35,918 bases of DNA. Origin: Tissierellia bacterium. Its GTDB lineage: Bacteria; Bacillota; Clostridia; Tissierellales; Tepidimicrobiaceae. The translations under genes and the position numbers were made by a program. Below are positions 1-35,918 of the stretch, piece after piece. Position 1 is the stretch's first letter. The number at the start of each line of letters is the position of its first letter. Location: contig JAAYEM010000018.1 of NCBI GenBank assembly GCA_012728725.1, forward strand, positions 1-35,918. Reading direction: 5' to 3'. A model generated the notes under the pieces. It was given only the letters and a program-made list of their open reading frames with translations, was not told the DNA's origin and did no database searches.

Positions 1-380
1 AACCAGATGTGGTAGCCCCAGGTGTAAATATCAATTCCTTATCTAATATTAATTTAGATGGCTACAGGCCTTTAAGTGGAACATCTATGGCTACCCCACT
101 GGTTTCTGGAGCTGTGGCCCTTCTGTTGAATAAGCATGGCTCCCTTTCATCTAGAGATGTCAAGAAAAAACTGATGGATTCTTGTATAGATTTAAAAGAA
201 GAGAAGGAAAATCAAGGAGCTGGCTTAGTCAATCTACAGAATTTATTCTTTGATGAGTATGAAAGGGAAGGTTTATATAAAGAAAATGGAAAAATAAAAT
301 CTTGCTCAAGTAAGGATGGCTTAATTGAAAACTTGTTAGTTTTGCTATTTATTTTATTCCTATTAGATAAGGACTATTAA
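1..380 (+). CDS. subtilisin-like serine protease, 3' end only (partial)
   Basis: This is the C-terminal part of an S8 family (subtilase) peptidase, open at the left edge: the frame runs in from the window border (Pro-Asp-Val-Val-Ala-Pro-Gly), so no start is visible. The diagnostic block is GTSMATPLVSGAVALLL (bases about 78-128), which carries the nucleophilic serine of the Asp-His-Ser triad; the Asp and His parts lie outside the window. The protein ends in a hydrophobic stretch (LLVLLFILFLL) just before the stop, which could be a C-terminal membrane anchor. Probably an exported protease. It faces the M23 gene tail-to-tail across a shared terminator. The family call is firm; the substrate is unknown. 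Confidence 0.85.
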   Translation, partial: PDVVAPGVNINSLSNINLDGYRPLSGTSMATPLVSGAVALLLNKHGSLSSRDVKKKLMDSCIDLKEEKENQGAGLVNLQNLFFDEYEREGLYKENGKIKSCSSKDGLIENLLVLLFILFLLDKDY

Positions 381-391
381 GGGATATAAAA

Positions 392-414
392 AAGAGGAAG
401 GAATCCTTCCTCTT
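392..414. terminator. bidirectional Rho-independent terminator
   Basis: An 11-bp inverted repeat (AAGAGGAAGGA / TCCTTCCTCTT) with a one-base centre is followed by T-rich sequence on the plus strand (TATTTTA) and preceded by an A-run (read as T on the minus strand). It lies between two convergent genes and overlaps the last codons of the M23 gene, so it probably serves both. Confidence 0.8.
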
Positions 415-1858
415 ATTTTACATAGGATAGGGGATTTACATTCCGTCCATTTTTTATAATTTCAAAATGGAGGTGGGGTCCTGTGGATCTTCCTGTATTG
501 CCTACCTTTGCTATTACCTGACCCTTATATACTTTATCTCCTTTTTTGACAAGTATTTTACTACAATGGGCATATCTGGTTTTATATCCATTACCATGGT
601 CAATTTCAACAAGGTTTCCATAGGCACCCCTTCTTCCCACATAGGTCACCTTTCCACCGTCTGCTGCCTTTATATCAGTACCAACACTTGCTGCTATATC
701 TAGGCCTTTATGCATTCTTCCATTTCTCATCCCGTATCTTGAGGATATAACACCCCTTGTAGGCATTAGGAATGCTCCTGTTGCTGTAGTCTTGGGAAGT
801 TCTTTGGTACCCTTTACAACCAGTTCATGGACAGGCTCTTTTATTACCTTTTCCTCTAATATTTCCTTCTCTACAACTACACCATTGTGTTTTACTATTT
901 TGGCTAGATACTCATTTTCCCCTTCGGAACCTTTTACTTTTACCTTTTGCTCCGTCTTATACATCTTATCGCTATATTCAACATTTACTTCATATCTAGT
1001 CTTTTCTGTATATCTTACCTCTTCAACAGTTTCAACGGTTATTAGAGGTTTAGATACTACAAGCTTTATTTCGTCCCCTATTTGTAGTTTTTCAGGCTCC
1101 TTATCTGGATTAGCAGCTATCAAATCATCTACAGACATATCATACATCTTTGATATGGTCCATAAGCTCTCTCCTACTTCTACTATATGGACCTTTATTT
1201 CTTCTCCCCCAGTTTGGATATACTGCAACAATTCATCTTTATTGTTTAATTTATTTAAAGGTATATCCCTTTTTTCTATCTTAACATCTTCAACGATTTT
1301 TACCTCTTTAATATCATCATTTTCTGCAGCCATATCTAAATAAGGTTCCATAATTTTGGCTATTATTTCTTCTCCATCCTCTTTTGTCCTAACATAACCT
1401 ATCTCATTTCCATCCACAATTAATGCATAACCAGTAACTAAAAAGGTCATTTTAGATTTAATATTAGCTTTTAGTTGGTCCGCTGAAACTATTAAGTCAT
1501 CCTTAGCATGGGTATCTTCAAAACTTATGTCGGAACACAAAACTACGTCAATATTATATGTACTGGTCAACTCCTCTTTTATGGTCTCTAATACTCTTTC
1601 TGCTTCTTCCTTATCCCTAACTATTCCTACCTCTTTATCTCCATAGTAGACTACATGGGCTCTGGTTCTTATTTCATTGATTTTATATGTTGCAAATAGT
1701 AGCCCTAATATAACCGCTATCATAAGCCCTAGGAGAATCTTTTTAGAGTTGAATTTGTGAATGGTTCCTTTATTAAAACTGCCTAACTTTTTTAGTACCT
1801 TGCTATCTTTCAGGGGCAAAACAAGCTTTTTCAAGCTTATATGATTTGAATCGTCCAT
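413..1858 (-). CDS. membrane-anchored M23 metallopeptidase with LysM and G5 domains
   Basis: Cell-wall endopeptidase predicted to cut peptidoglycan cross-bridges outside the membrane. I start it at ATG 1858 because GGGGAGG (about 1868-1874) is 9 nt upstream; an upstream in-frame ATG at 1876 sits on that ribosome site. The 481-residue protein has a single membrane segment (about 39-57), a long charged region, a LysM domain (about 225-268, VEVGESLWTIS), a G5-like region (about 270-350) and a C-terminal M23 (lysostaphin-type) domain from about 361. Zinc ligands are visible as HKGLD and HLHFE, so it should be catalytically active. The same architecture occurs in spore-former wall hydrolases. It is divergent from yyaC; a role in sporulation is possible but unproven. 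Confidence 0.85.
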   Translation of the reverse strand: MDDSNHISLKKLVLPLKDSKVLKKLGSFNKGTIHKFNSKKILLGLMIAVILGLLFATYKINEIRTRAHVVYYGDKEVGIVRDKEEAERVLETIKEELTSTYNIDVVLCSDISFEDTHAKDDLIVSADQLKANIKSKMTFLVTGYALIVDGNEIGYVRTKEDGEEIIAKIMEPYLDMAAENDDIKEVKIVEDVKIEKRDIPLNKLNNKDELLQYIQTGGEEIKVHIVEVGESLWTISKMYDMSVDDLIAANPDKEPEKLQIGDEIKLVVSKPLITVETVEEVRYTEKTRYEVNVEYSDKMYKTEQKVKVKGSEGENEYLAKIVKHNGVVVEKEILEEKVIKEPVHELVVKGTKELPKTTATGAFLMPTRGVISSRYGMRNGRMHKGLDIAASVGTDIKAADGGKVTYVGRRGAYGNLVEIDHGNGYKTRYAHCSKILVKKGDKVYKGQVIAKVGNTGRSTGPHLHFEIIKNGRNVNPLSYVK

Positions 1859-1949
1859 GGTATAGTACCTCCCCATTTTAGATTAGCACAAGATATGCTA
1901 TTCAATTTTCATTTTGTAACCATTTTGTAAATTTTTTAAATTTATATGA

Positions 1950-1981
1950 CCCTATTATAACATAGGGATAAAAATTTTCAA
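1950..1981 (-). promoter_or_regulatory. SigA-type promoter of the M23 gene with inverted repeat over the -10
   Basis: On the minus strand, TTGAAA (1976-1981) and TATAAT (1954-1959) are separated by 16 nt, about 95 nt upstream of the chosen start. The -10 lies inside an inverted repeat CCCTAT-TATAAC-ATAGGG (1950-1967), a shape expected for a repressor operator. The promoter reading is good; the operator is inference. Confidence 0.55.
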
Positions 1982-2099
1982 CTCTCCCTACCGGTATAAT
2001 TATATTCTATTCAATAGCCTTATAAATATACCTTTCCTTGCTTTTTGTTAATTCCAAGGACTTTCCCAATTAAATTATTTAATAACATTTAAAATATAC

Positions 2100-2127
2100 A
2101 AAATTGTTAAGAATTCTTAACAATTTT
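2100..2127. repeat. 28-bp perfect palindrome between divergent genes
   Basis: Bases 2100-2127 are perfectly self-complementary, centred on GAATTC (half-site AAATTGTTAAGAA). No T-run suited to termination follows, and it lies about 150 bp upstream of yyaC and 240 bp upstream of the M23 start. It may be a binding site for a dimeric regulator acting on either gene. Function is unknown. Confidence 0.6.
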
Positions 2128-2161
2128 AATGGGAATGCCATTTGTTTTAATATGATTTTAA

Positions 2162-2191
2162 GTATTTATGTTATTGTTTCTGGAAATACTT
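2162..2191 (+). promoter_or_regulatory. putative SigF (forespore) promoter of yyaC
   Basis: GTATT (2162-2166), a 15-nt spacer and GGAAATACTT (2182-2191) fit the forespore sigma-F pattern (-35 GYATA-like, -10 GGnrAnAhTw). It precedes yyaC, a sporulation gene, by about 65 nt. Motif seen in the sequence; the sigma assignment is inference. Confidence 0.45.
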
Positions 2192-2254
2192 ATATTGTGC
2201 CCTATTTTAGTCATATTAATAAAATAAGTATAAATCATTACTTAGGAGGTACAT

Positions 2255-2848
2255 ATGTTAGATTCCATAAACAAGGATTATATCAATTCAAAATCCCCCT
2301 TCGCAGTCTTAAATTTTTCTAATCTACTATTAGAATATCTGTCTACAAGTTTATCCCTTAATCAGGAACTAGTTATATTATGCATAGGTACGGACAGGTC
2401 TACCGGTGATTCCCTTGGGCCTTTGGTTGGTTATAAATTATCACCTTATATACCCTTTTATAAGCAGGTCCGTCTATTAGGCACTTTAGATGAACCAGTA
2501 CATGCCAAAAATTTGACAGATGCAATCCAAAAAATAGATACCCTATATCCTGATTCCTTGATATTAGCGATAGATGCTTCTTTGGGCAGCATGGATAAAA
2601 TTGGATACATTAATATAAAAAAGGGTCCTTTAAAACCTGGACTAGGCGTAAACAAAATACTTCCTGCTGTTGGCCATATTAGCATCACTGGAATTGTCAA
2701 TGCTGGGGGTATGATGGAGTATATGGTGCTACAAAACACACGCCTCAGTTTAGTGATGAACATGGCCACTGTCATTTCAAAAAGTATTAATAGGGCCCTT
2801 TTTAATATTTACAATAATCGATTTATTAAGGATAGCAAGTATATTTAA
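2255..2848 (+). CDS. yyaC: spore protein YyaC (DUF1256 family)
   Basis: A 197-residue protein of the YyaC family, found in endospore-forming Firmicutes and related in fold to the germination protease GPR. The family signature CIGTDRSTGDSLGPLVG lies at about residues 46-62, followed by the conserved HAKNL block and a GPLKPGLGV(N)K-type glycine/proline loop. The start ATG has a strong site (TTAGGAGG, 5 nt spacing). It is one of the few genes in the left arm on the plus strand and carries its own SigF-like promoter. Its stop overlaps the end of the convergent small gene by 4 bp. It implies a sporulating host. The biochemical role of YyaC is not well established. Confidence 0.88.
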   Translation: MLDSINKDYINSKSPFAVLNFSNLLLEYLSTSLSLNQELVILCIGTDRSTGDSLGPLVGYKLSPYIPFYKQVRLLGTLDEPVHAKNLTDAIQKIDTLYPDSLILAIDASLGSMDKIGYINIKKGPLKPGLGVNKILPAVGHISITGIVNAGGMMEYMVLQNTRLSLVMNMATVISKSINRALFNIYNNRFIKDSKYI

Positions 2849-3012
2849 TATAATTTGGTGCCTTTATATTCTTTATTGGTATGGATTATCCTACCCTTAT
2901 CCCTTTTTAAGATTAAAGCATCCTGGTACATATATATTATATTGTTTTGGTTATCCCCCAATTCCATATCTATCACTATATAATCTCCATTTACAATATT
3001 ACTTTTATCCAT
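2845..3012 (-). CDS. small uncharacterised protein, 55 residues
   Basis: A short intact frame with ATG at 3012, GGAGGG 7 nt upstream and TAA at 2845-2847. The product begins MDKSNIVNGDYIVIDMELGD and ends HTNKEYKGTKLY; it is mixed-charge and beta-prone with no membrane segment or cysteine. I do not recognise the family. It lies downstream of the lipid kinase on the same strand. Its ribosome site is the 3' arm of a terminator-like hairpin (3020-3056), so expression may depend on readthrough or on opening that hairpin. It overlaps the convergent yyaC stop by 4 bp. The codon pattern and ribosome site support a real gene; function unknown. Confidence 0.6.
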   Translation of the reverse strand: MDKSNIVNGDYIVIDMELGDNQNNIIYMYQDALILKRDKGRIIHTNKEYKGTKLY

Positions 3013-3019
3013 AAAAAAA

Positions 3020-3056
3020 CCCTCCTAGTTTTAAATATTATATTTCCTAGGCGGGT
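3020..3056 (-). terminator. terminator-like hairpin that sequesters the next gene's ribosome site
   Basis: Read on the minus strand, CCCGCCTAG pairs with CTAGGAGGG (one mismatch), with an AT-rich loop that can pair internally (AAATAT/ATATTT). Seven Ts follow directly, the layout of an intrinsic terminator for the lipid kinase gene. The same 3' arm holds GGAGGG, the ribosome site of the 55-residue gene that starts just after the T-run. Confidence 0.55.
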
Positions 3057-3075
3057 ATTTATTCAAAATATTATT

Positions 3076-3978
3076 TTAAATATTTTCTAAGGAACTACCT
3101 GTAAATATGGCCAGAGTTTTATTATATAGGCCAAAAGAGGTCTCTTTTTCTATTGTTATAATTTCTCCATCTACATTTAAATAGGTAGGGTTTTCAACGA
3201 TAATCTTCACCTCTTTGGCTTTAAGGATTTCTACATACTTTTTGAATATAATATGTTTTCCTATTAAAATAGATGGAAATAGTACAAGCAGTTTAAGCTT
3301 GGATATTTTATTTACTAAGCACACATGCAAATATCCGTCATCAGGTATGGCTGTGGGTAAGATCTTCAATCCACCACCATAATACCTTCCATTGCCTACT
3401 GCAATTAAAAGGATATCCTTATCTACAATTCTTTTATCAATCTCTAGTTTTGCTCTTATGCTCTTATATTTTAACAGGGTAACAAATATTGCCAAAAAAT
3501 ATGATATCCCTGATCTTATCCTTTTCTTTAATACTTCGGTATTCTTAGCAACCTCTGCGTCAAAACCAACACTTCCAATATTCAAAAAAATATTATTATT
3601 TGTAGTCCCCACATCTATCTGTTTTATATTCCCCTTTATTATTACATTAATAGCCTCCTTAAGATTAAAAGGGATACCTAAAGTCCTGGCCAAATCATTG
3701 CCTGTCCCACTAGGGATTATCCCTAATGTGCCTACTCCTGCTTCCAATATGCCTAAGGCCACTTCATTTACTGTACCATCTCCACCTACTGCTACTATTT
3801 TTTTATAACCATTTTTTATCTTTTCCCTAGTTATATCAATTGCATCCTTAGGCTTTGTGGTTAGGACTATCTCATATTCCATTCCTGCATCTTCCATGAT
3901 TTTTTCAATGGGTCCTTGAAGATTTTTTGCCCTTCCTCCACCTGCAATTGGATTAATGATAAAAAGTATCCTTTCCAT
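3076..3978 (-). CDS. diacylglycerol/lipid kinase (DgkB/YegS/BmrU family)
   Basis: A 300-residue soluble lipid kinase of the DAGK_cat family, which phosphorylates diacylglycerol or a related lipid with ATP at the membrane. Motifs in order: NPIAGGGRA near residue 9, GGDGTVNE (65-72, nucleotide-binding), and IPSGTGNDLART (88-99). The C-terminal half carries the family's metal-binding acidic loop region (VNKISK, DGEIITIEK). Length is typical. ATG follows AGGAGG by 6 nt. In Gram-positives such enzymes recycle diacylglycerol released by lipoteichoic acid synthesis. The exact substrate cannot be read from sequence, so I give no gene symbol. Confidence 0.9.
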   Translation of the reverse strand: MERILFIINPIAGGGRAKNLQGPIEKIMEDAGMEYEIVLTTKPKDAIDITREKIKNGYKKIVAVGGDGTVNEVALGILEAGVGTLGIIPSGTGNDLARTLGIPFNLKEAINVIIKGNIKQIDVGTTNNNIFLNIGSVGFDAEVAKNTEVLKKRIRSGISYFLAIFVTLLKYKSIRAKLEIDKRIVDKDILLIAVGNGRYYGGGLKILPTAIPDDGYLHVCLVNKISKLKLLVLFPSILIGKHIIFKKYVEILKAKEVKIIVENPTYLNVDGEIITIEKETSFGLYNKTLAIFTGSSLENI

Positions 3979-3990
3979 AACTCCTCCTAT

Positions 3991-4509
3991 TTATATTGAA
4001 CTTGTATAAAGTTCCCCTTTAATAGCTCTATCTATTGCCTGCATTTCTTCTACCGATAATGGGTATACGGATTTTCCATTCTTTATGGGTTTTGCATAAC
4101 AAGTAGATTGTTGACGGCCATAAATGCTAGTTAATACAAATCCATTCATAAAATTATCTAATAAGGCAATGGAAAAGCTCAGTTCACAACCCATATCCCC
4201 AAAGGCATCATATCTTATAAAACCTACTTTTTGGATTGCAAAAGTTAAATTTGTCTCTAATTTTTTTAATTCCTCATTTATAGTTGCAATTTCATTCTCC
4301 AACTGTTCTAACTTATGTCCATTTTCTATTAATAATCTTTCAATATTTACTCCATCAATCCCTCGTACTAGTTTATTATACTTTTCTGTTATCTTGGAAA
4401 TTCTTATTTGGGCTATTAAATATAGGGCTAATAAAATAAAAAAAGCTACCAATATACCTATTATTATTTCTATATTATATATTTCGATAAATTCTTTAAC
4501 TGCTTCCAT
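3991..4509 (-). CDS. DUF4446 family membrane-anchored protein
   Basis: A 172-residue protein with one N-terminal membrane segment (about residues 14-36), then a coiled coil (about 60-90, rich in Leu/Glu), then a conserved globular end (FIRYDAFGDMGCELSFSIAL, NGFVLTSIYGR) typical of DUF4446 proteins of Clostridia. I use ATG 4509 because GGGG lies 8 nt upstream; the in-frame TTG at 4515 would sit only 2 nt from it. It lies 12 nt from the lipid kinase and 16 nt from the desulfurase-like gene, so the three are probably one operon. Function of the family is unknown. Confidence 0.8.
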   Translation of the reverse strand: MEAVKEFIEIYNIEIIIGILVAFFILLALYLIAQIRISKITEKYNKLVRGIDGVNIERLLIENGHKLEQLENEIATINEELKKLETNLTFAIQKVGFIRYDAFGDMGCELSFSIALLDNFMNGFVLTSIYGRQQSTCYAKPIKNGKSVYPLSVEEMQAIDRAIKGELYTSSI

Positions 4510-4525
4510 CCACAATGCCCCTTTC

Positions 4526-5668
4526 CTATACTTGTTCAGATATTTCCTTGATAGCCTTTATTCCAGATTCAATCTCCTCATGGGTATTAAAAGGACCGAA
4601 ACTAAATCTTACTACCCCTTGCTGGAAAGTTCCAATTGTTTTATGGGCCATAGGCGCACAGTGAAGGCCAGGCCTAACCTGAATATCATAATTCTGATCT
4701 AATATATAACTAATCTCAGAAGAATCCTCTTGGCCAATATTAATAGAGACTACAGCTCCCTGCTCCTTTACATTTAAAGGGCCATAAACCTTTACCTTAT
4801 CAATCTTCAATGCTTCTTCTATAAAATGTTGGGTTAATTCCTCTTCATGTTTTCTTATTTTATCTATGCCTACTTCCAGTATATATTTCACTCCAGCACC
4901 TAAACCAACAATTCCTGGACCATTAGGGGTGCCGCTTTCATACCTGTCTGGCATAATATCAGGCTGCTCCAATAGGTGGGATATGCTGCCAGTCCCCCCT
5001 TGAAAAATCTCCTTAATATCTAAACCTTCCCTAATATATAAGCCTCCAGTTCCCTGAGGCCCAAGAAGTCCCTTATGGCCTGGAAAGGCTAGTATATCAA
5101 TATTCATCCTTTCCACATCAATATGGTATACCCCTGCTGATTGGGCTGCATCTACCATATACAGTATCCCATTTTCCCTAGCTATTTGGCCAATCTCATC
5201 AATAGGCATAATGGTACCTGTCAAATTGGAAACATGGGTGGTGACTATCAATTTAGTATTCTTTTTAATACTATTTTTAATGTGGGTAGGATCTATTCTT
5301 CCTGCCAAATCCCCTTTAACAATGGTAAGTTCTACCCCTTCCTTTTCCAAAGCTTTTAGGGGTCTTAATACGGAATTATGTTCCATGGAAGTGGTTATAA
5401 CATGGTCCCCTCTTTCTAATATACCTTTTATCCCTATATTTAAACCTTCAGTACAATTAAAAGTAAATATCAAATTCATGGGATTTTTTATATTAAATAA
5501 CCTTGCTATTAATTCCCTAGTTTCATATATCTCCCTACTAAGCCTTAAAGCTAATTTATGGCCAGATCTACCAGGATTAGCTCCATATTCCTTCATAGCC
5601 TTCATAATGGAGTCATAAACTATATCTGGTTTTGGGAAGGATGTTGCTGCATTATCAAAATATATCAA
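4526..5668 (-). CDS. cysteine-desulfurase-like aminotransferase class V enzyme
   Basis: A PLP-dependent fold-type I enzyme of the aminotransferase V/cysteine desulfurase family, 380 residues. It opens with IYFDNAATSFPKP and has the cofactor lysine in FPGHKGLLGP (Lys about 199) and a candidate catalytic cysteine in RPGLHCAP (Cys about 337), so sulfur release from cysteine is plausible. It resembles the Clostridia desulfurase-family branch rather than NifS/IscS or SufS, and no SUF or ISC partners are nearby. I start it at TTG 5668, 8 nt after GGAGG; the GTG at 5677 abuts the ribosome site. The true sulfur acceptor is unknown. Confidence 0.85.
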   Translation of the reverse strand: MIYFDNAATSFPKPDIVYDSIMKAMKEYGANPGRSGHKLALRLSREIYETRELIARLFNIKNPMNLIFTFNCTEGLNIGIKGILERGDHVITTSMEHNSVLRPLKALEKEGVELTIVKGDLAGRIDPTHIKNSIKKNTKLIVTTHVSNLTGTIMPIDEIGQIARENGILYMVDAAQSAGVYHIDVERMNIDILAFPGHKGLLGPQGTGGLYIREGLDIKEIFQGGTGSISHLLEQPDIMPDRYESGTPNGPGIVGLGAGVKYILEVGIDKIRKHEEELTQHFIEEALKIDKVKVYGPLNVKEQGAVVSINIGQEDSSEISYILDQNYDIQVRPGLHCAPMAHKTIGTFQQGVVRFSFGPFNTHEEIESGIKAIKEISEQV

Positions 5669-5776
5669 TACTTTCACCTCCGCACTTATAATCTAATTAT
5701 AACATAAGGAGACAATTCTTAAAATCTATAATAGACAAGTTGTTTTATTATGTTTATATTTTATTCAAAAAATTAA

Positions 5777-5802
5777 GAAGGAAAGGATATCACCTTTCCT
5801 TC
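5777..5802 (-). terminator. Rho-independent terminator of the cyclodeaminase gene
   Basis: A perfect 10-bp stem (GAAGGAAAGG / CCTTTCCTTC) with loop ATATCA lies 15 nt past the stop. On the minus strand it is followed by TTAATTTTTT. Confidence 0.85.
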
Positions 5803-5816
5803 CAGCCAACAATATT

Positions 5817-6455
5817 TTATTCCAATCTGCCGTATACTGTCTTTAATATCTCATCCTTTAATTTATTCCCTTCATTTAGTAGATTATCCATTTTTTCTTC
5901 CATCTTAGCCTTATAGTCTGGGTCCTTTATGCCAAGTAAATTTATCTTCACATTCATAAGGGCCCCTTCTAAAGCAGCAGCTGCCAATAAGGCTCCCACT
6001 CCCACATCGGTGATTGCATTAACATTGCCGTAGTCTGCAAATACCCTTTGTAGTTTTAATACCTTAAGACATTCTTCAGCACATCTTAGGGGTACTTCTA
6101 AGGCTACTTTGTATCCTTCCTGGATAGCTTCTGACCTTTTGGCTTTTTCTTCTTCAGTCTCCTTGGGCATTTTTAAAGCTTCCATTACCTTATCAAAAGC
6201 CTTGGTATCTTCATCCACAATACCATTTAGTTTCTCAATGCTAATTTTTAGTTCCTCAAAATCCTCATTCATTTTCTTCTTTATTTCCTCATCTAGTCCT
6301 TCATATACTTTTCTGCCGATTGTCAAGTATCCAACCATAGCTGTTAATGCAGATCCTAAACTTCCCACTAAAGCTGATACACTTCCCCCTCCAGGAACTG
6401 GTTCCTTTGAAGCAACTTCAGCAATATAATCCTTCAGGCTCCAATTTATAAACAT
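5817..6455 (-). CDS. cyclodeaminase/cyclohydrolase family protein (FchA-like)
   Basis: A 212-residue all-helical protein of the formiminotransferase-cyclodeaminase C-terminal family. The same fold serves as formimidoyl-THF cyclodeaminase or as 5,10-methenyl-THF cyclohydrolase (FchA) in one-carbon folate metabolism of anaerobes. The family hallmark PVPGGGSVSALVGSLG lies at about 19-34, with a second conserved block FADYGNVNAITDVGVGALLA. Start ATG 6455 is 7 nt from GGTGG; an adjacent TTG at 6458 fits less well. The gene has its own terminator. It stands alone without other folate genes, so which of the two reactions it performs cannot be decided. Confidence 0.85.
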   Translation of the reverse strand: MFINWSLKDYIAEVASKEPVPGGGSVSALVGSLGSALTAMVGYLTIGRKVYEGLDEEIKKKMNEDFEELKISIEKLNGIVDEDTKAFDKVMEALKMPKETEEEKAKRSEAIQEGYKVALEVPLRCAEECLKVLKLQRVFADYGNVNAITDVGVGALLAAAALEGALMNVKINLLGIKDPDYKAKMEEKMDNLLNEGNKLKDEILKTVYGRLE

Positions 6456-6550
6456 CAAATCACCACCTTAGTATTAGTAAAAATTCCCGTTATAACCAAT
6501 TATATTATAGATAAAAGGCTTAATCAATAATTTGTGAAAATTTTGTCTAA

Positions 6551-7882
6551 TTAATTGCTTTTTTCATAATCTGCTAATACAGCAATTACTTTAGGGGAAA
6601 GGATTAATAAACCTATTATATTAGGTATTACCATCAATCCATTAAATAGGTCTGCAATTTTCCAGACCATATCCACTGCAAGGGTTGATCCAATAACTAT
6701 AAATACTAATACCAGTATCCTATATATATTAATTCCTTTTCTTCCGAATAAGAATCTAATATTGGATTCACCAAAATAATACCAACCAATTATGGTAGAA
6801 AAGGCAAAGAAAAATAAACTGATAGCAATAAATCCTGTACCAAAATTACCAAGACCTAAATTAAAGGCCTTTTGGGTCATTTCAATACCAGTTAATCCTA
6901 AAGTGTGGGAACCAGTTACAATATTTATCAAAGCCGTTATACTGCATATTACTAATGTGTCAAATATTACACCAAATATTGCTACTAATCCCTGTTCAGC
7001 AGGATGTTCCACCTTAGCTACAGCATGGGCATGAGGGGTAGAACCCATACCGGCTTCATTGGAAAAGAGACCTCTAGCAATACCAAACCTAACTGCCTCT
7101 TTAACCGTAGCTCCTATAACACCACCTGCTGCAGCCCTTATTGAAAATGCCGATGAAAGTATGGTTCTAAATGCTGGTATTAGTTGGGTATAGTTTGCTA
7201 CCAATATTACTAAACTTCCTGCAATGTATAAAATAGCCATAAAGGGTACTACAAGTTCAGTAAATGATGCAATCCTTCCCATACCTCCAATAAATATAAG
7301 GGCAGCAAATATGGCTGTTAGTACTCCACCTATCCAGTTGGGTATGTTAAAGGCTGAATTTAATGCTACTGCTATAGAATTGGACTGAACCATATTGCCA
7401 ACAAAACCTAAAGCTATTATAATGGCAATTGCGAAAAAAACAGATAAAAATTTGCTTTTCAATCCATCCCTTAAATAATAGGCTGGACCTCCTGTAATTT
7501 CACCATCAATTCTATCTACATATTTTTGTGCTAATACCGCTTCTCCAAATATGGTGCCCATTCCAAAAAATGCACTAACCCACATCCAAAATACTGCTCC
7601 TGGACCACCAGATGCTATGGCAGTAGCTACCCCTGCCAAATTCCCTGTTCCCACTTGAGCAGCTACAGATGTGGCCAAGGCCTGGAAAGAAGACATCCCA
7701 TCTTGGTCTGCTTTTCCGCTTTTTCTAAAAACATTTCCAAATACATGCCTGTTTATATCTGCAAATCGACGAATTTGAATAAATTTTAACCTAATAGTAT
7801 AATAGATTCCTGTGCCCATCAAAAGATAAATTAATAGGTAGTCCCAGAGTATAGAATTTATACTGTCTATAATTTTTTCCAT
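6551..7882 (-). CDS. sodium/alanine-glycine symporter (AGCS family)
   Basis: A 443-residue polytopic membrane protein of the alanine or glycine:cation symporter family, importing small amino acids with Na+ or H+. Visible family landmarks are GTGIYYTIRLKFIQIRRF near the N-terminus, SSFQALATSVAAQVGTGN (about 63-80) and GLFSNEAGMGSTPHAHA (about 272-288), all part of the substrate/cation site in this family. About ten to eleven hydrophobic segments fill the rest and the length is standard. ATG follows AGGAGG by 9 nt. It is probably monocistronic, preceded by about 170 bp of AT-rich noncoding DNA. Confidence 0.93.
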   Translation of the reverse strand: MEKIIDSINSILWDYLLIYLLMGTGIYYTIRLKFIQIRRFADINRHVFGNVFRKSGKADQDGMSSFQALATSVAAQVGTGNLAGVATAIASGGPGAVFWMWVSAFFGMGTIFGEAVLAQKYVDRIDGEITGGPAYYLRDGLKSKFLSVFFAIAIIIALGFVGNMVQSNSIAVALNSAFNIPNWIGGVLTAIFAALIFIGGMGRIASFTELVVPFMAILYIAGSLVILVANYTQLIPAFRTILSSAFSIRAAAGGVIGATVKEAVRFGIARGLFSNEAGMGSTPHAHAVAKVEHPAEQGLVAIFGVIFDTLVICSITALINIVTGSHTLGLTGIEMTQKAFNLGLGNFGTGFIAISLFFFAFSTIIGWYYFGESNIRFLFGRKGINIYRILVLVFIVIGSTLAVDMVWKIADLFNGLMVIPNIIGLLILSPKVIAVLADYEKSN

Positions 7883-8056
7883 ATCTTTAGCCTCCTATTT
7901 TCAATATCTATAGAGATTAACAAATTTTCTATATATACTTAACAAATAACTAGTTCTAACATTTATATCTTTTTATGATTTTTATGGTTATATTTTATTA
8001 TGCACAGTCTTTTCCTTTTAATTTGTATTAAAAAATGCCATTTTTTGCCATAAAAA

Positions 8057-8079
8057 AACCAACCTATAAAAGGTTGGTT
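8057..8079 (-). terminator. Rho-independent terminator of the phzF-like gene
   Basis: A 9-bp stem (AACCAACCT / AGGTTGGTT) with loop ATAAA overlaps the stop codon and is followed on the minus strand by a T-run (seven Ts including the stem end, then TATGGC). Confidence 0.85.
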
Positions 8080-8974
8080 AGAAGCACATAATCCCTTCTA
8101 AAACTATTCTAGCTTGTCCACCTACTTTAATCTTATATATTCCATTTTCATCTTCTATAGAACAGTATATTTCACTAGGCCTTCCTAAATATTCTCCCTG
8201 GATGGATACTATTTCATTTTTTCTTATATAATTTCCCTTTTTTAAAAAGTAGATCAGGGCACCATTGGCTGTACCTGTGGCCGCTTCTTCATTTATCCCT
8301 AATAAGGGTGCAAAGTTTCTAGTATAAACCCTATCTGCATCTATTTTAGGCAAATAAAATACATGGACCCCCACTGCATTCAGACTTTTTGATACTTCCT
8401 TTAATCTATTAAAATCCACTTCTAAATTATCTAGAACACCCTTGTCCCTTATGGGAAGGATTATATCGGGAAGCCCAGTAGAAATAATCTTTGGATTTAC
8501 AAATTTTTCTCCTATTCCTATATCTTCCTCCCTAACATTAAAGCAACTTAAGAGTAGTTCCATATCATCAACATATCCTAAATCCTCGGGAATAGCTTGC
8601 TCCATCATTACCTTTTCTATTTTTTCATCCCTAAAGTAGATCTCTACTCCTAGTCTTCCTGCTTTGGTTTCTTGATAAATCCTTTTAATTCCTTCACTAA
8701 TAGGTCTTATATATCCTTTAAAGGCTAAAGTATAAAAGGATCCAATGGTAGCATGGCCACATAGATCCACTTCGCTAACTGGTGTGAAAAATCTAACCTT
8801 AAAATTATTATCATCTATAGGGATTATAAAAGCTGTCTCTGAAAGGTTCATTTCCCTGGCTACATTCTGCATATCTGTGTCAGATAAAACTCTGGCATCT
8901 GGTACAACTCCGGCAGGATTTCCTCCAAAGGGTCTGTTTGAAAATGCATCCACTTGATAAATGGTTATTTCCAT
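8078..8974 (-). CDS. PhzF family isomerase/epimerase-like protein
   Basis: A 298-residue protein of the PhzF (diaminopimelate-epimerase fold) family. It opens with QVDAFSNRPFGGNPAGVV and has the conserved glutamate of the catalytic site in LSETAF (Glu 46), then DLCGHATIGS (about 70-79) and EEAATGTANGAL (about 230-241), both forming the active-site clefts. Most family members are of unknown substrate, and no phenazine genes are present, so a phenazine role should not be assumed. It ends at a clear terminator. The first parS site lies between this start and the parB stop, so readthrough from parB is possible. Confidence 0.88.
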   Translation of the reverse strand: MEITIYQVDAFSNRPFGGNPAGVVPDARVLSDTDMQNVAREMNLSETAFIIPIDDNNFKVRFFTPVSEVDLCGHATIGSFYTLAFKGYIRPISEGIKRIYQETKAGRLGVEIYFRDEKIEKVMMEQAIPEDLGYVDDMELLLSCFNVREEDIGIGEKFVNPKIISTGLPDIILPIRDKGVLDNLEVDFNRLKEVSKSLNAVGVHVFYLPKIDADRVYTRNFAPLLGINEEAATGTANGALIYFLKKGNYIRKNEIVSIQGEYLGRPSEIYCSIEDENGIYKIKVGGQARIVLEGIMCF

Positions 8975-8995
8975 ATATTTATTCTCCTTTACTAA

Positions 8996-9015
8996 AATGT
9001 TTCACGTGAAACATT
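8996..9015. promoter_or_regulatory. parS centromere site 1
   Basis: A perfect 16-bp parS (TGTTTCACGTGAAACA, 8998-9013) extended to a 20-bp palindrome, 5 nt past the parB stop codon. It is the expected loading site for ParB-CTP clamps near the origin. Confidence 0.95.
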
Positions 9016-9019
9016 AATA

Positions 9020-9883
9020 TTATTTCACTATGGATTCTATAATCCTGTCTAAATCTTCATTGCTGTAAAAATCGATTTCTATTTTCCCCCCATTCTTTTT
9101 TAGGGTTAGTTTCACTTTAGTACCCAAAACTCTCATTAAACTTTCTTCAATCTCCTGAATAAAAGGATCCCTTTCCAGGGCCTTCTTTTTGGATTTTGCC
9201 TTCTCCTTATTTTTAGCCATATCTTCAATTTGCCTTACATTAATTTTTTCCTCAACTATTAATTTGGCAGCCTTTAACCTCTCCTCTTTATTTTTTATTC
9301 CCAACAGAGCCCTTCCATGACCACTGGTAATTTGACCTTTAGATATATAATCAATAATTTCTTTGTCTAAATTTAGCAATCTAATAGTATTGGATATATA
9401 GGATCTACTCTTACCTATGGTTTGGGCTACCTCTTCCTGAGTCATATTATATTCTTCTATAAGGCTTCTATAGGCATGGGCTTCCTCTATTGGATTTAAA
9501 TTTTCCCTTTGGAGATTTTCTATTAATGCTAATTTGAGAGCTTTTTTATCATCAGCTTCCATAATAATACAGGGAATCTCCTTAAGTTTTGCCGCTTTAG
9601 CTGCCCTCCATCTTCTTTCTCCAGCTATTATCTCATATTTGTTTCCTTTTTTCCTAACTAGTATAGGCTGTATAACCCCATGTTCCTTTATGGAATCCTT
9701 CAACTGCTCTAAAGATTCCTTTTCAAATTCCTTTCTAGGTTGTTCTTCATTTGGTTCTATCAATTCCAATTCTATATTTGAAATGGATTCCTTATCTACT
9801 TCCGCGTTTAAAAGACTAGAAATTGGATCTTCCGGTATCAAGGCTGCAAGCCCCTTGCCCAAACCCCTTTTCTTACCAGCCAT
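9020..9883 (-). CDS. parB: chromosome partitioning protein ParB (Spo0J)
   Basis: A 287-residue ParB/Spo0J CTPase-clamp that loads at parS, spreads along DNA and recruits condensin; it also works with ParA in origin segregation. It starts with the typical GKKRGLGKGLAALIP, which in Spo0J stimulates the ParA ATPase. The CTP-binding motif GERRWRA is at about 92-98, the helix-turn-helix near GKSRSYISNTIRLL, and the specificity segment ITSGHGRALL. The Arg/Thr in the recognition helix and Gly in TSGH are the parS-type determinants. Its ATG follows the parA stop directly (TAG-ATG), with GGAGGG in the parA end, so the two are translationally coupled. Confidence 0.96.
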   Translation of the reverse strand: MAGKKRGLGKGLAALIPEDPISSLLNAEVDKESISNIELELIEPNEEQPRKEFEKESLEQLKDSIKEHGVIQPILVRKKGNKYEIIAGERRWRAAKAAKLKEIPCIIMEADDKKALKLALIENLQRENLNPIEEAHAYRSLIEEYNMTQEEVAQTIGKSRSYISNTIRLLNLDKEIIDYISKGQITSGHGRALLGIKNKEERLKAAKLIVEEKINVRQIEDMAKNKEKAKSKKKALERDPFIQEIEESLMRVLGTKVKLTLKKNGGKIEIDFYSNEDLDRIIESIVK

Positions 9884-10657
9884 CTAAATTCCCTCCTCCA
9901 ACAAATACAAAAATTCTACCGCTAGTTCTGCATAGGCCTCAGCGCCTCTAGATTTAGAATCATAATCTATAACAGACAAGCCATGACTAGGAGCTTCGGC
10001 TAATCTTACATTTCTTGGTATAATACTTGTATAGACCTTCCCTTTAAAGTATTTTTTCACCTCTTCTACTACCTGAATGGATAAATTTGTTCTACCATCA
10101 AACATACTTAGGACTACACCTTCTATTTCCAGTTCAGGATTAAGGCTTTTTTTGACAAGGAGTACAGTATCCATTAATTGGCTGACACCTTCTAATGCAT
10201 AGTACTCACATTGAATAGGTATTAATACGCTGTGGGATGCGGTCAATCCATTAATACTTAATAAGCCTAGGGAGGGAGGACAATCGATGAATATAAAATC
10301 ATAATCATCTCTTATAGTTTTCATAGCTTCCTTCAGGGCTAGTTCCCTACCTTCTTTACTTATTAATTCAATTTCAGCTCCTGCAAGATCTACACTAGAT
10401 GGAATAATGTCAACATTTTCAGATGTAGTAACTTTTATGATCTTATTTAAATCTACTCCATTAATCAATCCATCATATATGGATAATTCTAGATTATTCT
10501 TATCTACACAAAGACCGCTAGTTGCATTACCCTGAGGATCTATGTCTATTATTAATACCTTCTTGTTTAGTTTACCCAAAGCTGCCGCTAGATTTATTAC
10601 TGTTGTGGTTTTCCCAACTCCACCCTTCTGATTGAATACGCTTACTATCCTAGCCAC
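9884..10657 (-). CDS. parA: chromosome partitioning ATPase ParA (Soj)
   Basis: A 257-residue Walker-type partition ATPase. The deviant Walker A box KGGVGKTT lies about residues 11-18, followed by the DIDPQGNATSG block and the DCPPSLG Walker B region. I choose GTG 10657, since AAAGGAGG stands 7 nt upstream and the resulting length matches Soj (about 253 residues); a longer frame from 10705 has no ribosome site. ParA dimerises with ATP on DNA; ParB triggers hydrolysis, and in Bacillus monomeric Soj restrains DnaA. Together with parB it forms a two-gene operon, upstream of which lies the 44-bp parS palindrome. Confidence 0.95.
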   Translation of the reverse strand: MARIVSVFNQKGGVGKTTTVINLAAALGKLNKKVLIIDIDPQGNATSGLCVDKNNLELSIYDGLINGVDLNKIIKVTTSENVDIIPSSVDLAGAEIELISKEGRELALKEAMKTIRDDYDFIFIDCPPSLGLLSINGLTASHSVLIPIQCEYYALEGVSQLMDTVLLVKKSLNPELEIEGVVLSMFDGRTNLSIQVVEEVKKYFKGKVYTSIIPRNVRLAEAPSHGLSVIDYDSKSRGAEAYAELAVEFLYLLEEGI

Positions 10658-10773
10658 ATCCTCGCCTCCTTTGTTTAAACCTGCTTGTCCAAGGTTAAAA
10701 GCCAATAAAAACCAATCCCAGCCTAATACCTATTCTTATAATATATATTATCAAATTATTCTAATAAAATGAA

Positions 10774-10817
10774 CAGCTATATATAAATGTTTCACGTGAA
10801 ACATTTATATATAGCTG
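10774..10817. promoter_or_regulatory. parS site 2 inside a 44-bp perfect palindrome
   Basis: Perfect parS at 10788-10803. The self-complementarity continues without a mismatch to 10774-10817 (arms CAGCTATATATAAA / TTTATATATAGCTG). It lies about 115 bp upstream of the parA start. No T-run follows on either strand, so it is not an obvious terminator; it could be a centromere site that also affects the parA promoter. Confidence 0.95.
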
Positions 10818-10876
10818 AAATATTTAGGATATTAGATATAAAAATTTTGTTTTCATTAATCACTAATTTATCTGCT

Positions 10877-11143
10877 TTATAATTTTTTATATGATATTTT
10901 ACATATGGCCCCTTCCTGAGCCATAGCCAATAAAGGGCTATTTCCTCCCCGGATCGTAATATTTTCCAACCTTAATTTAGCTTTGTAATGGGAGTGCTGG
11001 AAGGTCAAATATTGGATGGAAGAAGGGATCTTTATAAATAGGCCGAGAGTTTATACAAAATTTAAATATATCTTCTTTTCCTTCCTAACTTTAAACCCTA
11101 ATCTTTCATACAAGAAAACCAGGAAAATTATTGACTTATCTTT
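10877..11143 (-). pseudogene. decayed coding remnant with GNAT-like end
   Basis: Between parA and the CPBP gene no intact gene is seen, but on the minus strand one frame is open except for a single TAA at 11051-11053. Before it the frame reads FLYERLGFKVRKEKK, the usual C-terminal motif of GNAT acetyltransferases; after it the frame continues through NITIRGGNSPLLAMAQEG to a TAA at 10877. No start or ribosome site is present, and the 5' end overlaps the CPBP gene by 16 nt. I read it as a truncated, inactivated gene. The second part is not recognised. Confidence 0.35.
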
Positions 11144-11676
11144 CTAGAATAATATAGTTTTCCAATAATGGAATTTAATACAATTGTTACTATATTCCAA
11201 AACCCATGGAATAGAGTTGTATGTAAGACTGGTTTAGTATTATTAATATCGCTAATCATAAAAATCAAGGCTAATGCTATACCCAATGGTAAATGGATAA
11301 ATACTGCATACCATTCCTTATTTACCAATATATGAGCTGGAGCAAATACAAAGGCAGAAATACATAGGGCTATAACCATTGAGTTACTTCCACCTTTGCC
11401 CACCCATCCAACTAATCTAAATACAAGGAATTGAAAAACTAAGGTTTCCAAATAAGGGCCAATTATTCCAGCTTCTATAAGCCTTTTGATTAACTTATTC
11501 AAGGTAAGGTTCTTATATATTTCTTCTTCTTGGGCTAATTCTTCCTCTGTTAACTCCACACCTTTAAGTAGGGGTAAAAAGTTAATAATATTGGCTAGGG
11601 GCCAGGTTATAAAAAATAATTTGACCATTAATTTATATTGTGGGTACTGTAAAATGCTATTGATTAGATTATTCAT
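11128..11676 (-). CDS. CPBP-family intramembrane protein with variant motif 1
   Basis: A 182-residue membrane protein with about five hydrophobic segments that fits the CPBP (CAAX protease/bacteriocin-processing, 'Abi') family. Motif 2 is FAPAH (Phe111, His115) and motif 3 is HGFWN (His157, Asn161). Motif 1 is unusual: the normal EExxxR reads ETLVFQ (Glu77, Gln82), so the second Glu and the Arg are lost, and protease activity is doubtful. ATG 11676 is chosen for AGGTG 6 nt upstream; longer frames use GTG 11685 or ATG 11682. No bacteriocin genes are near. Family call moderately sure. Confidence 0.65.
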   Translation of the reverse strand: MNNLINSILQYPQYKLMVKLFFITWPLANIINFLPLLKGVELTEEELAQEEEIYKNLTLNKLIKRLIEAGIIGPYLETLVFQFLVFRLVGWVGKGGSNSMVIALCISAFVFAPAHILVNKEWYAVFIHLPLGIALALIFMISDINNTKPVLHTTLFHGFWNIVTIVLNSIIGKLYYSRKISQ

Positions 11677-11857
11677 AATCATCACCTAATCAAACATATT
11701 AACTAAAATTTTGAATTGCAAATAGCTATATGAAATCATATATGGATGGACATCTAATTCTAAGCATTTATAACCTGGAGTATGGCATTGAAGCCATGCC
11801 TTATTGGTTCTTGCACTAATATACAATTAACAATTGAAAATTGCAGATTAGTCCCAT

Positions 11858-12187
11858 CTAACCTATTTTATCTCCCTTTTTAACAGGCCTTTCAGGTTGT
11901 AGTAACACTACTCCTTGTTCAGCATAGGCTCCTAATATTAATACTTCCGATTTGAAACCAGCAATCCGTTTTGGTGGAAAGTTTACTACACCTATGACTT
12001 GCTTGCCAGCAAGGTCTTCTTCTTTATAACAATCTGTAATTTGGGCACTGGATTGCTTTATACCAATCTCATCCCCAAAATCTACCCAAAGTTTATAAGC
12101 AGGCTTTTTAGCCTCTTTAAAAAATTCTACCTTCACAACTTCTCCTACCCTGATATCCAGTTTCATGAAATCTTCAAAAGTGGCCAT
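11858..12187 (-). CDS. csaA: tRNA-binding/chaperone-like protein CsaA
   Basis: A 109-residue OB-fold protein of the EMAP/Arc1p tRNA-binding family. It shows [30 protein letters not shown] at the N-terminus and the family core [28 protein letters not shown], the region that binds tRNA in relatives. In Bacillus CsaA is described as a chaperone in protein export; the length matches. ATG 12187 lies 10 nt from AGGAGG; an in-frame TTG at 12196 is too close to that site. It is the nearest downstream gene of the MerT-like selenoprotein candidate, with about 140 bp between. Confidence 0.9.
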
Positions 12188-12327
12188 AAAAATCAATCCT
12201 CCTGTGCTATATAAGATTATTTATATTAATCCTTATAAATTTTCATATACCTTTACTTAAAGTATATTCTCGTTTTAAGGTATATTCATCCTATTTATAG
12301 GGTTTTCACTTTCCTTACCTTTTTTAA

Positions 12328-12621
12328 TTATAGGAATCTCAATATAGTTGGCAAATATAAGATCAAAATAGCCATAATAGTAGATAGCCAGAATATTATC
12401 CTGGTTATCTTTCCTGAATCTTTCTTCTCTATCATACTATAGGATTTATAAATCATAATCCCTGTGATGAGCACAAATAAAGGCTTAAACTTTGTTAAAT
12501 TTGCAAAGTATGCTGAACCTATTCCTATACCTAGGAAGGCTAATATTAGTCCACCACTTCAACAAAATGCAGCTGCTAATGCAGGTATAATAGATAGGAT
12601 ACTAAGTACTCTCTCTTTCAT
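12328..12621 (-). CDS. candidate selenoprotein: MerT-like membrane protein with in-frame TGA (Sec21)
   Basis: A 97-codon gene interrupted only by TGA at 12559-12561 (codon 21); ATG 12621 follows GAAGGTGG by 7 nt. Reading TGA as selenocysteine gives AAAFCUSGGLILAFLG, then GSAYFANLTKFKPLF, and later IIFWLSTIMAILILYLP. This parallels the MerT mercuric-transport family, in which a vicinal CC pair in the first membrane helix is followed by G-x-L..ALG, G-W-IGNLT-x-L-x-P and a third helix beginning FW. The TGA stands exactly at the second Cys. Past it the frame is clean to TAA, with three membrane segments. 27 nt after TGA is a hairpin fitting bacterial SECIS rules. The second MerT cysteine pair is absent and no mer genes are near, so the ligand may not be mercury. 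The alternative is a Cys-to-stop pseudogene. Confidence 0.7.
12522..12537 (-). promoter_or_regulatory. SECIS-like hairpin downstream of the in-frame TGA
   Basis: On the minus strand TTCCTA-GGTA-TAGGAA forms a perfect 6-bp stem with a 4-nt loop starting with GG; 27 nt separate the TGA from the loop. Flanking CC and GG can extend the stem past a small bulge. The bacterial SECIS model as I know it asks for a small apical loop with a G in the first two positions, roughly 16-37 nt from the UGA, inside the coding region; all are met. Confidence 0.6.
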
Positions 12622-12665
12622 CTCATAACCACCTTCAAATTATTTTTAAGTTTAGTTATAAACCT

Positions 12666-12693
12666 ATTATACCCCTATATAGTATCAAGTTAA
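12666..12693 (-). promoter_or_regulatory. SigA-type promoter of the MerT-like gene
   Basis: On the minus strand TTAACT (12688-12693) and a perfect TATAAT (12666-12671) are 16 nt apart, about 45 nt upstream of the ATG. The spacer has AGGGG next to the -10. The spacing is not the 19-20 nt of MerR-activated promoters. Confidence 0.5.
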
Positions 12694-12955
12694 CTGAAAT
12701 AAAAAAATACAAAATATACTTTGCAAATTTTGTATTATGAATTATTAATTTCAAATTTATTTTAAAGCTAATATTTTATTAGGAGTAGGCATGGAAGCCA
12801 TCCCCTATCTATTCTTATCTTTGAATATATTGATATAAAACAATATTCTGTTTGTCAATAGTCATAATTTCTCAATCTAATATTCTTCCTTGATACTATT
12901 TACCCATTTAATCACCATCAAATTAAGTTCCCTTATCCACGGCAGCTTCAAATAT

Positions 12956-13135
12956 TCAAGTAAGGATAAAATCTTTCGGCCGTTTCCTGACTGATAATGA
13001 ATTAGGGCCTTTTTTTAGTCTTGTGATATTTTCATAATCTTTAACATGAAAACCCTTCTTTTGAATATGCAATAAATATCTCTCAAAGAAAAAATTAGGT
13101 ATATCTAATACCCACTTTCCAAATGATTTATATGA
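12956..13135 (-). pseudogene. unidentified coding remnant
   Basis: The 520-bp stretch between the MerT-like promoter and the DUF4474 gene holds no intact gene. On the minus strand one frame is open for 59 codons (13135 to a TGA at 12956), with text such as SFGKWVLDIPNFFFERYLL and GPNSLSVRKRPKDFILT, bounded by stops and without a start or ribosome site. The composition looks like former protein-coding sequence. I do not recognise the family. The rest of the gap, up to about 12700, is AT-rich with nothing I can name. Confidence 0.3.
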
Positions 13136-13145
13136 CTAATAAATT

Positions 13146-13994
13146 TTACTTTAATAATCTGAATTTATAAATATCTCTTGTCTTACCCATTATCACAACT
13201 TTTTCAAGCATATGGAGATCTATCTCTTGTAAAGCTATTAGCTTATCAAGTGCATTATTATAACCTTTGGTCAACTCATTATATCTATCACATAATAGCT
13301 TGTTTTTATCCTGAATTATTTCTTCAAACATATAATTCCTTGTAAAGGGCTGGGGTGTTTTTGGATTGGTAAAAATAAAACTAACTGTTTTTCCAACAAT
13401 TAATAATTCCTTTTTTCTATATCCCGCTCTAAGTAGCCCTTGTACAAAGGCATTTCGCATACCAATGTCTTTAAGGGTGATAGAAATACTTGCTTCTAGC
13501 TCCCAGGGCTGTGAAAATTCTCCCAGTTTAAATCCTACTAACCACCAATGTACCCCTTTTCTTTTTATAATAGTTTCACCATTTTTAGTTAATGTAAATT
13601 TCATTTTAAGCATGTTCTCATCATCAGCACAATCATAAAAGGTCCAATTAAAATATTCATTTGATAAATCAGGTTTGTCTGTATAATATATACCTATTTC
13701 GCAACCACTTGCCATACAATATTGACCCTTCCAAAACTCTATCATCCACCATCTATTATCATACTCAAAGTAAATAGGTTCACAGTCTAATATCATAAAT
13801 GACAGAGCTGCAGCCTCATCATATAGTCTTGTATATCCCATTTCCCGTTGCCATGCATCAATTATTGTATAAAATACATCCTCATCAGGATCATAGGCAT
13901 AACCAAAGGGTCTTAAAAATTCATTAAGAGAATCAGTATCCTTTATTTTTATATTTTCTACATTTCCCTTCACAAAAACCACCCCAGTTAACAT
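13146..13994 (-). CDS. DUF4474 domain protein
   Basis: A 282-residue protein built around a DUF4474 domain (about residues 20-265), recognisable from FGYAYDPDEDVFYTIIDAWQ, YDEAAALSFMILDCEPIYF and WWMIEFWKGQY. It has no clear signal peptide in this frame; some relatives have a membrane anchor. The ribosome site is weak: ATG 13994 has none good, while GTG about 13973 follows GGGGTGG by 5 nt, so the start is uncertain. Function of the family is unknown. The gene stands alone among accessory genes and remnants. Confidence 0.75.
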   Translation of the reverse strand: MLTGVVFVKGNVENIKIKDTDSLNEFLRPFGYAYDPDEDVFYTIIDAWQREMGYTRLYDEAAALSFMILDCEPIYFEYDNRWWMIEFWKGQYCMASGCEIGIYYTDKPDLSNEYFNWTFYDCADDENMLKMKFTLTKNGETIIKRKGVHWWLVGFKLGEFSQPWELEASISITLKDIGMRNAFVQGLLRAGYRKKELLIVGKTVSFIFTNPKTPQPFTRNYMFEEIIQDKNKLLCDRYNELTKGYNNALDKLIALQEIDLHMLEKVVIMGKTRDIYKFRLLK

Positions 13995-14132
13995 TGTTAT
14001 TACATGCTATTCCTGAAGTGGTTCTTTTGATATTAAATGATTTGTAAGCATCTCTTAATAAAACTAATTTAGTATAAATACTTGAAATAACAGCAAATAT
14101 ATTATTTTACATATTTATATCAATATAAAATT

Positions 14133-14348
14133 TTATTCTTCTATAGCCTTTTCAAATATAATTTGGTAGCAATAGGGGGCTGCTACTCCTGTTCTTTCAT
14201 TGGCTGGTATAACAATCTGTTTCAACCTCCATCCATTATTGGCTTCTTCTACTATAACCTCCTTACACCTGTCAAAAGCTGAGCCTAATTTGGTTTTAAA
14301 ACCCTTATCCCTTAATGGAACTTCTACAAATTTATATTCATATTTCAT
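14133..14348 (-). CDS. DUF4177 domain protein
   Basis: A 71-residue protein matching the small DUF4177 family: KYEYKFVEVP at the start, an amphipathic helix with the conserved NNGWRLKQIVIP, and YQIIFEK at the end. No membrane segment or catalytic motif is visible. ATG is preceded by GGGGG 6 nt upstream, a good ribosome site. The function of these proteins is not known. Confidence 0.8.
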   Translation of the reverse strand: MKYEYKFVEVPLRDKGFKTKLGSAFDRCKEVIVEEANNGWRLKQIVIPANERTGVAAPYCYQIIFEKAIEE

Positions 14349-14453
14349 TTTACATCCCCCATATATTTTATTTATTACACCTAAATATAATTAGGTCCAT
14401 AAAAAATAATAATTTTGCTATTAATATTTCTTTCTCCAATACATCAGCAAATC

Positions 14454-14720
14454 TCAAATGTATTCCCCAAATGTTTCTAACCATTTGATAATCTCATTAT
14501 CCTTCTTATATTTATTGGATTCCTCCCTAGTGCTTATGACCTTGTCCATAATTTCAATGGACTGATTCATTTTCTCTTCCCTTAAAGGTACTAATATTTC
14601 ATATAAATCTACTTATATGGATTATTCCTTTTAGTTATACTTTATAGTACCCTGACCTACTATACAGGCTTTAGCATAATACACAGAAGTTAATATTTTA
14701 ATCCCATAACCATTATATAT
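14454..14720 (-). pseudogene. decayed coding remnants, no intact gene
   Basis: The 387-bp gap between the DUF4177 and GNAT genes holds two open fragments on the minus strand in different frames. The first (about 14720 to about 14620) reads IIYNGYGIKILTSVYYAK and on; the second (from about 14610 to TGA 14454) reads DLYEILVPLREEKMNQSIEIM and ends KWLETFGEYI. The second could be expressed as 38 residues from ATG 14570, which has AAGGGAAG just upstream, but the look is of one frameshifted gene. I do not recognise the family. Confidence 0.3.
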
Positions 14721-14735
14721 AATTTTTGTACATCT

Positions 14736-15284
14736 TTATTTTCTAGAGTCAAAAAATTCCTCTCTACTAATTTCATAGTCAACAGCAGTCCTCAGTTTAC
14801 CAGTGGGATCCTTCCAAAAATCCTTTTTTACTCCAACCTTCCTAACTCCAAGCTTACTTTCATAAACGTGTTGGGCCCTTTTATTTTCAAGTAGAGTGTC
14901 CCAGGCAATTTTTTCTACTGGACATTTTGAATTAATGGTTTCATCTGTAAATAGAAATTCAAAAAGCACCATTATTATTTTAGGGCCGTAGTCTTTGTTC
15001 TGGTAATTAGCATCACATATTTTCCATCCTGGATATGCTGTATTCCCCTTAATATTGTAGTTTATCTCACCTACGGCCTTGCCATCAATTTCTATAATAC
15101 AAAGCTGACTATATTCATCCTTCCTACTTTCAATATTTTTTATAGTATCTTCTAAAGGCTCTCCAACACCATTGGGAAAGCCTACGTATTCCATAACCCT
15201 GCCATCATTCCACCACTTGTTTAATTGTAGGGCATCATCAATAGTGGCACTTCTGATTACAATATTATCCTTTTCTATTCTCAT
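14736..15284 (-). CDS. GNAT N-acetyltransferase (RimJ/RimL-like)
   Basis: A 182-residue acetyltransferase of the GNAT superfamily, acetyl-CoA dependent. It opens with IVIRSATIDDALQLNKWWND, has the mid-sheet IDGKAVGEINYNI, a degenerate acetyl-CoA loop region (NKDYGPKIIMVLFEFLF replaces the usual RGxGxG/A) and the terminal NKRAQHVYESKLGVRKVG. Relatives are found among RimJ/RimL-type and aminoglycoside 6'-acetyltransferase-like proteins. ATG follows AGGAGG by 6 nt. The altered acetyl-CoA loop is unusual. Substrate unknown. Confidence 0.8.
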   Translation of the reverse strand: MRIEKDNIVIRSATIDDALQLNKWWNDGRVMEYVGFPNGVGEPLEDTIKNIESRKDEYSQLCIIEIDGKAVGEINYNIKGNTAYPGWKICDANYQNKDYGPKIIMVLFEFLFTDETINSKCPVEKIAWDTLLENKRAQHVYESKLGVRKVGVKKDFWKDPTGKLRTAVDYEISREEFFDSRK

Positions 15285-15348
15285 ATTTACCTCCTGACCC
15301 CAACATAAGTATCTTTAAGAAATTATGTATTCTAACTTCTTATATAAA

Positions 15349-15654
15349 TTAGTCTATAGTAAGTTTTATTGGTGTCATTAGTAAATACCCAAACCTCAAG
15401 CACAATACTACAAGTATAGCAATACAAATAATAAAAATAATAGCTACTACCACATTGTTCATTCCAATATCTTTTAAAATCCTCCAAAATCTTGAGATAA
15501 GAACAATATTAGTGGTAAAAAAAAGAATGTAGACTGGTTTCTTTCTAAAAGAGGACATGCTAGACAAGAGTAGATAACTCAATATAATAAAGCCCATTGA
15601 TTCAAAAATTATATTTATTGCTTTTATAAATAAACCCTCTTTTTTATCATCCAA
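15349..15654 (-). CDS. small three-helix membrane protein, uncharacterised
   Basis: A roughly 101-residue hydrophobic protein with three predicted membrane segments (about 10-32, 41-57 and 66-92) and short charged ends. I choose TTG 15654, which follows GGGGAG by 7 nt; an upstream in-frame TTG at 15669 would put that ribosome site inside the gene. No family is recognised. It starts 19 nt after the broken GNAT gene, on the same strand. Confidence 0.5.
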   Translation of the reverse strand: MDDKKEGLFIKAINIIFESMGFIILSYLLLSSMSSFRKKPVYILFFTTNIVLISRFWRILKDIGMNNVVVAIIFIICIAILVVLCLRFGYLLMTPIKLTID

Positions 15655-15672
15655 ATAAGATCTCCCCAAATT

Positions 15673-16058
15673 TCATATAATATTTAGTTTATATCTATAA
15701 CCACTTTTTGTTTCTTCACATTTTTCAAATCCAATACTTTCAAATAACTTCTGAGAAACATATTATATTATATATTTCTTTAAACTTAATTCTAGTATAT
15801 CCCAGTTATTTCCCACCTTCAATAAGTGCCTTAACCACCTTCTTGCCAATCCCCTTCCCACCATAAGGCTCAATACCGATAACAATGGGCATATCATTGC
15901 AGGAAAATGTCACATCGCCTATTGGGATATATCCATGACCATCTATCACCTCAATAAAATACAATTCATCATGTTCATTCAGACAAGAATACATCCAACC
16001 CAATCTTTCCATATCTTATGGTTCATTATCACCATCTATCAGCATCAATGTTTTTCAT
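15673..16058 (-). pseudogene. GNAT acetyltransferase pseudogene (two nonsense changes, two frameshifts)
   Basis: Joined by eye, the pieces form one GNAT protein: MKNIDADRW (from ATG 16058), then after a frameshift DNEP-stop-DMERLGWMYSC, then GHGYIPIGDVTFS, PIVIGIEPYGGKGIGKKVV (acetyl-CoA loop), ALIEGGK-stop-LGYTRIKFKEIYN, and after a second frameshift SQKLFESIGFEKCEE to a TGA at 15673. Both stops are TAA where relatives normally have Glu. The piece 15806-16012 is open with an ATG, but would be only 68 residues and lacks a ribosome site. With two frameshifts it cannot make the full enzyme, so I call it a relatively recent pseudogene. Confidence 0.8.
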
Positions 16059-16135
16059 ACTGGTAGCATTGAAGAGCAAAATGGTAATAATCAAATTATG
16101 TAAAATGTGCCTTAAGGGCTGTTTTTAGACTAAAT

Positions 16136-16642
16136 TCATTTGCCAAATTCCATTGCTAACCTATCTAGTGCTTCATCACATAGTCTATATACTGTCCATT
16201 CATCCATCGGTATTGCACCCATTTGTTTATAAAATTCAATTGCTGACTCATTCCAGTCCAAGCACCACCATTCTAATCTTCCACACTTTCTTTCTACACA
16301 CAATTTAGCTAGAAAAGAAAGCATAGTTTTCCCTATACCCCTTCCTCTCACTTCAGGTTTAACATATAAGTCTTCCAGGTAGATACCCGGTCTTCCTAAA
16401 AAAGTAGAAAAGTTGTGAAAGAATAATGCAAAAGCTACTGGTTTATTTTTATATTCACCAATAATAACCTCAGCCATTTTTCTTTCAAACAATGATTCCT
16501 TTAAAATTTCCTCTGTTGCTACAACTTCATTTAGCATTTTTTCATAATTGGCCAGTTCCCTAATAAATTCTAAAATTAATGGAACATCCTTTTCCTCTGC
16601 AAATCTTAACTTAAAATCATCTATATTAGTATCTATTAACAT
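16136..16642 (-). CDS. GNAT N-acetyltransferase (spermidine/diamine acetyltransferase-like)
   Basis: A 168-residue GNAT enzyme whose layout fits the SSAT-like branch: LRFAEEKDVPLILEFIRELANYE at the start, then FFHNFSTFLGRPGIYLEDLYV, the acetyl-CoA loop RGRGIGKTML (about 106-115) and LEWWCLDWNESAIEFYKQMGA. The pattern STF-x-G-x-x-G-x-Y-LEDLYV is typical of diamine/thialysine acetyltransferases, so a polyamine or small amine is a reasonable substrate guess. ATG follows GGGAGG by 8 nt. It is intact, unlike its broken neighbour. Confidence 0.85.
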   Translation of the reverse strand: MLIDTNIDDFKLRFAEEKDVPLILEFIRELANYEKMLNEVVATEEILKESLFERKMAEVIIGEYKNKPVAFALFFHNFSTFLGRPGIYLEDLYVKPEVRGRGIGKTMLSFLAKLCVERKCGRLEWWCLDWNESAIEFYKQMGAIPMDEWTVYRLCDEALDRLAMEFGK

Positions 16643-16741
16643 TTATTTACCTCCCACCAGATAAGTAAATTAAGAAACATAATTCTATTGATCTAGATTT
16701 AAAAAATATGTATTAACTACATAACTATTATACTTATATAT

Positions 16742-16831
16742 TTATGATTTTTCATTCAGTTTTCTTTTTATAATGTCTATAATGGCTTTAATTGCAAAAC
16801 CTGTTACTACTCCTAATATAAAAAAACTCAT
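16742..16831 (-). CDS. 29-residue single-pass membrane microprotein
   Basis: A short frame from ATG 16831 to TAA 16742 preceded by AAGGGGGG 5 nt upstream, a very strong ribosome site. The product begins MSFFILGVVTGFAIKAIIDI and ends KRKLNEKS: one hydrophobic helix followed by a basic, soluble tail, the form of many Clostridia small membrane proteins. The codons continue cleanly with no competing frame. It lies about 75 bp past the VanZ gene on the same strand. No family known to me. Confidence 0.55.
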   Translation of the reverse strand: MSFFILGVVTGFAIKAIIDIIKRKLNEKS

Positions 16832-16904
16832 ATATACCCCCCTTAAAAGGATATTTTATTTCCCATTTACCTACTTATAAGCAATTATTATACACCCCCC
16901 TTAG

Positions 16905-17372
16905 CTATACTCCTCTTTTTTTTATAAATATCAGATAAAATATAAAACCAAAAATAGCACCAATTGCATTTAATAATATATCATCCACATCAAATGATCC
17001 TAAAACTGTTATTAACTGTATAGATTCAATAATTAATGAAATAGCTGTTGCTATAATAATTGTAAAAGCAATATTTTTAACCCTATTAGTTATAATAGGC
17101 AGAAAGAAACCCATAGGCATAAAAGCTATAATATTGTACATTGCAACTTTTAAATTATAGCTATTGAATGTCATTAGATCTGGGATAATGGTTCTAAAGG
17201 GAAGAAAGTTTGCCGATCTAAAATTTCTATATACTAGATCCAAATTCCAAGAGGCCAGTATTTCCCTGATCATGGGTCTTGGATACTTGAATACAATAAC
17301 TTTTAATAGGATAATACAATAGGTTACGAAAGTCAAAATAACTGCCACTCTAATCCTATCTTTATTATTCAT
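16905..17372 (-). CDS. VanZ family membrane protein
   Basis: A 155-residue membrane protein of the VanZ-like family, named after a teicoplanin resistance accessory protein but broadly spread with unknown function. Signature parts are YNIIAFMPMGFFLPII and ESIQLITVLGSFDVDDILLNAIGAIFG, with four hydrophobic segments. ATG 17372 is chosen because AAAGGAG stands 8 nt upstream; the frame is open for seven more codons. No glycopeptide-resistance genes are near, so a resistance role is not implied. Confidence 0.88.
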   Translation of the reverse strand: MNNKDRIRVAVILTFVTYCIILLKVIVFKYPRPMIREILASWNLDLVYRNFRSANFLPFRTIIPDLMTFNSYNLKVAMYNIIAFMPMGFFLPIITNRVKNIAFTIIIATAISLIIESIQLITVLGSFDVDDILLNAIGAIFGFIFYLIFIKKRGV

Positions 17373-17501
17373 CTTATCAACTCCTTTAATCATGCCACCT
17401 ACACAAAATTTTTATTAAATAAGAATTATAATAGAATACCTAAACTACACATCTTTTTTTATCCATTATGGCTATATTATTCTAATACTTAATATATAAA
17501 C

Positions 17502-17510
17502 ATTATACCA
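17502..17510 (-). promoter_or_regulatory. extended -10 promoter of the vanZ-like gene
   Basis: On the minus strand TGG-TATAAT (TATAAT at 17502-17507 with TGN just upstream) gives an extended -10; the -35 is poor (TTGTTT at 15 nt). It lies about 130 nt upstream of the VanZ ATG and just after the noc terminator. Confidence 0.4.
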
Positions 17511-17546
17511 CCCATTACCGACAAACAATATCCCCTACAATAAAAA

Positions 17547-17578
17547 AACCAAAATGTTTCACGTGAAACATTTTGGTT
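17547..17578 (-). promoter_or_regulatory. parS site 3, which is also the stem of the noc terminator
   Basis: Perfect parS at 17555-17570 lies in a 32-bp perfect palindrome (arms AACCAAAA / TTTTGGTT). Read on the minus strand the palindrome is followed at once by TTTTTTTA, 6 nt past the noc stop, the standard form of an intrinsic terminator. One sequence thus appears to serve as centromere site and transcription end. Confidence 0.9.
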
Positions 17579-17583
17579 CCATC

Positions 17584-18378
17584 CTATTTTTTAGGTATTT
17601 GTATTACTACTTCCACATATTCTCCCTTATCCTTTTCAGTATACTTTGCATCTATTCCACTATTTTTTATAGCCTTAAAAGCTTTTTTTATGGTATTCAA
17701 ATATATACGGGTGCTTATAAATCCCCTAATATTTGGTTTTTCTTCCTCCCTATCCTTTTTAATTATACTATCTAATATCTCATTTACTAAGGATTCAGTC
17801 TTACTAACATTTAAATCCTGCTTAATGATTTTCTGCAATACTTTCCTTTTTAGATCATCATCTGGTAATTTTAATAGGGCTCGTCCATGCCTTTCCGTTA
17901 AATTATGCTCCAGTAATGCTTTTTTAATATCCTCTGGCAGCTTTAATATTCTCAATTTATTTGCTATAGTAGACTGGCTCTTTCCAATTTTCTCTGCCAA
18001 TTGCTGCTGTGTAAATCCATGATCAACTATTAAATTATAATATCCTTCCGCCTCTTCAATAAAGTTTAAATCTTCCCTCTGTAAGTTTTCTATCAAAGCA
18101 ACCAATGCAGAATCCCTATCTTTATATTCAACTATAATAGCAGGTATTTCCTTAAGATCGGCTAATTCTGATGCCCTAAGTCGTCTTTCCCCGGCAATAA
18201 GTTCATAGCTCTCATCATGTAATTTCCTAACACTAATAGGTTGTATCAATCCAAAGGATTTTATGGATTGGCTTAATTCCTCCAAGGATTTCTTGTTGAA
18301 TTCTTTACGTGGCTGATACGGATTGGGCTTTATGGAATCTATGGGTATATACTTCACTTCCGGCTGTACGGTTTTCAT
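17584..18378 (-). CDS. noc: ParB paralogue of the Noc (nucleoid occlusion) type
   Basis: A 264-residue ParB-family CTPase. The CTP box is GERRLRA (about 66-72), the recognition region GKSQSTIANKLRILKL and TERHGRALL. Gln and Lys here, and Arg in TERH, are the Noc-type specificity residues, unlike the Arg/Thr/Gly of parB in this window. In Bacillus, Noc binds NBS sites and a short N-terminal amphipathic helix tethers it to the membrane to block division over DNA. That helix is missing: the protein opens directly with VKYIPIDSIKPNPYQPRKEF, and a TGA upstream rules out an extension. ATG follows GAGGGGAG closely. Position next to rsmG supports the noc name, with the reservation above. Confidence 0.85.
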   Translation of the reverse strand: MKTVQPEVKYIPIDSIKPNPYQPRKEFNKKSLEELSQSIKSFGLIQPISVRKLHDESYELIAGERRLRASELADLKEIPAIIVEYKDRDSALVALIENLQREDLNFIEEAEGYYNLIVDHGFTQQQLAEKIGKSQSTIANKLRILKLPEDIKKALLEHNLTERHGRALLKLPDDDLKRKVLQKIIKQDLNVSKTESLVNEILDSIIKKDREEEKPNIRGFISTRIYLNTIKKAFKAIKNSGIDAKYTEKDKGEYVEVVIQIPKK

Positions 18379-18488
18379 AATACTCCCCTCTTCCCAATAA
18401 CATTTTCACTATCCTATAGATATATTCTATCTAATTAATTTATTTCCTTCTTAATTTCCCATACTTTTCTTCGTCAAATTCCCCTTAA

Positions 18489-19205
18489 TTATAAGGGTTT
18501 TTTCTTAGGTTTTCCCCCTCCTCTAGGGTACTTTGTCGGAGTTCTTTTTATTTTTTCGATAATTATCAAACTATGGGTAATATCACTTAAAGGTAGTTTA
18601 ATAAACTTCTTATCCTTTACCCTTCCCCCAAGGATCTTTATAGCCTCTTTAGCTTCCAACAGTTCTTCATCAATATCTGACCCTTTCATGGCAATAAAAT
18701 AGCTCCCTACCTTAACAAAAGGAAGGGAATATTCAGACAAAGTATTTAAAGAGGCTACAGCCCTTGAAATGGCAATATCATATTTTTCCCTGTGAATTTC
18801 TTCCCTACCTAACTCCTCAGCTCTGCCATGTATAGTTTGAGTACCTTTTAAGTCTAACTTGTCTATTACTTCATCTAAAAATTTAATCCTCTTGTTTAAG
18901 CTATCTAATAATACTAATTCCATATCTTCATTTAAAATCTTTAAAGGAATGCCAGGAAAACCTCCACCTGTGCCTATATCGATTACCCTAATCCCATCTT
19001 CCAATAGGTTAGTGGTCATAGGGGTAATGGAATCTATAAAATGTTTTATATCTACCTCTACCTCATCAGTTATTGAAGTGATATTTATCTTTTTATTCCA
19101 CTCCAATAAGAGCTCCTTATATAGGATAAATTTTTCTATTTGCCACTGGCTTAATTCTATACCTAATTTCTTTGCCCCTTCAATTAATGTATTTACATTA
19201 ACCAT
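18489..19205 (-). CDS. rsmG: 16S rRNA (guanine527-N7)-methyltransferase RsmG
   Basis: A 238-residue class I methyltransferase that places m7G at G527 (E. coli numbering) of 16S rRNA using S-adenosylmethionine. The SAM motif VIDIGTGGGFPGIPL lies at about 71-85, preceded by KKINITSITDEVEVDIKHFIDS, the RsmG N-terminal signature, and followed by ISRAVASL. The basic tail TPKKYPRGGGKPKKKPL-like end is typical. ATG follows the mnmG stop after one base, with GGGG-type sequence in the mnmG end, so it is coupled. It closes the rpmH-to-rsmG operon; a weak hairpin (CCCTT/AAGGG) overlaps its stop. Confidence 0.97.
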   Translation of the reverse strand: MVNVNTLIEGAKKLGIELSQWQIEKFILYKELLLEWNKKINITSITDEVEVDIKHFIDSITPMTTNLLEDGIRVIDIGTGGGFPGIPLKILNEDMELVLLDSLNKRIKFLDEVIDKLDLKGTQTIHGRAEELGREEIHREKYDIAISRAVASLNTLSEYSLPFVKVGSYFIAMKGSDIDEELLEAKEAIKILGGRVKDKKFIKLPLSDITHSLIIIEKIKRTPTKYPRGGGKPKKKPL

Positions 19206-19206
19206 C

Positions 19207-21111
19207 TTATTCCCCTTTCATCTCTCTTCGCTTCTGCTCCAAATATATCAATAATACATTTATATCAGCAGGAGATACTCCTGAAATCCTTGAAGCTTGA
19301 CCTACAGAGTCAGGTTTAATTTGGCTTAACTTTTGTTTTGCTTCATTGCTTAAACCCTTTATTTTATAATAATCTATATCCTCGGGCAACTTTTTATTCT
19401 CTAGCTTTTTAAACTGTTCTATTTGGGCCATCTGCTTCTTTATATAACCTTCATACTTTATTTGAGTTTCAACTTGCAGCCTTATTTCCCTAGGTAGTTC
19501 TGGCCTATCCGGATCTAATTTAGCCAAGGATTCATAGGTAATCTCTGGCCTCTTTATCAGATCGTATAAGCTTAATGCTTTTTTAATAGGTGTACTTCCC
19601 AAGCCTTCTATAAATTTATTTATATCTTCTGTAGGGGTAACCATTGTATTTTTTAATCTTTTTAGTTCAGCTTCTATCTGTTTTTCCTTCTCAATAGTCT
19701 TTCTATATCTTTCCTCTGTTACCAGACCTATTTCATAACCCTTCTTAGACAACCTCAAATCAGCATTATCCTGTCTCAAGGTCAATCTATATTCAGCCCT
19801 GGAAGTCATCATCCTATAAGGTTCATTTGTTCCCTTGGTAACAAGATCATCTATTAGAACCCCAATATATGCCTCTGACCTATCTAGTATAAAGGGTTCT
19901 TTCCCTTTAATTTTCAAGGCTGCATTAATTCCAGCCATTAAACCCTGGGCAGCAGCTTCCTCATAGCCGGAGGAACCATTTATTTGACCTGCAAAATAAA
20001 GATTTTCTATCTCCATATGCTCTAAAGTCCTTTTTAGTATGGTAGGATCTATACAATCATATTCAATTCCATAGGCAGGTCTCATAAATTGCACATTTTC
20101 CAATCCAATAATTGTTTTATACATCTCTAACTGGACTTCTACCGGTAAAGTAGAACTAGCCCCCTGTACATACATTTCCTTAGTATCCAATCCTTCTGGT
20201 TCAATAAATATTTGGTGTTTTTCCTTATCGCTAAACCTAACAACCTTATCCTCTATAGAAGGACAATACCTGGGACCTACCCCTTCTGCTTCTCCTGAAT
20301 ACATGGGAGAGCGAGAAAGGTTTGCCCTTATTATTTCGTGGGTTTCTGGGGTTGTATATGTTAAATAGCAGGGAACCTGTTCCATATCAAACTTCTTTCC
20401 CATATTCATAAATGAGAAGGGTACAATTTCCTCATCTCCAGGCTGTATTTCCATCTTTGAATAATCTAAGCTGTCCCCATGAACCCTGGCAGGGGTTCCA
20501 GTTTTAAAGCGTCTTAATTTTATCCCCAACCTTTCCAAAGATTCAGAAAGTAATATTGAAGGAGAGAAGCCTCCAGGCCCACTAGAATAGCTTACCTCTC
20601 CCATTAATATTCTTCCCCTTAAATAGGTTCCTGTGGCAAGTATTACAGCCTTACCTTTATATACAGCACCTATCCTAGTAACTACACCCTTTACTTTATT
20701 ATCCTCAACAACCAAATCCACTACTTCCCCTTGACATAAAGTCAAATTAGGCTCGCTTTCCAATACTTTCTTCATCTCAATATGATATTTTTTCTTGTCA
20801 GCTTGAACCCTTAAGGAATGAACAGCAGGTCCCTTAGAAGTATTAAGCATCCTGCTCTGAATAAAGGATCTATCTATATTTAATGCCATTTCCCCACCTA
20901 AGGCATCTATTTCTCTAACCAAATGGCCTTTTCCTGTACCACCAATATTAGGATTACAGGGCATATCTGCAATGGATTCAAGGCTTATGGCTAGTAATAA
21001 AGTTTTCATCCCCATCCTACTAGAAGCCAAGGCAGCTTCACATCCTGCATGACCAGCTCCAACAACTATTACATCAAAATCACCTGCATGAAACTTTTTT
21101 ACCTCTTTCAT
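19207..21111 (-). CDS. mnmG: tRNA uridine-5-carboxymethylaminomethyl synthesis enzyme MnmG (GidA)
   Basis: A 634-residue FAD enzyme that with MnmE modifies the wobble U34 of several tRNAs, using methylene-THF and glycine or ammonium. The FAD dinucleotide fold [12 protein letters not shown] is at about 16-27; later blocks include [46 protein letters not shown] and the MnmE-binding C-terminal region ending in [17 protein letters not shown]. Length is standard. ATG follows GAGGTG by 6 nt. It sits 19 bp from mnmE, its partner, in the same operon, and should be essential for efficient decoding rather than viability. Confidence 0.98.
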
Positions 21112-21130
21112 TCCTTACACCTCTTTATTA

Positions 21131-22510
21131 CTATTTACCTATACAAAATTCTGAGAATATCTTATCCAATATATCTTCAGCTACAGTATCACCAGATATT
21201 TCACCTAAGTTTTCCCAACAAGTCCTTATGTCCACTTCAATACAATCCAAAGGCATATATGCTCTAATAGCTTCTATTCCATCTTCAATATTCTTCTTTG
21301 CCTTTACCAGTTGGTTTTTATGCCTCACATTAGTTATTATGGCATCACTTTCAATCTCCACTTCTCCCATATAGAACATATTTTTAATAGCCTTCTCCAA
21401 TTCATCAATACCTATATCGGAAACAATAGAGGTAATAATTATCTCCTTATCAGGTAGAATTTCCCTAAAGTAGGATTCATCAAACTGTTTAGGCAAATCA
21501 GATTTATTCAATAAAACTATAGCCTTCCTGTTTTTAATTATTTCAATTATCTCATAATCTTCATGGCTTAAATGGTCTGAAGCATCAAACACAGCTATTA
21601 TCAAATCCGCCTTATCCACCATTTCCTTAGCCCTATCTACTCCTATTTTTTCCACCACATCATCAGTAGCCCTAATACCTGCAGTATCTACAATCTTTAA
21701 AGGAATTCCATCAATATTTACATATTCTTCAATTATGTCCCTAGTGGTTCCTGGTATATTGGTGACTATAGCCCTATTCTCTCTAAGGATAGCATTTAAT
21801 AAAGAGGATTTACCTACATTAGGCTTACCCAAAATAACAGTATTTAGACCATCCCTAAGTATCTTTCCCCTGTCAGCAGTACTCAATAATTTTTCAATTT
21901 CTTTATCTACTGATACAGCCATTTCCTCCAACCTATCATAGGTAATCTCCTCTATGTCTTCATCTGGAAAATCAATGGAGACTTCAATATGTGCAATCAT
22001 CTCCAAGAGCATATCCCTAATTTTTTTAATCTTTACTGATAATCCACCCTCCAATTGATTTAAAGAAACCTGGTAGGATTTATCCGTTTTAGCCCTAATC
22101 AAATCTATAACAGCTTGCGACTGGGCCAGATCCAATCTTCCATTTAAAAAAGCCCTCTTGGTAAATTCCCCAGGTTCAGCTAATCTCGCCCCATTGTCCA
22201 GGATTAATTCCAGTATCTTTTTAACAGATATTATACCCCCATGACAATATATTTCAACCATATTCTCCCTAGTATAGGTATAGGGCTCCTTCATAAAAGC
22301 AATCAAAACTTCATCTATAACCTCTTGGGTTTTTGGGTTAACTATATGGCCATAGGTCAATTTCCTATTTTCTGCTTCCTTTAAACTTTTTACTTTTTTA
22401 CCCTTAAATATTTTATTTCCAATATCTATGGCATTTTTTCCACTCATTCTAACAATTCCAATTCCAGCTTCCCCCATAGCTGTTGAAATAGCAGCAATGG
22501 TATCACTCAT
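21131..22510 (-). CDS. mnmE: tRNA modification GTPase MnmE (TrmE)
   Basis: A 459-residue GTPase partner of MnmG. The N-terminal folate-binding domain starts SDTIAAISTAMGEAGIGIVRMSG. The G domain holds GKPNVGKSSLLNAIL, the G2/G3 IPGTTRD and DTAG, and NKSD, and the protein ends in the conserved CIGK whose cysteine is a family hallmark. I start it at ATG 22510: a longer frame to 22555 would run through the jag-mnmE terminator, and its extra residues match nothing. The ribosome site is modest (GGTGAAGGA). K+-activated GTP hydrolysis and dimer rearrangement are known of the family. Confidence 0.97.
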   Translation of the reverse strand: MSDTIAAISTAMGEAGIGIVRMSGKNAIDIGNKIFKGKKVKSLKEAENRKLTYGHIVNPKTQEVIDEVLIAFMKEPYTYTRENMVEIYCHGGIISVKKILELILDNGARLAEPGEFTKRAFLNGRLDLAQSQAVIDLIRAKTDKSYQVSLNQLEGGLSVKIKKIRDMLLEMIAHIEVSIDFPDEDIEEITYDRLEEMAVSVDKEIEKLLSTADRGKILRDGLNTVILGKPNVGKSSLLNAILRENRAIVTNIPGTTRDIIEEYVNIDGIPLKIVDTAGIRATDDVVEKIGVDRAKEMVDKADLIIAVFDASDHLSHEDYEIIEIIKNRKAIVLLNKSDLPKQFDESYFREILPDKEIIITSIVSDIGIDELEKAIKNMFYMGEVEIESDAIITNVRHKNQLVKAKKNIEDGIEAIRAYMPLDCIEVDIRTCWENLGEISGDTVAEDILDKIFSEFCIGK

Positions 22511-22538
22511 GTCCTTCACCGACCCTTTCTTCACAAAA

Positions 22539-22563
22539 GAAACCCAGTATAGCACTGGGTTTC
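22539..22563 (-). terminator. terminator/attenuator between jag and mnmE
   Basis: A perfect 10-bp stem (GAAACCCAGT / ACTGGGTTTC) with a 5-nt loop lies 6 nt past the jag stop, followed on the minus strand by TTTTG. It divides the long operon; since no strong promoter is seen before mnmE, it probably lets some transcription through. Confidence 0.7.
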
Positions 22564-22568
22564 TAATC

Positions 22569-23195
22569 TTACTTAGCTTGTATAACTACTCTCCTATAGG
22601 GTTCTTCTCCCTCACTATAAGTAGTTACACCACTTACATTTTGTAAAGCTGAATGGATAATCCTTCTTTCATATGGGTTCATTGGCTCTAATTTTATGGG
22701 TTTTTTGCTATACTTAGATTTTTCAGCCATTTTATTTGCCAATCTAATTAGAGTTGTTTCCCTTTTCTTTCTATATCCTTTAACGTCAACCAATACTTTA
22801 ATATAATCGTCCCTATTTTTATTTACCGACAAGCTTAATAAATACTGGATAGCATCTAAAGTATTCCCTCTTTTGCCAATAATGATACCCATATCAGAAG
22901 ATGAAATATTTACTATATCTACATTTAAGCAGGAATTTTCTCTTCTTACTATTGCATTTCCTCTAATATTCATATGGAAAAGTAAATTATTTATAAAATT
23001 TTCTGCTATTTCTATGGGATCATTTATCACCGTTACCCTAACTGCTGCATCCTTTGTACCTATTAGGCCAAATAATCCTCTACTAGGCTCCTCAAGAACT
23101 TCTACTTCAACATCCTTTCTACTCACACCCAATTCTTCTAAAGCACTCTCAATAGCCTCCTCAACAGTTTTTGACATCTTAACCACTGACCTCAT
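22569..23195 (-). CDS. jag: RNA-binding protein KhpB/Jag (SpoIIIJ-associated)
   Basis: A 208-residue protein with three parts: a Jag-N domain (VEEAIESALEELGVSRKDVEVEVLEEPSRGLFG), a KH domain with the GXXG loop IIIGKRGNTLDAIQYLLS, and a C-terminal R3H domain (LEPMNPYERRIIHSALQN). It binds RNA with KhpA and in cocci influences division and elongation. ATG 23195 is chosen since AAGGAGGAG lies upstream in the end of yidC and family members carry a similar short leader; ATG 23177 (MSKTVEEA) is possible. It starts one base after the yidC stop. Confidence 0.95.
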   Translation of the reverse strand: MRSVVKMSKTVEEAIESALEELGVSRKDVEVEVLEEPSRGLFGLIGTKDAAVRVTVINDPIEIAENFINNLLFHMNIRGNAIVRRENSCLNVDIVNISSSDMGIIIGKRGNTLDAIQYLLSLSVNKNRDDYIKVLVDVKGYRKKRETTLIRLANKMAEKSKYSKKPIKLEPMNPYERRIIHSALQNVSGVTTYSEGEEPYRRVVIQAK

Positions 23196-23196
23196 T

Positions 23197-23910
23197 CTAT
23201 CTTGTCTCCTCCTTAACTATACCCAAAGACCTATTAATAATCAATTGTTGAACTATTTGGAATAGATTGCTCACAACCCAATATAATGCCAATCCTGCAG
23301 CAAATGATCTGGCAGATATAAATATGAGAAATGGAACGAATAAATTCATCATATTCTGAGTAGATTGAACCTGAGGATCAGCCTTAACGTTACCAGTCAT
23401 AAGTTTGCTTTGTAGATAAGTAGTTAATGCAGCTATAAGAGGTAATCCCCACATATAAGGATCTGGTAGCTCTAAATTAGGAATCCACAAAAAGGATTTA
23501 TTAATGGTTTCATACAGGTTTGGGTCTCCAAATACAAATCTTACTGGATCTCTCAATACATTAAAAAAAGCAATAATAATTGGTAATTGAATAAGCAAGG
23601 GTAGACATCCAGATGCTGGGTTATACTTGTTTTCCCTATAAACTTCTGCCATCTTCATCTGCTGGGTCCGTGGGTCATTTTTATATTTTTTTTGAATTTC
23701 TTGAATCTTCGGTTGTATCTCAGCCATCTTCTTAGTAGATCTGGATTGATAAATACTTAAAGGTAGAAGAATAAGTCTAAATATTATAGTAGTTAGTATT
23801 ATGGCAATGGCATAGTGGGATATGCTTCCAATCTCTCCAGTAGTGCTAGAAACGAAATCGTAAACAAGTTTTAATAATCCTCCTAATAAATTACCGAAAA
23901 AAGCTGTCAT
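23197..23910 (-). CDS. yidC: membrane protein insertase YidC (OxaA/SpoIIIJ type)
   Basis: A 237-residue inner-membrane insertase of the 60KD_IMP family, which inserts proteins with or after SecYEG. The Gram-positive form begins without the large external domain. The core shows IFRLILLPLSIYQSRSTKKM, with the conserved arginine of the hydrophilic groove in the first core helix, the cytoplasmic helical hairpin EIQKKYKNDPRTQQMKMAEVYRE, then PASGCLPLLIQLPIIIAFF and ALYWVVSNLFQIVQQ. No lipoprotein cysteine is seen at its N-terminus, unlike Bacillus SpoIIIJ. ATG follows GGGGG by 8 nt. The yidD-yidC-jag order is conserved. Confidence 0.96.
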   Translation of the reverse strand: MTAFFGNLLGGLLKLVYDFVSSTTGEIGSISHYAIAIILTTIIFRLILLPLSIYQSRSTKKMAEIQPKIQEIQKKYKNDPRTQQMKMAEVYRENKYNPASGCLPLLIQLPIIIAFFNVLRDPVRFVFGDPNLYETINKSFLWIPNLELPDPYMWGLPLIAALTTYLQSKLMTGNVKADPQVQSTQNMMNLFVPFLIFISARSFAAGLALYWVVSNLFQIVQQLIINRSLGIVKEETR

Positions 23911-23924
23911 TAATTAACCCCCAA

Positions 23925-24140
23925 TCATTTTAGTGGATCGTATCCTCCTGCATTTAATGGATTGCATCTTAATATCCTTTTCACAGTTAAATAGGTCCCC
24001 TTTATAAAACCATATTTAGTATAAGCTTCTATTGAGTACTGGGAACAGGTTGGATAAAATCTGCAGTGTCTTCCTATTAAAATATACTTTGAAATAAAAT
24101 TCTGATAAAATTTTATAAATAAAACAGCTATCCTAGCCAT
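23925..24140 (-). CDS. yidD: membrane protein insertion efficiency factor YidD
   Basis: A 71-residue YidD/DUF37 protein with the invariant block RHCRFYPTCSQYSIEAYTKYG (three cysteines in this block and at CNP) and the terminal NPLNAGGYDP-like end. A short amphipathic N-terminal helix suits peripheral attachment to the inner face of the membrane beside YidC. Its ATG overlaps the rnpA stop, giving tight coupling, and yidC follows 14 bp later. Confidence 0.96.
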   Translation of the reverse strand: MARIAVLFIKFYQNFISKYILIGRHCRFYPTCSQYSIEAYTKYGFIKGTYLTVKRILRCNPLNAGGYDPLK

Positions 24141-24490
24141 TAATATTCACCTGAATTCTTAAACAGATTCGCAAGTTTTAAAATATGGATAAGTGCACTT
24201 TCTAAATCCTTATGGTCTATATCTACAACATTTTTCTTTGGTATTATTATTATATCATAACCTTCCTTTATATTATTAATATATTTTCTATATATTTCCC
24301 TCACTCTTCTTCTGGTCCTATTCCTAACTACACTATTGCCTACCTTTTTAGTAACGGTAAATCCAACCCTAGAATAGTCTAATCCATTTTCCACCACATA
24401 TAATATTAAGTTTCTATTCCAGTAATTTTTACCCCTTTTATATACCCTTTTAAACTCTTCATTTTTTCTCAATCTATACTTTTTCTTCAT
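24140..24490 (-). CDS. rnpA: ribonuclease P protein component
   Basis: The small basic subunit of RNase P, which helps the catalytic RNA cleave 5' leaders from pre-tRNA. At about 116 residues it shows the usual KKYRLRKNEEFKRVYKRGKNY start and the RNR motif region VGNSVVRNRTRRRVREIYR. I choose ATG 24490, with AAGGGG 7 nt upstream; a frame to 24520 would begin inside the rpmH-rnpA hairpin. It overlaps yidD by one base. Confidence 0.96.
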   Translation of the reverse strand: MKKKYRLRKNEEFKRVYKRGKNYWNRNLILYVVENGLDYSRVGFTVTKKVGNSVVRNRTRRRVREIYRKYINNIKEGYDIIIIPKKNVVDIDHKDLESALIHILKLANLFKNSGEY

Positions 24491-24512
24491 TACTATGCCC
24501 CTTGTAGACAAA

Positions 24513-24535
24513 AAGGCCACTCTCTCTGCGGCCTT
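24513..24535 (-). terminator. terminator/attenuator between rpmH and rnpA
   Basis: On the minus strand AAGGCC pairs with GGCCTT around an 11-nt loop (GCAGAGAGAGT), and the stem runs into TTTTT. It overlaps the rpmH stop. Partial termination here would give much more rpmH than rnpA mRNA, as needed by the ribosome. Confidence 0.7.
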
Positions 24536-24668
24536 ATGCTGTCAATCTTTTCCTACCTTTCCTTCTCCTATTCTTAATTATCTGCCTACCTGATCTTGTT
24601 CTCATTCTCTTCCTAAATCCATGGACTTTGCTTCTATATCTTTTCTTAGGTTGATAAGTCCGTTTCAT
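24534..24668 (-). CDS. rpmH: 50S ribosomal protein L34
   Basis: A 44-residue, very basic protein read directly from the sequence: [18 protein letters not shown] to the usual [11 protein letters not shown] end, an almost invariant L34. ATG 24668, TAA 24534. It is the first gene of the long leftward operon that flanks oriC, driven by a consensus promoter 80 bp upstream, with a terminator-like hairpin directly after it. Confidence 0.98.
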
Positions 24669-24745
24669 CCTGCTACACCCCCTTCAAATACACCTATCTA
24701 TGGAAATCTTAGGTTTTCCTTAAAGAAAACAAAATACTACTATAG

Positions 24746-24774
24746 ATTATATTTATTGAAAGCTTATATGTCAA
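24746..24774 (-). promoter_or_regulatory. perfect-consensus SigA promoter of the rpmH operon
   Basis: On the minus strand TTGACA (24769-24774), 17 nt, TATAAT (24746-24751), about 78 nt upstream of rpmH. Both hexamers match consensus without mismatch at optimal spacing. It lies next to the DnaA-box cluster, so DnaA could influence it. Confidence 0.9.
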
Positions 24775-24790
24775 GAAATATAAACTTTTC

Positions 24791-25145
24791 ATATCCACAT
24801 ATAACTTATTCACAACTTATTAATTATGTGGATAATTTTGTTGATATAAATTGCCTTTTTTGATATTATAAAAATGACATGTGGATAAGTCCCTATTGTG
24901 TAAATGCCCTTAACTTATGCACAGCTTGTGGATATTTTGTGCATAAGTTTGTTGTCTTATTTAAAAATATCCTGTCCAAACCCTGTAATTTACCTAATTC
25001 TTTATCCACAAATTTATTATCAACAGGTCTGTGGATATATTGATTGTTTTTTCAATTTTTTCTATTAATAACATACTGTTGATAGCTTATCCACAAGGAT
25101 TATCTTGATTTATGTCCTTATTATTATTAACTTTTTTGTGGATAA
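24791..25145. other. oriC part 1: DnaA-box cluster between rpmH and dnaA
   Basis: This 585-bp gap has no gene. It holds perfect DnaA boxes TTATCCACA at 25002-25010 and 25087-25095 (plus) and 24827-24835, 24880-24888 and 25137-25145 (minus), plus TTATNCACA variants at 24806-24814 and 24915-24923 (plus) and 24938-24946 (minus). One-mismatch copies lie at 24791, 24927, 25017 and 25030. The boxes at 24914-24923 and 24938-24947 form a 10-bp inverted pair. The layout matches the upstream half of the bipartite oriC of Firmicutes. A TATAAT at about 25221 could be the dnaA -10, but I see no good -35. Confidence 0.93.
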
Positions 25146-25253
25146 TTATGTTTATAACCTAGCAATATATTTTCACATATTTTATTAGCTTAAACGGGTT
25201 ATAAAATTTTCGCTACTGGTTATAATTTACAACAAAATAGGAGGAATTTGTAA

Positions 25254-26591
25254 ATGGTTTCTAACTTAGAGAGTATTTGGAACGAAGCCCTTAAGTTAAT
25301 AAAGGTAGAACTGACGGAAGTAAGCTTTAACACCTGGCTTAAAACCATTAAACCTATCACTAAGTCTGATGATAGGATTATTTTAGCTGCCCCCAATGAA
25401 TTCACAAAGGGTATACTAGAAGGTAGATATTTAAATCTAATAAAGAATGCAATAGCTCAAATAACCGAAAAGGAATACAGTATCCAATTTATAATACCTG
25501 GGGAAGAAATAAATATGAATATTGGACAATCTATATCTGTGAATAACACAAATGAAACCAATCAAAGGGCTCAGTTAAATCCCAAGTATACATTTGATAC
25601 ATTCGTAATTGGAAATAGTAATAGATTTGCTCATGCTGCAGCTTTAGCAGTAGCGGAAGCTCCAGCTCAAGCATATAATCCATTATTCATCTATGGGGGG
25701 GTAGGACTAGGGAAAACCCACCTAATGCATGCTATAGGCCATTATATTCTGAACCAAAACCCCCATTCAAAAGTAGTGTACGTATCATCTGAAAAATTTA
25801 CCAATGAATTAATAAACTCTATAAGGGATGATAGGAATAACGAGTTCAGAGAAAAATACAGAAATGTAGACGTATTATTAATAGATGATATCCAATTTAT
25901 AGCTGGTAAAGAAAGTACCCAGGAAGAATTTTTCCATACCTTCAATGCCCTTCATGAAGCTAATAAGCAAATAATTATATCCAGCGATAGACCACCTAAG
26001 GAGATACCAACCCTTGAGGACAGGCTAAGATCTAGGTTTGAATGGGGATTAATATCTGATATTCAACCACCAGATTTAGAAACCAGAATAGCAATACTTA
26101 AGAAAAAGGCAAAAATGGAAAATCTCAATATACCAGATGATGTAATGCTATATATTGCAACAAAAATCCAATCCAATATAAGGGAACTTGAAGGGGCCCT
26201 GATTAGAATAGTAGCCTATTCCTCATTAACCAATAAGGAAGTAACGGTGGAATTAGCGGAAGAAGCTTTAAAGGATATAATCTCCGATACTAAGCCTAGA
26301 AAAATAACTGTAGATTTGATTAAAGAAGTTGTAGCCAAAGAATTTAACGTAAAGATAGAAGATTTTAATTCAAAGAAGAGAACTAGGGCAATTGCCTATC
26401 CAAGACAAATTGCCATGTACCTAACAAGGGAGTTAACAGATTTGTCCTTACCAAAAATAGGTGACGAATTTGGGGGAAGGGATCATACCACAGTTATACA
26501 CGCCTATGATAAAATAGCAAATGATATAAAAGAAAGTGAAGACTTTAAGAATAGGGTAGATAATTTGATTAAGGATATTAAAGGGGAATAG
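25254..26591 (+). CDS. dnaA: chromosomal replication initiator DnaA
   Basis: A 445-residue AAA+ initiator. Domain I spans about 1-80 ([27 protein letters not shown]-like start), a short linker II about 85-110, then the ATPase domain III with Walker [12 protein letters not shown] (148-158), Walker [10 protein letters not shown] and the arginine-finger region, and domain IV with the DNA-binding signature [15 protein letters not shown] near the end. ATG 25254 has AGGAGG 10 nt upstream. DnaA-ATP binds the boxes on both sides of its own gene and opens the DNA at the dnaN side, so autoregulation is expected. Confidence 0.98.
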
Positions 26592-26601
26592 GAACAAAAA
26601 T

Positions 26602-26752
26602 TGTGGATAGCCCTGTTGACTATATGTTGACTTTTTAATTATTTTTTTGTTGAAAAATATTGTGGATAACTTTTGTAATTATCTTATACTTATCAACATG
26701 TTATTAAATCCTGCAAATCCTTTTATGAACGGATTGTATAGGCTTATTCACA
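26602..26752. other. oriC part 2: DnaA boxes between dnaA and dnaN
   Basis: The 236-bp gap holds a perfect box on the minus strand at 26661-26669, a TTATTCACA at 26744-26752 (plus), and one-mismatch copies at 26602-26610 (minus) and 26690-26698 (plus). Together with the upstream cluster this makes a bipartite origin. An open frame through 26647-26844 has no ribosome site and is not a gene. Confidence 0.88.
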
Positions 26753-26820
26753 TATTAACAGCCCCTACTACTATTACTAAGTATTTATTTATCTATATCT
26801 ATATAGAAGCCAAAGGAGGA
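26753..26820. other. oriC unwinding element with DnaA-trios
   Basis: After the DnaA box ending at 26752 come 9 nt, a C-rich run (GCCCC, 26761-26765) and CTACTACTATTACTA (26765-26779). Read 3' to 5' on the other strand that is GAT-GAT-GAT-AAT-GAT, five successive DnaA-trios, then AT-rich DNA to 26812. Box, GC cluster, trios, AT-rich DNA is the known basal unwinding order of Bacillus oriC; the strand opened should be here. Confidence 0.8.
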
Positions 26821-26827
26821 TTATCAA

Positions 26828-27937
26828 TTGAGAATAGAAATTAATCAAAAATTATTAGCAGCCCATACAAACATTGTACAAAAAGCTATTTCATCTAGGA
26901 CTACATTACAAATATTAGATGGTATATTGCTAAAGACAGTTGATGGAAAATTAAAATTAACTGCCACCGACTTAGAAATTGGGATAGAATCCTATGTGGA
27001 TTGCAATATAATAGAAGAAGGTTCTATTGTTGTTAATTCAAGGATATTTGGTGATATAGTAAAGAGACTACCTGACTCTACAGTAAATATTTCAGTTGTA
27101 GATAGTAATATAAATATAAAGTGTGAGAATTCTGAATTCAATATAAAGGGCAGTTTAGCTTTTGAGTACCCAGAGTTACCCCTTGTAATAAATCAAAACA
27201 CCTTTAAGGTTCCTAAGGATCTGCTTAAATCTGCTATTAGACAAACCATATTTGCTACAACCCAAGATGAAACTAGGCCCATATTGACTGGAGTTTTATT
27301 GGAAATAGAGGAAGGCCTAGGCTCCTTTGTTGCCTTAGATGGTTATAGATTGGCATTAAGGAGTATTCCTATTGAAACAAAGGAGAATATAAAGATAGTA
27401 ATACCAGGTAGAGTACTGGGTGAATTAAGCAAAATACTAGATGATACCGATGAAGAAATAACCATAACAGTAGCTCCAAACCACATAATATTTGATTTAG
27501 GAGATACAAAAGTATCCTCAAGACTATTGGAAGGACAATTTATAAACTATAAGGATATAATTAGGAAGGATCACAAAACCAGTGTAAGGGTGGATAAGAA
27601 AGCCCTACAGGATAGTTTGGAAAGGGCTTCCTTGCTGGCCAAGGAAGAAAAGGCTAATCTAGTTAGATTAAGTATAAGGGATGATCAAATTACCATTAAG
27701 TCCAATACTGAAATAGGAGATGTAAATGAGCAAGTTTTTTGCCATAAGGATGGAGATGATTTAAATATTGCCTTTAATTTTAGGTATATTATCGAGGGAA
27801 TTAAGGTTATCGATTCGGAAGAAATAGACCTATTCTTTATGGGAGAATTAAACCCCTGTATTATAAATCCTACAGATGAGGAGAATTATACCTATTTAGT
27901 ATTACCGGTACGGATTGCTAAACAAGAAGATTATTAA
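26828..27937 (+). CDS. dnaN: DNA polymerase III sliding clamp (beta subunit)
   Basis: The 369-residue beta clamp, a dimeric ring that tethers DNA polymerase III. Three similar domains of about 120 residues are visible (for example KAISSRTTLQILDGILLKT, then TTQDETRPILTGVLLEI and the third domain ending TYLVLPVR, whose C-terminus forms part of the binding pocket for clamp-binding motifs). The start is TTG 26828 with AAAGGAGG 8 nt upstream; no in-frame ATG is near. Expression is probably from dnaA readthrough, since I see no clear promoter in the origin gap. Confidence 0.98.
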   Translation: MRIEINQKLLAAHTNIVQKAISSRTTLQILDGILLKTVDGKLKLTATDLEIGIESYVDCNIIEEGSIVVNSRIFGDIVKRLPDSTVNISVVDSNINIKCENSEFNIKGSLAFEYPELPLVINQNTFKVPKDLLKSAIRQTIFATTQDETRPILTGVLLEIEEGLGSFVALDGYRLALRSIPIETKENIKIVIPGRVLGELSKILDDTDEEITITVAPNHIIFDLGDTKVSSRLLEGQFINYKDIIRKDHKTSVRVDKKALQDSLERASLLAKEEKANLVRLSIRDDQITIKSNTEIGDVNEQVFCHKDGDDLNIAFNFRYIIEGIKVIDSEEIDLFFMGELNPCIINPTDEENYTYLVLPVRIAKQEDY

Positions 27938-27952
27938 TAAGAGGGGAAGGAT

Positions 27953-28162
27953 ATGAGGGAAGTAGCAATAAAAACCGATATAATTAAATTAGATCAATTA
28001 CTTAAATTTGCTGGAATTACCCAAACCGGCGGCGAAAGTAAACACCTAATAAGGGAAGGTTTAGTTACTGTTAATGGAGAAGCTGTAAAGGAAAGGGGAA
28101 GAAAGATAAAAAAGGGAGACATTGTAGAAATTAAGGGCATAGACCAATTTATTGTGGTATAA
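27953..28162 (+). CDS. yaaA: S4-domain RNA-binding protein YaaA (RlbA)
   Basis: A 69-residue S4-domain protein (family YaaA/RlbA) conserved between dnaN and recF in Firmicutes. It has the S4 pattern IKLDQLLKFAGITQTGGESK, LIREGLVTVNGE, ERGRKIKKGDIVEI. It probably binds structured RNA, possibly on the ribosome. ATG is preceded by GAGGGGAAGG, and the gene starts 15 bp after dnaN. No catalytic domain is present. Confidence 0.92.
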   Translation: MREVAIKTDIIKLDQLLKFAGITQTGGESKHLIREGLVTVNGEAVKERGRKIKKGDIVEIKGIDQFIVV

Positions 28163-28185
28163 TATAGAAGGATGCTTATATAAAG

Positions 28186-28206
28186 CCTCAACCATTATGG
28201 TTGAGG
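28186..28206 (+). other. hairpin between yaaA and recF
   Basis: A 9-bp perfect stem (CCTCAACCA / TGGTTGAGG) with loop TTA lies 24 bp after yaaA. It is followed by ATTTATCA and lacks a proper T-run, so it is a poor terminator; it may protect the upstream mRNA end or mark a processing site. Confidence 0.5.
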
Positions 28207-28244
28207 ATTTATCACTTATGCAGTATTTTTGAGAGGTGCTTTTA

Positions 28245-29348
28245 TTGAATGTAGAAAATATTAAGCTTATCAATTTTAGAAATTATGATAGTTTAAATAT
28301 AAAATTAAATGAAAAAGTAAATATTTTTGTGGGAAAAAATGCTCAAGGAAAAACCAATTTATTGGAATCCATATATATGTGTGCCTTGGGAAAATCCTTT
28401 AGGACCCATAGGGATAAGGAAATTATAAAATTAGGGAAAAATGCGGCCTACATTGGGGCCAATATTAAAATTGGTAATTATAGAAAATTTATAGAGATAA
28501 AATTGGAAAAGGACAAGCCTAAAACCATAAGGGTTAATAAAATTGAATTAAAAAGTTTTAGGGAATTACAAAGTGGACTAAATGTAGTAATTTTTTCTCC
28601 TGATGATTTAAAGCTAATCAAGGGTGGTCCTGGAGAAAGAAGAAATTTTTTAGATACGAGCATTTCTCAAATTAAGCCGGTTTATAAATACAACATAAAT
28701 AGATATAATAAGATCTTATTTCAAAGAAATAATTTACTTAAATCTAATAGATCAAAATCTGATATTATATCATTGTTAGAAGTTTTTGATATCCAACTTT
28801 CAAAAATAGGAAGCCAAATAATAATGCTCAGGGATGATTATATAAGGAGATTATCTATCAACTCTAAGGAAAACCACAATAATTTAACATCTGGGAAAGA
28901 GAAATTAGAGTTGAATTATGTATCAAGTATCCATTTTACCGATAAAAGCAAAAGTGTAATAGAAAAAAATTTCTTTCAACAGTTAAAGGACAATATTAAT
29001 AGGGATTTAAGAGCAGGGACTACTAGCATTGGGCCCCACAGGGATGATATGGAAATTAAATTAAATGGCATGGATGCTAGAACTTTTGCATCTCAAGGAC
29101 AGCAGCGAACAATAGTATTATCTATAAAATTATCAGAAGTGGAGATAATTAAAGAGGAAAGAGGTCTTTATCCTGTACTCTTATTAGATGATGTATTTTC
29201 AGAATTGGATATAGAAAGAAGAAGCTATTTGACCAGATCCTTTAACCATATGCAAACCATTATTACTTCTACGGATATTATCGATTTAGAAGAGCTTAAA
29301 GGAATAGACAAATCAGTATTCCATATAGAGAAGGGACAAATCATATGA
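28245..29348 (+). CDS. recF: recombination/gap-repair ATPase RecF
   Basis: A 367-residue SMC-like ATPase that helps load RecA at single-strand gaps with RecO and RecR. It shows IKLINFRNYDSLNIKL at the start, Walker A VGKNAQGKTNLLESI (about 31-45), the ABC signature SQGQQRTIVLSIKL and Walker B LLLDDVFSELD. I start it at TTG 28245, 8 nt after GAGAGG, which gives the usual N-terminus; the GTG at 28236 lies on the ribosome site. Same operon as dnaN, yaaA and remB. Confidence 0.95.
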   Translation: MNVENIKLINFRNYDSLNIKLNEKVNIFVGKNAQGKTNLLESIYMCALGKSFRTHRDKEIIKLGKNAAYIGANIKIGNYRKFIEIKLEKDKPKTIRVNKIELKSFRELQSGLNVVIFSPDDLKLIKGGPGERRNFLDTSISQIKPVYKYNINRYNKILFQRNNLLKSNRSKSDIISLLEVFDIQLSKIGSQIIMLRDDYIRRLSINSKENHNNLTSGKEKLELNYVSSIHFTDKSKSVIEKNFFQQLKDNINRDLRAGTTSIGPHRDDMEIKLNGMDARTFASQGQQRTIVLSIKLSEVEIIKEERGLYPVLLLDDVFSELDIERRSYLTRSFNHMQTIITSTDIIDLEELKGIDKSVFHIEKGQII

Positions 29349-29364
29349 AAAAGGAGTAGATTTA

Positions 29365-29640
29365 ATGTTTTTACACATTGGTAACAACAGATATATCCTA
29401 AAAAAAGATATTATTGCTATTCTAGATAAGAGTTCTTTTTTATCTAAAGAAATGGAAGGATTTATAGATAATTTAATTGAAAAAGACTGTTCAGTTAATT
29501 GGAATTTAGATGATATTAAAACCTATATATTAGCTTATTCTTCAAATAAATCAGCTACAAATAGTAGGGGATGTAAGCGGGAATGTATACTATACCCTTC
29601 AACTATATCATCTAATACATTATGTAAAAGAAATAAGTAG
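29365..29640 (+). CDS. remB: RemB-like extracellular matrix regulator (DUF370/YaaB)
   Basis: A 91-residue protein of the RemA/RemB family, which in Bacillus sits between recF and gyrB; RemA is a DNA-binding activator of biofilm matrix genes, while RemB has a weaker role. The start MFLHIGNNRYILKKDIIAILD and end YPSTISSNTLCKR match. The middle (about residues 55-72) is less conserved, and it holds three cysteines (about 70, 74, 87), more than I would expect. ATG follows AAAGGAG by about 9 nt. Name by position and ends; function in this host unknown. Confidence 0.85.
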   Translation: MFLHIGNNRYILKKDIIAILDKSSFLSKEMEGFIDNLIEKDCSVNWNLDDIKTYILAYSSNKSATNSRGCKRECILYPSTISSNTLCKRNK

Positions 29641-29665
29641 ATATAAAGTAGATTGGAGGTTTTAA

Positions 29666-31579
<1,914 letters not shown>

Positions 31580-31591
31580 AGGAGAGATAGG

Positions 31592-34018
31592 ATGGATAGG
31601 GATAAAGGCACTATAATGGAAATAAAAATAGAAGAGGAAATGAAAAAATCCTACCTAGATTATGCCATGTCTGTAATAGTAAGCAGGGCCCTTCCAGATG
31701 TTAGGGATGGATTGAAACCAGTCCATAGGAGGATACTATATGCTATGAATGAATTGGGCATGACCCCAGATAAGCCCTATAGGAAATCTGCCAGGATAGT
31801 TGGGGATGTACTAGGTAAATATCATCCCCATGGAGATTCATCCGTTTATCTGGCAATGGTAAGGCTTGCTCAGGATTTTAATACCAGGTATCCTCTAGTA
31901 GATGGCCATGGAAACTTTGGTTCCATAGATGGAGACAGTCCTGCTGCTATGCGTTATACAGAAGCAAGATTGAGTAAATTATCCTTAGAGATGTTAAGGG
32001 ATATAAATAAGGATACTATAGATTTTAGACCTAATTTTGATGAAACTTTAAAAGAACCTGTAGTATTGCCTAGTAGATTTCCCAATCTATTAGTAAATGG
32101 TTCTTCCGGTATAGCCGTTGGAATGGCCACCAATATTCCTCCCCATAATTTAGGAGAGGTAATAGATGGAATAGTTGCTTTAATCGATAATCCCCAAATT
32201 AATATTGAAGCGTTGATGAAAATAATTAAGGGGCCAGATTTTCCAACTGGAGCCATGATAATGGGAAAGGAAGGAATAAGATCCGCCTTTAAAACTGGAA
32301 GGGGTCAGATAACTATTAGGGCTGTAGCAGAAATAGAGGAAGCTGGCAGGGGAAGAAATAGGATTGTGGTAACTGAAATTCCCTACCAGGTCAATAAGGC
32401 CAAACTAATAGAGAAGATAGCAGAACTGGTAAGGGACAAAAAAATTGAAGGCATATCGGATCTAAGGGATGAATCCGATAGGGAAGGTATGCGAATAGTT
32501 ATAGAGTTAAAAAGGGATGCAAATCCTAGAATAGTTTTAAATAATCTTTACAAGCAGACCCAGTTACAGATCACCTTTGGAGTAATAATGTTGGCCTTGG
32601 TGGATGATGTGCCCAAGGTATTAAATTTAAAGCAGATATTAAGCCATTATGTAGATTATCAAAAAGAAATTATCACTAGAAGAACCCAGTTCGATTTAAA
32701 TAAGGCAGAAGAAAGGGCCCATATATTAGAAGGCCTTAAAATAGCCTTGGATAATATAGATGAAGTAATCAATATAATTAGAAGCTCCAAGGAAGAAAAA
32801 ATAGCCAGAGAAAGGCTTATGGATAGTTTTTCCCTATCGGAAAAACAGGCCCAAGCCATATTGGATATGAGGCTTAGAAGGTTGACTGGCCTGGAAAGGG
32901 AAAAGCTAGAAGAGGAATATGAAGCCTTGATAAAAGAGATCAATAGATTAAAGGAAATACTATCTAGTGAGAGATTGATAAATGAAATAATTAAAACTGA
33001 ACTATTGGAAATTAAAGAAAAATATGGAGACCAAAGAAGGACTAGAATAATGCCTGCAGCTGATGATATAGATATAGAGGATATGATTGAGGAAGAGGAT
33101 GTAATAATAACTTTAACCCACTCAGGTTATATAAAAAGATTACCGGAAAGTACTTATAAGACCCAGAGAAGGGGTGGCAAGGGAATAACTGGTTTGACTA
33201 CAAAGGATGAAGATTTTGTTGAAGATCTATTTATAACTTCTACCCATGACAATATCCTATTCTTTACCAATAAGGGTAGGGCTTATCTATTAAAGGCTTA
33301 TGAAATACCTGAAGGAGGAAGGCAGGCTAGGGGAACCGCCATAGTAAATCTATTGAATTTATCAGAAAATGAAAGTATTTCTGCAGTCATTCCTATAGAG
33401 GAATACGATCCTGAAATAAATATAGTTTTTGTAACCAAAAATGGTATTATCAAAAAGACAAAACTAGAGCATTTTAGGAATGTAAGAAAAAATGGTATAA
33501 ATGCCATCAATTTAAAAGAAGGGGATGAATTGATTTCTGTAAAGAAGACCGATGGCAATAAGGAAATAATAGTGGTAACATCCCTTGGAATGGCTATTAG
33601 ATTTAGTGAAGAAGATGTAAGGGAAATGGGTAGAAACGCTACAGGAGTTAAGGCCATTAAATTGAAAGATGAGGATCAGGTAGTAGCTATGGATCTAGTG
33701 GAAGAAGGAAAGTACCTATTGGTAGTTAGCGAAAACGGATTCGGCAAAAAAACTCCCCTAGATGAGTATAGGCTTCAAAGTAGAGGTGGAGTAGGATTAA
33801 TAACCTATAATGTGAAGAAAAAAACAGGCAAGGTAGTGTCTGCCAAGGTTATAGATGAAAATGATGAAATAATAATGATATCCATGTCTGGGGTTATAAT
33901 AAGGCTGGAGGCAAAGGATATCTCCATAATGGGAAGAAATACCCAATGGGTTACCCTTATGAAAATAGACGATAAAGAGGATAGGATAATGGCAGTAGCA
34001 AAATATGTGGAGGATTAA
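31592..34018 (+). CDS. gyrA: DNA gyrase subunit A
   Basis: The 808-residue cutting subunit. The N-terminal winged-helix domain has [15 protein letters not shown] and the active tyrosine in [10 protein letters not shown] (Tyr122, same as E. coli numbering). The C-terminal part is the DNA-wrapping beta-pinwheel with the GyrA-box-like QRRGGKGI. In the quinolone pocket Ser83 is kept, but the next helix position that is normally acidic (87) is Leu. A second start at ATG 31616 is possible; I use ATG 31592, with GGAGAG upstream. A strong terminator follows. Confidence 0.98.
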
Positions 34019-34023
34019 ACAAC

Positions 34024-34061
34024 AAAGTGTCCCTATGGATTATAAAAAGGGGCACTTTTTT
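34024..34061 (+). terminator. Rho-independent terminator after gyrA
   Basis: AAAGTGTCCCT pairs with AGGGGCACTTT (one G-U) around a 13-nt loop and leads into a T-run (six Ts). It lies 6 nt past the gyrA stop and separates the dnaN-gyrA block from the sigma operon. Confidence 0.9.
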
Positions 34062-34132
34062 GCTAAAGTGGCTTATCTACACCCATGATTATATTATTAG
34101 GGACTTTACCTGGTTAAAGCCTAGTAAATTAC

Positions 34133-34161
34133 TTTACATTACATTTTTTTTATTATAAAAT
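34133..34161 (+). promoter_or_regulatory. SigA-type promoter of the rsbV-rsbW-sigB operon
   Basis: TTTACA (34133-34138), 17 nt, TAAAAT (34156-34161), about 31 nt before the rsbV start. No clear SigB-type (GTTTAA...GGGTAT) element was seen, so self-activation of the operon is not visible here. Confidence 0.5.
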
Positions 34162-34192
34162 CTAAGTAAATAGGAATAAGGGGGTAAATGGC

Positions 34193-34510
34193 ATGTCATT
34201 AAATATAAAAGTTGATTTCGATAAAGAAAATAACAGATGGATTGTAATACCAGAGGGGGAAATCGATATATATACATCTCCAGAATTGAGAAAGAAATTG
34301 ATTAAAATATTAAGTGAAAATAATACAGATATATTGATAGATGGGGAAAAACTAGAATATTTAGATAGTACTGGTTTAGGAACCTTAATTAGCATACTTA
34401 AAAAAGTAAGGGAAAACAATAATCAAGTATATATAGAAAATATTAAACCTAATATAAGAAAATTATTTCACATAACCGAATTGGACAAGGTTTTTGTGAT
34501 TAAGGAGTGA
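34193..34510 (+). CDS. rsbV: anti-sigma factor antagonist (STAS domain, RsbV-like)
   Basis: A 105-residue STAS-domain protein. The phosphorylation site region is LDSTGLGTLISIL, with Ser about 61 as the residue its kinase would modify; GEIDIYTSPELRKKL near the start matches RsbV better than SpoIIAA. When unphosphorylated such proteins bind the anti-sigma factor and free the sigma factor. ATG follows GGGGG by about 8 nt. It overlaps the first codons of the next frame, in an operon antagonist-anti-sigma-sigma, found next to gyrA in Clostridioides difficile too, as I recall. Confidence 0.88.
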   Translation: MSLNIKVDFDKENNRWIVIPEGEIDIYTSPELRKKLIKILSENNTDILIDGEKLEYLDSTGLGTLISILKKVRENNNQVYIENIKPNIRKLFHITELDKVFVIKE

Positions 34511-34515
34511 ATAAT

Positions 34516-34884
34516 ATGAAAAATGATATTATTAAACTTATTATTCCCAGTAAACCTGATTATATCTCTGTGGCCAGATTAACCTCATCGGCTATAGCAA
34601 ACAAGATGGGACTATGTATAGATGATATTGAGGATATTAAGGTTTCAATAGCCGAAGCTTGTATAAATGCATTGAACAAGGCAAATCAAATAGATATTAT
34701 ATTTAAGGTCCAAGAGGACAAGTTGGTTATGGAAGTGGAAAATGTATACCCATCTAAACATGGGGAGGATATAGATAAGGAAATAGAGTTGGGCATATTG
34801 ATTATCAAATCCTTAATGGATGAAGTTAATTTCACTGATAAAGGAGTTGAAATGATAAAATATATAGAGGATGGTAATAAATGA
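34516..34884 (+). CDS. rsbW: anti-sigma factor, RsbW-like, shortened
   Basis: A 122-residue protein of the GHKL kinase-like anti-sigma family. The N box is present (VSIAEACINALNKA, Asn conserved), but the central G1 box (DxGxG) is not seen: the region reads EVENVYPSKHGEDIDKE. The last box is EL-GILIIKSLMDEV. Bacillus RsbW is about 160 residues, so this one is shorter, and its ATP site looks incomplete. I choose ATG 34516 with AAGGAG 8 nt upstream over GTG 34507. The stop overlaps the sigma start (ATGA). It is likely to hold the sigma factor inactive, but kinase activity is in doubt. Confidence 0.8.
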   Translation: MKNDIIKLIIPSKPDYISVARLTSSAIANKMGLCIDDIEDIKVSIAEACINALNKANQIDIIFKVQEDKLVMEVENVYPSKHGEDIDKEIELGILIIKSLMDEVNFTDKGVEMIKYIEDGNK

Positions 34885-35672
34885 AATTAAATGAATCTTA
34901 TTTAAATGATGATATAAAGGGTATAGATAAATTAGATACCAAAACTCTATTTAAAAAGCTTAAAGAAACAAAAGATCAAAGGATAAGGGAAATACTAATA
35001 GAAAGGCATTTATATATAGCTGAAATACTATCTAAAAAATATGCCAATAGGGGCATTGACTATGATGATATATATCAGGTTGCCTGCATTGGGCTTATAT
35101 ATGCAATAGATAGATATGATGTAGATAAGGGATTTGAATTCTCTAGTTTTGCTACCCCAACTATCATAGGAGAAATAAAGAAATATTTTAGAGATAAGGG
35201 CTGGACCATAAGGGTGCCCCGAAGAATACAGGAATTATCAAAAAAGATAAACAATGCCAAGAGTGTATTAAGTCAAAATCTCCAACGTTCTCCCACTATA
35301 AAGGATATAGCAGAATATTTAGATTCTACTGAAGAGGAAATATTAGAGGCTATGGAAGGAAGCAAGGTATATACTCCCCAGTCATTAGACTTAACCTATG
35401 ATTCCAATGGGGAGGATAAGGATGTAAATCTAGCAGACCTTATAGGAGAAGAAGATGCCTATTTTAACAAAATAGAAAATAACGATTTCTTATTAAGGGC
35501 TATGGAGAAACTTAATGATATGGAAAAGAAAATCCTAATAGATAGATATTTTAATAATAAGACACAGGTGGCTATTGCAGAAGAGTTGGATATATCCCAA
35601 ATGACCGTTTCAAGGGTAGAAAAGAAGGTTATAGAAAAGTTTAGAAAAGAAATGAAAAAAACTTTAGAATAA
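34881..35672 (+). CDS. sigB: RNA polymerase sigma factor, SigB/SigF/SigG group
   Basis: A 263-residue group 3 sigma factor. Region 2 has YDDIYQVACIGLIYAIDRYDVDKGFEFSSFATPTIIGEIKKYFRDKGW, region 3 RVPRRIQELSKKI, region 4 the helix-turn-helix KTQVAIAEELDISQMTVSRVEKK. These blocks are closer to SigB than to SigF or SigG, and the operon gene order fits a stress-response sigma factor. SpoIIAC would be the other choice; the RsbV-like partner and the location after gyrA argue for SigB. No terminator follows before the rRNA promoters. Confidence 0.85.
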   Translation: MKLNESYLNDDIKGIDKLDTKTLFKKLKETKDQRIREILIERHLYIAEILSKKYANRGIDYDDIYQVACIGLIYAIDRYDVDKGFEFSSFATPTIIGEIKKYFRDKGWTIRVPRRIQELSKKINNAKSVLSQNLQRSPTIKDIAEYLDSTEEEILEAMEGSKVYTPQSLDLTYDSNGEDKDVNLADLIGEEDAYFNKIENNDFLLRAMEKLNDMEKKILIDRYFNNKTQVAIAEELDISQMTVSRVEKKVIEKFRKEMKKTLE

Positions 35673-35707
35673 AATTATAAAAATTTATAAAAAATATAAG
35701 AAAGCGC

Positions 35708-35736
35708 TTGACATTTATAAAAAAAGGGTGTAATAT
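35708..35736 (+). promoter_or_regulatory. rRNA operon promoter P1
   Basis: Perfect TTGACA (35708-35713), 17 nt, TAATAT (35731-35736). First of two tandem promoters upstream of the leader, as in Firmicutes rrn operons. Confidence 0.85.
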
Positions 35737-35796
35737 GATTCATTGTCAGCGAAAAAAATAAGTTTAAACAAATTTAGAAAAAAGCTTTAAAAATCC

Positions 35797-35825
35797 TTGA
35801 CAAAATATAAAACATTTGTTATAGT
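35797..35825 (+). promoter_or_regulatory. rRNA operon promoter P2
   Basis: Perfect TTGACA (35797-35802), 17 nt, TATAGT (35820-35825), 89 nt downstream of P1 with the same spacing. Confidence 0.85.
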
Positions 35826-35832
35826 ATAAAAG

Positions 35833-35918
35833 TCGGTTGCAAAAATCGACACTGAACCTAGACAACTAAACAGTGTGAAGTACTTTGAGTAGGTAAAAAG
35901 AGCTAGCAAACTTTTTTA
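35833..35918 (+). ncRNA. pre-16S rRNA leader (5' end of an rRNA operon, partial)
   Basis: Past P2 comes a GTCG/CGAC stem, then CTGAACCTAGACAACTAAACAGTG, the usual Clostridia rrn leader style, and at the end GCTAGCAAACTTTTTTA, which normally runs straight into the 16S 5' end (TTTTGAGAGTTTGATC or similar). The mature 16S gene is not in the window. Confidence 0.75.

Follow-up and report, generated by a model that had tools for sequence, protein, structure and literature searches.

Closest described systems

Selenocysteine (Sec)-containing MerT proteins are already known as a family, so the family as such is not new. A selenoprotein family named "putative mercuric transport protein" (PF02411; ABB16073.1, motif C/SxxU) is listed in PMC9312934 and PMC13188914, and the GOS survey (PMC2398784) lists a mercuric transport selenoprotein by name. 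Reviews give such Sec-containing metal transporters by name with little more said. The reviews' example, ABB16073.1, presumably comes from Carboxydothermus hydrogenoformans.

Two further entries come close to the locus described here. NCBIfam holds a model of a MerT/CopZ fusion-like heavy metal transport selenoprotein (NF045683), which includes a MerT-like domain and a CopZ-type domain in 235 positions. Plasmid NZ_CP008814 of Enterococcus faecalis carries a Sec-MerT gene (WP_252100557.1) within the order merR-merF-MerT-merA, and RefSeq reads it through TGA as a "mercuric transporter MerT family protein". This mer operon was found by a tblastn search of plasmids with a distant homologue of our protein; the same search with our protein itself gave no match. 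In the operon, the Sec-MerT gene is followed by a frame for a MerP-like lipoprotein (L253, 3299-3480). Its metal-binding motif contains TGA (DGFT-TGA-VSC), so that two selenoproteins are predicted in the same operon.

A MerT-like frame interrupted by TGA

The window, that is, the whole stretch of 35,918 nucleotides that was analysed, is one contig (C57) of the draft genome G000 of a Tissierellia bacterium. The gene under study and its signals lie on its minus strand.

12328..12621, minus strand: coding sequence of a MerT-like selenoprotein, 97 aa (ATG at 12621-12619, TAA at 12330-12328; the same frame in 20 close homologues)
12559..12561, minus strand: TGA codon 21, predicted to be decoded as Sec (TGA in 21/21 Tissierellales sequences and in the same column of distant Sec homologues)
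12562..12564, minus strand: TGT codon of Cys20, the vicinal partner of Sec21 (Cys in 21/21 close homologues)
12522..12537, minus strand: SECIS hairpin TTCCTA-GGTA-TAGGAA, loop at 12531-12528 (covariation; loop GG in 46/46)
12629..12635, minus strand: ribosome binding site AAGGTGG (from sequence; relatives have GGAGG at a similar position)
12666..12693, minus strand: sigma-70-like promoter TTAACT-16-TATAAT, 10/12 (not enriched over chance)
12669..12685, minus strand: putative, imperfect palindrome of the CsoR/CstR type, ATACTATATAGGGGTAT, which overlaps the -10 element (10/12 to ATACCC-N5-GGGTAT; shuffling p = 0.005)

The frame translates as MKERVLSILSIIPALAAAFC-U-SGGLILAFLGIGIGSAYFANLTKFKPLFVLITGIMIYKSYSMIEKKDSGKITRIIFWLSTIMAILILYLPTILRFL, with TGA codon 21, directly after Cys20, as its single internal stop. 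The initial annotation had described a 97-codon frame broken at this codon, with a good ribosome site and promoter. The frame is confirmed on the minus strand from 12621 to 12328, as is the ribosome site; a promoter-like site is indeed present but at chance level (five such sites in a scan of the AT-rich stretch, 4.4 expected). The gene is flanked by a DUF4474 gene and a gene with a tRNA-binding domain, with gaps of 524 and 131 bp. Its product is probably a small membrane protein of about 11 kDa with three helices; structure prediction returned three helices in a low-confidence model (pLDDT 59). As the initial annotation had also stated, no mer genes were found in the window, and the protein has no Cys beyond Cys20 and thus no second Cys pair.

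Similarity to MerT is detectable but below all family thresholds. The protein matches the Pfam MerT family (PF02411) with an E-value of 3.6e-4 and 21 bits against a cut-off of 32.9, and NCBIfam merT_RC607 (NF033560) with 4.5e-8 and 33 bits against a cut-off of 130. The match of this 97-aa protein to NF045683 is weak as well (E-value 7e-4; 19 of the 375 bits required). Three homologues from other Sec branches do exceed the Pfam MerT cut-off (36-39 bits). In the alignment, Cys20-Sec21 corresponds to the first vicinal CC pair of MerT helix 1, Sec taking the place of the second Cys. The window protein resembles the MerT proteins of mer operons in its small size, in an LTxxxPL segment and in the vicinal pair, where its Sec aligns with the second Cys of CC; it may also share their three-helix membrane topology. 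In contrast to them, it has Sec instead of Cys, is not accompanied by mer genes, and lacks the second Cys pair, which MerT carries in the loop that joins helices 2 and 3. The gene is missed by gene callers that stop at TGA, as had been predicted, and its product reaches the threshold of none of the Pfam and NCBIfam models that it matched.

Conservation of the TGA codon

When 199 relatives were searched at the protein level with stops tolerated, 20 Tissierellales homologues with 52-67% identity were obtained, each containing exactly one TGA. In the codon alignment of the window gene with these 20, codon 21 is TGA and codon 20 encodes Cys in all 21 sequences; Cys in place of Sec was found in none of them, and neither was any other stop or sense codon. 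Downstream of TGA, third codon positions of the close set differ at 0.57 and second positions at 0.18. The dN values for this part are 0.21-0.34, with dS above 1 or saturated, which indicates purifying selection over the 76 codons after TGA.

The same column is occupied by TGA far beyond this group. A profile searched against 398 genomes from across the phylum detected 25 further MerT-like loci of Bacillota with a single TGA. The distant TGA loci that were read through, 23 of these 25 plus G044 from the search of relatives, all have TGA in the column of the window Sec (24 of 24), while two other distant homologues (G255 and G407b) have Cys-Cys there. The initial annotation had pointed to homologues at codon 21 as a check, and the outcome is in its favor: TGA in all close homologues and in 24 of the 26 distant loci, the remaining two being the Cys-Cys proteins. 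A protein scan of the collection returned one locus only. The NCBIfam MerT/CopZ selenoprotein model gave no match over its cut-off in the 398 genomes, and its matches were mainly to the C-terminal, CopZ-type half.

The SECIS element and the decoding machinery

The stem of the hairpin starts 21 nt after TGA, and its loop, beginning with GG, starts 27 nt after TGA. The initial annotation had placed the stem-loop at 27 nt; hairpin and GG-first loop are as described, and the distance is that of the loop, not of the stem. Taken by itself, the window hairpin is weak evidence: under synonymous recoding an equal hairpin with G early in the loop arises with p ~0.09, and we rejected it as stand-alone proof of a SECIS element. 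Rfam has no corresponding model and gave no SECIS match to the hairpin. The proof is comparative. In the close set (n = 21) the 6-bp stem is 95% paired, and nine two-sided changes were counted against 2.2 in shuffled sets (0 of 500). Gly31 is encoded by GGT in 21/21 sequences and Ser29 by TCC in 12/12, whereas the remaining Gly and Ser codons are mostly variable. The loop begins with GG in all 46 sequences (21 close and 25 distant). The loop-closing pair in the 25 distant sequences is C-G in eight, A-T in five, G-C in four, T-A in four, and others in four; since the paired bases are in most cases the third positions of two Leu codons, the covariation is not explained by the protein. Conservation across the 46 sequences, together with the compensatory synonymous changes, settles the predicted hairpin after TGA as a bacterial SECIS element, in agreement with the earlier reading.

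All four genes named earlier for a genome-wide check (selA, selB, selC and selD) are present in the genome of the window. They are on contig C64: the tRNA-Sec gene selC (73 bits, above the cut-off), selB (374 bits, cut-off 242), selA (630 bits) and selD (382 bits). The selD gene (L052, 13180-12147, minus strand; start MTKASG) has an in-frame TGA of its own, MENRLTQMTKASG-TGA-AAKIGP. The cell would thus need Sec decoding for its own selenophosphate synthetase, which serves as an internal positive control. Among the relatives, selB is present in 22/22 TGA-bearing genomes (the 21 close ones and G044) and in 141/199 overall (hypergeometric p = 3e-4).

From these comparisons we are nearly certain that the window locus is a genuine selenoprotein gene, and predicted Sec decoding is well supported; the decoding signals, the Cys-Sec pair and its selective maintenance are established at the sequence level. 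TGA terminates by default, and the window hairpin could be due to chance if viewed alone, so that the frame might be a 20-aa leader or a pseudogene. This is highly improbable: the codon is invariably TGA in 21/21 assemblies, with no other stop and no sense codon in its place, the 76 codons beyond it are conserved with dN well below dS, and a covarying SECIS element is accompanied by the full sel machinery. The invariant TGA and selection after it effectively refute a genuine stop. A Cys codon turned into TGA by sequencing or assembly error, conceivable in a draft of 108 contigs with 92% completeness, has the least chance of all and is refuted by the same TGA in 20 other independent assemblies, among which are eight genera other than that of the window and two single-contig assemblies.

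A separate branch and its genomic contexts

The maximum-likelihood tree unites the Tissierellales genes (support 98/94) and joins them to a small sister clade (99/96); the mer-operon and the rhodanese-linked branches are separate from these. The suggestion of a separate branch is thus borne out.

Three types of genomic context were observed. The genes of close relatives stand alone, their neighbors being most often on the opposite strand, and no conserved operon neighbor is common to all Tissierellales. Of the 21 Tissierellales genomes with the gene, 20, including that of the window, have no MerA above the cut-off. In the second group, Sec-MerT is accompanied by ArsR-like and CopZ-like genes, and in G044 also by MerA. 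The third group (10 loci) has the CxxU type of motif, with a rhodanese lipoprotein encoded directly downstream of Sec-MerT.

The listed mercuric transport selenoproteins are likewise MerT-like with predicted Sec. Their C/SxxU motif fits the homologue from G245, which reads GCIT-U-VGP and whose Sec aligns with that of the window protein. In contrast to the G245 protein, to which the window protein has 31% identity, the window branch has a vicinal CU, no rhodanese partner, and, in most members, a putative CsoR/CstR-type palindrome. The E. faecalis Sec-MerT has the same TGA codon and the same type of SECIS element (CCACTT-GGTCT-AAGTGG), but it is only 30% identical to the window protein and is encoded in a mer operon.

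The branch described here is new: it is stand-alone, falls below the Pfam and NCBIfam cut-offs, and occurs without MerA in all but one of its 21 genomes. Neither the Tissierellales branch nor its vicinal CU motif, SECIS covariation or operator link was found described in the literature examined. The whole branch is now documented, with predicted Sec kept in every Tissierellales member found and a SECIS element with synonymous covariation.

Further TGA-containing frames were seen near some of the distant genes. In three loci (L146, L142 and L155 of G245, G319 and G284), a HesB-like frame with MAYGGG-TGA-CPVQQ, a selenoprotein candidate, is located about 1.4 kb upstream of merT-U; it is followed by a CcmH-like gene and lgt, and downstream are merT-U-rhodanese and a glutaredoxin gene. 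Near another Sec-MerT gene (L085/L144, G407:C3), a frame reads FGSRRYDCGGG-TGA-GSSQSQ.., with TGA after a Cys-Gly stretch, and could encode a redox selenoprotein.

A putative operator and candidate regulon

Palindromes similar to ATACCC-N-GGGTAT (10-11 of 12 positions) were found upstream of the gene in 14 of 20 close relatives; the window copy is less perfect, with 10/12. No merT-U upstream region reached 12/12, and the palindrome is absent in six close relatives (G112, G109, G081, G145, G085 and G013). It is usually located between the promoter and the ribosome binding site, with which its right arm merges in several relatives. Eight sequences were put to a shuffling test, and seven of them gave p = 0.001-0.005. 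Most CsoR-RcnR sites are pseudo-palindromes with runs of at least four G or C, several of them with TAC/GTA arms, and CstR is a reactive-sulfur sensor that often represses rhodaneses (PMC10318464). Each of the 12 genomes studied has two or three DUF156 regulators; the group-1 DUF156 genes that were inspected had no such palindrome in their upstream regions.

A genome-wide count of the palindrome in the 12 genomes gave no enrichment over the reversed control. Consequently, the analysis was confined to exact sites that lie between genes and shortly precede a gene start, and the regulon link rests on these. Such a site precedes a gene for a YruB-type glutaredoxin at a short distance in nine of the 12 genomes, including that of the window, where ATACCCGTATGGGGTAT lies 57 bp upstream of the gene (contig C42, 26017-26031; L216). 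Sites were also found upstream of CcdA/DsbD in four genomes and of an SBF-family transporter in two. Further candidates, each found once, are a thioredoxin-reductase-like flavoprotein, OsmC, a DUF302 protein and an apparent NAD(P)H-FMN-type protein. Judging from these shared sites, the branch is apparently under common control with thiol-redox genes, and the putative operator offers a testable regulon.

Proposed function

The SECIS element just after UGA codon 21 would let SelB bring Sec-tRNA, yielding a protein of about 11 kDa that would be inserted into the inner membrane with the vicinal Cys20-Sec21 in helix 1. A selenolate beside a thiol lowers the pKa and raises the affinity for Hg(II), Cu(I) and sulfane sulfur. 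The Cys-Sec pair, a membrane site of this kind being an addition to selenium biology, would most likely work with the cellular thiol pool, binding a soft thiophile or passing it across or at the membrane. The candidate thiophiles are sulfane sulfur/persulfide and soft metal ions, for example Hg(II) or Cu(I). The operators and the context point to induction together with glutaredoxin, CcdA/DsbD and thioredoxin-reductase-like proteins via a repressor of the CsoR/CstR family. We consider it fairly likely that the Tissierellales branch comprises stand-alone Sec-MerT-like proteins that handle a soft thiophile with the thiol pool and are induced through such a repressor. The function is probably soft-metal or sulfane-sulfur/thiol handling, and classical mercury transport or resistance is probably not its role.

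Which thiophile is handled can be proposed with less confidence. We tentatively suggest, at somewhat less than even chance, that the clade is a selenium-dependent membrane part of the reactive-sulfur/thiol-redox response and not a mercury transporter. On this view, a CstR-like regulator would repress it jointly with glutaredoxin, CcdA/DsbD, thioredoxin-reductase-like, OsmC and DUF302 proteins, and the related proteins with a rhodanese partner would have an equivalent role in other Bacillota. Sulfane sulfur is favored by these rhodanese partners and by the palindrome common with thiol-redox genes.

Homology and the other branches favor a MerT-type Hg(II) uptake transporter in which Sec raises the affinity, as in a mer operon: the window protein is homologous to MerT, and other Sec-MerT genes occur with merR, merF and merA on the Enterococcus plasmid or with ArsR- and CopZ-like neighbors and, in G044, MerA. 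For the Tissierellales branch this is nevertheless unlikely, given the lack of MerA above the cut-off in 20 of its 21 genomes, the absence of mer genes from the window, its position as a separate clade, and the palindrome shared with thiol-redox genes; moreover, a cell that took up Hg but had no reductase would probably be damaged. This suggests that "MerT" homology need not imply mercury resistance.

A role in copper handling, as part of a CsoR copper response, is similarly doubtful. It is favored by what is seen for the CsoR family in general, and is consistent with the CsoR-type palindrome, with a copA-copZ-csoR arrangement in the same genomes, where sites with C/G runs lie close to the start of copA, and with CopA proteins that have TGA in an HMA motif (G124 and G127). 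However, the copA sites are unlike the ATACCC..GGGTAT type, and the other genes behind the palindrome are thiol-redox genes, not copper genes.

TGA codons in copper ATPases

The copA gene of the window's genome (contig C5; L203, near 4370) has an in-frame TGA within GTGK(TGA)AENGIL, at a position where copper ATPases usually have Gly; this TGA is possibly a sequence error or the mark of a broken gene rather than a Sec codon. The copper P-type ATPases of G124 (contig C43) and G127 (contig C9) have TGA in the second HMA motif (GMT-TGA-SSC; L211 and L212, near 1785) and resemble a listed cation-ATPase selenoprotein with the UxxC motif.
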